Position numbers and translations under genes: made by a program
Source: Bacteroidia bacterium
Lineage (GTDB): Bacteria > Bacteroidota > Bacteroidia > UKL13-3
Assembly: GCA_023151275.1 (NCBI GenBank)
Contig: JAKLJI010000006.1
Location: forward strand, 1-64,000
Length of the DNA stretch: 64,000 bases
Reading direction: 5' to 3'
In this document: in pieces, positions 1-64,000 of the stretch
Layout: every line of letters begins with the position of its first letter
Position numbering within the stretch: position 1 is the first letter of the stretch
Notes under the pieces: model-generated
Seen by the model: only the letters and a program-made list of their open reading frames with translations
The model's database searches: none
What the model was told of the DNA's origin: nothing

Positions 1-1
1 A

Positions 2-523
2 GATACCCATACCTACTATGACCTAACAGCTGAGCAATTGGCTAAAACACCCTATTTCAATAATCCGGCTTTTGATACCCTGCAATTTGTTAGCAACAAA
101 GGTGATACCCTTACTTTTGCAAAACTTGCAACAGTATCTAGTTATTACAAAACAGCAAACAGCAATTGTCCCGATTGCCCAACCAATTATTATTACTTCC
201 AGGAACTAAAAAACACTTATCAAACCATTCAAGGCGAGGGGAAATTTGAAGTGACTCAAAAGCGAAAATCATCCTACAGTAATTTTGAATTTTCATTTAA
301 TAATTCAACATTTTTTCTATCCGATGACCATATTGGTTGGGCAGGATATCCAACATTTGTTGGCAGTTTAACGTTAAATAATAGAACCTTTAAAGAAATG
401 ATTATTATTTATGAAGTTTTTGGTGATACGAGTTCAAATGCAGCGTTTATAAATGAAGAAGATGGCCTATTTTACTTTAAGGATAATAATAACAAATTAA
501 ACTATCTAATTAATAAAAAATAG
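2..523 (+). CDS. 5'-truncated small exported protein, paralogue of the 1421-2023 lipoprotein
   Basis: The reading frame is open from base 2, so the gene starts upstream of the window and its N-terminus is missing. A TTG at 38 could be taken as a start, but the residues before it (HTYYDLTAEQLAK) already align with the interior of the lipoprotein at 1421-2023 (HIYHYLDAKYLA), so 38 is not the true start. Shared signatures are YFNNP followed by DTLQFVSN and GDT. The stop is 2 nt before the next gene, the same arrangement as in the downstream copy. The sequence is AT-rich, with many Asn, Tyr and Phe residues. No known domain was recognised. By analogy with its paralogue it is probably a lipoprotein that works with the large secreted protein next to it. 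Confidence 0.75.
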   Translation, partial: DTHTYYDLTAEQLAKTPYFNNPAFDTLQFVSNKGDTLTFAKLATVSSYYKTANSNCPDCPTNYYYFQELKNTYQTIQGEGKFEVTQKRKSSYSNFEFSFNNSTFFLSDDHIGWAGYPTFVGSLTLNNRTFKEMIIIYEVFGDTSSNAAFINEEDGLFYFKDNNNKLNYLINKK

Positions 524-525
524 TA

Positions 526-1035
526 ATGAATAAAGTAGTAGTACTATTTTTGCTAAGTCTAATTGCCATAAAGCAATTTGCCCAACCATGCACGAAACTT
601 GATGAATTGTACAGAAAAATTCACACTGTAGAAGGACGAACTTATGGAAATCCTTATACTATTTTTGATAGGCATAATGGTTTGGGCTTTCAAAACACTA
701 TTGAAAACATTCGTAAAAGATTAATAAACGAAAAACCATTACCGGATATTCAGCGCACAGTATTTTTAGCCTACAAATTAATCTACAATCACGCAAACTC
801 TTATCTTCCTCCAAATTCAGGTAATATTCAAGATGATGGATTAATAAAAGAAGTACTTGTGGACGGAGGTGGATCATCTGCGAGTGAAAGAGCATTATGG
901 GCAAAGAACTGTGCTTTTGTAATGTTAATAGGCCTGGATGGAAATGGAGATAGCCTTACGTTAAGTCAAAGAAGTGCATTTAAATACAAGGCAATTCAAG
1001 CCTTTGACAATTTGAATGGTGAAATACCTTCTTGA
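526..1035 (+). pseudogene. Truncated copy of the N-terminus of the large secreted protein at 2028-7844
   Basis: This 169-aa ORF begins with a signal peptide (MNKVVVLFLLSLIAIKQFAQ) and aligns with about the first 160 residues of the 1938-aa protein downstream. Shared blocks include NPYTIFDRH/HPYTIFDRH, the identical IENIRKRLINE, and ALWAKN followed by a FLIGLD-like segment. The similarity ends at GEIPS, where the longer protein reads DEIPDGELMKRTT. A stop codon falls inside a hairpin immediately after this point. The ORF is intact and could still make a secreted N-terminal fragment, but it lacks everything from residue ~160 on, including the candidate catalytic region and the sorting domain. 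It is best read as a remnant of a tandem duplication. Confidence 0.7.
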
Positions 1036-1050
1036 ACCAATGAAGGTATT
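1023..1050 (+). terminator. Perfect 9-bp hairpin at the end of the truncated copy
   Basis: AATACCTTC (1023-1031) is followed after 10 nt by its reverse complement GAAGGTATT (1042-1050), then TTCTTG. The stop codon of the stub (1033-1035) lies in the loop. The left arm consists of the last codons of the ORF. It has no continuous T tract, so termination activity is only possible. Confidence 0.45.
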
Positions 1051-1420
1051 TTCTTGAATTAATTAGGAATATTACCTACAAGGTAGGAAATAAGGTTTTG
1101 TAATTAATTCCAATAAGGTTTAAAATACAACCCGGAAACTAGTTGTTTACCTGTATTGTTTATTGCCGTAAATACGTGCAAATATTTAAACACCATTCAG
1201 CCCTAAAACCACGTGGCATTCCCCTAGTCTTTTATTCAAATTTGCTGGTAAGCAAAAAATTAACAAACAGGTATTGTCGAAAAAGTATAAATTAGTTTTT
1301 CTAAAGCCTTTTCAATGAAACAGTTTTACCAAAGCCTAATACCTTAAATATCTATAAATACAAGGCTTTGGGCTTTGTGAAAACCAGTAAACAATATTTT
1401 AAGCCCTCAATACATACACT
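1036..1420. other. Intergenic spacer between the duplicated units, with a nested palindrome
   Basis: This 385-bp AT-rich stretch contains no convincing ORF. GAATTAATTA (1056-1065) and TAATTAATTC (1101-1110) are inverted arms that enclose CCTAC-AAG-GTAGG (1075-1087). The rest, up to the lipoprotein start at 1421, shows no clear TAnnTTTG promoter. Confidence 0.5.
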
Positions 1421-2023
1421 ATGAAACAACTATTCTTACTTTTTTTATTGTTGATGTTGATTTTTTCTTGTAAAAGAGAAGAACCAATAACAGAACATAT
1501 TTACCACTATCTGGATGCTAAATACTTAGCTATTTCTCCGTATTTTAATAATCCTGAAATTGACACATTGCAGTTTGTAAGTAATACTGGCGATACCCAA
1601 GTTTTTATAAAAACCCATATTGATACCACATGGTATATTGTGAATAGTTCTCAGGCAGAAGGCCCAACTTATCTGAGTCACTACGAGCAAAGAAGAGCGA
1701 ACTTTAAGTGTATTAAGGGGGATGGATATTTGCAGGTGTTGTTAGTGACTAGTATTGATTATCCGAATGTTTCAAATTCTATGGTAATTTCTTATTGTGA
1801 TTATCAGTTCTGTTACAGGTTTTCATGGTGGGATAGAAGGTTTGAAAATACTCTAACACAGATAAATTTTCAATTTTTTAGGTGGTTGAATAGAACATAT
1901 TATTTAGGATTTAATGTCCCACAATATGAAAACATTAACCCCAATCTATATCATTCAGAAAAGGAGGGTATTTTTCTAATTCAAGACTCAGTTAAAAACA
2001 TAAACTATACCCTGAATAATTAG
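1421..2023 (+). CDS. Small lipoprotein of unknown function
   Basis: The 200-aa protein starts with an SPII signal (MKQLFLLFLLLMLIFSCKREEP) in which the lipobox cysteine is residue 17 and is preceded by LIFS. The mature part is rich in Tyr, Phe and Asn and probably beta-rich. It contains YFNNPEIDTLQFVSNTGDT, which is shared with the truncated gene at 2-523. It ends 4 nt before the large secreted protein, so the two are almost certainly co-transcribed. The pairing is repeated in the upstream copy, which suggests that the lipoprotein and the large protein act together at the cell surface. No enzymatic motif was recognised. Confidence 0.8.
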   Translation: MKQLFLLFLLLMLIFSCKREEPITEHIYHYLDAKYLAISPYFNNPEIDTLQFVSNTGDTQVFIKTHIDTTWYIVNSSQAEGPTYLSHYEQRRANFKCIKGDGYLQVLLVTSIDYPNVSNSMVISYCDYQFCYRFSWWDRRFENTLTQINFQFFRWLNRTYYLGFNVPQYENINPNLYHSEKEGIFLIQDSVKNINYTLNN

Positions 2024-2027
2024 TCCT

Positions 2028-5000
2028 ATGAAAACTACTACTAGGCATTTAGTCTTCTTTATTGTTCTTTTTTTCTACTCAATTGTAGCTCTAGCCCAAG
2101 GTACCTCTGTAAAAGAATGGACCAGAAAAAGGCATAATATTGTTGGCGGACATTATGGACACCCATATACAATATTTGATAGGCATGAAAATGAGAATGT
2201 AATTGTTTTGATTGAAAATATTAGAAAAAGACTAATTAATGAAGATACCTTGAAAGGTTCAAATCAGATAGTTTTAAAAACCTATGAACGCATTTACAAT
2301 TACGCAACTAGCAACCACCTAAACTCAGACAAGGGCTTTCCAAAAACGGGGGTAAGTAATTTAGCACTTTGGGCAAAGAACAATGCGTTTGTATTTTTAA
2401 TTGGGCTAGATAAGGAAGGAAATGCTTTGGACCCAACTACAAGACTTGAATTTAAGAATCGAGCACTTTCTGCATTTGAGGCAATTGAAGATGAAATTCC
2501 TGATGGAGAATTGATGAAAAGAACTACTGCTCTCGTTTTAGGATATAGTTTAGCACACCCTACAATTCCAACCTTTATACCTACTATAAGCGCAGCTATT
2601 GGAACACAAATCTATCAAGAGTTGGTTGTTTACGAACAATATAAATTTCACAGCCGTTCATTGATTCTCTGGTTAGAGGCATATGACTTGTTAAAAGCAA
2701 GTGCTGTTTTAACTTCTGAATTAGGTAGTAATGCCTATTTCTCTAATAAAGATTCTGATGCAAATCAAAAAGATAAAAATGGTCATATTCTTAGAAACAC
2801 ACCTAGAAATATTCTTAGAGAGCAAACCAAAAATCTATATCTAGCAAGTAAAGGAGTTTTTGGTATTAGCACCCATGTTTTTGGTTGGAAAAAAAATCAT
2901 GGAATCGCAAACACAAGTGCCATACTAATGGCAGCACAAGTATTGAATGATGCTGGGGTTGAGACGAATATTTTTAAAGGAAATTTTTTAGTTAGAATGT
3001 TGGGCGGCCCTGGTTATCAACCGCAATATAGTCCAATAAAATGGAATGAATTTAGTAAGGAATATCTAGAAGAGAATTTATTCACAGGTTGGCGTTTATT
3101 TTACCAAGATGCACCAATGGCAGATAAAAATCAAACAATAGACAGTTATAGCTCCTATGCAGAAGGGCCTTTTTATACAGATTATGGATTATTGGATTGT
3201 GGGATACCAGCAATGCGTGCGCAAAGTAATTTTTATCCTATAACTGCTTCTGAGGTCTTTTTTAACAGGACAGAAATTCAAAATATATATAATTGGTTAG
3301 ATGGAATTGCAATTAGAGATATTTATCTACCGACATACGATAATTCAAAACCCGAGGCAACTTCATGGAGACTTTCTTTATATAGTAACAAAAAAGAATT
3401 TAATTATAATTATGGTGTTCCTGAAGGTGATTTTGTGGGTCAATTAGCAAATTATGTGGCTTTTATTGGAGGTAATAATATTGAAATAAACAAACAACAA
3501 AGACCAGAAATTAATCAAAAGTTAGCGGATGCCGGGAATATTGTCCTTAGGAAATATAAGCCTAACGATGTTGAGAATAAACATTCATATTATTACTTTC
3601 ACATGCTTGCTGAAAGAGGCACTTCGGTTGATATAGAAACCGGCTTATTTGGTTTAGGAGGCACTCATGAAGATGATGACCTTGGGAGTTTTATGATTTA
3701 TTGCAGTGGCAAAACAAACAGACCTATTCCCCTTGCGGTTGATCCACCATATATGGGTTGGAACGAAAACAAAGGTGCTGAAACTAATAGATATTGGATG
3801 CACAATGTAATTGAAATTGACAATGGAAAACCCGCCGAAGAACGGGTTTACAAAAATCCAAAACCCGTAAATATTATTTTAAGAGGGAATGAAAACAAAG
3901 AGTTTACCTTGAGTTATGATTTTTCTGATAAGCAAAACAACTTAAGAAGTGATGTCATAAAGAGAAATACATTTGAAATAAATCAAGGCAATACCATATA
4001 TTATATGATAGCAGATTATGTAGATGCTACAAATGTTGATGGACCAGCCGAAGGCATTAATTTAACATTCAACGGAAATGGCCGTTATGAATTAGGAACA
4101 CCCTCATTCCTGCAAGTCGGAAATTTATACAAATGGTTTTACCCCTGTATTTCAGCTGATTCTCTAAATGGGTGGCAAATTTCTTCTCATCATGCTGCTC
4201 TTGCTGGTGCATTCACTAATTCTGCGGCTTATTCAACCACTTTTGAAAGCAATACTACCAATGGCACAAGGGCAAATGGAATTACGAATGACAATCATTT
4301 AACCAGATTAAAATTCTATCAACCCAATAAGCGAAAAACCATTTTCCAATCCGTTTACTTTCCGCAAAAATGCGGGGAGGAATTGCCCAAGGTGTTTAAG
4401 CTAGATTCGTTTGAAAACAAACTGGTTACCATTGTTGAGTTCAAAAATCAGGTTGATACCCTTGAGATTTTCTCGAATGGCAAAAACAATATGGGCTATA
4501 TTACCGATACCGTTTCGCATTTTCATTTAGCCAAATGGACAGGTGCCGAAGCAGATTCTGTGCAAAATCCTTTTCAAAGAACGAATGAAGCAAATAAAAA
4601 ACTCTATTTCAATGCACAGAAATTATTTGTTGAAAAACACTCTTTGGCCTTCTTAGATAAAAGAGTAGGATTTTGCCCGCCCACCTATGCCCATTTCAGG
4701 AACTACTTTGCCAACGCTATTTCGTATTTGATTTATGGGAATGATACCTTGTTTTATTCAGATAAACTCATTGATGCTGATTTCGCTTTAACGGGTCGCC
4801 ATACCTATCATTTTAAAATAACTCCAAGGGATAGCACTTCATCAAGCGATTCTATCAAGATAAAATTACCCGATGTGGCTCGCGGCACAGATATGGTGGC
4901 TATACTGGATATTACAGCAGATACGCTACAAGGGCGTTACGATTCACTAAGTAATTTCATTTACCTGGTTTTACCCCAACAAGCCACCGGTTTTAGCATT

Positions 5001-7844
5001 ATGCAAAAAGACCTTTGCGCCGATTGTTATTTCCCTCCAGTAGGCACCAATTTCGATACCCTGTTTGTTGCCAATGATGGCTTGAAACATATATTGGGGA
5101 ATAGCAAGAAAATTACAGCCAATAATGGACAGGTTCAAATTATCAATTCAACCCAACTGGAAATGTGTCCGGGTGTTATTTTGCATAACCAGGATTCCTT
5201 ACTTGTTGAAGGTCCACCGCAATCTGAACCCATGAATATTCCTTCGTGCAGTGGGGTTGAAAACCTGAAGAAGTACAGCAAAAACAGCATGTTGGTGGTT
5301 TCGCCTTATGCGGCTTTGGTTTTAGATGCCACTAGTAAAACCTATATCAAAAATGGGGCTGGTTTGTACATCAAGCAAAATGGAAGTCTAGTGGTAAAAA
5401 GTGGTGCTTTGCTCGAAATTGGGGATAGTGGCACTGCGGGTTATGGCGAGTTTTATGCAGAAGCGGGCGCTTTTGTTTACATAGAACCGGGTGCAATTAT
5501 TCGCTACCGCCGTGTACTTGGAGATACCCTTGATAAGAATTACATGATTTTTGGAATGAACAGTGGTGGGGTTATTGCCGGACTGCCCTACCAAATTGAT
5601 TCTATTTTAATAGCAGATTCCATTATTCCCAATTACAATACGGCTTTGGCTATTTGCGATTTGGATTCTTTGAATCCCATTGGAAACAGGCAATGGGGTT
5701 ATACCAATTTTGGAAAACCCGAAGCCAAATTTTTCACAAGAAGTTTGAACCTATGTGCCGGAGAACCTTTTCATATCAGCCTGAAACGCATGTTAAACGA
5801 TGCTACTTTAAAGATAAAAGTATGTAAATTGGATAGCATTTTGGTTCCGGATGGATATGGTTCACATGTTTGGAAATACCGTTGCTTAAAAGATTCGCTG
5901 GCCTTAGATTCGGTTCCTCCCGATCCTACCTGCGTGCTTCCAAGAATTAGTCCGGAAGAGTGGACCTGGTATTTCCCTGCCAATACCTTACACCGGGTTC
6001 AAATTACAGTAACAAATGAATGTGGTAAATTACACGATACTCTAGTAGATGTGCGGGTATTGGATTCGGCACAAATTGATTTGATAGCACCAAGCCTGGC
6101 CTGTGAAGGAACAGGAACAGTGAAAGTGCTTCCCATTTTAAACCAGGGCGGTATGGTAAACTATGCATTTGAGGTAAATGAGGTATTAGACAGTAGCAAT
6201 TTGAATGCATTATTGGGTAATGCTACTGAAGATTATTCATTTCAAACAACAGGCATTTTACCGGACACCTTTAGCTTTCCGGGTATGTATTTTAAAGGTG
6301 GCCGAAAGTACCAAATTTCCTTCTCATACATCAGCAATTGCGGCGTTGTAACAGCTGAAAAGGAGGTGAATATTCCCACAGGTGCTTTTATTAAATCCGA
6401 AAGACCAACTGCTTACGCGAGTCCTTTGCAAGGTGCTCGCTCTGTTCAATTGCATGGGTTTGTTAGTTTGGCCGACAGTTTTTCCTGGTGGCCTACCACT
6501 TACTTAAACAGAAGCGATACCTTGGTTGTTATCAGCACACCCGAAGACCCTATTGCCTATGTTTTGCAAGCTTTCTCGGGATCTTGTATGGCTAGCGATA
6601 CCCTGGAAATAAGGTACAACCGAATTGCCAATGCCGGTGAAGCAGATACCGTTTGTTTGAGTGGAAATGAAATTGTAATTGGCAATGGATACGATGCTTC
6701 TTTGTTTCTGGGTTATTTGTTTTTCAAAGGAAGAACGGAATTCCGTGCTGAGTTTATTGATGAAACCACCACCGACAATGCCTATTTTCAAGACTTTACC
6801 CGATTTATGCATACCGAATCCTTTAAGGATTGGATTCAGAATTGCGGAAATTTGAAGGATGAATTTAGTACGGATTTATTGAAAGAAGTCTGCATTAAAA
6901 AAACGTGGTTTGGCAATTATTTCAAGAATTTCTATTCGTTTAGCAACGAGAATATTCCTGCCTTGGATGATTTTGTAAATGAATTAAATGCTGATAGTGT
7001 TTTGAATGCAAATTTTAACAATACGGGTGATTGGGCCAGCCAAAGGTCGTGTATCCCTGAACTTTTTGCGCGCTACGACAATTTTAAAACGAGTAATGTG
7101 AATGACTATTCCATTAGTTGGACCAAAATAAGTGGTGAAGACACTTTGTCCTTATTGCATTATTCAAACCTGGCACTTGCCATTGATTCACCTCGGCAAA
7201 CCACGGTTTATATTCAGCAGGCCATTACCCCCACCTATGCAGAATTTGATGAAACCATAACCTATGTTGACACCCTGACCGAAGCAGGATTTATTGTTGC
7301 CTTTCAAATGGACTCAAGCGTCTATTTTGAAAATGTGAGCATTCCGGAAAGCAACTCCAACTCGTACAGCTGGAATTTTGGAGATGGCACAAGTTCAACA
7401 AGTAAACATGCATTCCATACCTATCCAAAATTTGATACCAGTTATGTAGCTTGCCTTCAAGTAACCAATCAATGTGGCAGTTTTATGTATTGTGATACGG
7501 TATATATTGACTCTGCGCATTGGAATTACATGAATAAGGTAACCATCAATACCAGCCCCTTGCATGAGTCAATTGGAGTTCAACAAGCGGATAATTTAAC
7601 GGTCCATCTTTTTCCCAATCCTGCCGAGTCACAGATTTTCTTAAGCTATCAAAGCACGCAAGAGAATTTTGAAGGCAGATTGATTATTACAGATAGCCAA
7701 GGCAAGCAAATTTGGGAAACTGTTTTGGTACAGAATCAAGCCCTGATAAAACTACCCAGTGAAAGCTGGAATGCAGGATTGTATGTATTCAAATTGCAAA
7801 ATCAGTTTAAAACCAAGCAGGGTAAGTTTGTGCTTATGCGGTAA
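2028..7844 (+). CDS. Giant T9SS-secreted protein with lyase-like N-terminal half, PKD domain and sorting domain
   Basis: The 1938-aa protein has a signal peptide (about residues 1-24). Residues ~30-700 look like an alpha/alpha-toroid plus beta-sheet polysaccharide lyase of the heparinase II/III type. The supporting signs are KKNHGIANTSA (around 287-297), SSYAEGPFYTDYG (around 374-386) and HNVIEIDNG (around 590-600), which resembles the HN-x-V-x-VDG motif of the heparinase C-terminal domain. The long middle part (~900-1750) is probably a beta-rich stalk. A PKD-like domain (YSWNFGDGTSS, ~1780-1830) precedes the T9SS type A sorting domain (LFPNPAES to the end, ~1855-1938). The substrate is unknown and the lyase call is an inference from motifs. 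It follows the lipoprotein gene by 4 nt. GC content changes sharply near base 4200. Confidence 0.65.
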   Translation: MKTTTRHLVFFIVLFFYSIVALAQGTSVKEWTRKRHNIVGGHYGHPYTIFDRHENENVIVLIENIRKRLINEDTLKGSNQIVLKTYERIYNYATSNHLNSDKGFPKTGVSNLALWAKNNAFVFLIGLDKEGNALDPTTRLEFKNRALSAFEAIEDEIPDGELMKRTTALVLGYSLAHPTIPTFIPTISAAIGTQIYQELVVYEQYKFHSRSLILWLEAYDLLKASAVLTSELGSNAYFSNKDSDANQKDKNGHILRNTPRNILREQTKNLYLASKGVFGISTHVFGWKKNHGIANTSAILMAAQVLNDAGVETNIFKGNFLVRMLGGPGYQPQYSPIKWNEFSKEYLEENLFTGWRLFYQDAPMADKNQTIDSYSSYAEGPFYTDYGLLDCGIPAMRAQSNFYPITASEVFFNRTEIQNIYNWLDGIAIRDIYLPTYDNSKPEATSWRLSLYSNKKEFNYNYGVPEGDFVGQLANYVAFIGGNNIEINKQQRPEINQKLADAGNIVLRKYKPNDVENKHSYYYFHMLAERGTSVDIETGLFGLGGTHEDDDLGSFMIYCSGKTNRPIPLAVDPPYMGWNENKGAETNRYWMHNVIEIDNGKPAEERVYKNPKPVNIILRGNENKEFTLSYDFSDKQNNLRSDVIKRNTFEINQGNTIYYMIADYVDATNVDGPAEGINLTFNGNGRYELGTPSFLQVGNLYKWFYPCISADSLNGWQISSHHAALAGAFTNSAAYSTTFESNTTNGTRANGITNDNHLTRLKFYQPNKRKTIFQSVYFPQKCGEELPKVFKLDSFENKLVTIVEFKNQVDTLEIFSNGKNNMGYITDTVSHFHLAKWTGAEADSVQNPFQRTNEANKKLYFNAQKLFVEKHSLAFLDKRVGFCPPTYAHFRNYFANAISYLIYGNDTLFYSDKLIDADFALTGRHTYHFKITPRDSTSSSDSIKIKLPDVARGTDMVAILDITADTLQGRYDSLSNFIYLVLPQQATGFSIMQKDLCADCYFPPVGTNFDTLFVANDGLKHILGNSKKITANNGQVQIINSTQLEMCPGVILHNQDSLLVEGPPQSEPMNIPSCSGVENLKKYSKNSMLVVSPYAALVLDATSKTYIKNGAGLYIKQNGSLVVKSGALLEIGDSGTAGYGEFYAEAGAFVYIEPGAIIRYRRVLGDTLDKNYMIFGMNSGGVIAGLPYQIDSILIADSIIPNYNTALAICDLDSLNPIGNRQWGYTNFGKPEAKFFTRSLNLCAGEPFHISLKRMLNDATLKIKVCKLDSILVPDGYGSHVWKYRCLKDSLALDSVPPDPTCVLPRISPEEWTWYFPANTLHRVQITVTNECGKLHDTLVDVRVLDSAQIDLIAPSLACEGTGTVKVLPILNQGGMVNYAFEVNEVLDSSNLNALLGNATEDYSFQTTGILPDTFSFPGMYFKGGRKYQISFSYISNCGVVTAEKEVNIPTGAFIKSERPTAYASPLQGARSVQLHGFVSLADSFSWWPTTYLNRSDTLVVISTPEDPIAYVLQAFSGSCMASDTLEIRYNRIANAGEADTVCLSGNEIVIGNGYDASLFLGYLFFKGRTEFRAEFIDETTTDNAYFQDFTRFMHTESFKDWIQNCGNLKDEFSTDLLKEVCIKKTWFGNYFKNFYSFSNENIPALDDFVNELNADSVLNANFNNTGDWASQRSCIPELFARYDNFKTSNVNDYSISWTKISGEDTLSLLHYSNLALAIDSPRQTTVYIQQAITPTYAEFDETITYVDTLTEAGFIVAFQMDSSVYFENVSIPESNSNSYSWNFGDGTSSTSKHAFHTYPKFDTSYVACLQVTNQCGSFMYCDTVYIDSAHWNYMNKVTINTSPLHESIGVQQADNLTVHLFPNPAESQIFLSYQSTQENFEGRLIITDSQGKQIWETVLVQNQALIKLPSESWNAGLYVFKLQNQFKTKQGKFVLMR

Positions 7845-7929
7845 TGGGAGCTTGCTGAATCGTTTTTAATGTTATAACAAACCCAACCATCTGTGTGAAC
7901 GCGTTGGGAGCATAGGCATACATTTCATT

Positions 7930-8075
7930 TGGCAACGCCCCTCCGCGTTAGGGATTGCAGGGGAAATCCTTTTTTGCGCGGCTGGGATCTGCGGCTGGGG
8001 TCGGCAAAAAAGATTGGACCGGAAAGCCCGCCCCCAACAAGGCCTTCGGCCTTCGTTGGGGGAACGCCCAAAAAG
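7930..8075. repeat. GC-rich palindromic intergenic element
   Basis: Arms AATCCTTTTTTGC (7965-7977) and GCAAAAAAGATT (8004-8015) are inverted around a centre with two copies of GCGGCTGGG. A second, stronger hairpin follows: CCCCCAAC AAGGCC TTC GGCCTT C GTTGGGGG (8031-8062), with a single bulged base. The block is far richer in GC than its surroundings and contains overlapping short ORFs on both strands that are most likely by-products. It lies between two convergent genes, so it may also stop transcription. Its form suggests a dispersed intergenic repeat family. Confidence 0.6.
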
Positions 8076-8085
8076 AATTGTTGAA

Positions 8086-8445
8086 TCAGAAACGCATGCG
8101 CATTGTCCAGATGCCCCAAAATCCAAATGCCCCAATGGTATTGGCAAGCATATCGGCATAATCAAAGCTGCGGTATATAAGCAGGAAGCCTTGCACAAAT
8201 TCTACACCAATACCCATGAGCGAACAAAGTAAGGGTGCCAGCCAAATTTGTTTTACCTTGTTGTGGTAAAAGGCCCAAATAAGAGTAAGACTTTGTATCC
8301 CGAACAAGCCAAAATGAAACAGCTTGTCCGGGCCAAAAATAAATTCAAAACTGAGGTCGGGTAGTTGGCTTGGATGGATAAAACAGGCGGTTAAAATAAC
8401 GACTGTCCATCCTAGAAAGGGCAAGTAATAGGCCGGTTTTCTCAT
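8086..8445 (-). CDS. VanZ-like membrane protein
   Basis: The 119-aa protein has about four hydrophobic segments and the VanZ-like pattern [10 protein letters not shown] (about residues 39-48), then [10 protein letters not shown] and [13 protein letters not shown], in which the acidic and polar residues are characteristic of the family. VanZ-like proteins are small inner-membrane proteins; some give teicoplanin resistance, but most have no known role. The start ATG overlaps the stop of pgk (8442-8445, ATGA), so it is translationally coupled as the second gene of a pgk operon. The coupling to a glycolytic gene is probably incidental. No resistance genes lie nearby. Confidence 0.85.
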
Positions 8446-9662
8446 TCCTGTGATAAAACGGCTGCAATACCCGGAAGTGTTTTGCCTTCAAAGTATTCTA
8501 GCAATGCACCACCACCTGTGCTTACATAACTCACTTGGTCTTCAAAGCCAAATTTGGCCACAGCAGCAGCTGAATCACCTCCTCCAATTAAACTGAAAGC
8601 TCCGTTTTTGGTTGCTTCAGCAACTGCAACTGCAATGGCTTTGGTTCCATTTTCGAAATGGCTCATTTCAAATACACCCATAGGTCCATTCCAAAGAATT
8701 GTTTTTGAATTGCGTACCACATCGGCAAATTGTTCAATGGCTTTTTCTCCAATATCCAAGCCCATCCAGCCTTGTTCAATATGTTGGTTATCGCAATTCT
8801 TGAAATTGGCTTCGTTGCTAAATGCATCGGCAACCACCGAATCAATAGGCAAATGCATTTTTACTCCTTTGGCTTCAGCTTTTTTCAAGAGCTCTAAGCA
8901 AAGTTCCAAGCGGTCGTCTTCGCATAAACTGGAGCCAATTTCAAAGCCTTGGGCTTTGAGGAAAGTATAGGCCATACCACCACCAATGATGATATGGTCA
9001 ACTTTTTCGATCAGGTTTTCAAGAATAAGCAGCTTGTCGGAAACCTTAGCACCACCGGTAATGGCAGTGAAAGGACGTTCGGCATTCTTCATCACTTTTT
9101 CGGCGTTGGCCACTTCTTTAGCCATTACATAGCCAAAGCAGGAATTTCCTGGAAAGAACTTGGCAATAACAGCTGTTGAGGCATGAGCCCGGTGTGCAGT
9201 TCCAAAAGCATCGTTTACCCAGATATCGCCCAGCTTGCTAAGCTTTTCGGCAAAAGCTTCATCTCCTTTTTCCTCTTCTTTGTAAAAGCGAAGGTTGTCC
9301 AGCAAAAGCACTTCGCCTGGTTTAAGCGCAGCCGCCATTTCTGCTGCTTCTGCGCCTATGCAATCGCCAGCGAATTTTACATCAACACCCAACAAAGCAG
9401 AGCAGGTGCTTAACGCGTTTTTCAGGGTATGTTTTTCAAAGTCAACACTTCCATCTTCTTTCAATTTTTTGAGAGGACGACCCAAGTGGCTCATCAGCAC
9501 GCAGGAGCCGCCATCGTTTAGAATTTTTTGGATGGTAGGAACAGTGGCCCGGATGCGAGCATCATCGGTAACTTCGAGGGTTTTTTTATCCAATGGAACA
9601 TTGAAATCGACGCGGATTAGTGCACGTTTGCCGGCGAAATTAAACTGGTCAACAGTAATCAT
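8442..9662 (-). CDS. pgk: Phosphoglycerate kinase
   Basis: This 406-aa cytoplasmic glycolytic enzyme interconverts 1,3-bisphosphoglycerate + ADP and 3-phosphoglycerate + ATP. The start at 9662 ([13 protein letters not shown]) is chosen because family members begin here; an upstream in-frame extension to 9776 has no homology-like features. Visible hallmarks are RVDFNVPLD near the N-terminus, SHLGRP for substrate binding, [27 protein letters not shown] in the hinge region, WNGPMGVFE, and the nucleotide-site GGGDSAAAV followed by [13 protein letters not shown]. Length matches the family (about 390-410 aa). All expected motifs are intact. Confidence 0.97.
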
Positions 9663-10127
9663 ATCGGGTAATTTTTGGTGCTGCAAATGTAGGGAATTCG
9701 GGCAAAGGCCAAAACCATGCAGTAGGGGGGGCATTAAGGGTTTTTGAAAAATTAACCATGAAGAAATGAAGGACATTAAGTTGTTGAGCGTCAGTTAATA
9801 CATTTTCATCTTTCCATTTCTATAAGCTTGACCATCCCGGTATAGAAGGTAATTTGGATTAAGCTTTCCTTCATTCTCTTCATTCCTTCATGGTAAACTT
9901 AACATGAGATTAATGGTGGCTCTTTAAGTTTCATGCTTAGTTTCTTCATTGCCTTCATACCTTCATGGTAAACTTAATCCTCATAGGTATAATGATTTCT
10001 TATGGTCCCAACTTCCTAATGGTTAATTGATTCTCCATGGTTCCAGAATCAGTTAGGGATTTGGAGTTCCTTTAGCGGAAATGGGTTGATGCTTTCCTTT
10101 TTACGAACATTCCTGCATATTTGATTT
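9663..10127. other. 465-bp spacer with degenerate direct and inverted repeats
   Basis: No gene is visible. The 18-mer CCTTCATGGTAAACTTAA occurs exactly twice (9885-9902 and 9960-9977). A related inverted copy lies near 9751-9772 (TTAACCATGAAGAAATGAAGG-like), and TTCATT/CTTCAT motifs recur through the region. At its right end CATATTTG (10116-10123) lies 4 nt before the next ATG and is a one-mismatch -7 element. Confidence 0.6.
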
Positions 10128-11336
10128 ATGAAAAAAGTTTACTTTCTGGGAATTATTTTGCTTGCAACTCTTTCTGCGATTGGACAAAAAGTTCGCTACC
10201 TCGACCCTGTTTTTGATAGTGTAGTAAGTTACCCCAATGTGCAATACGGTGCTTCACAAACTTTCCAAAACACCACCCTTAATCTCAATATGGATTTTTA
10301 CTATCCCTACGGAGATTCACTTACCAACAGACCTTTGCTGGTGTTGGCGCATGGTGGCTCTTTTGTGCAAGGAAGTCGTCAAGCTGCCGATATTGTAAAA
10401 GTTTGCCGAGAAATGGCATTGCGTGGATATGTTTGTGTTTCTATCCAGTATAGACTCGGTGTAAACATTGCCGGCAGCAGCTTAAACCAGGAATTCTCAC
10501 ATGCAGTATGGAGAGCAACTCAGGATGGTCGTGCCGCTGTTCGTTTCCTTCGCAAACGTCATGCTGAAGAGAGCAATATTGATGGAATAGATACTTCAAA
10601 AATTTTTGTTGGTGGCATTTCTGCCGGTGGTGTTTTAGGTATGCATCTGGTGGGTCTAGACCGCTATGAAGAGATTGCACAAACAAGCATTGATACCGCA
10701 CAGGTTGGGGATATTGATGGCACTAGCGGAAATCCGGGTTATTCCTGGAGAGCAAGAGGTGTTGTAAACCTCTGTGGTGCCATTTCAAACGTGGCTTGGT
10801 TGGCAAACAATAACGATGTTGCATTTATCTCCATGCACGGTACCAACGACCAAACTGTTCCTTACAAATCCGATTACTTCAAGTTTTTTGGAAATCCCAT
10901 CGGATTCCTTCAAGGCAGCTTCTCTATTGATTCTGCTGCCGCCAGTCTTGGCTATAAATCGGTATTGCATACCTTCCAGGGAGCCGACCATGTTCCTTTT
11001 TCAACCAATGCACTCTACATGGATACTACCATCCGATTCGTGAGCAGGGAACTTTATAAAAACCTTACCGGATTAATTCCAACTTCGCTTGAAACTATCC
11101 GCGAAGGCGAGATTGCTTCTTTCTTTCCAAATCCCGCAAACTCTTCCATTTCGTTCAGCGCTTCACGCAGTAATTTATTACAAGTAAACATGTATTCTTT
11201 GAATGGTCAGGAAGTGCTGAGTGCTGAGGTTTCACCTGGCTCCAGCTTAGATTTAGCGAAGCTTGAGCGAGGCATGTACCTCATTGAAATTAAAATGGAG
11301 GAAAGCCTGATTCGTAAACGTTTGATTCTGGAATAA
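10128..11336 (+). CDS. T9SS-secreted alpha/beta-hydrolase (carboxylesterase-like)
   Basis: The 402-aa protein has a signal peptide (MKKVYFLGIILLATLSAIGQ). The hydrolase domain (~30-310) has the oxyanion HGG motif in LAHGGSF (residues ~78-84), SIQYRLG, the nucleophile elbow GISAGG with Ser165, and a probable catalytic His in GADHVPF. The C-terminal ~75 residues are a T9SS type A sorting domain starting FFPNPANSS and ending in a basic RKRLILE tail. The protein is therefore exported to the cell surface or medium, where it probably hydrolyses esters; the substrate is not evident. It heads a plus-strand run, and the next gene starts 2 nt after its stop. Confidence 0.88.
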   Translation: MKKVYFLGIILLATLSAIGQKVRYLDPVFDSVVSYPNVQYGASQTFQNTTLNLNMDFYYPYGDSLTNRPLLVLAHGGSFVQGSRQAADIVKVCREMALRGYVCVSIQYRLGVNIAGSSLNQEFSHAVWRATQDGRAAVRFLRKRHAEESNIDGIDTSKIFVGGISAGGVLGMHLVGLDRYEEIAQTSIDTAQVGDIDGTSGNPGYSWRARGVVNLCGAISNVAWLANNNDVAFISMHGTNDQTVPYKSDYFKFFGNPIGFLQGSFSIDSAAASLGYKSVLHTFQGADHVPFSTNALYMDTTIRFVSRELYKNLTGLIPTSLETIREGEIASFFPNPANSSISFSASRSNLLQVNMYSLNGQEVLSAEVSPGSSLDLAKLERGMYLIEIKMEESLIRKRLILE

Positions 11337-11338
11337 GG

Positions 11339-11686
11339 GTGAATCGGTATTACAAGATTTACGATTTTGAACTACATGGGCAGAATCCGCAAGAGCTGCA
11401 TACTGTTCGCACTATTGATGTGGAAGGACAGCGTATTTGCCTGGTTCGGTTGAAGGAGGGTTATTATGCAATTGATGACCGTTGCCCACATGCAGGTGCT
11501 CGCCTTGGACTTGGAAAATGCGATGAGGAGGGGAGAGTGATTTGTCCGGTTCACCGGTACAAATACGATGCAAAAACAGGTCGTGGTTTGCCTGCCCAGG
11601 GCGATTATGTAAAAACGTATTTGGTTGAAACCCGCAACGATGGCGTTTACATTGCCCTAGAGAAAAAATGGTGGCAAATTTTTTAA
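11339..11686 (+). CDS. Rieske [2Fe-2S] domain protein
   Basis: The 115-aa cytoplasmic protein is essentially one Rieske domain. It carries CPH (C49, H51) and CPVH (C69, H72), the two Cys and two His that hold a 2Fe-2S cluster, spaced as in soluble nitrite-reductase-small-subunit or dioxygenase-ferredoxin types. It starts with GTG only 2 nt after the preceding stop, so it is coupled to the esterase gene. It is followed after 4 nt by a YwaF-like membrane protein. The redox partner is unknown; it has no membrane anchor and no oxygenase subunit nearby. Confidence 0.9.
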   Translation: MNRYYKIYDFELHGQNPQELHTVRTIDVEGQRICLVRLKEGYYAIDDRCPHAGARLGLGKCDEEGRVICPVHRYKYDAKTGRGLPAQGDYVKTYLVETRNDGVYIALEKKWWQIF

Positions 11687-11690
11687 GCGT

Positions 11691-12446
11691 ATGAAGGAGC
11701 AGATATACGCATACATGCACAGTGCTGAGCACTTCTCCCAATGGAGCTCTTCTCATGTTGCGGCGCTTATGGTGTCTTTGTTTCTGATTTTGGTACTGCC
11801 TTGGTTTGCCAAAAACAAATTGTCAGAACGTGGCCAACATGCCATAGGTGCTGCAATTGGAATAACCATTACAGGTTCCTTGGTTGTCTGGAATTTATTG
11901 AATTACCTCAGTGGAGAATACAATATTCAAACGGATTTACCGCTTCAACTCTGCCGCTTTTCCAATCTGGCAATTGTTTTGGTCATGGTTTGGCGAAGTC
12001 AGTGGTGGTTTGAATTGCTTTATTTCTGGGCGCTTGCAGGCATGCTTCAAGCCTCTGTAACACCGGATCTTACCGAAGAATTTCCGCACTTTTTGTACAT
12101 CAGGTACTGGATTGGCCATACAGGTATGATATTGGCCATTGTTTATGCAAGTGTGGTGTATGGCATGCGTCCCCAATTGAAGCATATCTGGAAAGCCATG
12201 ATTGGAATCAATGTGTTTCTGGTTTTAGCTATTGTAGTGAATCTTGCGCTTGATGCCAATTATTTCTGGATTTGCGGAAAGCCCAAAACAGCAAGCATTT
12301 TAGACCATTTGGGTCCTTGGCCTTATTATGTAATTTTCGCAGAAGTAGTGGCTTTGATAAACTTCACTGCGGCCTATATTCCTTGGTGGATTATTGATTG
12401 GGTGGACCGAAAAAATGCAGCTGAAAAAGTGCTGGCGGAAAACTAG
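11691..12446 (+). CDS. YwaF/TIGR02206-family integral membrane protein
   Basis: The 251-aa protein has about seven hydrophobic segments. The family pattern is visible in HFSQWSSSHVAAL near the N-terminus, NLLNYLSGEYN followed by LPLQLCRFSNLA, PHFLYIRYWIGHTGMI, and ANYFWICGKPKTASILDHLGPWPYY near the C-terminus. This family is widespread but has no assigned biochemical role. It sits 4 nt after the Rieske gene in the same direction and is probably part of the same transcript. Confidence 0.85.
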   Translation: MKEQIYAYMHSAEHFSQWSSSHVAALMVSLFLILVLPWFAKNKLSERGQHAIGAAIGITITGSLVVWNLLNYLSGEYNIQTDLPLQLCRFSNLAIVLVMVWRSQWWFELLYFWALAGMLQASVTPDLTEEFPHFLYIRYWIGHTGMILAIVYASVVYGMRPQLKHIWKAMIGINVFLVLAIVVNLALDANYFWICGKPKTASILDHLGPWPYYVIFAEVVALINFTAAYIPWWIIDWVDRKNAAEKVLAEN

Positions 12447-12481
12447 CATTCTTTTTGGCGGGAAATCCTTACCTTGGATTC

Positions 12482-14818
12482 ATGGATTCCCGTATTCAGC
12501 AACTTCAGGATAAACTAGAGCGACTTACTCACCTTCAATCCAAACTTGGAGAGGAGTTGGGTGCGCTTAAAAAAGAGCTTGATTTCCTGAAGTCCGAATC
12601 CGGTTCGTCGGAGCATAATGTGCAATCCTCTCTTCAGCCCGAAGCACTTCCTATTCTAAATGTCCTGGAATCACCACCATTATCGGAGCCCCCAAAGTCC
12701 AAGTTGTCAGAGCCTGTTCCAGAGCCTCCTCCCTTGTTTTATCCCAAACCCAAAACCGACTGGGAGAAGTACATTGGCGAAAACCTAAGCAGTAAAATTG
12801 GTATTGCCATCCTGGTACTGGGGGTTGGAATTGGCACCAAATATGCCATCGACCACAATATCTTAAGTCCGCTGGTCCGTGTAATTCTGGGTTATTTGCT
12901 CGGTTTTGCATTAACCTTTAGCGCGTATTGGTTCAAAGAAAAATACAAAGGATTTTCCGCAGTACTCTTAGGGGGCTCCATGGCTATACACTATTTCCTG
13001 ACCTATTTTGCGTATTCCTTGTATGGATTTATTGGTCAGGTTCCGGCCTTTGCCATCATGGCTGGCTTTACTGTGTTTACGTCTATTGCAGCGGTTCAAT
13101 ACAACAGGCAAGCGATTGCTCATATTGGTTTGATTGGTGCCTATGGCGTGCCTTTCTTACTCTCGGATGGCTCTGGAAGAGTTGCAATACTTTTTGCCTA
13201 CATGGTGCTGGTGAATATGGGTGTTGTTGCCGTGGTGGCCAGAAAAGATTGGCGATACCTCTTTGTTCACTCCCTGGTACTTAGCTGGATTATATTCGCT
13301 TCCTGGTCCTTGTTTGATTTTAACTATTCGAATCAATCAGGTATTCATTTGTTGTTTTCAGGATTGTTTTTTGTGCAGTTCTACACAGCAATATACTTGC
13401 ACAAAGCAAAATCATCCGGAGATGAAAGGACAGGTATTCTTCATTTGGTACTTACCTTGGTCAATGCAGTTTTCTTTTTCTTGTTGAATTATCATCTGCT
13501 CGATAGTAAACCAGGTTGGCAAGTCTATACCGGATTGTTTACTGCTGGCAATGCGGCCATTCATTTGTTGGTGGTTGCATTTATGCAAAAACAATCAACC
13601 CGTCAAACAGCCTACTTCAATGCAGTATTGGGTTTGGTTTTTGTGTTTCTGAGTTTGGCAATACCAGTTCAGTTGGATGGCGAATGGGTAACTTTGGCCT
13701 GGGGTTTAGAAGCCTTGATTTTATTTTGGGTTGCCAGGAAGCATCAACTTCGGTTTTATGAAATTGCCGCTACTTGTCTGATGGCAATTAGCTTGGGAAG
13801 TTTATTTCAGGATTGGGGCAGTCAATTGCGTTTGAGTACCTCTTCCCAACAAACGATGATTCCTGTTTTCAACTTACGTTTTCTGGGAAATGGCTTGATG
13901 GTACTGCTTTATGCGGCCATGCTTCGTATTGCACTAAAGCATGCGTGGGTTAAAGATAATCTCCAGACCTATGAATGGAAGAAGCTAAGGACCTTCCTGC
14001 TTCCCGCACTTTTTGTGCTTAGCTTGTTGGGACTTGGGATGGTTGAGATTTCAGTGTTCTGGAACCAGAAATTCTTCATTCTTGCGCAGAAGTATGCAGA
14101 GGATGCGGCAGGCTTTGATCTGAGTCCGGTGCATTCCTTCAAGCATATTTGGCAGGTGAATTACCTGTTGGGTATTTCTTGTGCGCTCTTGGCAACTCAA
14201 TTGTGGAGGGAATCAAATGAAGATTCTGCGGATGTTTATTTTACTGGAATGCTTCTGCTATCCATGGCTTTGTATCTTATCGTTTCATTGCCGGCATTTA
14301 TGGAATTGCGGCAGGCGCTCAGTCTTTCTGCTATGCCGGGTGCACCTATCGCTTTGAAAGGCAGCAGTAGCATTCGCTATCTTTCTTTAGTCTTCATGCT
14401 TCCGGCACTGTTTCTGTTGTACAAAGCATTTCCTGTGTTTGACCGATTTGGTTCCTATTGGAAAATGCTTGGAGTTCTTGCCTTCCATTTCGTTTCTCTG
14501 GCCATGATTAGTTCGGAGTTGCTGGCTTTACTTCCGGATACCTACAATTCAAGGCAATTGGTGCTCTCACTGGTTTGGGGAGTGTATGCCCTTTTCTTGG
14601 TTGTTAAAGGAATTCGCAATGGGATTTCCTTTCTGCGAATTGCGGCAATTGTCTTGTTTGCAATTACATTAGTCAAGGTTTTGCTGATTGATTTAAGACA
14701 CCTGGATACCTTGTCGAAAACACTTGTTTTGGTTGGTTTGGGTTTATTGTTGCTTGTCATTTCTTTCCTGTATAACCGCTATAAAAAAAGTCTCGATGAA
14801 GAGATGGAAAAGGAGTAG
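12482..14818 (+). CDS. DUF2339 polytopic membrane protein
   Basis: The 778-aa protein begins with a predicted coiled coil (MDSRIQQLQDKLERL to ~residue 45), a Pro-rich linker, then WEKYIGENLSSKIGIAILVLG, the entry typical of DUF2339, and about 20 hydrophobic segments. The start at 12482 is chosen because an upstream TTG (12455) would add only a non-conserved segment. DUF2339 proteins are uncharacterised. The next gene is a DUF3999-type protein overlapping by 23 nt, and this pairing recurs in bacteria, which suggests one membrane-periplasm complex. Confidence 0.88.
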   Translation: MDSRIQQLQDKLERLTHLQSKLGEELGALKKELDFLKSESGSSEHNVQSSLQPEALPILNVLESPPLSEPPKSKLSEPVPEPPPLFYPKPKTDWEKYIGENLSSKIGIAILVLGVGIGTKYAIDHNILSPLVRVILGYLLGFALTFSAYWFKEKYKGFSAVLLGGSMAIHYFLTYFAYSLYGFIGQVPAFAIMAGFTVFTSIAAVQYNRQAIAHIGLIGAYGVPFLLSDGSGRVAILFAYMVLVNMGVVAVVARKDWRYLFVHSLVLSWIIFASWSLFDFNYSNQSGIHLLFSGLFFVQFYTAIYLHKAKSSGDERTGILHLVLTLVNAVFFFLLNYHLLDSKPGWQVYTGLFTAGNAAIHLLVVAFMQKQSTRQTAYFNAVLGLVFVFLSLAIPVQLDGEWVTLAWGLEALILFWVARKHQLRFYEIAATCLMAISLGSLFQDWGSQLRLSTSSQQTMIPVFNLRFLGNGLMVLLYAAMLRIALKHAWVKDNLQTYEWKKLRTFLLPALFVLSLLGLGMVEISVFWNQKFFILAQKYAEDAAGFDLSPVHSFKHIWQVNYLLGISCALLATQLWRESNEDSADVYFTGMLLLSMALYLIVSLPAFMELRQALSLSAMPGAPIALKGSSSIRYLSLVFMLPALFLLYKAFPVFDRFGSYWKMLGVLAFHFVSLAMISSELLALLPDTYNSRQLVLSLVWGVYALFLVVKGIRNGISFLRIAAIVLFAITLVKVLLIDLRHLDTLSKTLVLVGLGLLLLVISFLYNRYKKSLDEEMEKE

Positions 14819-16037
14819 TCTGCTTGTCCTTTTTTTTGGGATACTTTTCCTGGCTGCCAAGGCCCAGGTTGATGGTTATTTGTACCGCAGGCCTTTGCAT
14901 GGCGTAACACAGGAATGGCATCAGTTGAATTTGAATGAAGAAATTCTATCGCGTATCAATACCGGGAAAACAGATTTGCGTGTAATTTCCATTCAAGGGG
15001 ACACACAACAGGTTCCCTATATCCTACAAAGCAGTAAGGAGATGCTGGAATGGAAACAGGTTCCTTTTCGCTTGTTGAATGAAAGTAGAAGAAATGATTG
15101 GTACTATATCACACTGGCCTGCGATACAGGCTTGGTTGCAAATGACATAAGTCTCGACTTTGAGCAGGAAAATTTTGATTGGCGAGTAAATTTGGAAGGA
15201 GCAGAACGCCTTGGAGAATGGGCAACGATTCTGAATGATATTCGAATACTGTCCATAAAAAATCAGTATACCTCCTATTCCTTTTCCCGCTTGCGTTTCA
15301 GCAATTGCAAGTTCCCATTTTACCGCATTTCAATAAGAGGTAGTGAGAAACCAATTTTAAAATCAATAGTCCTGAATCAAGAACTATACAAGCCGGGACA
15401 GAGTTTAACGTATGAGGTGCGAAATTTTCAGGTACTTCAACATCCCGAAAGGAAGCAGACTGAGGTTCGCTTTCGGCTTCGCTTTCCGGCTGAGCTAACC
15501 GGATTGCAATTGTACTGCAAAAGCCGTTTCGATTATTTCAGGGAAGCATTAATCGAGAGTCTCGTTGATAGCATACAAACAGATGCAGGATGGACCAGAA
15601 GGTACAGTCAAATACGCTCGGCAAGTTTTTCATCAAACGATTATTCTCCCTTTACCTTTTCACCATTAAGAGCCCAAGAGTTTCGCGTATTGATTCAAAA
15701 TGGCGACAATCCTCCATTGGATTTTGAATCCGTAAGCGCTTTTGGTCCGGCACATAACCTGATGCTTCGGTTTCCAGCGGGTGCTTCCGAGCAGCAATAC
15801 TATTTGTATTACGGAAATGCGAATGCTCAGGCTCCGGAATATGATATTAATGCCTTTCCAACCAAGATACCCAAACAGGCTTCTGCGCTGGCAGTAGGGG
15901 AGGAAGAACAAGTTGCTGATGTGCATTTGCAGGTAGATACTGATTATAAATCAACCAAATGGATTTGGTTTGTGCTGATTCCACTGCTTGCCTTTTTGGG
16001 TTTGTTTGCTTTTCGCATGTTAAAACCGACGGAATGA
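14796..16037 (+). CDS. DUF3999-like exported protein
   Basis: The 413-aa protein starts at ATG 14796 (MKRWKRSSLLVLFFGILFLAAKAQ), giving a clean signal peptide; the frame stays open to 14724 but that part duplicates coding sequence of the upstream gene. The periplasmic region is beta-rich with repeated Tyr, Arg and Phe. One transmembrane helix (WIWFVLIPLLAFLGLFAFRML) lies at the C-terminus. It overlaps the DUF2339 gene by 23 nt, so translation is coupled. The DUF3999 assignment rests on architecture and on this neighbour. Function is unknown. Confidence 0.75.
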   Translation: MKRWKRSSLLVLFFGILFLAAKAQVDGYLYRRPLHGVTQEWHQLNLNEEILSRINTGKTDLRVISIQGDTQQVPYILQSSKEMLEWKQVPFRLLNESRRNDWYYITLACDTGLVANDISLDFEQENFDWRVNLEGAERLGEWATILNDIRILSIKNQYTSYSFSRLRFSNCKFPFYRISIRGSEKPILKSIVLNQELYKPGQSLTYEVRNFQVLQHPERKQTEVRFRLRFPAELTGLQLYCKSRFDYFREALIESLVDSIQTDAGWTRRYSQIRSASFSSNDYSPFTFSPLRAQEFRVLIQNGDNPPLDFESVSAFGPAHNLMLRFPAGASEQQYYLYYGNANAQAPEYDINAFPTKIPKQASALAVGEEEQVADVHLQVDTDYKSTKWIWFVLIPLLAFLGLFAFRMLKPTE

Positions 16038-16165
16038 CAGCTGTCAGTTCTTCCCTATTTTTTCAGACAGCCTATTTTGCGCTTCATCTGCCAAAACAAA
16101 CGTTTCGGTTAATTGTCTGAATTTTGGGCATCATTTTTACTGCCCTAGCACAAAATTCAACAACT

Positions 16166-17410
16166 ATGCACGGAGCTCCTTCTCCATTTTTATTACTTAT
16201 TCCATTGGCCATTGTATTTGGTCTTGATTACTATGTCTTTCAGGGATTCAGAACGCTTGTTGCCGGAACACGCTTTCAAACCTTATGGAACATCGCTTAC
16301 TGGTTAGTGGGATGGATTCCTTTAGCCCTTATTGTCATTGGTTTTTCGGATGCCGCAAAGCCGGGTGGACTAAGTTCATTTCAGCAGTTGGTTTTCAATG
16401 TGTTTATCACCTTGTTTGTGAGTAAGCTCTTTGTATTGGTGTTCTTAGTTGGTGAAGACATATTTCGGTTCTTCCAATTTATCTGGCAACGTTTTTCTTC
16501 TCCCATCGATGCTCCAGCGTCTATGCCCGGTCGTCGGGAGTTTATTTCAAAGTTGGCTTTTGTGGTTGCTGCATTGCCTTTTGGTTCCTTCGTTTATGGA
16601 TTCACCAAAGGAAAATATGCCTATAAGATTCATAAACAAGAATTGGTTTTTAAAGACCTTCCTGAGGCATTTGATGGATTCACCATCACACAAATTTCCG
16701 ATGTACACAGTGGTAGTTTCGACAACAAAGATGCCGTTGCAGAAGGCATAAAAATGATTGCCGATTTAAAGAGCGACCTCTTAGTTTTTACAGGCGATTT
16801 GGTGAATAATCATGCCGAGGAAGTTGAGCCTTTTAAAGACTTGTTTGCTTCCCTCAATGCTCCTTTTGGAAAGTTCTCGGTATTGGGCAATCACGATTAT
16901 GGTGACTATGTAGCTTGGGAATCTCCCGCTCATAAAAACGCTAACCTTGATCGCTTAAAGAATCATCACCGTGATATGGGTTTCCGCTTGTTGTTGGATG
17001 AACAGGTGAAGCTGAGTAAAAACGGCCAGTCGATTAGCTTACTTGGGGTAGAAAACTGGGGCAAAGGTTTTGGTGAAAGGGGCGATTTGGAGCGTGCCTT
17101 GCAGGGTTCAACCCAACAGGATTTTAAAGTATTGCTTTCTCACGACCCAAGCCATTGGGATGAGCAGGTAAAAGGCCACGATAACAAAATTCATTTAACA
17201 CTTTCAGGCCATACGCACGGCATGCAAATGGGTGTAGAAATTCCAGGTTTTAAATGGAGTCCGGTAAAATACAGGTACAGGAATTGGGCAGGGATTGCCA
17301 GCCATAACGAGCGCCATTTGTATGTAAATCGCGGTTTTGGTTTTATTGGATTTACCGGCAGAGTGGGTATTTGGCCCGAGATTACACAAATTACCTTACG
17401 TCGTGCTTAA
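16166..17410 (+). CDS. Membrane-anchored calcineurin-like metallophosphoesterase
   Basis: The 414-aa protein has about four N-terminal transmembrane helices (residues ~1-145) followed by a phosphoesterase domain. The dimetal motifs are all present: SDVH, FTGDLVNNH, GNHDYGD, LLSHDPSHW and GHTHGMQMG. This order is typical of the YkuE/YaeI-type group, which includes enzymes acting on lipid-linked phosphates such as UDP-diacylglucosamine, but the substrate cannot be read here. The start at ATG 16166 is preferred to the upstream TTG at 16124. It is separated from the DUF3999 gene by ~130 nt. Confidence 0.9.
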   Translation: MHGAPSPFLLLIPLAIVFGLDYYVFQGFRTLVAGTRFQTLWNIAYWLVGWIPLALIVIGFSDAAKPGGLSSFQQLVFNVFITLFVSKLFVLVFLVGEDIFRFFQFIWQRFSSPIDAPASMPGRREFISKLAFVVAALPFGSFVYGFTKGKYAYKIHKQELVFKDLPEAFDGFTITQISDVHSGSFDNKDAVAEGIKMIADLKSDLLVFTGDLVNNHAEEVEPFKDLFASLNAPFGKFSVLGNHDYGDYVAWESPAHKNANLDRLKNHHRDMGFRLLLDEQVKLSKNGQSISLLGVENWGKGFGERGDLERALQGSTQQDFKVLLSHDPSHWDEQVKGHDNKIHLTLSGHTHGMQMGVEIPGFKWSPVKYRYRNWAGIASHNERHLYVNRGFGFIGFTGRVGIWPEITQITLRRA

Positions 17411-17443
17411 GGCTTTAGGCAAAGTAGCTGAGTCTTGGTTTGA

Positions 17444-18349
17444 TTAGTTAAACCATTTCTTGCTAATGGCTTCTTTGTTTTTTATGAGGTAATTTCTAAA
17501 TGCTTTTGAAACCGCTGAATGGGGTTTATTTGAGGATCTAACAAGTTGCCAGCGCGAACGAATTGGAAATCCCTGTACAGGTACAATGTGCAGGGATTTA
17601 CTTTTTAGCTCGTTTCGAATCCCAATTAATGGCATAACAGAATAACCTAATCCCGCAATAACCGCCTGCTTTACAGCTTCGTTCGAGCTGAGTTCGAGTT
17701 TCTGTGGAATGTTTAGTTTGTTGGTTTGCATGAACTTTTCAAGTGTTAGCCGTGTTCCTGAGCCTTCTTCACGATAAATCAATCGCAACTCCTTTAGTTG
17801 GTTCCGACTCAGTTTTTTGTTGTCTTTCCAAACCTTATTTGAGACCAGGTACAAGAGGTTTTCCATCAGTTCAATACGTTCCAACTTTAGTCCTTTCTGG
17901 TCCAGCGAAATCAAGCCAAAGTCCACCTCATTGTTTTTTATTTTTTCAATCACATCAGCTCGGTTGGTCACCATCATCCGCAACTCAACTCCCGGATTCT
18001 CTTCTAAGAAGGCACTCAGAAAATAGGGCATGATGTATTTTCCGGTTGAAACAACTGCAACTTTTAACTGACCTATCAATTGGCCTTTTTTTTCTTGTTC
18101 GAGGTAGTAAATCTTGCGAAAGGACTCTAGAGTGGCCTCGGTCTGATGGAGTACCTTTTGGCCATAATCGGTAAGATAAATACGCTTTCCTCGGGTTTCA
18201 AGTAAAGGCTCAGAAAATTGTTCCTGAAAACTTTTGAGCTGCATGGATACCGCCGGTTGGGTAATCCGCATGGCCTCCGCAGCTTTGGTTAAACTTCCTA
18301 ACTGGGCTACAAGTTGGAATATCTGAAGTTGTTGTAAACTGATGTTCAT
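17444..18349 (-). CDS. LysR-family transcriptional regulator
   Basis: The 301-aa protein has a winged HTH at residues ~1-60 (LQIFQLVAQLGSLTKAAEAMRITQPAVSMQ as broken segments of the classic LysR pattern) and a substrate-binding effector domain from ~90 on (GQLKVAVVSTGKYIMPYFLSAF). The effector domain resembles CbbR/CysB-like members. It is divergently transcribed from icd with only 72 bp between the start codons, and that gap contains paired ATAAG/CTTAT half-sites. It is likely to autoregulate and to control icd and the two genes after it; the effector is unknown. Confidence 0.92.
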   Translation of the reverse strand: MNISLQQLQIFQLVAQLGSLTKAAEAMRITQPAVSMQLKSFQEQFSEPLLETRGKRIYLTDYGQKVLHQTEATLESFRKIYYLEQEKKGQLIGQLKVAVVSTGKYIMPYFLSAFLEENPGVELRMMVTNRADVIEKIKNNEVDFGLISLDQKGLKLERIELMENLLYLVSNKVWKDNKKLSRNQLKELRLIYREEGSGTRLTLEKFMQTNKLNIPQKLELSSNEAVKQAVIAGLGYSVMPLIGIRNELKSKSLHIVPVQGFPIRSRWQLVRSSNKPHSAVSKAFRNYLIKNKEAISKKWFN

Positions 18350-18394
18350 AAGAAAATCTTATATCAAACATAAGTATTTTGAATTTTTTCTTAT
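18348..18394. promoter_or_regulatory. Paired ATAAG/CTTAT half-sites between lysR and icd
   Basis: ATAAG-N5-CTTAT (18348-18362) overlaps the lysR start codon. A second pair, ATAAG (18370-18374) and CTTAT (18390-18394), lies on the icd side. Dyads like these, with short spacers and repeated toward the divergent gene, are the usual layout of LysR operators. The assignment is inferred from geometry only. Confidence 0.5.
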
Positions 18395-18421
18395 TCAAAA
18401 TCTCCACCAGTTTTGCAGGGT

Positions 18422-19858
18422 ATGAAAACAATAACTGTTGCAAAAGGTGACGGAATAGGTCCCGAAATTATGGATGCAGTGCTCGGTATTCTGCATTCAG
18501 CCGGTGCTCAGCTCCAAATCGAGGAGATTGAAGTTGGGGAAAAAGTTTACCTCAGTGGAAACACTTCCGGTATTGATGCTTCTGCCTGGGAGTCTATTCG
18601 GAGAAACAAGGTTTTTCTTAAGGCGCCAATTACCACACCCCAAGGTGGTGGCTACAAGAGTTTGAATGTTACCACCCGCAAGTTCCTCGGGTTGTATGCC
18701 AATATTCGTCCTTGCATGAGCCTTCATCCTTTTGTGGCAACCAAGCATCCTCAAATGGATGTTGTTATTGTGCGCGAGAATGAAGAGGATTTGTATGCAG
18801 GAATCGAACATCGTCAAACCGATGAGGTAGTGCAGTGCTTGAAGTTGATTAGTAGACCTGGATGTGAGCGTATCGTGCGTTACGCATTTGAATATGCGCG
18901 CACCAACAAACGCAAAAAGGTTACCTGCTTCACCAAAGACAATATCATGAAACAAACCGATGGCTTGTTTCACCAGGTATTTGATGAAATTGCGGCCGAA
19001 TATCCGGAGATCGAAAACGAGCATTGGATTATCGACATCGGTGCTGCTAAACTGGCTGATACCCCGGAGCTGTTTGATGTCGTAGTGATGCCCAATCTTT
19101 ATGGCGATATCCTATCGGATGTGGCCGCTCAAATTGCAGGTTCTGTTGGATTGGCCGGGTCTGCCAACATTGGTCCTGAATGTGCTATGTTCGAGGCAAT
19201 TCACGGTTCGGCACCAAGGCGTGCAGGACAAAACATGGCTAATCCTTCCGGATTGTTGCAGGGAGCAATTCTAATGCTTAGGCATATTGGTCAGGCAGAT
19301 GTTGCTACACGAATTCAAAATGCCTGGCTGCGTACCATTGAACAGGGTATTCATACCTATGATATCTTCAAGGAAGGGGTTTCCACGCAGAAAGTAGGGA
19401 CACGTGAATTTGCGGATGCAGTAATCCATAACTTGGGTGAATTGCCTCAAATTCTGAAAGCGGAAAAGGTTTCGGAAGCCGTTCCCATGAATCTTGCACC
19501 GAGCCCTGCTCCATCCAAAGCCAATAAAGTTTTGGTGGGAGTTGACATCTTCCTTCATCGAAGCGCTTGCACACCCGATGAATTAGCAACAGAACTTGGC
19601 AAGATTCAGGTGGCAGGTACATTGTTGTCTGTAATTACCAACCGTGGAATTAAGGTTTGGCCTGATGGATTTCCGGAAACCTTATGCACCGACCATTGGC
19701 GTTGCCGCTTTACCGCCCGCTCTGGCGAAGGCTTTACCCATGGGCAGATCCTGGCTTTGTTGCAGGAAATGGAAAAACTCAATTTCGATTTTATCAAAAC
19801 TGAAAACTTATACCAATTCGATGGAAAAAATGGATTCTCACTCGCACAAGGACAATAA
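18422..19858 (+). CDS. icd: Isocitrate dehydrogenase, Thermus-like type with C-terminal extension
   Basis: The 478-aa TCA-cycle enzyme oxidatively decarboxylates isocitrate to 2-oxoglutarate. ATG 18422 (MKTITVAKGDGIGPEIM) is the start; a TTG three codons upstream is unlikely. Motifs include APITTPQGGGYKSLNVTTRK (substrate Ser/Arg region), VRENEEDLYAGIEH, the catalytic Lys region FTKDNIMKQTDG, DVVVMPNLYGDILSDVAAQIAGSVGLA, and EAIHGSAPRRAGQNMANPSG. Residues ~345-478 form an additional domain (VLVGVDIFLH ... GIKVWPDG) as in Thermus and Rickettsia enzymes. Cofactor preference (NADP is usual) was not resolved. Its 3' end overlaps the next ORF by 38 nt. Confidence 0.93.
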   Translation: MKTITVAKGDGIGPEIMDAVLGILHSAGAQLQIEEIEVGEKVYLSGNTSGIDASAWESIRRNKVFLKAPITTPQGGGYKSLNVTTRKFLGLYANIRPCMSLHPFVATKHPQMDVVIVRENEEDLYAGIEHRQTDEVVQCLKLISRPGCERIVRYAFEYARTNKRKKVTCFTKDNIMKQTDGLFHQVFDEIAAEYPEIENEHWIIDIGAAKLADTPELFDVVVMPNLYGDILSDVAAQIAGSVGLAGSANIGPECAMFEAIHGSAPRRAGQNMANPSGLLQGAILMLRHIGQADVATRIQNAWLRTIEQGIHTYDIFKEGVSTQKVGTREFADAVIHNLGELPQILKAEKVSEAVPMNLAPSPAPSKANKVLVGVDIFLHRSACTPDELATELGKIQVAGTLLSVITNRGIKVWPDGFPETLCTDHWRCRFTARSGEGFTHGQILALLQEMEKLNFDFIKTENLYQFDGKNGFSLAQGQ

Positions 19859-20129
19859 AAGCTTCTCCCTTATCAATGGCAGCTTTGCTTCGCAAGATGC
19901 AATTCACTTGATTGGTTCCATGGTGAATACTAAAATTGCCTACCACGAAAATTGCATCCTCAAAACAATGGACGAGGAAGACATTAAACACCGTGAAAAA
20001 CGAATTAGAGAATTGCAAAACGATTGGAAACAGTTGCGTGACGAACTTCTTGTTGCTACTGGACCCCAAGCGTTAAAACTGGAATTGAAATGGGAAAATC
20101 GGTTTTTGGAGGACGCCAGCTTGGTGTAG
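19821..20129 (+). CDS. Small helical protein of unknown function nested between icd and the DUF6671-like gene
   Basis: The 102-aa ORF (starting MEKMDSHSHKDNK) begins inside the last 38 nt of icd and ends 40 nt inside the next gene. A second Met at codon 4 (19830) is an alternative start. The C-terminal half is charged and helical (HREKRIRELQNDWKQLRDELL), probably a short coiled coil. The frame runs upstream through icd, but that part is out of frame with icd and is discarded. No family was recognised. Its double overlap with flanking genes in the same direction supports a real, translationally coupled gene. Confidence 0.6.
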   Translation: MEKMDSHSHKDNKSFSLINGSFASQDAIHLIGSMVNTKIAYHENCILKTMDEEDIKHREKRIRELQNDWKQLRDELLVATGPQALKLELKWENRFLEDASLV

Positions 20130-20932
20130 CCACACAACATGGAAAAGGGGAGGTAATTGCCACAGTGCTTGTACCTGCACTTCAATTAACACGTGTTTTC
20201 GAAATCCCCACTCCAACCGATGTTTTGGGAACTTTCTCCGGCGAAACCGAACGTGTGCTTTCGCCGGTGGAAGCCGCCCGCGAAAAATGCAGAATGGCTT
20301 TTGAAGCCACCGGCAACTCTTTGATTATTGCTTCTGAGGGAAGTTTTGGTCCACATCCTTCCAATCCTTATTTTACTGCCAATACAGAGACTTTAGTCCT
20401 GATTGATTTCGATACAACTCGGGAGTACATGGTTCATCACACAAGTCCCAAAGTGCATTGGAACACGCAAACTTTTCAAAGCTTACAAGGGTTTGCAGAT
20501 TTTTTAAAGCGGGCAGATTTTCCCAGGCACGGCCTGCTCTTGCATACCGGCTCGAAAAGAGCCAATGAGATTTTTAAAGAATGCAGGGATGTCCAGGAAC
20601 TAGAAGAAAAGGCAACTTTCTTACTGAATCAACAAGGCTTGTTTATTGCCGAATCAGATTTGCGAGCATTTCGAAATCCCACGCGCATGGAGGTCATTGG
20701 GGAAGCTGCTCAAAAGTTGGCCAATCTACTTCAAGCTACCTGTCCGAATTGTACGGAACCGGGTTTTGATGTAAAACGGAAAATTCCAGGTTTGAATTGT
20801 GCCTGGTGTGGGATGCCTTCTCCCTTGGCTAAAGCCTATCTAAAAGGCTGCAAGGCTTGCGGATTTGAGCTTGAAGAAGCGGTTCCCCAAAAGGCTGCCG
20901 ACCCGCAGTACTGCCTGTTTTGCAATCCTTAA
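20090..20932 (+). CDS. DUF6671-like protein with C-terminal zinc ribbons
   Basis: The 280-aa protein has a globular N-terminal domain (GGRQLGVATQHGKGEVIATVL at its start; SEGSFGPHPSNP and ANTETLVLID in the middle). It ends in a Cys-rich segment with four CxxC knuckles, CPNC, CAWC, CKAC and CLFC, closing in CNP. This layout (conserved N-terminal domain plus two zinc ribbons ending DPQYCLFCNP) matches my recollection of DUF6671. The invariant-looking SEGSFGPHP suggests an active site, but no reaction is known. It overlaps the preceding small gene by 40 nt. Confidence 0.72.
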   Translation: MGKSVFGGRQLGVATQHGKGEVIATVLVPALQLTRVFEIPTPTDVLGTFSGETERVLSPVEAAREKCRMAFEATGNSLIIASEGSFGPHPSNPYFTANTETLVLIDFDTTREYMVHHTSPKVHWNTQTFQSLQGFADFLKRADFPRHGLLLHTGSKRANEIFKECRDVQELEEKATFLLNQQGLFIAESDLRAFRNPTRMEVIGEAAQKLANLLQATCPNCTEPGFDVKRKIPGLNCAWCGMPSPLAKAYLKGCKACGFELEEAVPQKAADPQYCLFCNP

Positions 20933-20933
20933 A

Positions 20934-21671
20934 TCAATCCCATTTCTTTTTAAAATCGCCTCGCGAAAAGTACTTCTCTATCAAACAATACAAGAGGATA
21001 AAGAAGTACCTGGAGCCCATCTCCCGGATTTTTAGTTTGCTTACTCCAAATTTCCGATTGGTCCAACTGTTGGGAAGAACAGCATAACTGTATCCCCTCA
21101 CAATGGCTTTTAAGGGCATTTCAAGTGTAAGGTTGAAGTGTGGTGATAATAGTGGTTGTATTCCCTGAATGGTTTCTTTGCGATAAAGCTTAAAGGCATT
21201 GGTGCAATCGTTGTAACGAATATTGAACAATACCCTAACCATATTATTTACCAGCCGGTTGAGGTAAAGTTTATGACGGGGATATTCAAACACTTTGCCT
21301 CCCTTCATCCATCTGCTTCCAAACACACAATCATACCCTTCCTGAAGTTTATGGTAAAACAAGATCAGATCGTCTGGCGAGTCGGATAGGTCAGCCATCA
21401 TAACGGCAACACAATCCCCTTCAAAATTTTCAAGTCCTTTTCGAACGGCATAACCAAATCCATTGGGACCTGTATTGGTTACCACACGAAGCGTATTTAT
21501 GCTGCTTTTCAAGGATTCAAGAACCTGTAAGGTATTGTCCTTGCTATTGTCATTTACAACAACAATTTCGTGTTGAATGGACTCTTTTTGAAGTCGTTCA
21601 AATAGCTTTTGAAGCGTTTCGGGAATGGATTCTGCTTCGTTGTAGGCAGGAATTACAACACTTAGTTTCAT
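20934..21671 (-). CDS. GT2 glycosyltransferase (dolichol-phosphate-mannose-synthase-like)
   Basis: The 245-aa GT-A enzyme starts MKLSVVIPAYNEAESI and has the nucleotide-binding VVNDNSKDNT and a metal-binding MMADLSDSPDD (DxSD, where DxD is usual). YNDCTNAFKLYRKETI and a C-terminal GVSKLKIREMGSRYF region are typical of polyprenyl-phosphate sugar synthases. It probably transfers a sugar from a nucleotide donor to a lipid phosphate on the inner face of the membrane. The start overlaps the stop of the M28 peptidase gene by 1 nt, so the two are coupled. Confidence 0.9.
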   Translation of the reverse strand: MKLSVVIPAYNEAESIPETLQKLFERLQKESIQHEIVVVNDNSKDNTLQVLESLKSSINTLRVVTNTGPNGFGYAVRKGLENFEGDCVAVMMADLSDSPDDLILFYHKLQEGYDCVFGSRWMKGGKVFEYPRHKLYLNRLVNNMVRVLFNIRYNDCTNAFKLYRKETIQGIQPLLSPHFNLTLEMPLKAIVRGYSYAVLPNSWTNRKFGVSKLKIREMGSRYFFILLYCLIEKYFSRGDFKKKWD

Positions 21672-23368
21672 TAAAATGTAAGGTTCAGTTTAAGTGTTTC
21701 GTTTCCGCGTTTCAACTCAAGTGGTACAGTTTGCCCTTTTTCAAAGGAACCCAGTGCTTTCATGTACACCTGCATATCGCTAAGTTCAATGCTTCCAAGT
21801 TTGGTAAGGATATCTCCGCGCTTCACACCAGCAAGTGCTGCCGGCCGCCCATCTGTAACGCCATCTACTTTTACGCCTTTTCCTTCGTACAGGTAATCGG
21901 GCATAATGCCCAAAGTAACCTTAAATGATTTTGCACCTTCCTGATGGGTTTCTTTGGTTTTGGTGAATGCCAACTTGGATTGTTTATCGAGTTTGCCAAT
22001 CAGACCATACACATATTTGATTACACTAAGGGTGCCATTGAAATTGATAGCTTCCCAATCATCGGAGGGTTTGTGGTAATCGGAGTGGTTGCCGGTAAAG
22101 AAATGTAGAACAGGCATGCCTTCGTTGTAAAAGCTTGTATGATCACTGGCTCCCGTTCCACTGGGGTCGAACTTAACATGAATACCGTCTGCTGTAGTTT
22201 TTGTTAGCACAGAATCCCAGCGTGGTGAAGTGCCGGTTCCACTGATTGAAAAGCTATTCTTGCTGGTGTCTAATCGACCAACCATATCGAAATTGAGCAT
22301 GTAGTTTACCTTTTTCAAATCGATGGTTGGGTGCTCAACAAAATATCTCGAACCTAACAAACCTTCTTCTTCCCCGCTAAATGCTATAAAAAGATAGTTT
22401 TGAGAACGATACGGAGATTTCTGCAACAGCTCGGCCAGTTCAATTAATACAGCTGTTCCACTTGCATTGTCGTCGGCACCGTTGTGAATTTGAGGTGCTT
22501 CATTTTGTGTTTTTCTGTAGGTTGAACCTCCCAATTCATTGTATCCCAAATGGTCGTAATGCGCACCAATAACAATGGTTTTTTCCGATTTGTTGTTGAT
22601 GAATCCAATTACGTTGTGACCCTTCAATTCAACGCCAACTGTGTCCAATTCGAGTTCAATTTTAGCATTCACAAACGTGTTACTATCAACCCGGGTTTGA
22701 TGGCCCAGAAAGTAAATCGGAACAGCTTTAAATGGAGCCTTGGTTATGGGTTTAAAATCGGGTTCAAGTAAATCGGGTTGATTGTTGACAACGATAATTG
22801 CTTCTGCTCCTTTTTTGATGGCGGTATCAATTTTTGCTTCCAAAGAAGCATAAGCGGCTAAGGGTGAGTGTGGATTTTCAGGATCAGGTCTTCCCATTTT
22901 AAGCACCACAATTTTTCCTTTTACGCTTTTATGTTGGGCATAGTCGTTGTGCTGCGGAGATTCAATTCCATAGCCTACCCAAACGCATTTTCCGGATACC
23001 TTTCCTAAGCCGCTTTGTGTATAGGGAAAGGCACGGTCTTTCATTATTTTATCAAACTTCAATTCTCCTGACTTGTTTTGAATAACCAGGGAAGCCTGTT
23101 TGTAAGTGATGCGTTTAAGAATAAACTCTTGCAAAAAACCTTGTTCACCTTTGGCCCATAGGTTCATACCTTGGAAGTTTTCCTGAATAAATTCATAGGC
23201 CATTTTTTCGCCTTTGCTACCTACCAAGCGGCCTTCCAACCGGTCGTCTGCCAGATAACTGATATTGTGCTCCAGAGATTGTTTGATATCAGCATCGGTT
23301 TTGGGAAGGGTTTGTGCCACGGCCCCAAATCCTGCAAATAGAAAAGCTGTTGCCAGAAGAATTCTCAT
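21671..23368 (-). CDS. Exported M28-family zinc aminopeptidase with PA and PDZ domains
   Basis: The 565-aa protein has a signal peptide (MRILLATAFLFAGFGAVAQ), a protease-associated insert (~120-230), an M28 catalytic domain (~255-460) and a C-terminal PDZ domain (~480-560, GVKRGDILTKLGSIEL). Zinc ligands are visible in GAHYDHLG, HNGADDNASGTA, SGEEEGLLGS, NFDMVGRLD and ASDHTSFY. It should remove N-terminal residues from peptides in the periplasm or outside. A candidate promoter upstream reads, on the minus strand, TTG-N22-TATTTTTG (plus-strand 23389-23421). It heads a two-gene unit with the GT2 gene. Confidence 0.93.
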   Translation of the reverse strand: MRILLATAFLFAGFGAVAQTLPKTDADIKQSLEHNISYLADDRLEGRLVGSKGEKMAYEFIQENFQGMNLWAKGEQGFLQEFILKRITYKQASLVIQNKSGELKFDKIMKDRAFPYTQSGLGKVSGKCVWVGYGIESPQHNDYAQHKSVKGKIVVLKMGRPDPENPHSPLAAYASLEAKIDTAIKKGAEAIIVVNNQPDLLEPDFKPITKAPFKAVPIYFLGHQTRVDSNTFVNAKIELELDTVGVELKGHNVIGFINNKSEKTIVIGAHYDHLGYNELGGSTYRKTQNEAPQIHNGADDNASGTAVLIELAELLQKSPYRSQNYLFIAFSGEEEGLLGSRYFVEHPTIDLKKVNYMLNFDMVGRLDTSKNSFSISGTGTSPRWDSVLTKTTADGIHVKFDPSGTGASDHTSFYNEGMPVLHFFTGNHSDYHKPSDDWEAINFNGTLSVIKYVYGLIGKLDKQSKLAFTKTKETHQEGAKSFKVTLGIMPDYLYEGKGVKVDGVTDGRPAALAGVKRGDILTKLGSIELSDMQVYMKALGSFEKGQTVPLELKRGNETLKLNLTF

Positions 23369-23398
23369 ACTCAGTTTACTTAAGGCCCCAAAAATAGG

Positions 23399-24220
23399 CT
23401 ATGGATGTTGAACTATCTCAACGATTAGTTTCGTAAATACAATTCCGGTGAAAATTGCAAAAATTAGACGGATGACGCCCGGTTTTGTTTTTTGTGCAAT
23501 TTTTACGCCGAGTGGCGCAAACACAAAGGTTGCCAGAATCATAGGTGCTAACAGCGGAAGAAAAATCAACCCAATTTGGCCTTTCATCAAGGGTGCACCT
23601 GCCGGAACACTGAGGTTAAAAATTCCCATGGTGATAGCAAAAAGTGGTATTACCCCATTTGATATGGAACCGGCTTTCTTAAAGGGTTGCTTCATCCAAT
23701 CGGTAAACAAAGGGGTCATTACCACTCCTCCGCCTAAACCGGAAAAGGCAGTAATTATTCCGGCAAATAAACCGGTTATTCTGTACTTCCAATTGGGTGC
23801 TTCTTTTTCAACTCCAGTTTCCTGATTTGCTGAAAACATACGAACCGCAATCACCAACAGCATCAAAGCAAATACATAGTTGAAGAGTTGCTTGCTGTAC
23901 CAATCGCCCGAGCGAATTAACCAAGTCAAACTGAGTGCTGTGGCCATGCCCGGCAGAGCGGTTAGCAAAATTTCACGCGGATAGAAATTGCCAATTCTGT
24001 ATTGTTTCCACGAGGATACAGAGCCCGAAAAAATAATGGTGAATAGGGAGTTGGCCAGTATCGCTTTTACAAGCATTTCATCCTGAAGGCCCAATCGTCT
24101 TAAAAAGTAATCCAGAACGGGTATGTAAATCATACCGCCTCCAACTCCCAGAAAACCGGAAAGAAATGCTCCGCACATTCCGAAGAAGAGGAGCAACAAA
24201 TAGTCGGGCGTGGTTAACAA
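23399..24220 (-). CDS. TSUP/TauE-SafE-family permease
   Basis: The 273-aa protein has about eight transmembrane helices arranged as two related halves. The repeated signatures are GAFLSGFLGVGGGMIYIPVL in the first half and FAGIITAFSGLGGGVVMTPLF in the second, which are diagnostic for this family of anion (often sulfite, sulfonate or sulfur-compound) exporters. Its start is 3 nt after the stop of the S41 protease gene upstream, so it is co-transcribed. No sulfur-metabolism gene is nearby, and the substrate cannot be assigned. Confidence 0.92.
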   Translation of the reverse strand: MLTTPDYLLLLFFGMCGAFLSGFLGVGGGMIYIPVLDYFLRRLGLQDEMLVKAILANSLFTIIFSGSVSSWKQYRIGNFYPREILLTALPGMATALSLTWLIRSGDWYSKQLFNYVFALMLLVIAVRMFSANQETGVEKEAPNWKYRITGLFAGIITAFSGLGGGVVMTPLFTDWMKQPFKKAGSISNGVIPLFAITMGIFNLSVPAGAPLMKGQIGLIFLPLLAPMILATFVFAPLGVKIAQKTKPGVIRLIFAIFTGIVFTKLIVEIVQHP

Positions 24221-24223
24221 GTC

Positions 24224-25882
24224 TTATTTTTTAGCCTGAAGAATGCTCGCAAATTTGCTTTGATTTGAGAAGATTTCAAGGGCTTGCTGAATTTCTTTGT
24301 CATGTGCAAATGAAGCTTCGGTTTTACCTTTTTGATAATGATAGCGCTTCACAATTTCTTCTTCAAGCAAGGAAACAATCTCGGTTTTGTACTTGTCTAA
24401 ATCACTGTTTTTATCACGCTTTATCTGCGATTTCAGGGTTTCGTAAGTGCTTTTTACCGATTCAAAATACTTCTCATCTTCTGCCTTTTTTCTGAATTCC
24501 TCCAGTTCCATTTCGGTTTGTGTGGTGTACTCATACTTCCGCGCGGCAACAAACTTTTTAAAGTTTTCAAATTCAGCATCACTGAGTTTGAATGTTTTTG
24601 AATCTCCTTCCAAATTGGGATGGGTATTGCGGTATTCGGTGGCAAAATCAAACAACAAAAATTTGTTGAGTAGGCTAACTACCGGCAAGGGCAGATTGCT
24701 TAATTCAACTTGAATATCGGGTTCAACGCCACCTCCATCATATACCGTTCTACCGTTTTTTGTTTTGAATACCTTCTTCAGCGAATCGGGTACGCTGCCT
24801 ACACTGCCATCTTCATTGCGGTGACTGTAATCAAGGGCCTGTATGCATCTGCCACTTGGAATATAGTACTTAGCTGTGGTAATTTTTATTTGAGTATTGT
24901 AATTCAATGGTCGTGTGGATTGAACCAAACCTTTTCCAAAAGTTCGTTGACCAATAACAACTCCGCGGTCAAGGTCTTGAATGGTTCCGCTTACAATTTC
25001 AGATGCCGAGGCCGAACCTCTATTGGTTAATACTACCAAGGGAATTTTGGTATCTGTTCCCGACATCTGCGTGGAATACGATTTATCCCATTCGCTGATT
25101 TTTCCTTTGGTGCTAACTACCAATTGACCTTGAGGTACAAACACATTCACAATGTTAACGGCCTCATTGAGCAATCCGCCAGGATTCCCGCGCACATCAA
25201 GAATTACCTGCTTTATGCCTTGCTCTTTGAGTTTTAACAAGGCTGTGCGTACTTCATTGCCAGCATCGTTGGTGAATCCGCTTAGCTTGATGTACCCGGT
25301 TTCTGGATTAATCAAGCCAAAATAAGGAACATTTTTCATTTTGATTTCTTCCCTTACAAGCGTCTTCAAGAGTTCTTCGTTACCACGTTTTATTTTCAGC
25401 TTAAGCTCTGTGCCCGCTTGTCCTTTGAGCATCTTGCTTACATCGGAGGTGTTTTTACCTTTCAAACTTTTACCATCAACTTCCAACAGAATATCACCGG
25501 GCCTGAGGTCGGCTTTAGCTGCAGCAAAACCTTCATAGGGCTCGCTAATCATAATTTGCTCTTCGCGTTGCACAATCTGTGAGCCAACACCGCCGTATTG
25601 TCCGGTCATTTGAAACCTGAAATCTTCTGCTTCAGCCTCCGAGATGAAATTGGTATAGGGATCAAGGGTTTTCAGCATTTCATCAATGGCCTTCTTGTTC
25701 ATTTTTCCGGCATCAATTTCATCAACATAATAGGTATTTATCTCCCGAAATACCGATGCATACAATTCCAGATTTTTGGAAATTTCAAAATACTTATCTG
25801 CCGCTTTAAAGGAAAACAAGCCGGCTAATGCAATTGCTGAGCTGAGAATGATGGTTTTTGGACGAACTGTAAATCGCTTCAT
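24224..25882 (-). CDS. S41-family C-terminal processing peptidase
   Basis: The 552-aa protein has an N-terminal signal anchor (SSAIALAGLFSFKAA), a PDZ domain (~80-170, ADLRPGDILLEVDGKSL) and the S41 protease domain. The catalytic dyad is Ser292 in RGSASASE and Lys317 in TFGKGLVQ, spaced by 25 as in Tsp/CtpA. VRGNPGGLLNEAVNIV precedes it. It is expected to cleave non-polar C-termini in the periplasm. The C-terminal ~150 residues are charged and helical. Its promoter is well defined (25887-25917), with only 4 nt between the -7 element and ATG. The TSUP permease gene follows after 3 nt. Confidence 0.94.
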   Translation of the reverse strand: MKRFTVRPKTIILSSAIALAGLFSFKAADKYFEISKNLELYASVFREINTYYVDEIDAGKMNKKAIDEMLKTLDPYTNFISEAEAEDFRFQMTGQYGGVGSQIVQREEQIMISEPYEGFAAAKADLRPGDILLEVDGKSLKGKNTSDVSKMLKGQAGTELKLKIKRGNEELLKTLVREEIKMKNVPYFGLINPETGYIKLSGFTNDAGNEVRTALLKLKEQGIKQVILDVRGNPGGLLNEAVNIVNVFVPQGQLVVSTKGKISEWDKSYSTQMSGTDTKIPLVVLTNRGSASASEIVSGTIQDLDRGVVIGQRTFGKGLVQSTRPLNYNTQIKITTAKYYIPSGRCIQALDYSHRNEDGSVGSVPDSLKKVFKTKNGRTVYDGGGVEPDIQVELSNLPLPVVSLLNKFLLFDFATEYRNTHPNLEGDSKTFKLSDAEFENFKKFVAARKYEYTTQTEMELEEFRKKAEDEKYFESVKSTYETLKSQIKRDKNSDLDKYKTEIVSLLEEEIVKRYHYQKGKTEASFAHDKEIQQALEIFSNQSKFASILQAKK

Positions 25883-25886
25883 TCAT

Positions 25887-25917
25887 CGAAAATACCGGCA
25901 TACGCCTGCAAAAACAA
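25887..25917 (-). promoter_or_regulatory. Promoter of the S41 protease gene, close to the start codon
   Basis: On the minus strand the order is TTG (25917-25915), a 20-nt spacer, TATTTTCG (25894-25887), 4 nt, then the ATG at 25882. The -33 and -7 elements fit the Bacteroidota pattern with TTCG in place of TTTG. The transcript would start at or next to the start codon. Confidence 0.55.
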
Positions 25918-26074
25918 AATGCCTTTTCTTCTTTTTACGGGAAAGGGAACTCCTGCTGACAAATGGAACTTTTTTTACATCAAGCCCAATTCCTCAGTTT
26001 TATTAGCAAAAATGACTCATCATCCTTCTTACTTCGGCTAAAAAATGGTATAATGCCAGTTGATTTGAATTGCT

Positions 26075-26725
26075 GTGAAGGCTTGTATTTTTGATTTGGA
26101 TGGGGTTTTGGTTGATACTGCCAAATACCACTTTATTGCCTGGAGAAGACTGGCAAATGAATTAGGTGTTGATTTTGATGAACACGACAATGAACAGCTG
26201 AAAGGACTTTCGCGTGATGCCTCCCTGGATGTAATCTTGAAGAAAGGAAATCTTTCGGCGAATGGCCCTCAACGCCAGGAATGGATGGATAAAAAGAACG
26301 CTTGGTACCTGGAGTTGGTTCACCAAATGCGCGAAGATGAAACCCTTCCCAATGCCAAAGAACTTTTGCATCAATTAAAAAAGGCAGGTATTCGAATTGG
26401 CTTAGGCTCTGCCAGTAAGAATGCTCCGCTTATCCTGGAGCGAGTTGGGATCGCTCATTTGTTTGATGCTGTCATTGATGGAACCAGAACCAGTAAGTCA
26501 AAACCGGATCCCGAAGTGTTTTTGCTGGGTGCTTCGGAATTGGGTTTAAAACCCGAGGAATGCATTGTGTTTGAAGATGCCCTCAGCGGAATTCAAGCTG
26601 CCAAGTCTGGTGGCTTCTTCGCCATTGGCATCGGTAGCCCGGAGGTCCTTAAGCAGGCTGATGCAGTTTTTCCTGATCTTTCTGAATTAACTGTAGAACG
26701 TTTGATTTCACTTAGTAAACGATAA
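26075..26725 (+). CDS. pgmB: Beta-phosphoglucomutase
   Basis: The 216-aa HAD-superfamily enzyme starts with GTG and reads MKACIFDLDGVLVDTAKYHF, where D7 and D9 are the nucleophile and acid/base. A helical cap contains LKGLSRDASLDVIL, which matches the beta-phosphoglucomutase cap (LKGVSRxxSL). GSASKNAP, the conserved Lys in SKSKPDPEVF and FEDALSGIQAAKSGG complete the HAD motifs. It converts beta-glucose-1-phosphate to glucose-6-phosphate. It lies 6 nt before the maltose phosphorylase gene that makes its substrate, which settles the specificity. Confidence 0.95.
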   Translation: MKACIFDLDGVLVDTAKYHFIAWRRLANELGVDFDEHDNEQLKGLSRDASLDVILKKGNLSANGPQRQEWMDKKNAWYLELVHQMREDETLPNAKELLHQLKKAGIRIGLGSASKNAPLILERVGIAHLFDAVIDGTRTSKSKPDPEVFLLGASELGLKPEECIVFEDALSGIQAAKSGGFFAIGIGSPEVLKQADAVFPDLSELTVERLISLSKR

Positions 26726-26731
26726 TTTCTT

Positions 26732-29038
26732 ATGAAGAATTACTATAAACTCGATGAATGGAGAATAGTTGAAGAAGGCTTTCAACCCGAATACCACGAA
26801 GCTGCCGAAAGTATTTTTAGCCTTGGCAATGGAAAAATGGGGCAAAGGGCAATGTTCGAAGAAAAGTACAGCGGAAAATCCCTTCAGGGTTCCTATGTAG
26901 CCGGGGTTTATTATCCGGATAAAACCCGCGTGGGCTGGTGGAAAAATGGATATCCCGAATACTTTGCCAAGGTGCTAAATAGTGTCAATTGGATTGGAAT
27001 GGATATCCGCATTGACAGTGAATCCATGGACCTTTTTGTGAATCGTCCCAAGCAGTTTGTGCGCGTACTTGATATGAAATCTGGGCTTTTACAGCGTAGC
27101 TTTTCGTATGTTTCCTCCACAGGAAAAAGTCTGGATGTTCAGGTTGAACGATTCATCAGCAGAGAGGATGATGAAATTGCATGCATCCGCTATGAGTTAA
27201 AGGCGAATGAGGATATGCAGATTGATTGGAACACCTTTGTTGATGCGCATGTAAAGAACAAAGATTCCAATTACGATGAGCTTTTCTGGAGTCGCATCAG
27301 TGAGCAATCTGGTCCCGATTTTGGATTGGTGCGCGCTCAGACCACCAAGTTAAACTTTGAAGTTTGTGCAGCTTTTCATGCTTCGCTAACTTGCATTGAT
27401 AGTGCAATTGAACAAGTTTATACCCATTCAGATTGGAGAGCAGATTCCTCCTGCTCGTTCAAACTAGCCAAGGGCGAAACCGCAGTTTTGATTAAAACTG
27501 TTGCTGTGGTTTCAAGTTTGAATTATGCCAAGAATGAGCTTGAAGCTGCTGCCATAAGGCAATTAAATCTTGCCCGCCAAAAAGGCTATGATGAACTGAA
27601 GGCAAAGCATGTAGCAAGTTGGGCTGATGTTTGGAAGTATGCAGACATCGCAATTGAAGGTGATACTGCTGCTCAACAGGGTATTCGATTCAATATTTTT
27701 CAACTGAATCAAACCTATACAGGCCGTGATCCTCGCTTAAATATTGGTCCCAAAGGCTTTACCGGTGAAAAGTATGGAGGCTCAACTTATTGGGATACGG
27801 AGGCGTATTGCATTCCTTTTTACTTAGGTACATCCGACCCGGCCATTGCAAGGCAGTTGTTGGTTTACCGCTACAAGCAATTGGATAAAGCTATTGAAAA
27901 TGCTGCCAAACTTGGCTTTACCAAGGGCGCAGCGCTGTACCCCATGGTTACCATGAATGGTGAAGAATGCCACAACGAATGGGAAATTACTTTTGAGGAA
28001 ATTCATCGCAATGGTGCAATTGCTTTTGCTATTTTTCAATATGCTTTATATACCGGAGATAAATCGTACCTAAGTGAGGGTGGGGCAGAGGTTTTATTGG
28101 GCATAAGCCGATTTTGGTCGCAACGTGTGCATTGGTCTGAACGCAAAAAGCAGTTTGTTATGCATGGAGTTACAGGTCCCAATGAATACGAAAACAATGT
28201 CAACAACAACTGGTACACGAATTACATTGCCATGTGGTGTTTGAAATACACTGCTGAGGTGATTGGAGAATTGAAGGCAGATAAACCTGATTATTATTCT
28301 GCCTTTGCCGCTAAAACCAATTTCCAGGAATCGGAATTAGCAGATTGGAAACAACGTTGGGAGAACATGTTCTATCCAAGCGATGAAGAACTAGGAATCT
28401 TCCTCCAACAAGAAGGGTATTTAGACAAAGAGCAGCGCATGGCCACAGATCTTGATCCTGCTGAACGACCTATCAATCAGCATTGGTCATGGGATCGGAT
28501 TTTACGTTCCTGCTTCATCAAGCAAGCCGATGTGCTTCAAGGTCTTTTCTTGTTTGAAGACCATTTCGATAAAGAAACCTTGAGAAGGAATTTTGATTTT
28601 TACGAACCCAGAACGGTGCATGAATCATCCTTGTCGCCATGCATTCACGTGGTACAGGCTGCTAAATTGGGTTATGAGCAAAAGGCTTATGAGCTTTATC
28701 TCAGAACCAGTCGCTTGGATTTGGATGATTACAACAAGGAGGTTCATGAAGGTTTGCACATTACCAGCATGGCAGGAACTTGGATGGCAGTGGTCATGGG
28801 CTTTGGTGGTTTAAGAATCGAAAAGGACCTACTTAGTTTCGCTCCAATGGTGCCGAGCAAGTGGAAGGGTTTTAGTTTCAGAGTTCATTACCGTGGAGCA
28901 AATATCTTGGTAAGGGCTACAGAACAAGGAGTTAGCCTTTCATTAGAAGACAAGCCTCAACTGCGTTGCAAAGTCTATGGAAAGGAAGTTACTTTACATC
29001 AGTCGCAGGTTTTTACCACCGCATTACAACATGCTTAA
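26732..29038 (+). CDS. malP: GH65 maltose phosphorylase
   Basis: The 768-aa cytoplasmic enzyme phosphorolyses maltose to beta-glucose-1-phosphate and glucose. GH65 features are an N-terminal beta-sandwich domain (FQPEYHEAAESIFSLGNG), an (alpha/alpha)6 catalytic domain with FTGEKYGGSTYWDTEAY and GVTGPNEYENNVNNNWYTN, where Glu485 is the expected general acid, and HESSLSPCIHV near the phosphate site. Length fits the family (~750-780). Kojibiose or trehalose phosphorylase cannot be excluded from sequence alone, but the neighbouring pgmB and sugar carrier fit maltose. Confidence 0.93.
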   Translation: MKNYYKLDEWRIVEEGFQPEYHEAAESIFSLGNGKMGQRAMFEEKYSGKSLQGSYVAGVYYPDKTRVGWWKNGYPEYFAKVLNSVNWIGMDIRIDSESMDLFVNRPKQFVRVLDMKSGLLQRSFSYVSSTGKSLDVQVERFISREDDEIACIRYELKANEDMQIDWNTFVDAHVKNKDSNYDELFWSRISEQSGPDFGLVRAQTTKLNFEVCAAFHASLTCIDSAIEQVYTHSDWRADSSCSFKLAKGETAVLIKTVAVVSSLNYAKNELEAAAIRQLNLARQKGYDELKAKHVASWADVWKYADIAIEGDTAAQQGIRFNIFQLNQTYTGRDPRLNIGPKGFTGEKYGGSTYWDTEAYCIPFYLGTSDPAIARQLLVYRYKQLDKAIENAAKLGFTKGAALYPMVTMNGEECHNEWEITFEEIHRNGAIAFAIFQYALYTGDKSYLSEGGAEVLLGISRFWSQRVHWSERKKQFVMHGVTGPNEYENNVNNNWYTNYIAMWCLKYTAEVIGELKADKPDYYSAFAAKTNFQESELADWKQRWENMFYPSDEELGIFLQQEGYLDKEQRMATDLDPAERPINQHWSWDRILRSCFIKQADVLQGLFLFEDHFDKETLRRNFDFYEPRTVHESSLSPCIHVVQAAKLGYEQKAYELYLRTSRLDLDDYNKEVHEGLHITSMAGTWMAVVMGFGGLRIEKDLLSFAPMVPSKWKGFSFRVHYRGANILVRATEQGVSLSLEDKPQLRCKVYGKEVTLHQSQVFTTALQHA

Positions 29039-29056
29039 CCCTAAGAGAAACGAACT

Positions 29057-30382
29057 ATGGCAATTCAGGAAAAACCCAACCTTAGACTGCTCGATATTTT
29101 TAATATGAGTTTTGGATTCATGGGAATCCAATTTGGTTTTGCACTTCAAAATGGCAATGCCAGTGGTATCCTTCAAAACTTTGGAGCGCATGTTGAGCAG
29201 CTCTCCTGGTTTTGGTTGGTTGCGCCTTTCACTGGTATGATAGTTCAACCCATTATTGGGCACTACTCAGACAATACCTGGGGCAGATTTGGAAGAAGAA
29301 AGCCCTATATTCTTATAGGCACTCTCTTGTGTTGTATTGCCTTACTCTTATTACCCAATTCTGCCTCTTTGTTTATGGCAAAATCGGCTTTGTTAATTGG
29401 AGCTGGTATGCTCATGGTTATGGATGCCAGCATCAACATTGCCATGGAACCTTTTAGGGCTTTGGTTGCAGATACGCTTCCTGATAAACAAAGAACCCTT
29501 GGATTTTCCATTCAGACCTTCCTTATTGGCATAGGTGCTGTAGCAGGTTCCTGGTTGCCCTATATGATGCAACATTATTTTGGTGTTTCAGGTTCTGCTC
29601 CGGCGGGTATGGTGGCTGATAATGTTACCTACTCGTTCTATGTAGGTGCACTTGTGTTTATTACAACCATTCTTATCACTGTAATTTTTACCAGAGAATA
29701 TTCTCCTGCCGAGTTGCAATCCTTTGGTGCTGAAACCAAGGAAGAGAAGGCTCCTTTTGTTGATATCTTCAGGGATTTCAAAAACATGCCAAGGGCCATG
29801 CGCCAGTTGGGCCTCGTTCAATTCTTCAGTTGGTTTGCTTTGTTTAGCATGTGGGTATTTACTACCCCTGCCATTGCTCATCATGTGTACGGTTTGCCAG
29901 TTGATGATAATTCAAGCGACCAATTCAGAGATGCGCAAAACTGGACAGGAATTATCTTTGGGGTTTACAATGGAGTGAGTGCAATCTATGCCCTCTTCCT
30001 GCCCCGAATTGCTAAGGCTTTTGGAAGAAAGAAAACACATGCTCTTTCCTTAGTGGCAGGTGGCCTTGGCTTGATTAGCATGTACTTTGCAGACGACAAA
30101 ACCGATCTTCTCTTCTCCATGATTGGTGTTGGTTTGGCCTGGGCATCTATCCTTGCTATGCCTTATGCTATCCTTGCCGGAAAACTTCCCGCCGGAAAAA
30201 TGGGAGTCTATATGGGTATCTTTAATTTTTTTATCACCATTCCGCAAATTGTAAATGGTATTGTAGGTGGACCAATTGTTGCGTCTATTTACGACAACAA
30301 TGCTATTTATGCCATCGTGCTTGCAGGAATATTCATGATCTCCGGAGCAATCTCAGTATTGTATGTTCATGATGAAAGCTAA
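29057..30382 (+). CDS. MFS sugar transporter, SLC45-like
   Basis: The 441-aa carrier has about 12 transmembrane helices. The loop between helices 2 and 3 reads SDNTWGRFGRRKPYIL, the RxGRR motif of SLC45/plant-sucrose-carrier-type MFS proteins. MFGFMGIQFGFALQN-like helix 1 (actual MSFGFMGIQFGFALQN) also fits. It starts 18 nt after maltose phosphorylase, so it is the likely maltose importer of the pgmB-malP unit, probably with proton symport. No porin, SusC/D pair or amylase accompanies it in the window. Confidence 0.9.
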   Translation: MAIQEKPNLRLLDIFNMSFGFMGIQFGFALQNGNASGILQNFGAHVEQLSWFWLVAPFTGMIVQPIIGHYSDNTWGRFGRRKPYILIGTLLCCIALLLLPNSASLFMAKSALLIGAGMLMVMDASINIAMEPFRALVADTLPDKQRTLGFSIQTFLIGIGAVAGSWLPYMMQHYFGVSGSAPAGMVADNVTYSFYVGALVFITTILITVIFTREYSPAELQSFGAETKEEKAPFVDIFRDFKNMPRAMRQLGLVQFFSWFALFSMWVFTTPAIAHHVYGLPVDDNSSDQFRDAQNWTGIIFGVYNGVSAIYALFLPRIAKAFGRKKTHALSLVAGGLGLISMYFADDKTDLLFSMIGVGLAWASILAMPYAILAGKLPAGKMGVYMGIFNFFITIPQIVNGIVGGPIVASIYDNNAIYAIVLAGIFMISGAISVLYVHDES

Positions 30383-30402
30383 TCCCCGGAAACAACCAAT
30401 AA

Positions 30403-31698
30403 ATGACATTTAATCAACTCGACTTATTACCTGAAATCCTGAAGGCATTGGATGAAGAAGGCTATTCAAATCCAACACCTGTTCAGGAACAGGCCATTCC
30501 CAAAATTTTAAAACGTCGCGACATGCTTGGTTGCGCCCAAACGGGCACAGGTAAAACCGCTGCATTCGCCATTCCTATTCTTCAGCTTATTACTGAAGAT
30601 TATAAACTTGCCAGAAAATCCTGGAATCATAAACCTGTTCATTGCCTTATCCTCACGCCAACCCGTGAGCTAGCTATTCAAATAGGTGAAAGTTTTAAAG
30701 CCTATGGCCGCCATTTGCATATCAAACATACTGTTATCTTTGGTGGTGTAGGTCAAACAGACCAGGTAAACTCACTCCGGAAAGGACCGGAAATTTTAAT
30801 TGCCACTCCGGGTCGATTGCTCGATTTAATCCAACAAGGATTTATTCGCTTGAATGAGTTGGATTATTTTGTGTTGGATGAAGCTGATCGTATGCTGGAT
30901 ATGGGTTTTATACATGATGTAAAGCGCATTCTTAAACTCCTTCCGGCAAAGCGCCAATCTTTGTTTTTCTCGGCAACAATGCCGGCTCCAATTCAACAGC
31001 TTGCCAACGGCATCCTTACCCAACCGGAGAAAGTTGAAGTGACTCCTGTGAGTAGTACAGCAGAAACCGTTAAGCAATGGTTGTATTATGTAGATAAACC
31101 CAATAAGCGCAAGTTATTGGCAGAATTGCTTTCTGATGATAGCATTGAGCGTGCGCTGGTTTTCACTCGTACCAAACACGGTGCAGATAGGGTAGCTCGC
31201 GATTTGAACAAAGCCGGCATCAAAGCATTGGCAATACATGGTGATAAATCTCAAGGCGCTCGTCAAAATGCCCTCAATCAATTTAGAGAAAAATCAACCA
31301 AAGTGCTTGTGGCAACAGATATTGCCGCTCGCGGAATTGATATCGATGAATTGAATCTAGTTATCAACTTTGAAATCCCGAATGTGCCGGAGACCTACGT
31401 ACACCGCATTGGCCGAACTGGTCGTGCCGGCTTAAAAGGTACGGCTTACTCCTTCTGTGATTCCGAGGAAAAGGCCTATATCCGCGACATTGAGAAAACC
31501 ATTGGTAGAAAAATTCCGGTACAAGATGCCCATGCTTTTCCTATGACGGGTTTTGTGGAAGAGCCCAAAGGTCAGCAATCCAAACAATCCAATTCCAACC
31601 GTTCGCCAAGACAATCCAATTCTTCAAAGCGTCCAAGTAAAAATTCGTATGGAAGAAAATCTGCAAAACCAACAAGAACAACAAGTAGATCCAAATAA
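30403..31698 (+). CDS. rhlE: RhlE-like DEAD-box RNA helicase
   Basis: The 431-aa protein has all core motifs in order: Q-motif region (FNQLDLLPEILKAL ... TPVQEQAIP), Walker A AQTGTGKTAAF, PTRELAIQ, TPGRLLDL, DEAD in LDEADRMLDMGF, SAT, then in domain 2 VFTRTKHGADR, VATDIAARGIDID and HRIGRTGRAG. The tail from ~380 is basic and Ser/Asn/Gln-rich (SKQSNSNRSPRQSNSSKR) and would bind RNA non-specifically. Such helicases remodel rRNA or mRNA. It begins 20 nt after the transporter gene, so it may be partly read through from the maltose unit. Confidence 0.94.
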   Translation: MTFNQLDLLPEILKALDEEGYSNPTPVQEQAIPKILKRRDMLGCAQTGTGKTAAFAIPILQLITEDYKLARKSWNHKPVHCLILTPTRELAIQIGESFKAYGRHLHIKHTVIFGGVGQTDQVNSLRKGPEILIATPGRLLDLIQQGFIRLNELDYFVLDEADRMLDMGFIHDVKRILKLLPAKRQSLFFSATMPAPIQQLANGILTQPEKVEVTPVSSTAETVKQWLYYVDKPNKRKLLAELLSDDSIERALVFTRTKHGADRVARDLNKAGIKALAIHGDKSQGARQNALNQFREKSTKVLVATDIAARGIDIDELNLVINFEIPNVPETYVHRIGRTGRAGLKGTAYSFCDSEEKAYIRDIEKTIGRKIPVQDAHAFPMTGFVEEPKGQQSKQSNSNRSPRQSNSSKRPSKNSYGRKSAKPTRTTSRSK

Positions 31699-32080
31699 AC
31701 CTGCACTCTATTCCAGTAATGCAATACTGTTTATGTCCATCATCTTTGCCTCCATTTTTGGAGGCTGGATGCTTGTTCAAAACCTCCGCCGAGTTGGAAA
31801 TATTCAAGCTGCATTGAGTGTTGGTATATTTAGTATCCTCTTCTTCATTTTAACTTTAGTGCTGGCCATGTTGCCCGCTAAACCTATTCCTTTTATTGGT
31901 ATTGGCTTGAATTATATTGGAGGAAAGATTTTGGCTGATTACTTCCTCCGAACGCTTATTCCTGGAAGTGGTCTTTACCCGAAGAAATCAGTTTGGATTC
32001 CTGTTATCGTCAGTTTGTTGATAAGCGGAATCATGATTGCAATCGCTGCTCCTCAACTGTTTCCAGCCGTTGCAAAATAG
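31649..32080 (+). CDS. Small membrane protein of unknown function
   Basis: The 143-aa protein begins at ATG 31649 (MEENLQNQQEQQVDPNKPALY), overlapping the last 50 nt of the helicase gene in another frame. It has about four hydrophobic segments (NAILFMSIIFASIFGGWML; LSVGIFSILFFILTLVLAML; FIGIGLNYIGGKILADYFL; VWIPVIVSLLISGIMIAIAA). No family was recognised. The overlap implies coupling with the helicase. A strong bidirectional terminator follows 25 nt after the stop. Confidence 0.7.
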   Translation: MEENLQNQQEQQVDPNKPALYSSNAILFMSIIFASIFGGWMLVQNLRRVGNIQAALSVGIFSILFFILTLVLAMLPAKPIPFIGIGLNYIGGKILADYFLRTLIPGSGLYPKKSVWIPVIVSLLISGIMIAIAAPQLFPAVAK

Positions 32081-32104
32081 TATCAAGTTAGGACCGCGAG
32101 CAAT

Positions 32105-32153
32105 CCTCAACAAAAAAGTCCACCCGTTTTTCGAGTGGACTTTTTTCTTGAGG
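32105..32153. terminator. Long bidirectional intrinsic terminator
   Basis: CCTCAA-c-AAAAAAGTCCAC (32105-32123) pairs with GTGGACTTTTTT-c-TTGAGG (32135-32153) across a short T-rich loop. The A and T tracts flank the GC-rich core on both sides, so it works for the gene ending at 32080 and the convergent gene ending at 32179. Confidence 0.9.
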
Positions 32154-32178
32154 GTTTCAGGCAAGGTCAAACAAAAGC

Positions 32179-34125
32179 TTAATTTCCAATAAATAATTTC
32201 TTGGTTGATTTTCCCTTAGGAGTCTTTAGTTCAACAAGCACCAAGCCTTTCATTTTTTCAAGCTGAATTGTCTTTTCAGCAAAAGCTGTTTCTTCAAATA
32301 GTAATCTACCTTCCAGACTGTAAATCCGGATTTCAAAATAGTTGTTTGGTAATTCCACGCGCACTTGATTGCTTGCTGGATTCGGATACATGTTGAAATC
32401 AAATGCAGCCTCAACTTTACTTTGAATTCCGGTTAGTCCATTGTTCTTAAATAAAGTGTATTCCATCAACACCGCTTTCTCCGGATTTGGTAAGAGTTTA
32501 ACTACAGAATCTGCTACGTTACCTTTGAAGTAAATCTGGTTCCGCTTGGCTCCATCAACACGGATATCACTTGAATCCCCCGAAGCAAAATAGGCTCTGT
32601 ATTGGATAGGAGTTGTGAATAGCGTGCTTTTACTTTTCGCATTTTCTTGAGTGCTCAAAATATGCAGATTGCCATTTTCATAATTCCAATCCACCTTGTA
32701 GCTTGGATAACCTGCTCCGTAAATCCATTCATCGAAAAATGCATTCAGGTTTTTGCCACTGCTTTTTTCAAAGTGCTTTTTGAAATCAGTTGTAAGTGCT
32801 GTGCTTCCTCCAAACTCCTTTAAATAACTTTTGCATCCCGCAAAAAATGCCGAGTCTCCAACAATATACCTTAGCATATGCACCACAGCACCGGCTTTGT
32901 TATACGTTAAACTGCTGCTAAATAGGCGAGGAACTGAGCTTGTATCTGTAATGAATATAGACTCTTCTCCACTTGAACCATAGGCTTGCATGTCTGCTAA
33001 TGCCTGCTTTTCTTGTCCGGGTTTAAGTGCTTCAAGTGCGATATACTCGGTATAGGATGCAAGTCCTTCATTCAACCACAAATCAGACCATGACCCGCAG
33101 GTCACATGATCCCCAAACCATTGATGGCCCAATTCATGAGCAATAATATCGAAAGGAAATACGCCTTGTGTAGTCATGGTTTGATGTTCCATTCCTCCTG
33201 AAAACGGCGCCATGCTATGTCCATATTTCTCTTTCATGAATGGATAAGGTCCAAACTTTTCACTAAATACTTCAAGTAGTTGTGCCGTGAAATCAATATT
33301 CGCTTTGTTGTTGGCGTAGGCTTTTTGGTTGTAGAGGTAGTGTAAAATGAGCACACTGTCTGAACTTCCCGCCGGATGGGCATAATCAACAACTTCAATA
33401 TAAGGAGCAATGGCTATTGAAACAAGGTAATAATCGATCGGATAGCTGCTTTTCCAATGGTACTGGTGGCTTGAATCATCAACAGCGATTACTGAAATTA
33501 ATTTACCATTTGAGCCAACTTTATTCCTTTTTGAGGTGGTGATTTTGATGTCCAATGAGTCGATTTTATCATCCAATGCCTGTTTGCAGGGCCACCATTC
33601 CAAAGCTGCATAAGGTTGGCTTAAACTCCAGGTTACTTGTGTTCCATAGGTGGGAGACTTCTCGCTTGAAAATCCATTTCCAATGGCTGCGCTCGCATCG
33701 CTGGGTGGTGTTCCATGATAAAAGACGCGTAAGTCTGCAAGGTTCCCTTTTTTCAATTGGCTTGGCAGTAGGCAATATATTGCATGAGCATTTCGGATAA
33801 AACTTATGCGTTGGTTTTTGTTTTGAATCACTGAATCAACCACCAAATTGCTATGGAGTTCCATGGCAAAAGTATCCAGCTGTTCTGCTTGAATAGCGGC
33901 TAATGTTCTCACACTCCCCTCCAGATAGGTATTCGTGTCTTCTGAATGAAGATTTAACTCATGGTACTTGACATCGTAAGCTTTTAATAAGCGCACCGTA
34001 GTTGATGTGGCCAGGGCTTTTTTGCCCAATCGAAACCCTTTTTGTTTCACAACAGAACAGGGATGCTGTCCAAAACCGGCAAAGGTTAATCCGATAAGAA
34101 AGAATAGGATAATTGATTTTTTCAT
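32179..34125 (-). CDS. T9SS-secreted M1-family zinc aminopeptidase
   Basis: The 648-aa protein starts at 34125 (MKKSIILFFLIGLTFAGFGQ), a signal peptide; an in-frame extension upstream is ignored because it covers the 3' end of the preceding gene. The M1 domain has GGMEHQTM (in place of GAMEN), HELGHQWFGDH with His330, Glu331 and His334, and NEGLASYTEY ~19 residues later supplying the third zinc ligand. The C-terminal ~80 residues (MYPNPASNQV ... KKLFIGN) are a T9SS sorting domain. Its ATG overlaps the stop of the upstream dehydrogenase-like gene (ATGA), so both are in one transcript. Confidence 0.93.
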   Translation of the reverse strand: MKKSIILFFLIGLTFAGFGQHPCSVVKQKGFRLGKKALATSTTVRLLKAYDVKYHELNLHSEDTNTYLEGSVRTLAAIQAEQLDTFAMELHSNLVVDSVIQNKNQRISFIRNAHAIYCLLPSQLKKGNLADLRVFYHGTPPSDASAAIGNGFSSEKSPTYGTQVTWSLSQPYAALEWWPCKQALDDKIDSLDIKITTSKRNKVGSNGKLISVIAVDDSSHQYHWKSSYPIDYYLVSIAIAPYIEVVDYAHPAGSSDSVLILHYLYNQKAYANNKANIDFTAQLLEVFSEKFGPYPFMKEKYGHSMAPFSGGMEHQTMTTQGVFPFDIIAHELGHQWFGDHVTCGSWSDLWLNEGLASYTEYIALEALKPGQEKQALADMQAYGSSGEESIFITDTSSVPRLFSSSLTYNKAGAVVHMLRYIVGDSAFFAGCKSYLKEFGGSTALTTDFKKHFEKSSGKNLNAFFDEWIYGAGYPSYKVDWNYENGNLHILSTQENAKSKSTLFTTPIQYRAYFASGDSSDIRVDGAKRNQIYFKGNVADSVVKLLPNPEKAVLMEYTLFKNNGLTGIQSKVEAAFDFNMYPNPASNQVRVELPNNYFEIRIYSLEGRLLFEETAFAEKTIQLEKMKGLVLVELKTPKGKSTKKLFIGN

Positions 34126-34802
34126 GCTATTGAATAGAAAGTCAACCCTTTCAGGTAATGGGTTTTCAATAGCGGACAAATTTTATACCGTTCGTCGTGG
34201 GTGTCTTGATAAACAGCTTCCAAAATTTCGTAAACATGCTTGATGCCAATTCGATCTGCCCATTCAAAAGGACCACCCGGATAATTGGTGCCCAATTTCA
34301 TTGCCGTATCAATATCCTTCAATCCTGCAGTTCCTTCTTGCAAAGTATAGCAGGCTTCATTGATAATCATAAACAAGATTCGCGATGTTACCAAACCTAC
34401 CCGATCAGCGCAAATTCTCGGCTTCCAGTTCAGTTGTTTGAAAACTTCTTCTACGAAATCTCTGTGCCCGGGCTCTAAAAGACTGATTTCAACCTCCGGC
34501 TTATTGATAAAACCGGAAAGGCAATTCATTCCAATTAGCTGACATTTTAGGCTCTTGTTTTGCACCAGTGCTGCAAGTTGAATGCGAAGCGCTGAAACCA
34601 CCAGAATTCCTTCATAATTCAGGTATTCATCCAATTTTTCGGGAAACTCATCTAGGTTAAGATCAAAAATTAAATTGTAAGAATTCAGATTCTCCTGGAT
34701 CTCTTCATCATAACCTAAACTTGTTATTAAATTATCGGTCCCTGAAAATTTTTCCTGAACTTCCTGCCTACGGTCCTTTGAACCTCTTACTAAAATCTTC
34801 AT
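34122..34802 (-). CDS. 3-hydroxyacyl-CoA-dehydrogenase-like protein with degenerate nucleotide domain
   Basis: The 226-aa protein has a C-terminal HCDH domain (~130-226) with DRVGLVTSRILFMIINEA, DIDTAMKLGTNYPGGPFEWADRIG, as in PaaH/FadB-type dehydrogenases. The N-terminal ~120 residues are shorter than a normal NAD-binding Rossmann domain and lack GxGxxG (they begin MKILVRGSKDRR). It may therefore be inactive, use another partner, or bind acyl-CoA only. A divergent ridA gene lies 44 bp away, and minus-strand TATTTTTG (34832-34825) is a candidate -7 element. PaaG is encoded 1 kb away on the other strand. Confidence 0.75.
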   Translation of the reverse strand: MKILVRGSKDRRQEVQEKFSGTDNLITSLGYDEEIQENLNSYNLIFDLNLDEFPEKLDEYLNYEGILVVSALRIQLAALVQNKSLKCQLIGMNCLSGFINKPEVEISLLEPGHRDFVEEVFKQLNWKPRICADRVGLVTSRILFMIINEACYTLQEGTAGLKDIDTAMKLGTNYPGGPFEWADRIGIKHVYEILEAVYQDTHDERYKICPLLKTHYLKGLTFYSIA

Positions 34803-34846
34803 ATTCGCAATCGCAACTAAAAAACAAAAATAACAAGACGTTTATT

Positions 34847-35233
34847 ATGGAAAAGATAATTGTTACCAGCTCGGGTGCTCCGGCTCCAATTGGTCCATAT
34901 AGCCATGCTGTAAAAGTAGGACATACACTTTATGTTAGCGGTCAAGTAGCTAAAGATGCTACAAGCGGCGAAATGGTTCAGTCTGATATTAAGGCAGAAA
35001 CAAAGAAGGTGATGGAAAATGTTGGTGCTATTCTGGAAGAAGCCAGTATGGATTATTCCGATATTGTGAAAACCACCATTTTTTGCACAGACTTAAATGA
35101 TTTTGCGGCCATCAATGAAGTGTATGGTTCATTTTTCAGTAAGCATTTTCCGGCTCGTGAAACGGTTCAAGTAGTTCGTTTGCCTTTAGGAGCTAGGGTT
35201 GAAATAAGCGTAGTTGCTGTAGGTCTGGATTAA
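34847..35233 (+). CDS. ridA: RidA family enamine/imine deaminase
   Basis: The 128-aa protein starts at ATG 34847 (MEKIIVTSSGAPAPIGPYSHAVK). It shows APIGPYSHAV, LYVSGQVA, a VGAILEEASMDYSDIVKTTIF segment and a C-terminal PARETVQVVRLPLGARVEISVVAV with the conserved Arg that binds the substrate carboxylate. It is a cytoplasmic trimer-forming enzyme that hydrolyses reactive 2-aminoacrylate and related imines. It leads a tight plus-strand unit with a PAP2-like gene (3 nt later) and paaG. Confidence 0.95.
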   Translation: MEKIIVTSSGAPAPIGPYSHAVKVGHTLYVSGQVAKDATSGEMVQSDIKAETKKVMENVGAILEEASMDYSDIVKTTIFCTDLNDFAAINEVYGSFFSKHFPARETVQVVRLPLGARVEISVVAVGLD

Positions 35234-35236
35234 TCC

Positions 35237-35839
35237 ATGAACAGAGGCCTGGCTTATTCTGTTTCGGCACTATTCCATCCGGTTCTGGTCAACTTCCTGA
35301 GCCTTTTTTTGTTGTTTCAACTTTTCCCCGCACTAAGTCACGGTGTCCCAAACCGGCTTAAGGTGTATTACCTGAGTTATTTGTTTATTACAACGGCTCT
35401 TGTTCCACTTATTTTAGTTTTTAGTCTTAGGCTCACTGGTAGAATCAAATCCTTGAGCATGGAAGATAAAGAGGAGCGTAAACTTCCCTATTTAGTTACG
35501 TTCCTCATGTTTGTCTTCAACTATTACAACCTAAGTAAATATTCCGTTCCGCCTCTTTTACTTTCCTGGATTTTGGCTGGCGCAGTAACCTTGCTTCTCA
35601 TTTTAATGGTCAATTTTTTCTACAAAATCAGCTTACATGCGGCATCGTTGGGTAGCTTGCTAGGACTGCTTTGTGTGGCTGCCATTCATACTTCAAACGA
35701 CCTGCGCCCGGCCCTTGCACTTGCAATTCTGCTAAGTGGTCTGGTTTGTTCTTCACGCCTATTTCTTAAGGCCCATGATACTGCCCAACTTTATCTGGGT
35801 TTTTGTTCAGGATTTTTATTCATGTTACTAATACTTTAA
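35237..35839 (+). CDS. PAP2-like integral membrane protein, degenerate
   Basis: The 200-aa protein has about six transmembrane helices. Traces of the PAP2 phosphatase signature remain: EERKLPYL early, KISLHAASLGSLLGLL where PSGH would be, and SSRLFLKAHDTAQLYLGF resembling SRx5HxxxD but with the last Asp replaced. The full catalytic set (KxxxxxxRP, PSGH, SRxxxxxHxxxD) is not present, so phosphatase activity is uncertain. It is packed between ridA and paaG with 3-nt gaps on both sides. Confidence 0.65.
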   Translation: MNRGLAYSVSALFHPVLVNFLSLFLLFQLFPALSHGVPNRLKVYYLSYLFITTALVPLILVFSLRLTGRIKSLSMEDKEERKLPYLVTFLMFVFNYYNLSKYSVPPLLLSWILAGAVTLLLILMVNFFYKISLHAASLGSLLGLLCVAAIHTSNDLRPALALAILLSGLVCSSRLFLKAHDTAQLYLGFCSGFLFMLLIL

Positions 35840-35842
35840 ATT

Positions 35843-36622
35843 ATGAGTTACGAAACCATTCTTTTTGATGTAAACAATGGAATTGCGAATCTTACCTTGA
35901 ATCGCCCGGATGTTTTTAATGCTTTTAATGAGCAGCTAAGTGCCGATGTGCTTGATGCATTGAAAAAAACTGCCAAGGACAAGTCAATCCGTGTGCTTGT
36001 AATTTCGGGAGCAGGTAAAGCATTTTGCTCAGGTCAGGACCTAAAATCAATTGCTGGCAAAAAACGAAGTCTGAGCGAAAGTATTCACAAGCGCTATAAC
36101 CCCATGATTCGCGCTATAAGGAATTTACCCATTCCTGTGATTGCCAAGTTGAATGGAGTTGCTGCCGGCGCAGGTTGTTCGCTTGCCCTGGCTTGCGATA
36201 TGATTATTGCATCTGAGGCAGCAAGTTTGATTGAGGTTTTTGTGAATGTTGGACTTGTCCTTGATTCAGGTTCTTCCTATTTCCTTCCTCGTTTAGTTGG
36301 TTCTGCTCGTGCGTTTGAATTGTCAACCCTTGGTTCTAAGGTTTCTGCTGTACAAGCCGCTGAGTGGGGAATGGTTAATAAAGTTGTTCCAGCCGACCAG
36401 TTGGACGCCGAAGTGCAAGCGCTGGCTGAACGGTTTGCAAAGGCTCCAACAAAGGCGATTGGCCTGATGAAAAAAATGCTCAATAAGTCATTTCATTCCG
36501 ATTTGGATACCATGTTGGAGTACGAAGCCTATTGTCAGGAAATTGCAGGTAGAAGCAATGATTACAATGAAGGTGTTACCGCTTTTGTTGAAAAACGTCC
36601 TCCTGTTTTTACCGGGAATTAA
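35843..36622 (+). CDS. paaG: Ring-epoxyphenylacetyl-CoA isomerase (enoyl-CoA hydratase family)
   Basis: The 259-aa crotonase-fold protein is PaaG-like along its whole length: LTLNRPDVFNAFNEQL, SGAGKAFCSGQDLKSI (oxyanion region), NGVAAGAGCSLALACDMIIA, DSGSSYFLPRLVGSARAFEL, AAEWGMVNKVV, and the C-terminal AGRSNDYNEGVTAFVEKRPPVFTG, which is nearly the E. coli PaaG ending. It would convert ring-1,2-epoxyphenylacetyl-CoA, the product of PaaABC(E), to oxepin-CoA. The paaABC genes lie about 13.4 kb downstream. It ends the ridA unit. Confidence 0.9.
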   Translation: MSYETILFDVNNGIANLTLNRPDVFNAFNEQLSADVLDALKKTAKDKSIRVLVISGAGKAFCSGQDLKSIAGKKRSLSESIHKRYNPMIRAIRNLPIPVIAKLNGVAAGAGCSLALACDMIIASEAASLIEVFVNVGLVLDSGSSYFLPRLVGSARAFELSTLGSKVSAVQAAEWGMVNKVVPADQLDAEVQALAERFAKAPTKAIGLMKKMLNKSFHSDLDTMLEYEAYCQEIAGRSNDYNEGVTAFVEKRPPVFTGN

Positions 36623-36682
36623 ATTTTTCGGGCATGATTTTTGGTCATTTTCGTTCTTTTAAGAATGATTCGCGAGAATTTA

Positions 36683-36713
36683 TTTGCTTCTTAAAAAAAT
36701 ATTAATTATTTTG
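36683..36713 (+). promoter_or_regulatory. Promoter of the universal stress protein gene
   Basis: TTTG (36683-36686), a 19-nt spacer, then TTATTTTG (36706-36713), which is one mismatch from TAnnTTTG. The ATG follows 16 nt later at 36730. Confidence 0.5.
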
Positions 36714-36729
36714 ACCAAAAGTATTTGTC

Positions 36730-37509
36730 ATGGCAATCAGCATCCAATCCGTAACTCTTGCCGCAGCAGGCAAAAGTAATTGTCCTTTAGCCGTAGGAAT
36801 TCTTTCAGTTTTAGCTAAAACACCCGGTGTTAAGGTGAAAATACTCCATTTTGGAGCATCAAATCCTGATTATTCCGACGTACCCAATGCTGAGGTTGAA
36901 ATGGTTTCCGGTGAGGCGAGTGCAAAAAGTATCATTTCGCACATCGGAGATCAATCTCCTGATTTGCTTATTCTGCCAATTAAATCGGAGAACTCGGACG
37001 CAGGTTTGGTTCAGGCTTCAGACTCCTGTAAAATCATTGACAAATATGAGCGCACCGTGCTAACTGTTCCAGCAAACTCAGCAATTCAAGAAATTCGCCA
37101 TGTCTTTGTCCCCTTGGATACCTCCTTTGAAACCAGACAAAAAACGCCTTATGCGCTGTTTATGGCTATGCGCTTCGGGGCCTCTTTGCATGTGCTAGGT
37201 ATTTCAAACGATACAGGAAAGGATGCTGAGGTTACAGTAAAAAATTACACGCGCCAAGTTGCAAATCACATTGAGGAAAAGGGACTTAGCTGCACCGTTG
37301 ATATGGATATGGGTGGCAACCCCACCCAGAAGGTTATTCAGTTTGCAGGTACCAAGCAAGGTGGTATAATTATCATCATGACTGAAATGGAAACCGGCAT
37401 AATGAATATTTTCAAAGGAACCTATTCAGAACAAATGATTAAAACATCGCCTTATCCTGTATTGGCAATCCACCCCAGAGATCTGGTAGTAAGCGAAGCC
37501 AGACTTTAA
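36730..37509 (+). CDS. Universal stress protein, two-domain
   Basis: The 259-aa protein has an N-terminal half (~1-130: AISIQSVTLAAAGKSN, VKILHFGASN) and a C-terminal UspA-like half (~135-259: HVFVPLDTSFETRQKTPYALFMAM ... QGGIIIIMTEMETGIMNIFKGTYSEQMIKTSPYPVLAIHP). The C-terminal half keeps the general Usp fold pattern, but the usual G-2x-G-9x-GS ATP motif is altered (TEMETG ... FKGTYSEQ), so nucleotide binding is uncertain. It is a single gene with its own promoter, followed by a 123-nt gap before dxs. Confidence 0.8.
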   Translation: MAISIQSVTLAAAGKSNCPLAVGILSVLAKTPGVKVKILHFGASNPDYSDVPNAEVEMVSGEASAKSIISHIGDQSPDLLILPIKSENSDAGLVQASDSCKIIDKYERTVLTVPANSAIQEIRHVFVPLDTSFETRQKTPYALFMAMRFGASLHVLGISNDTGKDAEVTVKNYTRQVANHIEEKGLSCTVDMDMGGNPTQKVIQFAGTKQGGIIIIMTEMETGIMNIFKGTYSEQMIKTSPYPVLAIHPRDLVVSEARL

Positions 37510-37632
37510 TTTCTCAGCTTAAACAGCATCTTAGGAATCCCGGTGATTTTTTTAATTTCCGCTGCTTTGCCTATTTTGCGCGTTAATATTCTGATTTTAA
37601 AACCTATTTACCCTTAGGGTGTTGTAGAACTC

Positions 37633-39561
37633 ATGATGAAAATTGAAGCTGGACCCTACCTGAAAGATATTCACTATCCTGCTGATTTACGTAAAGTTAA
37701 AGAGGATGACCTGGTTAAGGTTTGTCATGACCTCAGGCAGTATATCATTGATACTGTCTCTGTTTATGGTGGGCATTTCGGTGCAAGCCTTGGCGTGGTA
37801 GAGCTAAGTGTTGCTCTTCATTATGCTTTCAATACGCCATCCGACCAGTTGGTATGGGATGTGGGCCATCAGGCATATGGTCATAAAATACTAACGGGAA
37901 GAAGAGAACGCTTTCATACAAATCGCTTGTACAAAGGGTTAAGTGGATTTCCAAAACGCACCGAAAGTGAATACGATACCTTTGGTGTTGGACACTCATC
38001 AACTTCCATTTCCGCTGCCCTTGGTATGGCTGTAGCTTCAAAACTGAAAGGCGAACATTCTAAACAACACATCGCCGTAATTGGTGATGGTGCTTTAACT
38101 GGTGGAATGGCCTTTGAGGGGCTAAACCATGCAGGTGTTGCTAATGCCAATCTAATTGTTGTTCTGAACGACAATTGCATGAGTATTGACCCTAATGTTG
38201 GAGCTCTTAAAGATTATCTTACAGATATTACCACTTCGCCTACCTACAACAAATTCAAAGATGATGTATGGAAGGCCTTGGATAGGTTAAGCAAATTGGG
38301 TCAGGTTTCTCAGGATATCTTATCTAAAGTTCATGATACCTTAAAAGGTGGATTGCTTAAGCATTCCAACTTGTTTGAAGCTTTAGGGTTTAGGTACTTC
38401 GGTCCTGTTGATGGCCATGATGTTAACCACATGGTAAAAATTTTCAACGACCTTCAAAAAATACCAGGTCCTAAACTTTTGCATTGTGTAACAGTAAAGG
38501 GTAAGGGTTATGCACCTGCCGAAAAAGACCAAACCAAATGGCATGCCCCTGGTTTGTTCGATAAGGTAACCGGCGAAATTTACAAGGCCCCTAATCCAAT
38601 TCCACAACCTCCAAAGTACCAGGACGTATTTGGACATACATTGGTTGAGTTAGCCGAGCAGAACCCGAAAATTGTAGGTGTTACGCCAGCTATGCCATCG
38701 GGATCTAGCATGAATATCATGATGAAAGCAATGCCGGATCGCTCATTTGATGTGGGTATTGCAGAGCAACATGCCGTTACCTTTAGTGCCGGTATGGCCA
38801 CACAAGGATTTGTGCCATTCTGCAATATCTATTCAACCTTTATGCAAAGGGCCTATGATCAGGTAGTGCATGATGTTGCTCTCCAAAATTTACATGTAGT
38901 TTTTTGTATGGACCGAGCTGGAATTGCCGGCGCTGACGGTCAAACCCACCATGGAATGATAGATGTGCCTTACATGCGTTGCGTTCCAAACATGGTGGTT
39001 GCTGCCCCAATGAACGAAGAAGAGCTTCGCAACATGATGTTCTCTGCTTCGCTGGATAAAAATGCAGGCCCTTATGCAATTAGATACCCAAGAGGAAACG
39101 GGGTAATGGTGGATTGGAAACAACCACTTCGTGAAATTCAAACTGGTAAGGGTAGGAAAATCCGTGAAGGTTCCGACTTTGCATTACTTTCATTTGGAAC
39201 GGCAGGTAATATGGCAGCAGCTGCCTTGGATATGCTGAATGAAGAAGGAATTAGTGGTGCACATTTCGATCTCCGTTTTGTAAAACCTATTGATGAAGAA
39301 ATGTTACACGAGGTCTTCTTAAACTACAAGCAGATTATTACTGTGGAAGATGGAACCATAGTTGGCGGTGCAGGTTCTGCTGTGCTTGAATTTATGGCTG
39401 ATCACCACTACAACTCAGAGCTAATTCGAATGGGTATGCCTGATCGTATTGTAGAGCATGGTGAGCCTGCCGAACTCTATGCAGAATGTGGTTATGACGC
39501 TAAATCAATTGCCCAAAAAGCCAAGTCTATGCTTGGTGTTAGGCAGGTAGTTAGTAAATAA
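37633..39561 (+). CDS. dxs: 1-deoxy-D-xylulose-5-phosphate synthase
   Basis: The 642-aa thiamine-diphosphate enzyme condenses pyruvate and glyceraldehyde-3-phosphate in the first step of the MEP isoprenoid pathway. Motifs: GGHFGASLGVVELSVALHY, WDVGHQAYGHKILTGRR, GVGHSSTSISAALG, the ThDP motif GDGALTGGMAFEGLNHAG ... NDNCMSID, transketolase Pyr domain DVGIAEQHAVTFSAGMA, and DRAGIAGADGQTHHG. Length is typical. Two adjacent ATGs (37633 and 37636) are equally plausible starts. A clean terminator follows. Confidence 0.97.
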   Translation: MMKIEAGPYLKDIHYPADLRKVKEDDLVKVCHDLRQYIIDTVSVYGGHFGASLGVVELSVALHYAFNTPSDQLVWDVGHQAYGHKILTGRRERFHTNRLYKGLSGFPKRTESEYDTFGVGHSSTSISAALGMAVASKLKGEHSKQHIAVIGDGALTGGMAFEGLNHAGVANANLIVVLNDNCMSIDPNVGALKDYLTDITTSPTYNKFKDDVWKALDRLSKLGQVSQDILSKVHDTLKGGLLKHSNLFEALGFRYFGPVDGHDVNHMVKIFNDLQKIPGPKLLHCVTVKGKGYAPAEKDQTKWHAPGLFDKVTGEIYKAPNPIPQPPKYQDVFGHTLVELAEQNPKIVGVTPAMPSGSSMNIMMKAMPDRSFDVGIAEQHAVTFSAGMATQGFVPFCNIYSTFMQRAYDQVVHDVALQNLHVVFCMDRAGIAGADGQTHHGMIDVPYMRCVPNMVVAAPMNEEELRNMMFSASLDKNAGPYAIRYPRGNGVMVDWKQPLREIQTGKGRKIREGSDFALLSFGTAGNMAAAALDMLNEEGISGAHFDLRFVKPIDEEMLHEVFLNYKQIITVEDGTIVGGAGSAVLEFMADHHYNSELIRMGMPDRIVEHGEPAELYAECGYDAKSIAQKAKSMLGVRQVVSK

Positions 39562-39611
39562 AATTTTGATTTTGGCAGCGAAGAAATACCTGTCAATTTC
39601 GTAATGAAAGT

Positions 39612-39646
39612 GCCATTTGTTGCAAAGCAAATGGCCTTTATTTTTT
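39612..39646 (+). terminator. Intrinsic terminator after dxs
   Basis: GCCATTTG (39612-39619) and CAAATGGC (39628-39635) form a perfect 8-bp stem, followed by CTTTATTTTTT. It lies between convergent dxs and the inositol monophosphatase gene. Confidence 0.88.
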
Positions 39647-39655
39647 AGGCCCCCA

Positions 39656-40456
39656 CTAATTCATCTTTTTAAAGTTTTCCTGAATGATTGAAATGAATGC
39701 CGGATAGATGGCAGAAGAACTTCCAAGAATTGTTCGCCCAAACAACATGTCCTTGCCTCCCTTAAAATCCCTTACCACGCCTCCTGCTTCTTCAATCAAA
39801 ACAATACCAGCCGCAACATCCCAGGGACTTAGGCCGTATTCAAAAAAACCATCAAATCTTCCACATGCAGTATAGGCCAAATCTACCGCTGCACTGCCCA
39901 TTCTGCGCATTCCTTGAGTAGATTTTAAGAGACTATTTAAAGTATCGAGGTACATAGGCATAATATGAAAATCATAGTAAGGAAATCCCGTTGCAAGCAG
40001 TGACTTGGCAAGTTCTTTGTTAGTTTTTACATGGATTCGATTGCCATTCATCCAAGCTCCCCCTCCTATCCATGCATAGAAAAGCTCATCTCGGTTGGGT
40101 TCATACACCACACCCAATTTGGGAACTCCCTGTTGAATTAACCCAATGCTTACGCTGAAAACTGGCAATGCATGCACAAAGTTGGTTGTACCATCCAATG
40201 GGTCAATTACCCACATCCACTCCTTTTCATCGGTAGCAATAGTTTTTTCTTCTGTGATGAATCCCGCCTCTGGTAGAATTTTTTTCAGATGTTCAACCAA
40301 AAGCTCCTCACTTGTTTTATCAACATAGCTTACAAGTTGATTGAAGCTCTTTTCTTCTACCTTGGATTGGTCAAAGTTTTTGCGCTCCTTCAATAGAAAT
40401 TGACCGGCTTCCTTGGCGGCTTCGCAAACCTGTAAGGCAATTATCTCGAGACTCAT
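39656..40456 (-). CDS. Inositol-monophosphatase-family phosphatase
   Basis: The 266-aa protein has the complete lithium-sensitive phosphatase metal sites: GFITEEK, WVIDPLDGTTNFVHALP and SPWDVAAGIVLIEEAGG, and a middle GSAAVDLAYTACGRFDGFFE. It should dephosphorylate myo-inositol-1-phosphate or a related small phosphate ester in the cytoplasm; 3'-phosphoadenosine-5'-phosphate phosphatase activity is possible. Length is normal. It is convergent with dxs and divergent from recR. Confidence 0.93.
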   Translation of the reverse strand: MSLEIIALQVCEAAKEAGQFLLKERKNFDQSKVEEKSFNQLVSYVDKTSEELLVEHLKKILPEAGFITEEKTIATDEKEWMWVIDPLDGTTNFVHALPVFSVSIGLIQQGVPKLGVVYEPNRDELFYAWIGGGAWMNGNRIHVKTNKELAKSLLATGFPYYDFHIMPMYLDTLNSLLKSTQGMRRMGSAAVDLAYTACGRFDGFFEYGLSPWDVAAGIVLIEEAGGVVRDFKGGKDMLFGRTILGSSSAIYPAFISIIQENFKKMN

Positions 40457-40534
40457 GGACTGTTTTTTTGCTAATTTAGGTTCTTGAATTGAAAACTGTG
40501 AACAATCGGAGTTTCCAGCGTTGATTTACATGGT

Positions 40535-40542
40535 TAATTTTG
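40535..40542 (+). promoter_or_regulatory. -7 promoter element of recR, 4 nt from the start codon
   Basis: TAATTTTG matches TAnnTTTG exactly and is followed by four bases and the ATG at 40547. No clear -33 TTG at the ideal distance was found. Confidence 0.5.
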
Positions 40543-40546
40543 TCTA

Positions 40547-41155
40547 ATGAACTTTCCATCCAGGCTAATTGAAAATGCTGTAAACGAACTTTCACGGTTC
40601 CCCGGAATCGGAAAAAAATCAGCATTGAGAATGGTGCTCTTCCTGTTACGTCAAGAGGAACAGCTTGTGCGCAAAATGGGAGAGTCGATAATTGCTTTAC
40701 GTTCCGAAATCAAATACTGTAAAAAGTGCAATAATGTCTCGGATACCGATTTATGCAATATTTGCTCAAATCCCAAAAGGGATGCTTCCCTAATTTGTGT
40801 AGTGGAGGATTTAAGAGATGTGATGGCTATTGAAAATACAGCTCAATACCAAGGTGTTTATCATGTGATAGGAGGTTTAATTAATCCCATTCAAGGTATA
40901 GGGCCTGATAAGCTTCAAATTGAAAGCCTTCTTAAACGTGTGGTGAATGAGAAACCCGAGGAAATAATTCTCGCGCTTTCTGCTACCATGGAAGGGGATA
41001 CCACCGCTTTTTTCCTTTCGCGAAAATTGCAGCAGCATGAAGTCAGGATATCAGCAATTTCAAGAGGAATTGCCGTTGGTGGCGAACTTGAATATGCAGA
41101 TGAGATTACATTGGGCAGATCAATTACTTCAAGGATACCTTATATCCCCAGATAG
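40547..41155 (+). CDS. recR: Recombination protein RecR
   Basis: The 202-aa protein has an N-terminal helix-hairpin-helix (NELSRFPGIGKKSALRMVLFLL), a four-Cys zinc finger (CKKCNNVSDTDLCNIC, residues ~57-72), and a Toprim domain (LICVVEDLRDVMAIENT ... YQGVYHVIGGLINPIQGIGPD). It loads RecA at gaps together with RecF/RecO. Length and all motifs match the family. It appears to be monocistronic, with a -7 element directly upstream and a set of hairpins downstream. Confidence 0.97.
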   Translation: MNFPSRLIENAVNELSRFPGIGKKSALRMVLFLLRQEEQLVRKMGESIIALRSEIKYCKKCNNVSDTDLCNICSNPKRDASLICVVEDLRDVMAIENTAQYQGVYHVIGGLINPIQGIGPDKLQIESLLKRVVNEKPEEIILALSATMEGDTTAFFLSRKLQQHEVRISAISRGIAVGGELEYADEITLGRSITSRIPYIPR

Positions 41156-41177
41156 GCAACAGCCTTATAAAAACGGC

Positions 41178-41200
41178 GAAGCCGCCCCTGGGGCGGCTTC
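41178..41200 (+). terminator. Strong GC-rich hairpin after recR
   Basis: GAAGCCGCCCC (41178-41188) and GGGGCGGCTTC (41190-41200) are perfect complements. There is no T tract after it, so it may protect RNA ends instead of terminating alone. Confidence 0.6.
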
Positions 41201-41230
41201 TCGGGTAATGTAAATGTAAGTGCTTATGAG

Positions 41231-41252
41231 TGCAATGTACCCTGGCATTGCA
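41231..41252. other. Inverted repeat TGCAATG/CATTGCA
   Basis: Perfect 7-bp arms (41231-41237 and 41246-41252) with an 8-nt loop, the second of three hairpins in this convergent gap. Confidence 0.5.
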
Positions 41253-41275
41253 ATAGGTTTGGCGTTGTTACTAAA

Positions 41276-41308
41276 GGGAACTGCTTGCCTTGCGGCAAAC
41301 AGTTTCCC
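41276..41308 (-). terminator. Imperfect hairpin downstream of the minus-strand gene at 41338-41694
   Basis: GGGAACTGCTTGCC (41276-41289) pairs with GGCAAACAGTTTCCC (41294-41308) with one mismatch and one bulge. In the minus-strand direction it is followed by a short TTTAG. Confidence 0.55.
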
Positions 41309-41337
41309 ATTTAATAAACCTTCACCCCTGAAGTTTC

Positions 41338-41694
41338 TTAGTTGGCAAAAAACAAGCTTATCTGCATGGTTTTACCTTCAAAACCTTGATAGTTTTCCAG
41401 TTCCATGGTTTCCATCTGGTTCTTTACATAAGTCTTTAAAAATTCGTTTTTGGTTTCAACTGAAACTACTTTTACTTTCTTTTCAGCACTAACCTGGAAT
41501 TCAACAACTACTTTTTCGTTTAATCCTTGGTCTGCTAATTCTACAGGGAAATTGATTTTTTCACGAATTTCAGTGCTAATGGCTTTTACTTTTACATACT
41601 CCGGATTTCCACTTGCGTGTGCTTTTGAACAAGTTGAAAAGCTGAGACCTCCTAAAAGCATTACGCTAAGTACAATGGATTGAATGGTTTTCAT
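41338..41694 (-). CDS. Small exported protein with TonB-C-terminus-like domain
   Basis: The 118-aa protein has a signal peptide (MKTIQSIVLSVMLLGGLSFSTCSKAHA); a Cys at residue 22 in FSTCS is not in a standard lipobox position. The rest (~35-118) has the pattern of a TonB C-terminal domain: a helix (STEIREKINFP), NEKVVVEFQVSAEKKVKVVSVET, then LKTYVKNQMETMEL and a final strand. It lacks the transmembrane-plus-Pro-rich region of true TonB. Bacteroidota carry many such small periplasmic proteins. Function is unknown. A 258-bp divergent gap separates it from the glycosyltransferase gene. Confidence 0.6.
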   Translation of the reverse strand: MKTIQSIVLSVMLLGGLSFSTCSKAHASGNPEYVKVKAISTEIREKINFPVELADQGLNEKVVVEFQVSAEKKVKVVSVETKNEFLKTYVKNQMETMELENYQGFEGKTMQISLFFAN

Positions 41695-41952
41695 ATTGGT
41701 TTTATTTAATTGTTTGTTGTTTGGTCATTTGACGCAACAAAGGTTGGTTTTGTTACAGCGCGTTTGAACTTTTTTTAGATAAGTTTTCAATTTTTAAAGA
41801 TGAACCCTGAAAATTTATGGATGAAAGGCACTTTAGATTTAGTTAACATTGTTGATTATTAGGCTTTTGCATTGCGCCTTGGTTTAAGTTAATCTCTGAC
41901 AAAGAAATCCAGTAAAATAGGGGCAAATGCCTATTTTCGTTGAATCCACACC

Positions 41953-43920
41953 ATGCTGCTTTCTGTTGTCGTTGTAAATTATAATGTCCGCTATTTCCTT
42001 GAACAGGCGCTTTTTTCAATTCGAAAAGCCTGTTTGGGTTTGGAGGCTGAAATTATTGTCGTTGATAATCATTCGGCAGATGGAAGCTGTGAGATGGTTA
42101 GGCACCGGTTTCCGGAAGTAATTCTAATCGAAAACAAAGAGAATACTGGATTTTCTAAGGCAAACAACCAGGGAATTCGAATTGCAAAAGGTAGATACAT
42201 ACTTTTAATCAATCCCGATACGGTTGTAGAAGAAGATTGCTTCAAAAAGGTAGTCACGTTCATGGAATCCACTCCCGATGCAGGTGCTGTTGGTGTGAAA
42301 ATGATTGATGGTGCCGGAAAATTCTTGCCAGAATCCAAGCGTGGACTACCTACCCCTGAGGTGGCATTTTACAAAATATTTGGACTTGCGGCATTATTCC
42401 CCAAATCGAAGCGGTTTGGAAAATACCACTTGGGATTTTTGTCAAAGGATGAGGTGCACGAAGTTGATGTGCTTGCCGGTGCATTTATGATGATTCGAAG
42501 GGAAGCTTTTGATAAGGCCGGACTCTTGGATGAAGATTATTTCATGTACGGCGAGGATATCGACCTAAGCTATCGAATAACCCGCTCTGGTTTTAAGAAT
42601 TATTATTTCCCCGGAACAACCATCATTCATTACAAGGGCGAAAGTACCAAGCGAACCTCGGTAAATTACGTATTTACTTTCTATAGGGCCATGATCATTT
42701 TTGCCCGAAAACATTATTCCCAATCGCACGCGCGCACCTTCAGTTTGCTTATCCATTTTGCAATTTATATCCGGGCATTTGCGGCAGTAGGTATTCGCTT
42801 TCTTTCTAAAACATTGCTTCCTTTTCTTGATTTGTTTGCATTCATTGGCCTATTCCTTCTTATCAAAAATGCTTGGTCAGAATATCGTTTTGAAACGCCA
42901 GAGGCCTATCCACAACAAGCCGTTTTGATTAATTCTGTGGTCTATGCGCTACTTTGGATGGGTGGATTAATGCTAGCAGGTGCTTATTCAAAAAGACGTA
43001 CTTTCCTGAGTATTACCAAAGGAATTGCTTTTGGTACTTTGGCTATTGCCGTATTTTATGCATTCGTTGACGAGGGTTATCGCTTCTCTCGTGCACTGAT
43101 TGTTCTGGGTGGAATTGCTACAGTGGGAATGGCATATTTCAACAGACTGCTTCTATACCTCTTAAAATACCGGAAGTTTAGTCTGAGATTAGGCTCCGAA
43201 TTGCGAACCATTATTGTTGGAAATCCGGATGAGGTTGCTCGCGTGCAGGATTTGCTTGTTAAGTCGAAAAGCCTCAGCGAATATTTGGGTTATGTGGGTG
43301 TTGATACTTCCTACGCAGAGGACAATCACTACCTGGGCCATGTGAGTCAGCTTGCTGAAATTGCAGAACTGTTCAAGGTCGAGGAAATTATTTTCTGTGC
43401 AAAAGACCTTTCTGCAGGGCGTATAATTGAGTGGATGGGAATAATAGGAAGGCCTGAAGTAATGTTTAAAATTGTTCCTGAAGAAAGTTTGTTCATTATT
43501 GGAAGCCATAGTAAAAACTCACCCGGCGATTTCTACACGCTTGAATTCAATTTGGCCCTGGCCAAACCTTTTGAGCAACAAAAGAAGCGCTTGTTTGATT
43601 TAAGCTTTTCCTTTTTACTTGTTCTGTTTTTACCTGTTTTAATAGTATTGGTAAGGAATAGAATTGGATTTTTGAATAATTGGCTGGCTGTCATTTCTGG
43701 CAATAAAACCTGGGTGGGTTATGCTATCACATCCGGCAATCAGGTTTTGCCTGGTCTTAAATCAGGAGTTCTGTCTCCTTTAGATCGCAATGCAGCAGCT
43801 CGTAACGTAAATGAGGTTACAGCAAAAAAGCTCAATTTCTTGTATGCCAAAGACTATTCCGTAGAAAAGGATTTTGTGATTCTGATAAAATCCTTGAGAA
43901 ATTTGGGAAACCAGAAGTAA
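41953..43920 (+). CDS. Fusion of GT2 glycosyltransferase with degenerate sugar-phosphotransferase-like membrane module
   Basis: The 655-aa protein has a GT2 domain (~1-260: SVVVVNYNVRYFLEQAL, VVDNHSADGSCEMV, LLINPDTVVEE, GAFMMIRREAFDKAGLLDEDYFMYGEDIDLSYR), which resembles rhamnosyltransferases. It is followed by transmembrane helices (~270-410), a nucleotide-binding-like domain beginning LRTIIVGNPDEV (~416), and KKRLFDLSFSFLLVLFLPVLIVLV (~543) with GNKTWVGY, the pattern of WbaP/WcaJ-type sugar transferases. The transferase catalytic Asp/Glu region is shortened, so that part is probably inactive or scaffolding. It likely acts in surface polysaccharide assembly at the inner membrane. Confidence 0.78.
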   Translation: MLLSVVVVNYNVRYFLEQALFSIRKACLGLEAEIIVVDNHSADGSCEMVRHRFPEVILIENKENTGFSKANNQGIRIAKGRYILLINPDTVVEEDCFKKVVTFMESTPDAGAVGVKMIDGAGKFLPESKRGLPTPEVAFYKIFGLAALFPKSKRFGKYHLGFLSKDEVHEVDVLAGAFMMIRREAFDKAGLLDEDYFMYGEDIDLSYRITRSGFKNYYFPGTTIIHYKGESTKRTSVNYVFTFYRAMIIFARKHYSQSHARTFSLLIHFAIYIRAFAAVGIRFLSKTLLPFLDLFAFIGLFLLIKNAWSEYRFETPEAYPQQAVLINSVVYALLWMGGLMLAGAYSKRRTFLSITKGIAFGTLAIAVFYAFVDEGYRFSRALIVLGGIATVGMAYFNRLLLYLLKYRKFSLRLGSELRTIIVGNPDEVARVQDLLVKSKSLSEYLGYVGVDTSYAEDNHYLGHVSQLAEIAELFKVEEIIFCAKDLSAGRIIEWMGIIGRPEVMFKIVPEESLFIIGSHSKNSPGDFYTLEFNLALAKPFEQQKKRLFDLSFSFLLVLFLPVLIVLVRNRIGFLNNWLAVISGNKTWVGYAITSGNQVLPGLKSGVLSPLDRNAAARNVNEVTAKKLNFLYAKDYSVEKDFVILIKSLRNLGNQK

Positions 43921-43925
43921 GCTTT

Positions 43926-44696
43926 TTAACCTTGGCTGAAGGTCTTAAAAAATTGATTGAGATTCCAATTCAGCAACTCTGCTTCCTCAAACATTCCCAT
44001 ATGTGCACTTTCTTTCAGGTAGGCGATATAGCTGGTTTTGCACTGGGTAGCCATCTCAAATAAACTGCTTTCCGGAATAAGTGCATCCTCTTTTCCGATT
44101 CCCCAAAATACAGGGATTTCTGAATTCACCAAAAAGGCCAAATTGTCTTCCCTGTTCATCATGGCAAGTACAGCTTCTGATATACCTTGTTCGGTTGATT
44201 TCATCGCTTCAGCCAGGAGGAAATCTTTGTGCGGTTCATAATTCCCTTCCCTAAACAGGCCTGGAAAGAATGACTCTAGGTATTTTTGCTTTCCGTACTT
44301 TTCGATAAAGGCAAGTACTTGTTTACGTTTATGTTTCCGCTCTTCTGAATCTGCAAGTGGGGTTGAATGAATCAATCCAAAACCTTGAATTTGATTGGGG
44401 ATTAATTTTATTAGCTCAAGTCCAACATATCCTCCCATGCTATGCCCCAGTAGATAAACCTTTTCATTTTGGCTTAAATTCAAGCATTCTAGCACGGCTT
44501 CAGCCATACTTTTCATACTTGTTCCTGTTCCGGTTGGCAGGCTCGAACCAAAACCAGGCAAGTCTATTGTTTGAACGGTATAGTGGTCCTTAAAAAACAA
44601 TACCTGCTTGTTGAAGCAGGTATTGTTTTCGCAAAATCCATGAAGGAAAATGAGTTTTATGGGACCGGCACCGTAGGTGTAGTGTGCCAGTTTCAT
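43926..44696 (-). CDS. Alpha/beta-hydrolase
   Basis: The 256-aa cytoplasmic protein has the fold pattern HGFCENNTCF (oxyanion), TIDLPGFGSS, nucleophile elbow LLGHSMGGYVGLEL, a cap with HKRKQVLAFIEKYGKQ, and a late acid and His in GIGKEDALIPES and ESAHMGMFEE. Members of this group are esterases or lyases with broad roles, so the substrate is unknown. The start lies 2 nt after the stop of the PpiD/SurA-like gene. A perfect intrinsic terminator sits inside codons 23-34. Confidence 0.88.
   Translation of the reverse strand: MKLAHYTYGAGPIKLIFLHGFCENNTCFNKQVLFFKDHYTVQTIDLPGFGSSLPTGTGTSMKSMAEAVLECLNLSQNEKVYLLGHSMGGYVGLELIKLIPNQIQGFGLIHSTPLADSEERKHKRKQVLAFIEKYGKQKYLESFFPGLFREGNYEPHKDFLLAEAMKSTEQGISEAVLAMMNREDNLAFLVNSEIPVFWGIGKEDALIPESSLFEMATQCKTSYIAYLKESAHMGMFEEAELLNWNLNQFFKTFSQG
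44594..44629 (-). terminator. Perfect intrinsic terminator inside the hydrolase coding sequence
   Basis: Arms AAAACAATACCTGCTT and AAGCAGGTATTGTTTT (16 bp, no mismatch) flank a 4-nt loop. In the direction of transcription (minus) the stem ends in TTTTTT. It lies ~70 nt after the start codon of the hydrolase and ~100 nt after the stop of the ppiD-like gene. Confidence 0.8.
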
Positions 44697-44697
44697 A

Positions 44698-46815
44698 TTA
44701 ATAGAATTTAGCGCGGTTATCTACCACATGCTTAATTTCTTTAAGCACTTCTGCATATCCATATTCCAAACGCGACTGAATACCGTTTGAAATTTCTGCT
44801 TTTAGGCTGTTTAAGTCGGCTGGTGCCGGAGCTGGATTGAACTTGTTTACCTGATAAGCATAAACAGCACCATCACCTTTTACTGGACCTAATACTTTAC
44901 CTGTTGCGCTTCCCATCAAGGTTCCTACAAAAGTTGGATCATAACCTACAAATGGAAGGCTTGCATTTTCAAATGTTTGACTGCTCACAGGGTTCAAAGC
45001 TTGATTTAAATTCCTGCTTAATGCATCAAGTGTAGGATTCGTTGCCATAGCAGTCTTCATCTTTTCTGCAAGTTGCTCTGCTTTTTTATCTTTCCTGTAG
45101 TCAGCAAGTACACGCTCTCTTGAGGATTCAAAGTTTGCTTTACCCTTTTCGCGAATAGCTTTTAAAACAGCAATTACATATTTGTCGTTACCAATGGTGA
45201 TTACCTCACTTACATTTCCTTCTTTGGCACTGAATGCCCAGCGAACTACTTCTCTGGCTTCTGCATATCCTGGAAGGAAATTGTCGTTTTCGCGAACAAA
45301 CTCAGCTATGCGTTTCTCTATTTTTTTAGCAGCAACATTGGCATCAAATTCTTCTGCATTGGTTGATGAAGCAGCAAACTGACTTGCTTCATTGTACGCA
45401 ACACCTGTTGTTTTATCACTTGCCTCAACAGTTCTGTCTAAAACAGCTGCACAAACCAGCTTCTTTGATTTATCCGCTGTAATTTTAATAACGTGGAATC
45501 CAAATTGTGTTTTCAAAACAAACTGATCGCCTTTGTTACCATTCTTAACAGCATCATTGAATTCTTTTACCATTGAACCTTCTGTAAACCAACCCAGGTC
45601 ACCACCTTTGTCGCGGGTTCCATCTGTTCCAAACTCTCTGGCTAAATCAGCAAACGATTCTCCCTTTTTGATACGAGCAAGAATGTCATTCGCTTTGGTT
45701 CTTGCAGCGATGGTATCCTGCATGGTTGAACCTTCAACACGAATCAGGATATGACTTGCTCTCATTGAGAAAACGCTATCTTGTTTCTCACCTACAACTT
45801 TGTAAAGTGAATATTTCCCGTCAGCAAAAACAGGACCGATAACAGTGCCTACAGCAGATGCAAAAATTTGGTCTGCAACCTCTACCGGGTAAGCTGAGCG
45901 GTTTCTTGGTGTTGGGTCGAAACGAGTTTCTGAATTCGCATCTGTATAAAGCGTATCGTTTGTAGCTGCTTTAAATTGTTCAACCTGGTCATAAGCCCAT
46001 TTTTGTGCAGCAGCACTGTCTTCTGAACTTGGTGCAAAATCCCAAACCACAAATTCAAGTTTGCGGCTGTTTTCGCGCTCCTTGTATTTGTCCATGTTCT
46101 TTTTGAAATAGGATTTCAAATCAGACTCTTCCGCAGTGATTGTAGTATCTGCAATGGTCATGTATGGAATAGCAACGAAATTCATTTCAGCAGTTGTCCC
46201 GCGATTTGCATTCAGACTTTTTGCTTCCAATGAAGTAGCGTAAACACCTTTCTTCAAGAGGTTGGCATATTTACGTTGCATGGTTTCGTTTACCAAATAG
46301 TCCTCAAACTCTTTCCATTGCGCCTTCATATTTTCATCTGTTCCTTCATTCATCGATTTCAAATATCTTTTTACGGCATTGATATCGAATGTTCCAGTTG
46401 CAGGATCTGTAAAGGACTGACGAATTTGTGGATGAATATTTTGGCCCATCAACATGTCTTCCAGTTCTTCATTGCTTACTTCAATTCCGAGTTCCTTGTA
46501 CTCTTTGGCCATCAAGTAATCGTTCATGAATTGCATCCAAGTTTGTTCACGCAGTTGGTTTCTGGTGTTTTCGTCCACGTTTTCGGATTGCGAACGAACC
46601 TTGTATCCTTCAATGTTTTTTTCCAGTTTTTCTTCAAACTGACGGATATTGATTGTTTCACCGTCAATTTCGGCAACTGTTGTGCTTGAAGCCTGACCGC
46701 TGAAAAATCCAAAATTGCTGTTCAATGCATCCGAAATCACAAATAGCAACAGGGCTCCGCCAACCATTCCAATTGCCAAACCCGACCTGTTTCTAATCTT
46801 CGTTAATATAGCCAT
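44698..46815 (-). CDS. PpiD/SurA-like periplasmic peptidyl-prolyl isomerase
   Basis: The 705-aa protein has an N-terminal signal anchor (SGLAIGMVGGALLLFVISDAL), a SurA-N-like helical domain (~40-240), a parvulin domain (~340-450: ASHILIRVEGS, KANDILARIKKGESFADLAREFGTDGTRDKGGDLGWFTEGSMVKEF, FGFHVIKI) and a C-terminal helical domain. It chaperones proteins leaving the Sec translocon. A candidate minus-strand promoter is TTG-N21-TATTTTTG (plus-strand 46837-46868). It is the first gene of a unit with the hydrolase. Confidence 0.93.
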   Translation of the reverse strand: MAILTKIRNRSGLAIGMVGGALLLFVISDALNSNFGFFSGQASSTTVAEIDGETINIRQFEEKLEKNIEGYKVRSQSENVDENTRNQLREQTWMQFMNDYLMAKEYKELGIEVSNEELEDMLMGQNIHPQIRQSFTDPATGTFDINAVKRYLKSMNEGTDENMKAQWKEFEDYLVNETMQRKYANLLKKGVYATSLEAKSLNANRGTTAEMNFVAIPYMTIADTTITAEESDLKSYFKKNMDKYKERENSRKLEFVVWDFAPSSEDSAAAQKWAYDQVEQFKAATNDTLYTDANSETRFDPTPRNRSAYPVEVADQIFASAVGTVIGPVFADGKYSLYKVVGEKQDSVFSMRASHILIRVEGSTMQDTIAARTKANDILARIKKGESFADLAREFGTDGTRDKGGDLGWFTEGSMVKEFNDAVKNGNKGDQFVLKTQFGFHVIKITADKSKKLVCAAVLDRTVEASDKTTGVAYNEASQFAASSTNAEEFDANVAAKKIEKRIAEFVRENDNFLPGYAEAREVVRWAFSAKEGNVSEVITIGNDKYVIAVLKAIREKGKANFESSRERVLADYRKDKKAEQLAEKMKTAMATNPTLDALSRNLNQALNPVSSQTFENASLPFVGYDPTFVGTLMGSATGKVLGPVKGDGAVYAYQVNKFNPAPAPADLNSLKAEISNGIQSRLEYGYAEVLKEIKHVVDNRAKFY

Positions 46816-46921
46816 CTACATTTTTTTTAAGAGTGGCAAAAATAACGGCCATTTTTTCAAAAAATCAACTCAATATTGCCTCTTATTAAATTGTTTTTGA
46901 GGCAGTCGTCCTTTTTTTGCT

Positions 46922-47635
46922 ATGAACAATCCTTTTTTTGGAAAATTGTATTTGATTCCCAATGTGTTAAGTGATGACAATACGGATGAATTTATTCCTG
47001 AGCTAGTTAGAAAATTAACGCACCACCTTACTCATTTTGTTGTTGAGAATGAGAAAGATGCACGTGCTTTGGTGAAAAAGCTCAAAATTGCCACACCCCA
47101 ACAGGAACTAAGATTCTGGAAATTGGACGAGCATTCTAAAGACGAAGAGATTCCTACCTTATTGGAGGCTTTACAACAAGGTAAGGATGCTGGGATTATT
47201 TCTGATGCGGGTTTGCCCTGCGTTGCAGACCCGGGTTCCAAGTTAGTGGATTTGGCCCACCGAAAAGGTATTGAGGTTATTCCACTGCCAGGTTCATCAA
47301 GTTTGATGCTCGCTTTGATGGGTAGTGGTTTTAATGGCCAGCAATTTGCTTTTTCCGGTTATTTGCCCATGGATAAGACTCAAAAAGCCAAGAAGATTAA
47401 ACTTCTGGAAGAATTGGCAGCCAAAGGCCAAACGCAAATTTTTATGGAAGCGCCTTATCGAAATAACCAGCTTTTGGCTGATTTGATTCAACAACTCAGG
47501 CCTTCAACCAAACTCTGTATTGCTTGCCACCTTACCTCCAAGGAATCCTTTATCCAAACCAAAACCCTTGCTGCCTGGAAATCCTCTAGTCCTGATTTGC
47601 ATAAAAAACCTGTTATCTTTCTTCTGGGCAACTAA
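46922..47635 (+). CDS. RsmI-like tetrapyrrole-methylase-fold SAM-dependent methyltransferase
   Basis: The 237-aa protein shows KLYLIPNVL at the N-terminus, ISDAGLPCVADPGSKLVDLAHRKGIEVIPLPGSSSLMLALMGSG (the SAM-binding PGxSS region of the tetrapyrrole methylase fold), and FSGYLPMDKTQKAKKIKLLEELA ... IFMEAPYRNNQLL, all as in 16S rRNA 2'-O-methyltransferase RsmI. It is shorter than RsmI (~280 aa) and its N-terminus (NPFFGKLYLIPNVLSDDN) differs, so it is a paralogous group whose substrate is not known. Its stop overlaps that of the convergent DUF4173-like gene by 4 nt. Confidence 0.85.
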   Translation: MNNPFFGKLYLIPNVLSDDNTDEFIPELVRKLTHHLTHFVVENEKDARALVKKLKIATPQQELRFWKLDEHSKDEEIPTLLEALQQGKDAGIISDAGLPCVADPGSKLVDLAHRKGIEVIPLPGSSSLMLALMGSGFNGQQFAFSGYLPMDKTQKAKKIKLLEELAAKGQTQIFMEAPYRNNQLLADLIQQLRPSTKLCIACHLTSKESFIQTKTLAAWKSSSPDLHKKPVIFLLGN

Positions 47636-49128
47636 TTTTCGTTTTCCAAGTTTCTCAAGGCTTGCAAGGTTGATAGGTTTTGTTCCCAAATATCGAGTTG
47701 TTCGCCTTTGGCCTTAAGTAGGGCCTGCTTTTCACTTACCGTTTCTGCGAATTCCGATTCTTTGCTATCAATTTTTACCGGGAATCGAAGTGCTTGAATG
47801 GAGTCGATTCGGTTTAGTTCTTCCTGTCGATTTTCCATGTAAGCAAAGGCTTCATTGTTCATGTCTTTCAAAAACTCATAGTCGAGATAGGCTTTTTCTG
47901 CATGTGCGAAATTGTATTTGGCTATTTCAACATCCCAATTCAGGCATCCTGATACCGGCAGAATTAGCACTGCAGCTCCAACCAAATTATTGCTTATGTA
48001 TGAAAGTGATTTTCTGGCTAGCACTTTGTAAATCAAAGAAAGAAGTGCAATTGCAGTGAATCCCAAAAAGAACAGCACCAATATTCGTTTGTAGGCCAAC
48101 GCATAGTACTCGATGTAAAAGCTGGTTCTTACTGCGACCGTTATTACAAGCAAAAGGTTTTGCAATAGCCATACTACAATAAGGGCATTGAATAAGGTTG
48201 ATTTTTTCATGAAAACCAGATTGCTATCTAAATAATACCAGGTAATTCCAATAGAAATGATCAAGGCATATATCAAAAGCCAGGTTCCATCGTGGACAAA
48301 TCCTTTGAGCAGTTGCCCGGTGAATTCAAATCCAAACCATACGTTTTGAATTTCAGTAACATGTTGCCAGAAAAGCATTAAGTTTATTACACTGAAAAAC
48401 GCTATTGAAACCTGCATTTTCCTCAGCAATCGTTTGTTCAAAAACCGAAATGGACTTCTTTTCTTTTCACGAATCAACTCAAGTTGAAGTTTTTCGTCTT
48501 CTTCTTCCAGGGTTTTGCTGTTTTCCTGTATGAAAAAATAGCTCATGAATACCAACCCTGCTCCAAACCAAAAGAAAATCTGAAAACTGATATCTCCGAA
48601 TAGATTTTTGATGGTAAGCCAGCTTGCTTCAAGACTTTTGGCAAAATAGGTATTGGCGTTAGCGTAAATGGAAATCAATAAGATTAGAGTTATTGCCGGA
48701 ACTCCAAAATACCTGAACCAAGACTTCAATCTGCCAGCTTTGCTTTGGTCCTTATTACCCAAGGTCATTGCCAATCCTCCAAATAAGCGTGGAGTCTGTG
48801 TTGAAATTGTTTTAACAACAAGCGATGCGTTTTTGAAATTCGGATAGGCCGTAACAGATCCAAGTAAAATTAAGTTCAACCACCAGACTAGGATGGAATA
48901 GGTTTGTCCGCTTAAGTAAACACCAAGTCCCGAAACAACCATTCCAACCAGAATGAGGTATACCAATTTTGATTTTTGAGTTCCTAAATTTTGGTATAAA
49001 CTCAGAACGCCAACTGCTACTGAAACGATAAGGTAGTTTAAACCCTGTTCACGGTTTTGATAAAGAATTGCCAGTAAAAGGGCGCTGCCAAGTAGAAGTA
49101 CCCGCTGAATGCGCGCATTTTTTTCCAT
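47632..49128 (-). CDS. DUF4173-like polytopic membrane protein
   Basis: The 498-aa protein (MEKNARIQRVLLLGS) has about ten to twelve transmembrane helices. NLLLVITVAVRTSFYIEYYALAYKRILVLFFLG matches the DUF4153/DUF4173 core, and the C-terminal NWDVEIAKYNFAHAEKAYLDYEFLKDMNNEA fits its periplasmic tail. Function of the family is unknown. ATG 49128 is preferred to an upstream TTG because TACGTTTG, an exact -7 element (plus-strand 49135-49142), lies directly upstream. It is convergent with the RsmI-like gene. Confidence 0.78.
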   Translation of the reverse strand: MEKNARIQRVLLLGSALLLAILYQNREQGLNYLIVSVAVGVLSLYQNLGTQKSKLVYLILVGMVVSGLGVYLSGQTYSILVWWLNLILLGSVTAYPNFKNASLVVKTISTQTPRLFGGLAMTLGNKDQSKAGRLKSWFRYFGVPAITLILLISIYANANTYFAKSLEASWLTIKNLFGDISFQIFFWFGAGLVFMSYFFIQENSKTLEEEDEKLQLELIREKKRSPFRFLNKRLLRKMQVSIAFFSVINLMLFWQHVTEIQNVWFGFEFTGQLLKGFVHDGTWLLIYALIISIGITWYYLDSNLVFMKKSTLFNALIVVWLLQNLLLVITVAVRTSFYIEYYALAYKRILVLFFLGFTAIALLSLIYKVLARKSLSYISNNLVGAAVLILPVSGCLNWDVEIAKYNFAHAEKAYLDYEFLKDMNNEAFAYMENRQEELNRIDSIQALRFPVKIDSKESEFAETVSEKQALLKAKGEQLDIWEQNLSTLQALRNLENEN

Positions 49129-49302
49129 AATTAGCAAACGTAGCTTTTAATGAACTATTTCTAAATGAAAGATTAATTGCCATCCTAAGGCCAATTTTTT
49201 CGATTGGTAACAAAATAACACGATTCCTTTCAAAGTGATTGTTCCGCTTTGGGCTTGATTAAGGATTTTATTTTTTTACAAAAGCTGATATTAGTCAACC
49301 AC

Positions 49303-49332
49303 TTGCATATTTCTTCGCAATGAGTAATTTTG
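49303..49332 (+). promoter_or_regulatory. Promoter of the paaR-paaABC operon
   Basis: TTG (49303-49305), a 19-nt spacer, then TAATTTTG (49325-49332). Both elements and the spacing match the Bacteroidota housekeeping consensus. Transcription should begin around 49336-49340, inside the PaaR-like operator. Confidence 0.75.
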
Positions 49333-49335
49333 TGT

Positions 49336-49349
49336 CTAACAAACGTTAG
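49336..49349 (+). promoter_or_regulatory. PaaR-type operator
   Basis: CTAACAAACGTTAG is a palindrome (CTAAC-N4-GTTAG) placed over the expected transcription start, 5 nt before the regulator's ATG. It fits the Thermus PaaR box that I recall as CNAACGNNCGTTNG at all defined positions but one. Confidence 0.72.
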
Positions 49350-49354
49350 GTGAA

Positions 49355-49963
49355 ATGACTAATCCAAGTTCAGGAAGACGCGAGCAAATTATTCAGGCGG
49401 CAGCCAATTTGTTCTGTGCTCGGGGCTATGAGGCAAGTTCGATGCGTGACATTGCAACTACTTTAAATATTGAAGCAGCTAGTTTATATCACCACATAAA
49501 GTCCAAAGAAGAGATTCTTGAAACCATCTGTTTTGGTATGGCCGAAACCTTTTTGAACGGAATCCGGGAAGTGAATGATATTTATTTCAACGCCGAAGAA
49601 CGTTTGCGCATGGCTATTCAAAATCACGTTCGCATCCTAACCAGTAATCTATCCCAAAGCACCGTCTTTTTGCATGAATGGAGAAGTCTGAAAGGTGAGA
49701 AACTTATTGCATTCAAGCAACTGCGCGACCAATATGAAAAGGGATTCAGAACAATTGTGCAAGATGGGATGAATGAAGATATTTTTGGAGAGGTAGATGC
49801 CCGCTTTGCCGTATTAAGCATTCTTAGTTCGGTGAACTGGATTGCCGAATGGTACCGCGAAGATGGTGCAATGTCATCCGATGAAATTGCTTCCAGAATT
49901 AGCGATTTTGTGCTTGGAGGCCTGCGCAAAAAATTAGTAACCGATTTGGATTATAAACCCTGA
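49355..49963 (+). CDS. paaR: TetR-family repressor of phenylacetate genes
   Basis: The 202-aa protein has an N-terminal TetR HTH (RREQIIQAAANLFCARGYEASSMRDIATTLNIEAASLYHHIKSKEEIL, residues ~8-55 in pieces) and a helical ligand-binding domain with AEERLRMAIQNHVRIL and VNWIAEWYREDG. It is the first gene of the paa operon, with paaA 24 nt downstream. By analogy with Thermus and other PaaR proteins it should be released from DNA by phenylacetyl-CoA; that ligand is inferred from context. It is probably autoregulated through the palindrome overlapping its own start region. Confidence 0.88.
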   Translation: MTNPSSGRREQIIQAAANLFCARGYEASSMRDIATTLNIEAASLYHHIKSKEEILETICFGMAETFLNGIREVNDIYFNAEERLRMAIQNHVRILTSNLSQSTVFLHEWRSLKGEKLIAFKQLRDQYEKGFRTIVQDGMNEDIFGEVDARFAVLSILSSVNWIAEWYREDGAMSSDEIASRISDFVLGGLRKKLVTDLDYKP

Positions 49964-49987
49964 AATTAAAAACTAAAACCAAAGTAT

Positions 49988-50980
49988 ATGTACGGAAACG
50001 CTTACATCGACCCCAATGAAAATCCGGTAAGTTCCGGAAAAGGTCCTTCCATTTTGGAAGGTGAAGATCCTGTTTTGCTAGCAGAGTTTGAAGCTCGCAT
50101 CCAACGCGGAGAAAAAATCGAGCCTAAAGATTGGATGCCTCGCGAATACCGCAAACAACTTATTCGTATGATTGAGCAGCATGCTCACTCAGAAATTATT
50201 GGTGCTCTTCCAGAGGGAACCTGGATTACACGTGCTCCGGGCTTTAAGAGGAAATTAGCCTTGATGGCAAAGGTTCAGGATGAAGTTGGTCACGCCCAAT
50301 TGCTGTATAGTGCTGCCGAAACCTTGGGCAAAAGTCGTGAAGACATGATCAATGACCTGATTACCGGAAAGTCAAAATATTCAAACGTGTTCAATTATCC
50401 GGCTTATACTTGGGCTGATGCCTGCATCATTGCTTGGTTAATTGATGCTGGTGCAATTATCAATCAGGTGGCTAATGCAAAAGGCAGTTACGGACCTTAT
50501 TGCAGAGCGCTCGACAGGATTTGTACCGAAGAATCATTTCACTTGAAATACGGTCATGATAATGTGGTAACACTTGCTACAGGAACTCCTGTGCAGCGCA
50601 AAATGGTTCAGGAGGCTTTGAACCGTTGGTGGCCACCAATTATGCACTTCTTTGGTCCATCAGATAAAATTTCATCGCATACCGAAATTCTTATGCGTTG
50701 GAAAGTGAAAATGGCTTCTAACGATGATATGCGTCAGCAGTTCTTAAATATGTATGTTCCTAAAATTTGGGATCTTGGTTTGACTGTACCAGATACTAAT
50801 CTGCGCAAGAATGAAGAAACCACAGACCCGGATTGGGATGAATTTAAACGCGTAATTAACGGCGGCGGTCCTTGCAACGCCGAAAGGTTAGCGGTTCGTC
50901 GGGATGCTGAAGAGCGTGGTCGTTGGGTGAGAAATGCACTCAAAGCGGGTAGCGCAAAATATGTAGTGCCATTGGCTTAA
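49988..50980 (+). CDS. paaA: Phenylacetyl-CoA epoxidase catalytic subunit
   Basis: The 330-aa diiron subunit activates oxygen and epoxidises the aromatic ring of phenylacetyl-CoA. It is PaaA along its length: [66 protein letters not shown] (diiron ExxH), [28 protein letters not shown] (second ExxH), FGPSDK and [26 protein letters not shown]. It is ~20 residues longer than E. coli PaaA owing to an N-terminal extension. It follows paaR by 24 nt. Confidence 0.97.
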
Positions 50981-51005
50981 TTCTTTTTCTAATCTATGAA
51001 TTGCC

Positions 51006-51022
51006 GATTCGGTAATCGAATC
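51006..51022 (+). other. Small hairpin between paaA and paaB
   Basis: GATTCG-GTAAT-CGAATC forms a perfect 6-bp stem in the 64-nt intergenic segment. It lacks a T tract and may serve as an RNA stabiliser or processing site setting paaA versus paaB levels. Confidence 0.4.
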
Positions 51023-51044
51023 ATAAACCCAAAATATTGAACAA

Positions 51045-51419
51045 ATGATACAATCACTCGACCCCCGGGTTACCCGGGCTCAGATAGAACTAAACAATCC
51101 TATAGATCCGCTTACCGAGTTGGATCAATGGGAAACCTATGAGGTTTTTCATCAGAAGAAGCGTGGCGACCAGCACATTCATGTTGGTATTGTGCATGCC
51201 GCAAATCCCGAAATGGCCCTCTTGTTTGCCAAAGAACAGTATGCCAGAAGAGGAGTTAGTGTAAATATTTGGGTGGTGAAAACTGCTCAGGTTTATTCTT
51301 CTGATTATGCCGATTCCGACATCTTTGAAACAGTTCCAGAAAAGGTTTACCGCGAGGCAGGTGGATACAAAGTGATGGAGAAAATCAACAAGTATAAAAA
51401 AGCACAGGCCGTTAAATAA
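51045..51419 (+). CDS. paaB: Phenylacetyl-CoA epoxidase subunit PaaB
   Basis: The 124-aa protein matches PaaB: DQWETYEVFHQKKRGDQHIHVGIVHAANPEMALLFAKEQYARRG, NIWVVKTAQVYSS and SDIFETVPEKVYREAGGYKV. PaaB bridges the two PaaAC heterodimers in the active complex. The N-terminal ~25 residues are an extension relative to the shorter enterobacterial form (~95 aa). It starts 64 nt after paaA and is followed by paaC after 8 nt. Confidence 0.95.
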   Translation: MIQSLDPRVTRAQIELNNPIDPLTELDQWETYEVFHQKKRGDQHIHVGIVHAANPEMALLFAKEQYARRGVSVNIWVVKTAQVYSSDYADSDIFETVPEKVYREAGGYKVMEKINKYKKAQAVK

Positions 51420-51427
51420 ACTTTCAT

Positions 51428-52177
51428 ATGGAATCAGCAAAAGAACTCTTTTTTAAAATGGCAGATGATCTGCTCATTTTTGGACATAGAAATTCCGAAT
51501 GGACAGGTCTTGGTCCAATTCTGGAGGAAGATATCGCCTTTTCATCCATGGCACAGGATAAAATTGGTCATGCCCAGGCAATCTATCAAATCCTTCACGA
51601 AATGGGGGAAGCCGATTCAGACGCATTGGCCTTTAACAGGCCCTCATCTGCTTTCCGCAATTGCCAGTTTGTAGAATTACCAAATGGCGAGTACGATTTT
51701 AGTATGGTTAGACATTTCTTGTTTGACCATGCCGATCAGCAGCGCTTTGAAATGCTTGCAACTAGCGCATTTGAACCCATTGCAAAAGTGGCTCGTAAAA
51801 TCAAAGGTGAAATTAAATACCACGTTTTTCACGCCGATACCTGGTTGGTGAAATTGAGTCAGGCCAACGAAGAAAGCAAAGCAAGAATGCAGAGTGCACT
51901 CAATGAAGCCTGGAACTATGCACTTGGAATTTTTGAAGAAGGTGATTTTGAAAGCGACCTTCGTTCAAAAGGCATTTTTGAGGGAGAAGCTGCTTTAAAA
52001 GCACGTTGGATGGATAAGATTTCTCCGATTATTGAAAAAGCTGGCTTAAGAATCCCTGATGAATCAACCTGGAATCCGGTTTTGGGTGGTCGTAAGGGAT
52101 ATCATTCTGATCATCTTGATCCATTGGTGCTCGAAATGGGTGAGGTGTTCCGCCTCGATCCCGGAGCTGAATGGTAA
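51428..52177 (+). CDS. paaC: Phenylacetyl-CoA epoxidase structural subunit PaaC
   Basis: The 249-aa ferritin-like protein has LLIFGHRNSEWTGLGPILEEDIAFSSMAQDKIGHAQAIYQIL at its N-terminus and the later FEPIAKVARKIKGEIKYHVFHADTWLVKL, both typical of PaaC, the catalytically silent partner of PaaA. The C-terminus contains GRKGYHSDHLDPLVLEMGEVFRLDPGAEW. An intrinsic terminator begins 21 nt after the stop, so paaC closes the operon and paaD and paaE must lie elsewhere. Confidence 0.95.
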   Translation: MESAKELFFKMADDLLIFGHRNSEWTGLGPILEEDIAFSSMAQDKIGHAQAIYQILHEMGEADSDALAFNRPSSAFRNCQFVELPNGEYDFSMVRHFLFDHADQQRFEMLATSAFEPIAKVARKIKGEIKYHVFHADTWLVKLSQANEESKARMQSALNEAWNYALGIFEEGDFESDLRSKGIFEGEAALKARWMDKISPIIEKAGLRIPDESTWNPVLGGRKGYHSDHLDPLVLEMGEVFRLDPGAEW

Positions 52178-52197
52178 ACTAGTTGAATGTATAAATG

Positions 52198-52230
52198 AGC
52201 CGAGGCAATTGAATTTGTCTCGGCTTTTTT
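52198..52230 (+). terminator. Intrinsic terminator of the paa operon
   Basis: AGCCGAG (52198-52204) and CTCGGCT (52219-52225) form a 7-bp stem followed by TTTTTT. Confidence 0.92.
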
Positions 52231-52320
52231 ATGGAACCTTTGTTCCGCTAATTCTTGATTGGTATCATACTTACCGCAAGCCTCCATCCTTACTTTTGAA
52301 GGGCCAATTGGCAAGAAGAT

Positions 52321-52413
52321 ATGGATAAAATAATCATGGGTATTGTGCTGTTGCATTTGTTAGCCGGTTTTGGTTGGATATTGTGGAAATTGGAAGGAAA
52401 AAAGAAACCTTGA
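52321..52413 (+). CDS. Candidate 30-aa single-pass membrane peptide
   Basis: The ORF ATG...TGA encodes a peptide starting MDKIIMGIVLLHLLAGFGWI and ending in LWKLEGKKKP, i.e. one hydrophobic helix (~17 residues) and a basic C-terminus. TACTTTTG (52291-52298), an exact -7 element, lies 22 nt upstream, and AAGAAG precedes the ATG. It lies between the paa terminator and xth in a gap with no other gene. No homologue is known to me, so it is a plausible but unproven gene. Confidence 0.5.
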   Translation: MDKIIMGIVLLHLLAGFGWILWKLEGKKKP

Positions 52414-52442
52414 GCCTTTCTATGCTTTGCTAACTTGCGGGC

Positions 52443-53213
52443 ATGAAGATTATTTCCTACAACGTAAATGGAATTCGCTCAGCCATGAGCAAAGGGCTCG
52501 TTAATTTCATGCAATCATCGGGTGCAGACGTGTTTTGTTTTCAAGAAACCAAAGCCGAAGCCAGCAACATTGCTCAGGAGGAATATACATTTGATGTAGT
52601 TGGTTACACCCACAGGTATTGGTTTAGTGCCGAGAAAAAAGGCTATTCAGGCGTGGCAATCTTTTCCAAAATTAAACCGGATCATGTTGAGTATGGTTTT
52701 GGTATTCCCGAATACGATAAGGAAGGAAGAATCATTCGGGCTGATTTTGGGGATACATCTGTTATCAGTGTTTATATCCCCAGCGGCTCCAGCGGCGATG
52801 AGCGACAGGCCTACAAAATGAAATGGCTTGATTTCTTTGCAAACTATATCCGTGAATTGAGCTGGAAATTCCCCAACCTAATTATTTGTGGAGACTTTAA
52901 CATCGTTCATAAACCCATTGATATTCATGACCCGGTTAGCAATAAAAACTCATCCGGTTTTTTACCAGAGGAGCGCGAATGGTTAAGTCAATTCATTGAG
53001 TCCGGCTACCTCGATTCATTCAGGCATTTCAATTCAGAACCTCACCAGTATAGCTGGTGGAGTTTTAGAGCAGCTTCCAGAAGTAGGAACAAAGGTTGGA
53101 GAATTGACTACTGTATGGTTGCAGAATCCTTGAAATCAAAACTAAAATTCGCTGGAATTTTGCCAGATGCGGTCCATTCCGACCACTGTCCGGTTTATGT
53201 TGAACTGAAGTAA
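52443..53213 (+). CDS. xth: Exodeoxyribonuclease III (AP endonuclease)
   Basis: The 256-aa EEP-fold enzyme cuts DNA at abasic sites and removes 3' blocking groups. Motifs: ISYNVNGIRSA (Asn metal ligand), FCFQETKAE (catalytic Glu), YIPSGSSGDERQAYKMKW, ICGDFNIVHKPIDIHDP (Asp/Asn pair), YSWWSFRAASRSRNKGWRIDYCMV and SDHCPVYVEL (terminal Asp-His). All catalytic residues are present and length is normal. It is convergent with the amidohydrolase gene. Confidence 0.96.
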   Translation: MKIISYNVNGIRSAMSKGLVNFMQSSGADVFCFQETKAEASNIAQEEYTFDVVGYTHRYWFSAEKKGYSGVAIFSKIKPDHVEYGFGIPEYDKEGRIIRADFGDTSVISVYIPSGSSGDERQAYKMKWLDFFANYIRELSWKFPNLIICGDFNIVHKPIDIHDPVSNKNSSGFLPEEREWLSQFIESGYLDSFRHFNSEPHQYSWWSFRAASRSRNKGWRIDYCMVAESLKSKLKFAGILPDAVHSDHCPVYVELK

Positions 53214-53220
53214 AATCGGA

Positions 53221-54483
53221 TTATTCCAATCCGTATTTCTCTTTGTATTTTTTATACAGGGCTTCCTGTTCGTTGCTTAATTGTTGTTCTTCACCCTGTT
53301 TGAATATCTTTTGGATTTTGCTGCTTCGCATATCCAAAAGATCGCCATCCACAACCAACAAGCTAGCTTCTTTACCCTTTTCCAGGCTACCCAGTTTTTC
53401 TGCTGTACAAGTAATTTTAGCAGCATTTAAGGTGATAAGTTGCAATGCTTCTTCCTTAGTTAAGCCATAGGCCGCGCAGGTTCCGGCATTGAACATAACG
53501 TTTCTTGATTCCCAGCTACCGGTTTGGCTAATGGCAACAAGAACTCCTTTGCGAACCAATTGAGCCGGGGTCTTGAAGGGTTGATCTACATCATTGGCAG
53601 GATAGCTTGGTAAACGATGAATAGTTCCAAGAATAACTGGAATTTTTTGTTTGGCCAACTCATCTGCTACTTGCCAAGCTTCTTCTGCATCAACCAAAAC
53701 AATTTTTACTTCTGGATAATTGGTTTTGAAAAAGGCAATCGCATGCAGCATTGCTTTAGCCTTGTTGGTATGAATGTACAAATTTGCTTTGCCTTCAAGA
53801 ACCTTCTTCATGGCCTTAAGTCTTAGGTTTACTGGGCTTGGATTGCTTTGTTGATTGTATTGTTTTGCATCCTCAAAAAATTTGCGGATGGCTTCCAATT
53901 CTTTGTTCAGTCGTTCCTGTTCCTCAGGTTTATGATTGGGTCTAAAATCCGGATAGTTTAAGTGAACTCCTTCATCTTCGGCAATGGCAGCATCTTCCCA
54001 GTTCCAGGCTTTTGTGTAAACCAGGCTTGAACTTCCACTTATGCTTCCTCCTTGAGGAACGGGTTGCGTAAATAAGATTCCATTGAAAAATGCGGTGGGC
54101 AGGATTTTTGAATCCGTATTGTAAGCGATTAAACTACGCACATTGGGATTGAAGTCGCCAACTTCATTGAAGTCGCGGGTTGCTCTTACCGCGTCAATTT
54201 CATTCAAGCCCATGATATTGTTTAATGCAAATACCCCTGGATAAATATGCTTTCCGGTTACATCAATAACCTTAGCATTTTTGATAAAATTCACCGGTTC
54301 TTCACCAATGCTCATTATTTTTCCATGGTTCATCACTAAGGTCCCATTTTGAATGACTTCACCTGTGCCGGTATGAATGGTTGCTCCACTTAAAATAGTT
54401 GGAACCTCCTGTGCATTACTTCCCAATGTTAATCCTGCCAATACTACAGTTAACAGGCTAGTGCGTGTTGTTTTAATTTTCAT
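53221..54483 (-). CDS. Exported amidohydrolase-like protein lacking the metal-binding HxH
   Basis: The 420-aa protein starts at 54483 (MKIKTTRTSLLTVVLAGLTLGSNAQ), a signal peptide; an extended frame reaches 54621 but lies inside the upstream gene. The composite beta domain is typical (TILSGATIHTGTGEVIQNGTLV), and the C-terminal TCTAEKLGSLEKGKEASLLVVDGDLL is the standard ending. Where an amidohydrolase has PGLIDxHxH it reads PGVFALNN, so the binuclear metal site is incomplete. It overlaps the larger amidohydrolase gene by 11 nt, so both are co-translated and may form one complex. Confidence 0.85.
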   Translation of the reverse strand: MKIKTTRTSLLTVVLAGLTLGSNAQEVPTILSGATIHTGTGEVIQNGTLVMNHGKIMSIGEEPVNFIKNAKVIDVTGKHIYPGVFALNNIMGLNEIDAVRATRDFNEVGDFNPNVRSLIAYNTDSKILPTAFFNGILFTQPVPQGGSISGSSSLVYTKAWNWEDAAIAEDEGVHLNYPDFRPNHKPEEQERLNKELEAIRKFFEDAKQYNQQSNPSPVNLRLKAMKKVLEGKANLYIHTNKAKAMLHAIAFFKTNYPEVKIVLVDAEEAWQVADELAKQKIPVILGTIHRLPSYPANDVDQPFKTPAQLVRKGVLVAISQTGSWESRNVMFNAGTCAAYGLTKEEALQLITLNAAKITCTAEKLGSLEKGKEASLLVVDGDLLDMRSSKIQKIFKQGEEQQLSNEQEALYKKYKEKYGLE

Positions 54484-57412
54484 CTTCACAATGGTAAACT
54501 TCATCTTGACGACTAATATGAACTTCTGTTTTTTCGCCGGATTGTTTAGCTTCCAGCATGCGTTGAATAATACGTTGTCTTTCTTTTTGAACGAAAGCGC
54601 GTAATTCGGCATCGCGTTCAAGAGAATAATAGATTACCCCATCAACCATTGTCATTTCCGGTTTTGCATAAATGCTTAATGGGTTGTCATTCCACAAAAC
54701 TAAATCTGCATCTTTACCTACTTTAATACTTCCTGTTTGCTTATCCAGGTGCAGCATTTTTGCCGGATTCAGAGTTACCATTTTCCAGGCTTCTTCTTCT
54801 TTCAAGTTTCCATACTTTACCATTTTGGCAGCTTCATGATTTAATCTTCTACCCATTTCGGCATCGTCGGAATTGATAGCTGTTGTTATTCCCATTTGAT
54901 GCAATAGAGCTCCGTTGTAAGGGATGGCTTCTACTACTTCATATTTATAGGCCCACCAATCTGCAAAGGTTGATGCAGAAACACCATGCTTTTTCATCTT
55001 GTCTGCAACTTTGTAACCTTCAAGAATGTGGGTAAAGGTATTTACCTTAAATCGGAAACTATCTGCCACATGCATCAACATGTTGATTTCACTTTGCACA
55101 TAGCTATGGCAGCTGATGAATCGCTTTCTAGTTAAGATTTCATTTAATGCTTCAAGTTCCAGGTCTTTTCGGAGGGATGGATTTCGTTTTAATTCCGCAT
55201 CATATTCCCTTGCACGGTAAAATGCATCGTAATATACCTGTTCAACTCCCATTCGGGTTTGAGGATACCTGCTGCTATAAATACCCCAATTGCTCTGTTT
55301 CACGTTTTCACCCAAAGCAAACTTGATAAAGCCATCAGCACCTTCAATTTTCATTTCTTCAGGAGCTACTCCCCATCTTAATTTAACTAAAGCACTTTGT
55401 CCACCAACGGGATTGCAAGAACCGTGAAGTAATTGAGCAGCTGTAACGCCACCTGCCAATTGGCGATAGATATTGATGTCTTCAGGGTTTAATACATCTC
55501 CAATACGAACTTCCGCTGTAATTGCTTGCGTGCATTCATTCACTCCATTATAAATGGCTACATGCGAATGTTCATCAATGATGCCATTGGTGAGTTGCTT
55601 TCCCTTTGCATCAATTACGCGAGCATCTTTTGCTTGCAGGTTTTTACCAATCCCCGCAATTTTTCCATCTTTTATCCAAACATCCGCTTCTTCCAAAATA
55701 CCTTCTTGCTCATTGGTCCAAACGCGTGCGTTTTTGATAAGTAGGTTTTCTTTTGCTGGAAGTTGTGCTGACCCGTATTCGCAGAAGGGGAATAGGGTTG
55801 TCGGTATTTCTATGTTCTTTTCTTGTGGAGTTGTTGCTTTTGGTTTTTCTGAATTGCGTTTCGCTTCAACTACTTCCAAACTTACTTGTTTTCCATTGGC
55901 AAGCATGCCTAAGCCTCTCCATGTGCTTGAATACTTATTTAAAGTAATCTGGTTTAGTCCATTTTTCTTCCATTGAAGGATGAGTGAGCCATTTGCTTGT
56001 TGCAGGGTCATCGGAATGGTGTCTCTTCCAATGAGTTTCGCTTCTTGACGTTCGTTTGAACCAAGTTGAATTGTTGTGAAGGAATCAAGTCCTGTGAGTG
56101 TTAATTGACTAATTCCCTCCAATGGGTTCTCCTCATCAAGTACTTCTTGTTTTCCAAATGTCCAGAGCTCAAGAATTTTGCCATTTTCTCTAAACAAATC
56201 CGTAGTCGCAATAATAAAGTGAGCTGGCATTCCCACCTTTATACTTCCTGCTTGATTGCTTATGCCTAATAGCTGAGCTGGTGTTTCGGTTAGGGCTTTC
56301 AGTGCAATTTCAGGGTCCAATCCACATTTGATAGCCGTTCTTAGGTTTTTCCAAAATTCTCCGGCTTGGTCGCAACCTTTCAAGGTTAGCGCAAAAGGAA
56401 TTTTTTCTTTTGCCAATAGTGCCGGGTTGAAGGGTGCCATTTCCCAATGTTTTAAATCGGCTAAGCTTACATACTGTGCATCGAAAGGATCTTGTACTTC
56501 GTAAGGTTTTGGAAAGTTCAAGGGAATAACCAGCGGTTTACCGGTTGATTTTATTTCCTTTAGGCGTTGGTATTCATCGCCTCGTCCTTTATAAATCCAA
56601 TTGTTCAATCCAAACTCTTTGGCAATTCTGTCTGCTCTAAGTAAGGCAAATTTGTTTTCTACTTCCATCAAAACTGGAAGTTTAAGTTGGTTTGAAAGCG
56701 CCTCAAGACTTAAATTGGTTTGTTTCGTTTGTTTGGTGTACCATTGGGCATCTAGAATGCTTTGTCTGATTAGTGCAACCGCGCCCATGGCAGAACCAGG
56801 ATAATCTTGGCTTGAACTGCCCTTGTTGAAACTCCATGCTGAATGAACGTTTTTCTTGATTATGGCTTCGTGTGAGGGATGATTACCTGTACTTACCACA
56901 ACACTTGTTCCTCTGCAAATTCCATCTTGAATGAGGCTATTCGTAACTCCAAATCCAGCTTTTCTGAATAACTCCGCCTGACGATTATCGCTTGCAAAGT
57001 AATCTTCTGCTTTCAGTTCAGCACGAATGGCTTCGTTCCAACTATAAGCCCCGGGCTTGTTGCTTAGAAATTGCTGCGATTTCGATTCCCGTTTCGATTC
57101 CCATTTCAAGCCATAACTGCTAAATGCATCTATAAATGCAGGATACATATACTTACCATTCAGGTCAACTACCTTTATTCCTTTATTTGCAGGAATTTCC
57201 TTTGCAATTGCCTTGATTTTTCCAGCTTCAACCCAAACAGACATATCAACTAAGTGTTGCCCACTTGACGGTATCAAATTGACGTGTGTGAAAATAACCG
57301 ATTCTGGTCGTTGGTCTCTAGGGCCATTGTGGGGAAAGGTTTCCTGTGCAGATGCTGAAACACCCAAGCTTAGGCTGGCTATCAGAATAATGGAAGTCAA
57401 ATACTTTCGCAT
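54473..57412 (-). CDS. Exported double-domain amidohydrolase
   Basis: The 979-aa protein has a signal peptide (MRKYLTSIILIASLSLGVSASAQ) and two amidohydrolase-type regions. The N-terminal one (~30-430) reads MYPAFIDAFSSYG where HxH is expected. The C-terminal one (~560-970) has the intact GIIDEHSHVAI, later His residues in SCHSYVQ and FTHILEG, and a possible catalytic acidic residue in NSDDAEMGRRLNHE. Such large forms in Bacteroidota are probably periplasmic imidazolonepropionase- or dipeptidase-like hydrolases; the substrate is unknown. It has a promoter ending 4 nt before its ATG. Confidence 0.88.
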   Translation of the reverse strand: MRKYLTSIILIASLSLGVSASAQETFPHNGPRDQRPESVIFTHVNLIPSSGQHLVDMSVWVEAGKIKAIAKEIPANKGIKVVDLNGKYMYPAFIDAFSSYGLKWESKRESKSQQFLSNKPGAYSWNEAIRAELKAEDYFASDNRQAELFRKAGFGVTNSLIQDGICRGTSVVVSTGNHPSHEAIIKKNVHSAWSFNKGSSSQDYPGSAMGAVALIRQSILDAQWYTKQTKQTNLSLEALSNQLKLPVLMEVENKFALLRADRIAKEFGLNNWIYKGRGDEYQRLKEIKSTGKPLVIPLNFPKPYEVQDPFDAQYVSLADLKHWEMAPFNPALLAKEKIPFALTLKGCDQAGEFWKNLRTAIKCGLDPEIALKALTETPAQLLGISNQAGSIKVGMPAHFIIATTDLFRENGKILELWTFGKQEVLDEENPLEGISQLTLTGLDSFTTIQLGSNERQEAKLIGRDTIPMTLQQANGSLILQWKKNGLNQITLNKYSSTWRGLGMLANGKQVSLEVVEAKRNSEKPKATTPQEKNIEIPTTLFPFCEYGSAQLPAKENLLIKNARVWTNEQEGILEEADVWIKDGKIAGIGKNLQAKDARVIDAKGKQLTNGIIDEHSHVAIYNGVNECTQAITAEVRIGDVLNPEDINIYRQLAGGVTAAQLLHGSCNPVGGQSALVKLRWGVAPEEMKIEGADGFIKFALGENVKQSNWGIYSSRYPQTRMGVEQVYYDAFYRAREYDAELKRNPSLRKDLELEALNEILTRKRFISCHSYVQSEINMLMHVADSFRFKVNTFTHILEGYKVADKMKKHGVSASTFADWWAYKYEVVEAIPYNGALLHQMGITTAINSDDAEMGRRLNHEAAKMVKYGNLKEEEAWKMVTLNPAKMLHLDKQTGSIKVGKDADLVLWNDNPLSIYAKPEMTMVDGVIYYSLERDAELRAFVQKERQRIIQRMLEAKQSGEKTEVHISRQDEVYHCEDEN

Positions 57413-57416
57413 AATT

Positions 57417-57447
57417 CAAATAAAGGCAAAAGTTTGACTTTAGCCAA
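57417..57447 (-). promoter_or_regulatory. Promoter of the large amidohydrolase gene
   Basis: On the minus strand: TTG (57447-57445), a 20-nt spacer, TTTATTTG (57424-57417; one mismatch to TAnnTTTG), 4 nt, ATG at 57412. Confidence 0.5.
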
Positions 57448-57451
57448 CCTG

Positions 57452-58888
57452 CTATCGTGTGTTTACAGGAGTGGTTCTTAGCCCGAAGCTAATTATGTGA
57501 TCGCTTTCTTTTCCAAAGTTCAAGAGCCAAGGTTGATAAGCGGAAATTGGCATTAGGAGGTCAATTCTTTCTTCGGTTTTGAACCAAATTAATTGGCGAG
57601 GTTCGCTTATTCTACTTAAAAAATCGGTTTCAGGTTCATTGATAAATCGTGCATGGTAAGCATCTTTTCCAGTTTTTAGCCAAATGAGGTCCGGTAAATT
57701 GGATAGTGGCTTATCGCTATTCAGGTGAAGTTCTATCTCACCATTTTCAATACCTTTCCAATAGGCTGTTGCATATCCTCCTGTTCCGTTTTTCTTCATG
57801 GATAGGGCTTTAATAATCAACAGACCCGGTTGAACGAGAGCGAATAACACTACCAGCGCAGGTATGAGATTATGGATAAATTTTATGTGAATAAATTCAT
57901 CCCAAATTAATTGCAAGTAAATTAATCCATATAAGCTAAGGGGAATCCACATAGGGCTTAGCAATCTAGGCCACTGCTGGGTTCTGATATTTCCTTGGAT
58001 AAGTAGGAAAAACAGGTAAGAACTAATCAACCAAAACAAGGTGCTTAAGAATTTTTTTCTTTCGTCTGCTGCTGGATAACCTTTTAAATGAATTCCTGAA
58101 TATATCCAGCAACCGATGCCTAGCAAGGCCATTATCCATTGCATGGGAGTAGCTTTTAAATACGGGGCGAGTTGTATTTTATCGATTAAATTGTGTTGAC
58201 CAAGAGGTAATCCCGAAATGACATAATTTCTTCCTATCCAAATTAGCAAGGGTATCAATGCGAGTAGAAGAACTTTTGTTTTGTTTACGATTTCGTTTTC
58301 CGTTTTATGGAGAAGAAGCAGTACAACCACACCTGGTAAAATTAGTAAACCTGTAAATCTACTAATTAGAAGCAAGCTCAATAGAATGCTTGCATGAATC
58401 ATGCTTTTCTGGTTGTTCAGCGAGCGATGAAAGTTCCAGATAAATGCCATTAGGAGTGCAATGAACAGCATTTCAGAAAGTACCCAAACACCATTGCTTA
58501 CAAATGTGGTATATGGGAAGAACACAATTGGTAATGCCATGGTTAACCAGTTTTTCCTAATGAAATGCTGAAGTTGCATAGCGCCAATCATCACTGCCGT
58601 GATAAGAAGCAAATAGTTAAGGATTGCAGCCCAAGTTATGGGATTCATTCCCAGTAAATAGGCGGGACTTAAAAGGATAGGATACAAGGGCGTTGCATTG
58701 AGGTAATGGAATCCATCAAACTGAACGAATCCATTGCCTTGGACAAGATTTGAGGCAACCGATAAGTAATTTGCAGAATCGCAGGAAAGTGCTGGCCCAA
58801 ATCCCGACAATGCTAAGACATAGGCTGCGCTTAGGACAAGAAGCGAAATAATCCACTCAAGGCTGATGAGCACCCGAATTTGTTTCAT
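57452..58888 (-). CDS. GT-C-fold-like membrane glycosyltransferase
   Basis: The 478-aa protein begins at 58888 (MKQIRVLISLEWIISLLVLSAAYVL); the upstream in-frame extension is discarded. It has about ten to eleven transmembrane helices. The first periplasmic loop reads FGPALSCDSANYLSVASNLVQGNGFVQFDG, with the acidic/Tyr pattern of PMT/ArnT-type lipid-linked sugar transferases (D/E in loop 1), and GLPLGQHNLIDKIQLAP follows later. A ~120-residue soluble C-terminal domain ends the protein. It is probably involved in glycolipid or protein O-glycosylation, and the acceptor is unknown. Confidence 0.7.
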   Translation of the reverse strand: MKQIRVLISLEWIISLLVLSAAYVLALSGFGPALSCDSANYLSVASNLVQGNGFVQFDGFHYLNATPLYPILLSPAYLLGMNPITWAAILNYLLLITAVMIGAMQLQHFIRKNWLTMALPIVFFPYTTFVSNGVWVLSEMLFIALLMAFIWNFHRSLNNQKSMIHASILLSLLLISRFTGLLILPGVVVLLLLHKTENEIVNKTKVLLLALIPLLIWIGRNYVISGLPLGQHNLIDKIQLAPYLKATPMQWIMALLGIGCWIYSGIHLKGYPAADERKKFLSTLFWLISSYLFFLLIQGNIRTQQWPRLLSPMWIPLSLYGLIYLQLIWDEFIHIKFIHNLIPALVVLFALVQPGLLIIKALSMKKNGTGGYATAYWKGIENGEIELHLNSDKPLSNLPDLIWLKTGKDAYHARFINEPETDFLSRISEPRQLIWFKTEERIDLLMPISAYQPWLLNFGKESDHIISFGLRTTPVNTR

Positions 58889-58962
58889 GCCGAAATATAC
58901 AGGCTTTCTTTTTTTATTCCCTGAACTGGTTAAGCATTTATGATCTATGGTCTTTTTCTTAA

Positions 58963-59011
58963 AAGTTTCAGAAATAATTGAAAGTTTGAAAAATGCCTTT
59001 ACCTTTGTCCT
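58963..59011 (+). promoter_or_regulatory. gbsR promoter with overlapping operator
   Basis: TTG (58978-58980), 19-nt spacer and TACCTTTG (59000-59007) form a consensus promoter. The dyad AAGTTTCA-N8-TGAAAGTTT (58964-58987) covers the -33 element. A bound repressor would block the polymerase. GTG starts 4 nt after the -7 element. Confidence 0.72.
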
Positions 59012-59515
59012 GTGAATGTAGAGCAAGCAAAGGCAAAGTTTATTCAATCCTGGGGGACCTTTGGTTCGGAATGGGGAATCAATCGAACCATGGCGCAGAT
59101 TCATGCTTTGCTTCTTATTTCTCCGGTAGCCTTGAGCACTGAAGAAATTATGGCCGAGTTGAGTGTTTCAAGAGGTAATGCAAATATGAATTTGCGCAGC
59201 TTGATGGATTGGGGGATTGTATTTAAAGAATTGGTTCCCGGGGAGCGTAAAGAATATTTTGTGGCTGAAAAGGATATCATGAAAGTTGCTCGTCAAATTA
59301 GCAGAGAGCGCCGTAAACGTGAGTTGGAGCCTGTGCTTGGAATTCTTTCTGAAATTGCTACCATTAATCCTGGCACCAGTAAGGAGGGCATTGAACTGAA
59401 AAAAGTTGCAGGCAATATTCATGAAGTTGCTCTTCGTGTAGATGATGTTCTCGACAAATTTTCAAGGTCGGATGAGAATTGGTTTTATAAAATGGTTTTA
59501 CAACTCATGAAATAG
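59012..59515 (+). CDS. GbsR/MarR-family transcriptional regulator
   Basis: The 167-aa protein starts with GTG (MNVEQAKAKFIQSWGTFGSEWGINRTMAQIHALLL), the usual GbsR opening. The winged HTH spans ~25-80 with STEEIMAELSVSRGNANMNLRSLMDWGIVF and ERKEYFVAEKD; a helical C-terminus follows (KRELEPVLGILSEI ...). Proteins of this family repress membrane- or osmolyte-related genes. It is followed by two paralogous small membrane protein genes. It likely autoregulates via the two similar dyads at 58964 and 59533. Confidence 0.9.
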   Translation: MNVEQAKAKFIQSWGTFGSEWGINRTMAQIHALLLISPVALSTEEIMAELSVSRGNANMNLRSLMDWGIVFKELVPGERKEYFVAEKDIMKVARQISRERRKRELEPVLGILSEIATINPGTSKEGIELKKVAGNIHEVALRVDDVLDKFSRSDENWFYKMVLQLMK

Positions 59516-59532
59516 CATTTTTTTTGATTTTA

Positions 59533-59556
59533 AGTTTCAAAAAATATTGAAAGTTT
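59533..59556 (+). promoter_or_regulatory. Second copy of the GbsR-type operator
   Basis: AAGTTTCA-N8-TGAAAGTTT repeats the upstream dyad with identical spacing and identical arms between gbsR and the first membrane protein gene. Confidence 0.65.
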
Positions 59557-59568
59557 AGGAAGTTTGAT

Positions 59569-59931
59569 ATGGAAATTGAAGACGTACATCGATTGCTTTA
59601 CCTGCTAATCTCGGCGTATATAACCTTGGTAATTGGTGGGACACTTTACCAAAGTGGAGCAGTTTTTTTGAAAGATGTTTTCTCAAGCAATGCGGCAATG
59701 GCAGTGTTACTTAACCGGTTTTTGTTAACCGGATATTACCTGATAAACCTTGGTTATGTAACAGTTGTCATGGCAAATCTTCCAAAAACAGAATCCTATT
59801 TTGAACTCATCAATAAACTATCTGCCGAACTTGGATTTTTGATGTGCGCTCTGGCACTTATCCATTATTTTAACATCTGGTGGATTCGGCACTTTCACAA
59901 GCAATTGGACACTCTTTTTAATCACCCTTAA
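59569..59931 (+). CDS. Small three-helix membrane protein, paralogue A
   Basis: The 120-aa protein has three predicted transmembrane helices, with LYQSGAVFLKDVF after the first and a central LTGYYLINLGYVTVV. It is similar throughout to the next gene product (LFNSGKVFMLDIF; KVGFYLLNLGFALHI; matching AELGFLM/EQLGGFS then a final helix), so the pair arose by duplication. No family was recognised. It is under the putative GbsR operator and 11 nt before its paralogue. Confidence 0.75.
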   Translation: MEIEDVHRLLYLLISAYITLVIGGTLYQSGAVFLKDVFSSNAAMAVLLNRFLLTGYYLINLGYVTVVMANLPKTESYFELINKLSAELGFLMCALALIHYFNIWWIRHFHKQLDTLFNHP

Positions 59932-59942
59932 TTCATAAAATC

Positions 59943-60335
59943 ATGGAAAATCATTCTTTTCACCTCATCGCTTATGCCGTTTATCTTCCAATCAGTTGCC
60001 TTTTAACCTGGTATGTGGCCAACTCTTTATTCAATTCAGGTAAAGTATTTATGCTTGATATTTTCAAAGGTAGACAAGACATTTCCAATGCAACCAACCA
60101 AATGTTTAAGGTGGGCTTCTATTTGCTTAATTTGGGCTTCGCCTTGCATATCCTTGAAATTGGGCAGGAGTTGAACGATTACCGGCAAACCATTGAGGCT
60201 TTGAGCGAGCAACTGGGTGGCTTTAGCATTTATCTTGGTTTGATGCTCTTTTTCAACTTGTTCCTGTTCTTCCGTGGCAAGAGTAAAAGTGCTGAAATGG
60301 AGAAAATTCAAAAGCTTAATTCCATGATTTCCTAA
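59943..60335 (+). CDS. Small three-helix membrane protein, paralogue B
   Basis: The 130-aa protein has three predicted transmembrane helices plus a short charged C-terminal tail (GKSKSAEMEKIQKLNSMIS) that paralogue A lacks. The shared core is NSGKVFMLDIF, VGFYLLNLGFAL and IEALSEQLGGFSIYLG. Tandem similar subunits suggest a hetero-oligomer in the inner membrane. A perfect terminator 70 nt after the stop closes the gbsR unit. Confidence 0.75.
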   Translation: MENHSFHLIAYAVYLPISCLLTWYVANSLFNSGKVFMLDIFKGRQDISNATNQMFKVGFYLLNLGFALHILEIGQELNDYRQTIEALSEQLGGFSIYLGLMLFFNLFLFFRGKSKSAEMEKIQKLNSMIS

Positions 60336-60404
60336 AATTTAGGGAGGAAATCTCAACCACTTTTCACCCCAAAGCAGGAATTCATATTCCTAGGTCAACC
60401 ACAT

Positions 60405-60432
60405 AAAAAATCACCCGATTGGGTGATTTTTT
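60405..60432 (+). terminator. Intrinsic terminator of the gbsR unit
   Basis: AAAAAATCACCC (60405-60416), GATT loop, GGGTGATTTTTT (60421-60432): a perfect stem with A and T tracts on both sides. Confidence 0.95.
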
Positions 60433-60491
60433 AATAGTATTTGAAGGATTACTTTTGATTGCCTTAATGTCAAACTTAACCCCCGAAAGTT

Positions 60492-60581
60492 ATGTATAAA
60501 ATGATTGACCGCCGTTTAATAGTACATGCAATTATTTTATTGAGTTTGCTTGTACTAAATTTTTTGATTATCAAACCTTAA
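60492..60581 (+). CDS. Candidate 29-aa single-pass membrane peptide
   Basis: The peptide begins MYKMIDRRLIVHAIILLSLL and ends in VLNFLIIKP, i.e. a basic N-terminus followed by one hydrophobic helix. TACTTTTG (60450-60457) is an exact -7 element 34 nt upstream, the same octamer as before the 52321 candidate. It lies between a terminator and the 3' end of hrpB, which it overlaps by 4 nt. Evidence is limited to ORF shape and promoter. Confidence 0.45.
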   Translation: MYKMIDRRLIVHAIILLSLLVLNFLIIKP

Positions 60582-63058
60582 TTCCTGGGTCTCCCTTTGG
60601 CAACCGGTGTTGCCGTCCAAGGGTCATCAGGCCAGGAGTGTTTTGGATACCGACGCTGAAGTTCACTTTTCACTTCAAAATAAGTGGTATTCCAAAAATT
60701 CTTTAAATCCCGGGTTACCTGTACAGGTTTAAACCCGGGAGATAACAAGTGAAGTACCACGCCTATCTTACCCTGATTTATACGCGGGGTTTCGGGTACT
60801 CCAAACATCTCTTGCAGACGAACAGCCAAAACCGGAATCTCTCCATTCTCAAAATATTCAATTCTCAGCTCAGAACCGCTCGGCACTTTAATTTTTTCGG
60901 GTGCAAGAAGATTCAACTTCTGTTGCAGTTCCCAGTCTAGCGAAGAAAGCAATGCTTCAGAAAGTTTTATCTTTTCCAGATCATCACCATTCCTGCAGTT
61001 TCTTAGGTATGGTTCAAGCCATTCTTGTTCTTGCTCAAAAAGTAAAGATTTACTAAGATCTGGCCAGTTTTCTTCCGGATTCCATTTTCGTAAGGAACAA
61101 ATTCTTGCTACAAGTTGATCAAAGGATGAATCCACATGCAACAAGCTTTCCCATTCCTTTTTTATTGCATGGAGTAAAACAGCAACCACTTTTGCTTCGG
61201 AGGGTGAATTTAGTGGCTTTGATTGAAGCAGGATGTTGCCAATTCTCAGTTCCTTGGCTGCAACAATTTCTGCCTTTCGCGAATTCCAGGAGATATTCTC
61301 CCGTTCTTTTACCATTGGGAGAAGGTCTTTGGGATTTAAGGGTGCAGCCAAAAATATTTTCCCCAATCCATCTCGGGAATCCATGTGTGCAATTGCTAGC
61401 CAGCTTTCGTTTGCCAGGTCATCCTTATGGCCGGCCATGGCAATTTTCCCATTCGATAATTGGAATTGCGCATTGTTGCCCGGTCTTGCAGAAGCAATGC
61501 GTTCGGGATAGGCATGTGAAACCAAAAGTCCCGTAAGAAAGGGATCGGTGGGTTGATTGTTTTCTTGAATCTTAAGTAAGCTTCTGTAAGATTCAGCAAG
61601 TTTTATCAAGCGCTGGAACTTTTTACTTCCGGCATTTTCTTTTCTTGCCCTTCGCAATGCATCAATTCTCAGGTTGATATCAATACCGCTTTCACGGGGT
61701 AAGGGATCTCTTTCTTCCAATATGGCTGCAATATCGCAGGCCAATGCCTGGGATTCTTCATCCTGTGCAAGCAGGAGCATATGGGCAATACGTGGATGAC
61801 AGGCAAGCTGATGGATTCGTTTTCCGTGTGCACTGAGTTTTTTGTTTTCAAGTGCACCTAGCAGGTCCAATAAATCATAGGCTTGTGCTACATGTGCTTT
61901 GGGTGGCTCATTCAACCAGTTTAATGCTCCAACATCGTTTACACCCCAACAGGCCAATTCCAGTACCAAAGAGGCTAAATCGGCTTGCTCAATTTCGGGA
62001 GTACGATGATCTGCTAAGCGATTGTGTGTGGCCGCTGTCCACATGCGGTAACAAACACCTGGATACAATCTTCCGGCTCTTCCTGCGCGTTGGTCGGCAG
62101 AATCTCTTGATATTTGAATGGTTTCAAGGCGTGATAAACCTGTAGCAGGATCGAAGCGTTGAATTCTTCCTAAGCCGGTATCAACAACAATTCTTACGCC
62201 TTCAATGGTTAATGAGGTTTCAGCAATACTTGTGGCCAAAACCACTTTTCTTTTTCCGGATTTGTTGGGTTGAATAGCCGCTTGTTGCTCATGTTGGGGT
62301 AACATGCCAAACAAGGGATGAATGGCAAATCCCTTCAATGCAGGAAATAGTAAATCTGCACAACGTTTGATTTCAGCTTCTCCCGGAAAAAATGCGAGAA
62401 TATCGCCTTCTTCTTCCTGAGCAGCTTGAATGATTACACGGGCAGCAGTTTCACTAATCATGCGTTCATCCTGACCTCCAACATAACGAATATCAACAGG
62501 GAACATGCCTCCCTCACTTTGAATGACCGGTGCTTTTAATAGGCTACTCAGTTTCGGCATATCCAAGGTTGCCGACATGATAAGAATGCGAAGTTCAGGG
62601 CGCAAGATTTGCTGTGCTTCGCGGCAGAGGGCAAGTGCAAGGTCTGCATGAATACTGCGTTCATGGAATTCATCAAAAACAACTAGACCAACCTGTTCAA
62701 GCGAGTTGTCTGATTGCAGCATGCGTGTCAAAATGCCTTCAGTTACTACTTCAATTTTAGTCGATGCAGAAACCCGATTATCAAACCGAACCCTATATCC
62801 AATTTCCTTGCCGCATTCAGTTCCCAGCATGTCCGACATCCGCCAGGCAATGCTTCTGGCTGCTAAACGGCGAGGTTCCAGCATTAGAATTTTCTTTCCT
62901 TCCAGCCAAGGCTCATTCATCAAAGCCAATGGTAGCAATGTGCTTTTTCCGGCACCTGGAGCAGCTTGAACAATGGCGGTTGAATTTTCGGCAAGTTTTA
63001 GCCTAAGCTCTGGAATTATGCCGGCTACAGGCAGCGGATAGTTAAGTGAATCAAACAA
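60578..63058 (-). CDS. hrpB: ATP-dependent helicase HrpB
   Basis: The 826-aa DEAH/RHA helicase has Walker A AAPGAGKSTLLPLAL, LEPRRLAARSIAWRMSDMLG, DEFHERSIHADLALALCREAQ (motif II), SATLD, LATSIAETSLTIEGVRIVVDTGL, QRAGRAGRLYPGVCYR, and a C-terminal HrpB-specific region (YPKHSWPDDPWTATP at the end). Its biological role in bacteria is poorly defined. Its start is TTG at 63058 because no in-frame ATG precedes the conserved N-terminus (LNYPLPVAGIIPELRLKL). Length is usual for HrpB. Confidence 0.95.
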   Translation of the reverse strand: MFDSLNYPLPVAGIIPELRLKLAENSTAIVQAAPGAGKSTLLPLALMNEPWLEGKKILMLEPRRLAARSIAWRMSDMLGTECGKEIGYRVRFDNRVSASTKIEVVTEGILTRMLQSDNSLEQVGLVVFDEFHERSIHADLALALCREAQQILRPELRILIMSATLDMPKLSSLLKAPVIQSEGGMFPVDIRYVGGQDERMISETAARVIIQAAQEEEGDILAFFPGEAEIKRCADLLFPALKGFAIHPLFGMLPQHEQQAAIQPNKSGKRKVVLATSIAETSLTIEGVRIVVDTGLGRIQRFDPATGLSRLETIQISRDSADQRAGRAGRLYPGVCYRMWTAATHNRLADHRTPEIEQADLASLVLELACWGVNDVGALNWLNEPPKAHVAQAYDLLDLLGALENKKLSAHGKRIHQLACHPRIAHMLLLAQDEESQALACDIAAILEERDPLPRESGIDINLRIDALRRARKENAGSKKFQRLIKLAESYRSLLKIQENNQPTDPFLTGLLVSHAYPERIASARPGNNAQFQLSNGKIAMAGHKDDLANESWLAIAHMDSRDGLGKIFLAAPLNPKDLLPMVKERENISWNSRKAEIVAAKELRIGNILLQSKPLNSPSEAKVVAVLLHAIKKEWESLLHVDSSFDQLVARICSLRKWNPEENWPDLSKSLLFEQEQEWLEPYLRNCRNGDDLEKIKLSEALLSSLDWELQQKLNLLAPEKIKVPSGSELRIEYFENGEIPVLAVRLQEMFGVPETPRINQGKIGVVLHLLSPGFKPVQVTRDLKNFWNTTYFEVKSELQRRYPKHSWPDDPWTATPVAKGRPRN

Positions 63059-63330
63059 AATACAAGGATTTCTTTTAGCCTGCGAAAGTAGAACATATTG
63101 CTAAGATTGAATAGAGTTCGAGTACTTGTACGCTATTTTGAACAGGCTTCAATGAGTAAACCAACAAGTATCACCAGATTCAATGAGATAGATGCGCTTT
63201 TTTGTAAGTCACCTTATCGGTTGTTGCCAATAATGTTGATAGGATCAAACATTGCATGCAGAAAGGAATCCCATGTATTCAATTTTTTCTTAGCCCAATT
63301 GATGTATATTAGAGCCTTTACTTGAGTAGT

Positions 63331-64000
63331 ATGACACATTCATGGAGTTTTTCGAGTGTAGGCGGAGAGAAGCGGGTGAACCTGGAATCAGGAGAAGATT
63401 TGAAGCACCTGCATGCTCTGGATCAAAAATTATGGACCGCCTTGAGCTGTCCTGTAAACGGTTTGGAAGCCGATTCACGTACCTTAAAATTGATTGATAA
63501 AGACGGTGACGGTCAGATTCGGGTGCCTGAAATATTGGAAGCAGTAAGCTGGATTTGCGAAATGATAGCCAATCCAAATGAGCTTTTGGAGCAGCGTAAA
63601 GAACTTCCTCTTTCTTCCATCGATACGTCGAATCCGGTTGGAAAACAACTTCTGGCAAGTGCACGAATAATTCTTGCCAATTTGGGTAAACCAGATGCAC
63701 AAACCATTAGTTTAGAAGATACGGCTGACATGAATCGGATTTTTGCTGAAACCAAGTTCAACGGGGATGGTATTATTACTTCCTTTTCCGCAGAAACTGA
63801 AGCGCAGAGCTTGGTGATTGAAAGAATTGGAGCCCTACTTGGCAATACGCCAGACCGCAGTGGTAAGCCTGGAATCTCAGCTGAATCCATTGTGGCTTTT
63901 TATGGGCACTGCCGCGATTATGTTTCTTGGTTGGATGTTGGAACTGCAAAGGAAATTCTTCCGTTTGGAGAGCAAACGTCGGAGGCTTATACCTTGTTTG
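63331..64000 (+). CDS. EF-hand-containing protein, 3'-truncated by the window
   Basis: The frame starting ATG 63331 (MTHSWSFSSVGGEKRVNL) is open to the end of the window (223 codons), so the gene continues beyond it. DKDGDGQIRVPE (residues 56-67) is a textbook EF-hand Ca2+ loop. A degenerate second copy (NGDGIIT) lies at ~144-150. There is no signal peptide. I recall long Bacteroidota proteins with this N-terminus (HELDQKLW / LSCPV / DxDGDG-like) but no known function. Antisense ORFs in this stretch are shadows of it. Confidence 0.75.
   Translation, partial: MTHSWSFSSVGGEKRVNLESGEDLKHLHALDQKLWTALSCPVNGLEADSRTLKLIDKDGDGQIRVPEILEAVSWICEMIANPNELLEQRKELPLSSIDTSNPVGKQLLASARIILANLGKPDAQTISLEDTADMNRIFAETKFNGDGIITSFSAETEAQSLVIERIGALLGNTPDRSGKPGISAESIVAFYGHCRDYVSWLDVGTAKEILPFGEQTSEAYTLF

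Follow-up and report, generated by a model that had tools for sequence, protein, structure and literature searches.

The locus described here raises two questions: how is an operon made up of a GbsR-type regulator gene and the genes of two small membrane proteins controlled, and what might it be for? The locus lies in a 64,000-nucleotide stretch of Bacteroidia bacterium DNA (contig JAKLJI010000006.1), called the window below. The regulator is of a known type; its regulon and the two-position layout of its operators were previously unreported in the literature searched.

The operon and its two operators

The features of the locus, numbered from the first base of the window, are the following:

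58963–58987, no strand: operator 1, an exact match to AAGTTTCA-N8-TGAAAGTTT that covers the promoter −33 TTG (58978–58980)
59000–59007, plus strand: −7 box TACCTTTG of the gbsR promoter, assigned from the sequence
59012–59515, plus strand: gbsR, 167 aa with a GTG start, predicted GbsR/CydE-type repressor of the MarR superfamily
59532–59556, no strand: operator 2, an exact match with the same arms as operator 1, between the gbsR stop and the A start
59569–59931, plus strand: membrane protein A, 120 aa, no family, model pLDDT 93.7
59943–60335, plus strand: membrane protein B, a paralogue of A, 130 aa, no family over the cut-off, model pLDDT 90.1
60404–60433, plus strand: terminator-like hairpin with a T-rich tail, from a hairpin search in which shuffled sequences average 2.6 such matches

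The initial annotation had described a duplicated operator with identical arms, and the pattern search of the window found exactly that: two copies with no mismatches in either arm. The arms are imperfect complements of each other, because the third base is G on both sides (AAGTTTCA vs. AACTTTCA). Operator 1 can be placed over the −33 element of gbsR, as had been claimed, because its TTG lies 19 nt upstream of the −7 box; together the two elements fit the promoter pattern TTTG/TAnnTTTG given for Bacteroidota in PMC6847099. The second copy does precede the first membrane gene, lying 12 nt upstream of the A ATG (59569), and is not accompanied by a −7 box.

In the 3.9-Mb genome, the exact pattern occurred only at operators 1 and 2. 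With up to three mismatches allowed, the window contained six matches, a number that includes reverse-strand readings of the same palindromes, compared with a mean of 0.87 in shuffled sequences; none of 100 shuffles reached six. Places in the genome with one or two mismatches included C74, C5, and others, and a looser genome-wide pattern gave three extra places (C74, C5, and C22). All three lie within coding sequence and were ruled out as extra regulon members in this genome, so that inspection of the exact pair and these three places left only two intergenic copies. The C74 match (L212, G000:C74:9000-14000) is inside a long ATPase-like gene whose neighbor appears by eye to encode a type I restriction methylase.

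The operon contains the regulator gene and the genes of two homologous small membrane proteins, all on the plus strand, as annotated. Its closure by a terminator was upheld only in part: the hairpin with its T-rich tail is present at the expected end, but because of the shuffle average it is no more than a plausible terminator. Both flanking genes are on the minus strand and seemingly outside the unit; the one at 57452–58888 encodes a divergent membrane protein that matched nothing in Pfam, and the one at 60578–63058 appears by eye to encode an HrpB-type helicase.

Among 60 gbsR promoters with a −7 box, its end was 3–5 nt upstream of the start codon in 44 and exactly 4 nt upstream in 35; the window gbsR, with its GTG, is one of the 44. 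The G of the −7 box is placed at −5 in Flavobacterium johnsoniae by PMC6847099, and the box is reported to span −12 to −5 in F. psychrophilum (PMC9723704). From the distance between box and start codon and these published positions, the gbsR mRNA is predicted to be leaderless, with its start site on the GTG start codon. For F. psychrophilum, PMC9723704 puts leaderless mRNAs at only 5.5% of those of 890 genes.

Identity of the regulator

The closest solved structure by sequence was MJ223 (PDB 1ku9; E = 2.4e-12 over residues 3–97), an archaeal protein of Methanocaldococcus jannaschii. Family searches gave NCBIfam CudC (6.3e-11), below the curated cut-off, and Pfam MarR_2 (1.5e-5), at 25.5 bits against a cut-off of 27. 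Judged from its sequence, the gbsR product belongs to the GbsR-type branch of the MarR superfamily and has a winged-helix DNA-binding domain related to those of GbsR and MJ223.

Comparison with the studied members separates it from those that respond to osmotic stress. There are no aromatic residues at positions 84–149 of the window regulator, and thus no aromatic cage of the osmostress type; no Opu or Gbs genes were found among the neighbors. In both respects it differs from the osmostress GbsR/OpuAR/OpcR subgroup, whose Bacillus subtilis members have a choline cage of aromatic residues and osmoprotectant genes as targets. The B. subtilis GbsR operator is also different and has a 4-bp spacer, according to PMC7396694. 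The positions of the sites are nevertheless alike: in B. subtilis, OpcR is reported over the −35 region and GbsR downstream of the start, where it acts as a roadblock (PMC7396694), and operators 1 and 2 of the window mirror these two positions, which would suit a repressor of the adjacent genes.

A likeness in the operator was found with CydE of Alishewanella sp. WH16-1, described in PMC6096048 as a GbsR-type repressor of cytochrome bd with the DNase footprint TATTTCAGAAATTTCTGAAAGTTCA. This footprint contains TTTCA-N8-TGAAA, the same core and spacer as in the window operators. Like CydE, the window regulator would be the autoregulated first gene of its operon; unlike in that system, cydAB, the CydE target, is absent, and neither cytochrome bd nor cydDC genes were found in the operon or in the gene clusters that recur across 58 mapped loci. 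CioR of Chromobacterium violaceum is likewise reported to be a GbsR-type repressor of its own operon, which, unlike the one studied here, controls cytochrome bd (PMC11837568).

Six gbsR-type loci on proteobacterial plasmids, taken from the 40 listed of 156 records, were compared with the Bacteroidota loci. In the five that are annotated, gbsR lies upstream of cydD or cytochrome bd genes; the sixth is an unannotated record. The exact core was present upstream of gbsR in five of the six, and the unannotated locus (L231) has a different palindrome. No second site was seen between the regulator and the next gene in these six loci, in contrast to the Bacteroidota layout. The regulators of the plasmid loci are about 190 aa long, compared with 167 aa here, and the two groups are well separated in a tree whose root is arbitrary and serves for drawing; even so, the DNA-binding region and an ERKKRE linker were common to 72 Bacteroidota proteins and the six proteobacterial ones. 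That some other regulator binds the palindrome, with gbsR as a bystander, is hardly credible, because the site goes with gbsR and A-B throughout the phylum and occurs with the regulator in Proteobacteria, and because the CydE footprint is the same motif.

Operator conservation across Bacteroidota

The initial annotation had named loss of the operator from relatives with the same operon as the result that would speak against it. The operators, their positions, and their linkage to the genes were therefore followed through the phylum, and the core was found to be conserved across Bacteroidota. A scan of genome contigs with protein B gave 72 loci, of which 71 were used and one (L095, 48% over 40 residues) was left out. 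Together with those of 8 genomes found to have B among 58 relatives, the A-B loci gathered, including the window and some near-duplicates, numbered 79, and 32 of these had gbsR alongside. The site was present upstream of gbsR in 30 of the 32; of the two misses, L084 starts inside gbsR and L016 ends only a short way upstream of it, and a longer stretch from the latter genome (L205) does show the site before gbsR. The site also lay within 200 nt upstream of A in 27 of 31 gbsR-linked loci in which A was aligned. Of 45 A-B loci in which gbsR is not a neighbor, 44 had the site before A. Genomes of this last kind had gbsR elsewhere in 19 of 20 cases tested.

To avoid redundancy, identical regulators were counted once, which left 80 gbsR loci, of which 78 extended far enough upstream to be scored; L115 (a distant MarR protein) and six loci of a longer type (L171–L176) are not part of this set. 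The core TTTCA-N8-TGAAA was present before gbsR, as operator 1, in 70 of the 78, and in 60 of these 70 a −7 box followed 33–35 nt past the start of TTTCA. Of 71 loci with operator 1, 49 had a second site within 160 nt past the gbsR stop and 22 did not; none of the eight loci lacking operator 1 had one, and eight of the 78 regulator loci had neither operator. Operator 2 stood next to gbsR whichever gene came next, whether A, another small membrane protein, a DCC1-like gene, or a DUF2071 gene. Two loci (L190 and L205) have three operator copies each, the third between downstream genes. The longer GbsR type of L171–L176 comes from other Bacteroidota groups and has no TTTCA-N8-TGAAA at the gene start; the next gene appears by eye to encode a YraN-type protein in three of the six.

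The specificity of the motif was evident from controls. In 163 pooled loci (1.21 Mb, redundant), TTTCA-N8-TGAAA occurred 243 times, spacers of 3–7 and 9–15 gave 2–13 occurrences, and nine other five-base palindromes with an N8 spacer gave 0–6. A chance origin of the operators was rejected by the shuffles, the genome-wide count, and these spacer controls. The operator combined with a −7 box was found at 31 places in 22 of 25 genomes, compared with none for the reversed control. Because most of these places were gbsR or A-B promoters, by comparison with the mapped loci, the regulon appears to be small.

The two operators differ in their surroundings. None of 50 second sites had a −7 box, and the first ATG lay 2–40 nt downstream of them, whereas in separate A-B operons the operator was accompanied by a −7 box at +34 or +35 at 30 of 46 sites. 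Because of this difference, operator 1 is read as a promoter operator and operator 2 as an internal operator.

Three other explanations of operator 2 were weighed. One is that the two operators act together, by DNA looping or cooperative binding over ~570 bp, and that operator 2 is not a roadblock. The shared arms and a separation that stays at about one gbsR length speak for such joint action, and CydE likewise is reported to have two sites in one promoter region (PMC6096048). The distances between operators, however, ranged from 563 to 949 bp among loci with no evident helical rule, and operator 2 is located within the region that is transcribed, like the site in B. subtilis gbsAB; we regard joint action as possible but unlikely. 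A second, weak promoter for A-B that includes operator 2 would agree with the use of the element in promoters of A-B operons without adjacent gbsR, but it is quite improbable, because the second sites have no −7 box and, in the window, such a box would have to lie past the start codon. It is very improbable that operator 2 is an mRNA hairpin hiding the start of the next gene. Its closeness to the next ATG would suit that role, and structure near the start is reported to lower initiation in F. johnsoniae (PMC6847099); the window stretch, however, folded like shuffled sequences (z = 0.41), the palindrome formed no hairpin of its own in the best fold, there was no Rfam match, and the same sequence, where it covers the −33 element as operator 1, lies outside the transcript. 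The reading that we prefer is that operator 2 is an internal roadblock site.

Membrane proteins, target genes, and a proposed mechanism

The homology of A and B that had been annotated was confirmed, with 31% identity over 80 aa (E = 3e-13). Their description as three-helix proteins holds for the three long helices in each AlphaFold model, but each model has a short extra helix, and hydropathy analysis showed three peaks for B but four for A. A is the less conserved of the two, with a mean column identity of 47% vs. 58% for B; its residues H99 and N102 were invariant in 44 of 44 sequences. In the tree, B formed one fully supported clade, A lay apart, and three single-gene versions fell between or among them, from which A and B appear to be ancient duplicates that form paired clades. 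The single-gene versions (L189, L191, and L170), which follow gbsR and have mixed A and B features, may resemble the state before duplication; they also show that A-B pairing is not universal. A was encoded directly before B at nearly every B locus. Because A and B are paired across the phylum, a hetero-oligomer of the two is the most likely form.

Membrane-stress sensing or a small transporter had been suggested as the purpose of the system, and neither received direct support. A and B had no Pfam or NCBIfam match over the cut-off and, by Foldseek against PDB, no match at E ≤ 0.001. A alone was run with VIA-align and gave Z 10.5 to a designed bundle, in a range common for helical bundles. Weak matches of B to Na+/H+ antiporter subunit B, YdiK, SUa-2TM, and Cornichon were below cut-off and mostly short, and were treated as composition effects; low-scoring V-ATPase, VTC, ferritin, and Orai fold rows were set aside, the A and B searches having given generic helical bundles.

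The genes that follow gbsR in 58 mapped loci encode TIGR01777-type epimerases (38), A or B (33), DCC1-like proteins (16), SRPBCC proteins (14), and DUF2071 proteins (9); the map covers operon proteins of 75 aa or more, and an additional locus lacked gbsR. Targets were named from Pfam, the SRPBCC protein falling below its cut-off. We take the epimerases to be of the TIGR01777 family, with which Pfam Epimerase and DUF1731 agree, and the SRPBCC name is presumably correct as well, Pfam Polyketide_cyc agreeing with it. The view of a self-contained system therefore stands for the window genome, with its two intergenic operator copies, but not for the relatives, in which operator and regulator also precede TIGR01777, DCC1-like, SRPBCC, and DUF2071 genes as well as those of other small membrane proteins, and in which A-B often form a separate operon with its own operator.

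Around the only TIGR01777 match over the cut-off in the window genome (C44), the stretch retrieved did not contain the operator core. Near this gene (G000:C44 ~118090, L256) there appear, by eye, to be a MerR-type regulator and a photolyase, and because of them there is a hint that the TIGR01777 family also takes part in a light or oxidative response. In relatives (L194, L199, L196, L201, and others), operator 2 is followed by a second, highly divergent set of tiny membrane proteins, of which many contain a WQ motif; the set lies between gbsR and the gene of the TIGR01777 protein. An iterated profile, in which drift is possible, joined 31 of 48 small proteins; A and B had no match to it.

In raw counts across 198 genomes of the phylum, B was found in 10 and the regulator in 60. 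The regulator match reached E ≤ 1e-43 in 24 genomes, and all 10 genomes with B were among these 24. Among 58 relatives, 17 had the regulator and 8 had B, 7 of the 8 with the regulator. Exceptions were G013, in which A-B are present and both gbsR and the operator are absent, and the L089 genome, which has A-B and the operator and no gbsR match. A pseudogene assignment for B in G013 ('1 TAA') was dropped when a 122-aa open frame was found. Six relatives (L243–L248) have the regulator with no operator and unrelated neighbors, and for these reasons the regulator may have been reassigned in them.

We consider it probable, with some reserve, that a CydE-like GbsR repressor governs the locus as an autoregulated operon, with a promoter block, an internal roadblock, and A-B as its output. 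The literature provides analogies for binding of this sequence by a GbsR-type protein, for repression by the studied members, and for the roadblock mode of B. subtilis; binding by the window regulator itself, the division of labor between its operators, and the complex and role of A and B are what we infer. A CydE-like GbsR dimer would bind TTTCA-N8-TGAAA. At operator 1 it would cover the −33 element and exclude RNA polymerase from the promoter, and at the promoterless operator 2 it would stop elongating polymerase before A-B, so that the downstream genes would be shut off more tightly than gbsR. With a leaderless gbsR message, some repressor would still be produced. An inducer would free the operators from the repressor, upon which A and B would be made together and form a hetero-oligomer in the inner membrane. 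They would take part in one response together with the TIGR01777, DCC1-like, SRPBCC, and DUF2071 proteins whose genes stand under the operator in relatives. Because of this gene company, our guess at the role of A-B is that they process a hydrophobic or redox-active compound at the membrane or protect the cell from it. A bolder proposal, which we think rather unlikely, is that a CydE-like GbsR with a leaderless message commands a regulon throughout Bacteroidota, repressing simultaneously by promoter block and by internal roadblock. The main product of this regulon would be a previously undescribed family of paired three-helix membrane proteins, which would form an obligate heteromer and handle the hydrophobic or redox-active inducer of the regulator itself.

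In the open-licence literature, no Bacteroidota GbsR regulon of this kind and nothing on point for the recurring target families of the operator was found. According to the 2018 survey of GbsR proteins, Bacteroidetes neighborhoods give no consistent picture of the regulated genes (PMC6207618); the operator fills part of that gap. It would be a DNA site for Bacteroidota GbsR, tied to a footprinted proteobacterial site and having a small, recurring set of targets. Two membrane proteins without a family gain a regulatory context, and the GbsR group gains its first concrete target set in Bacteroidota.
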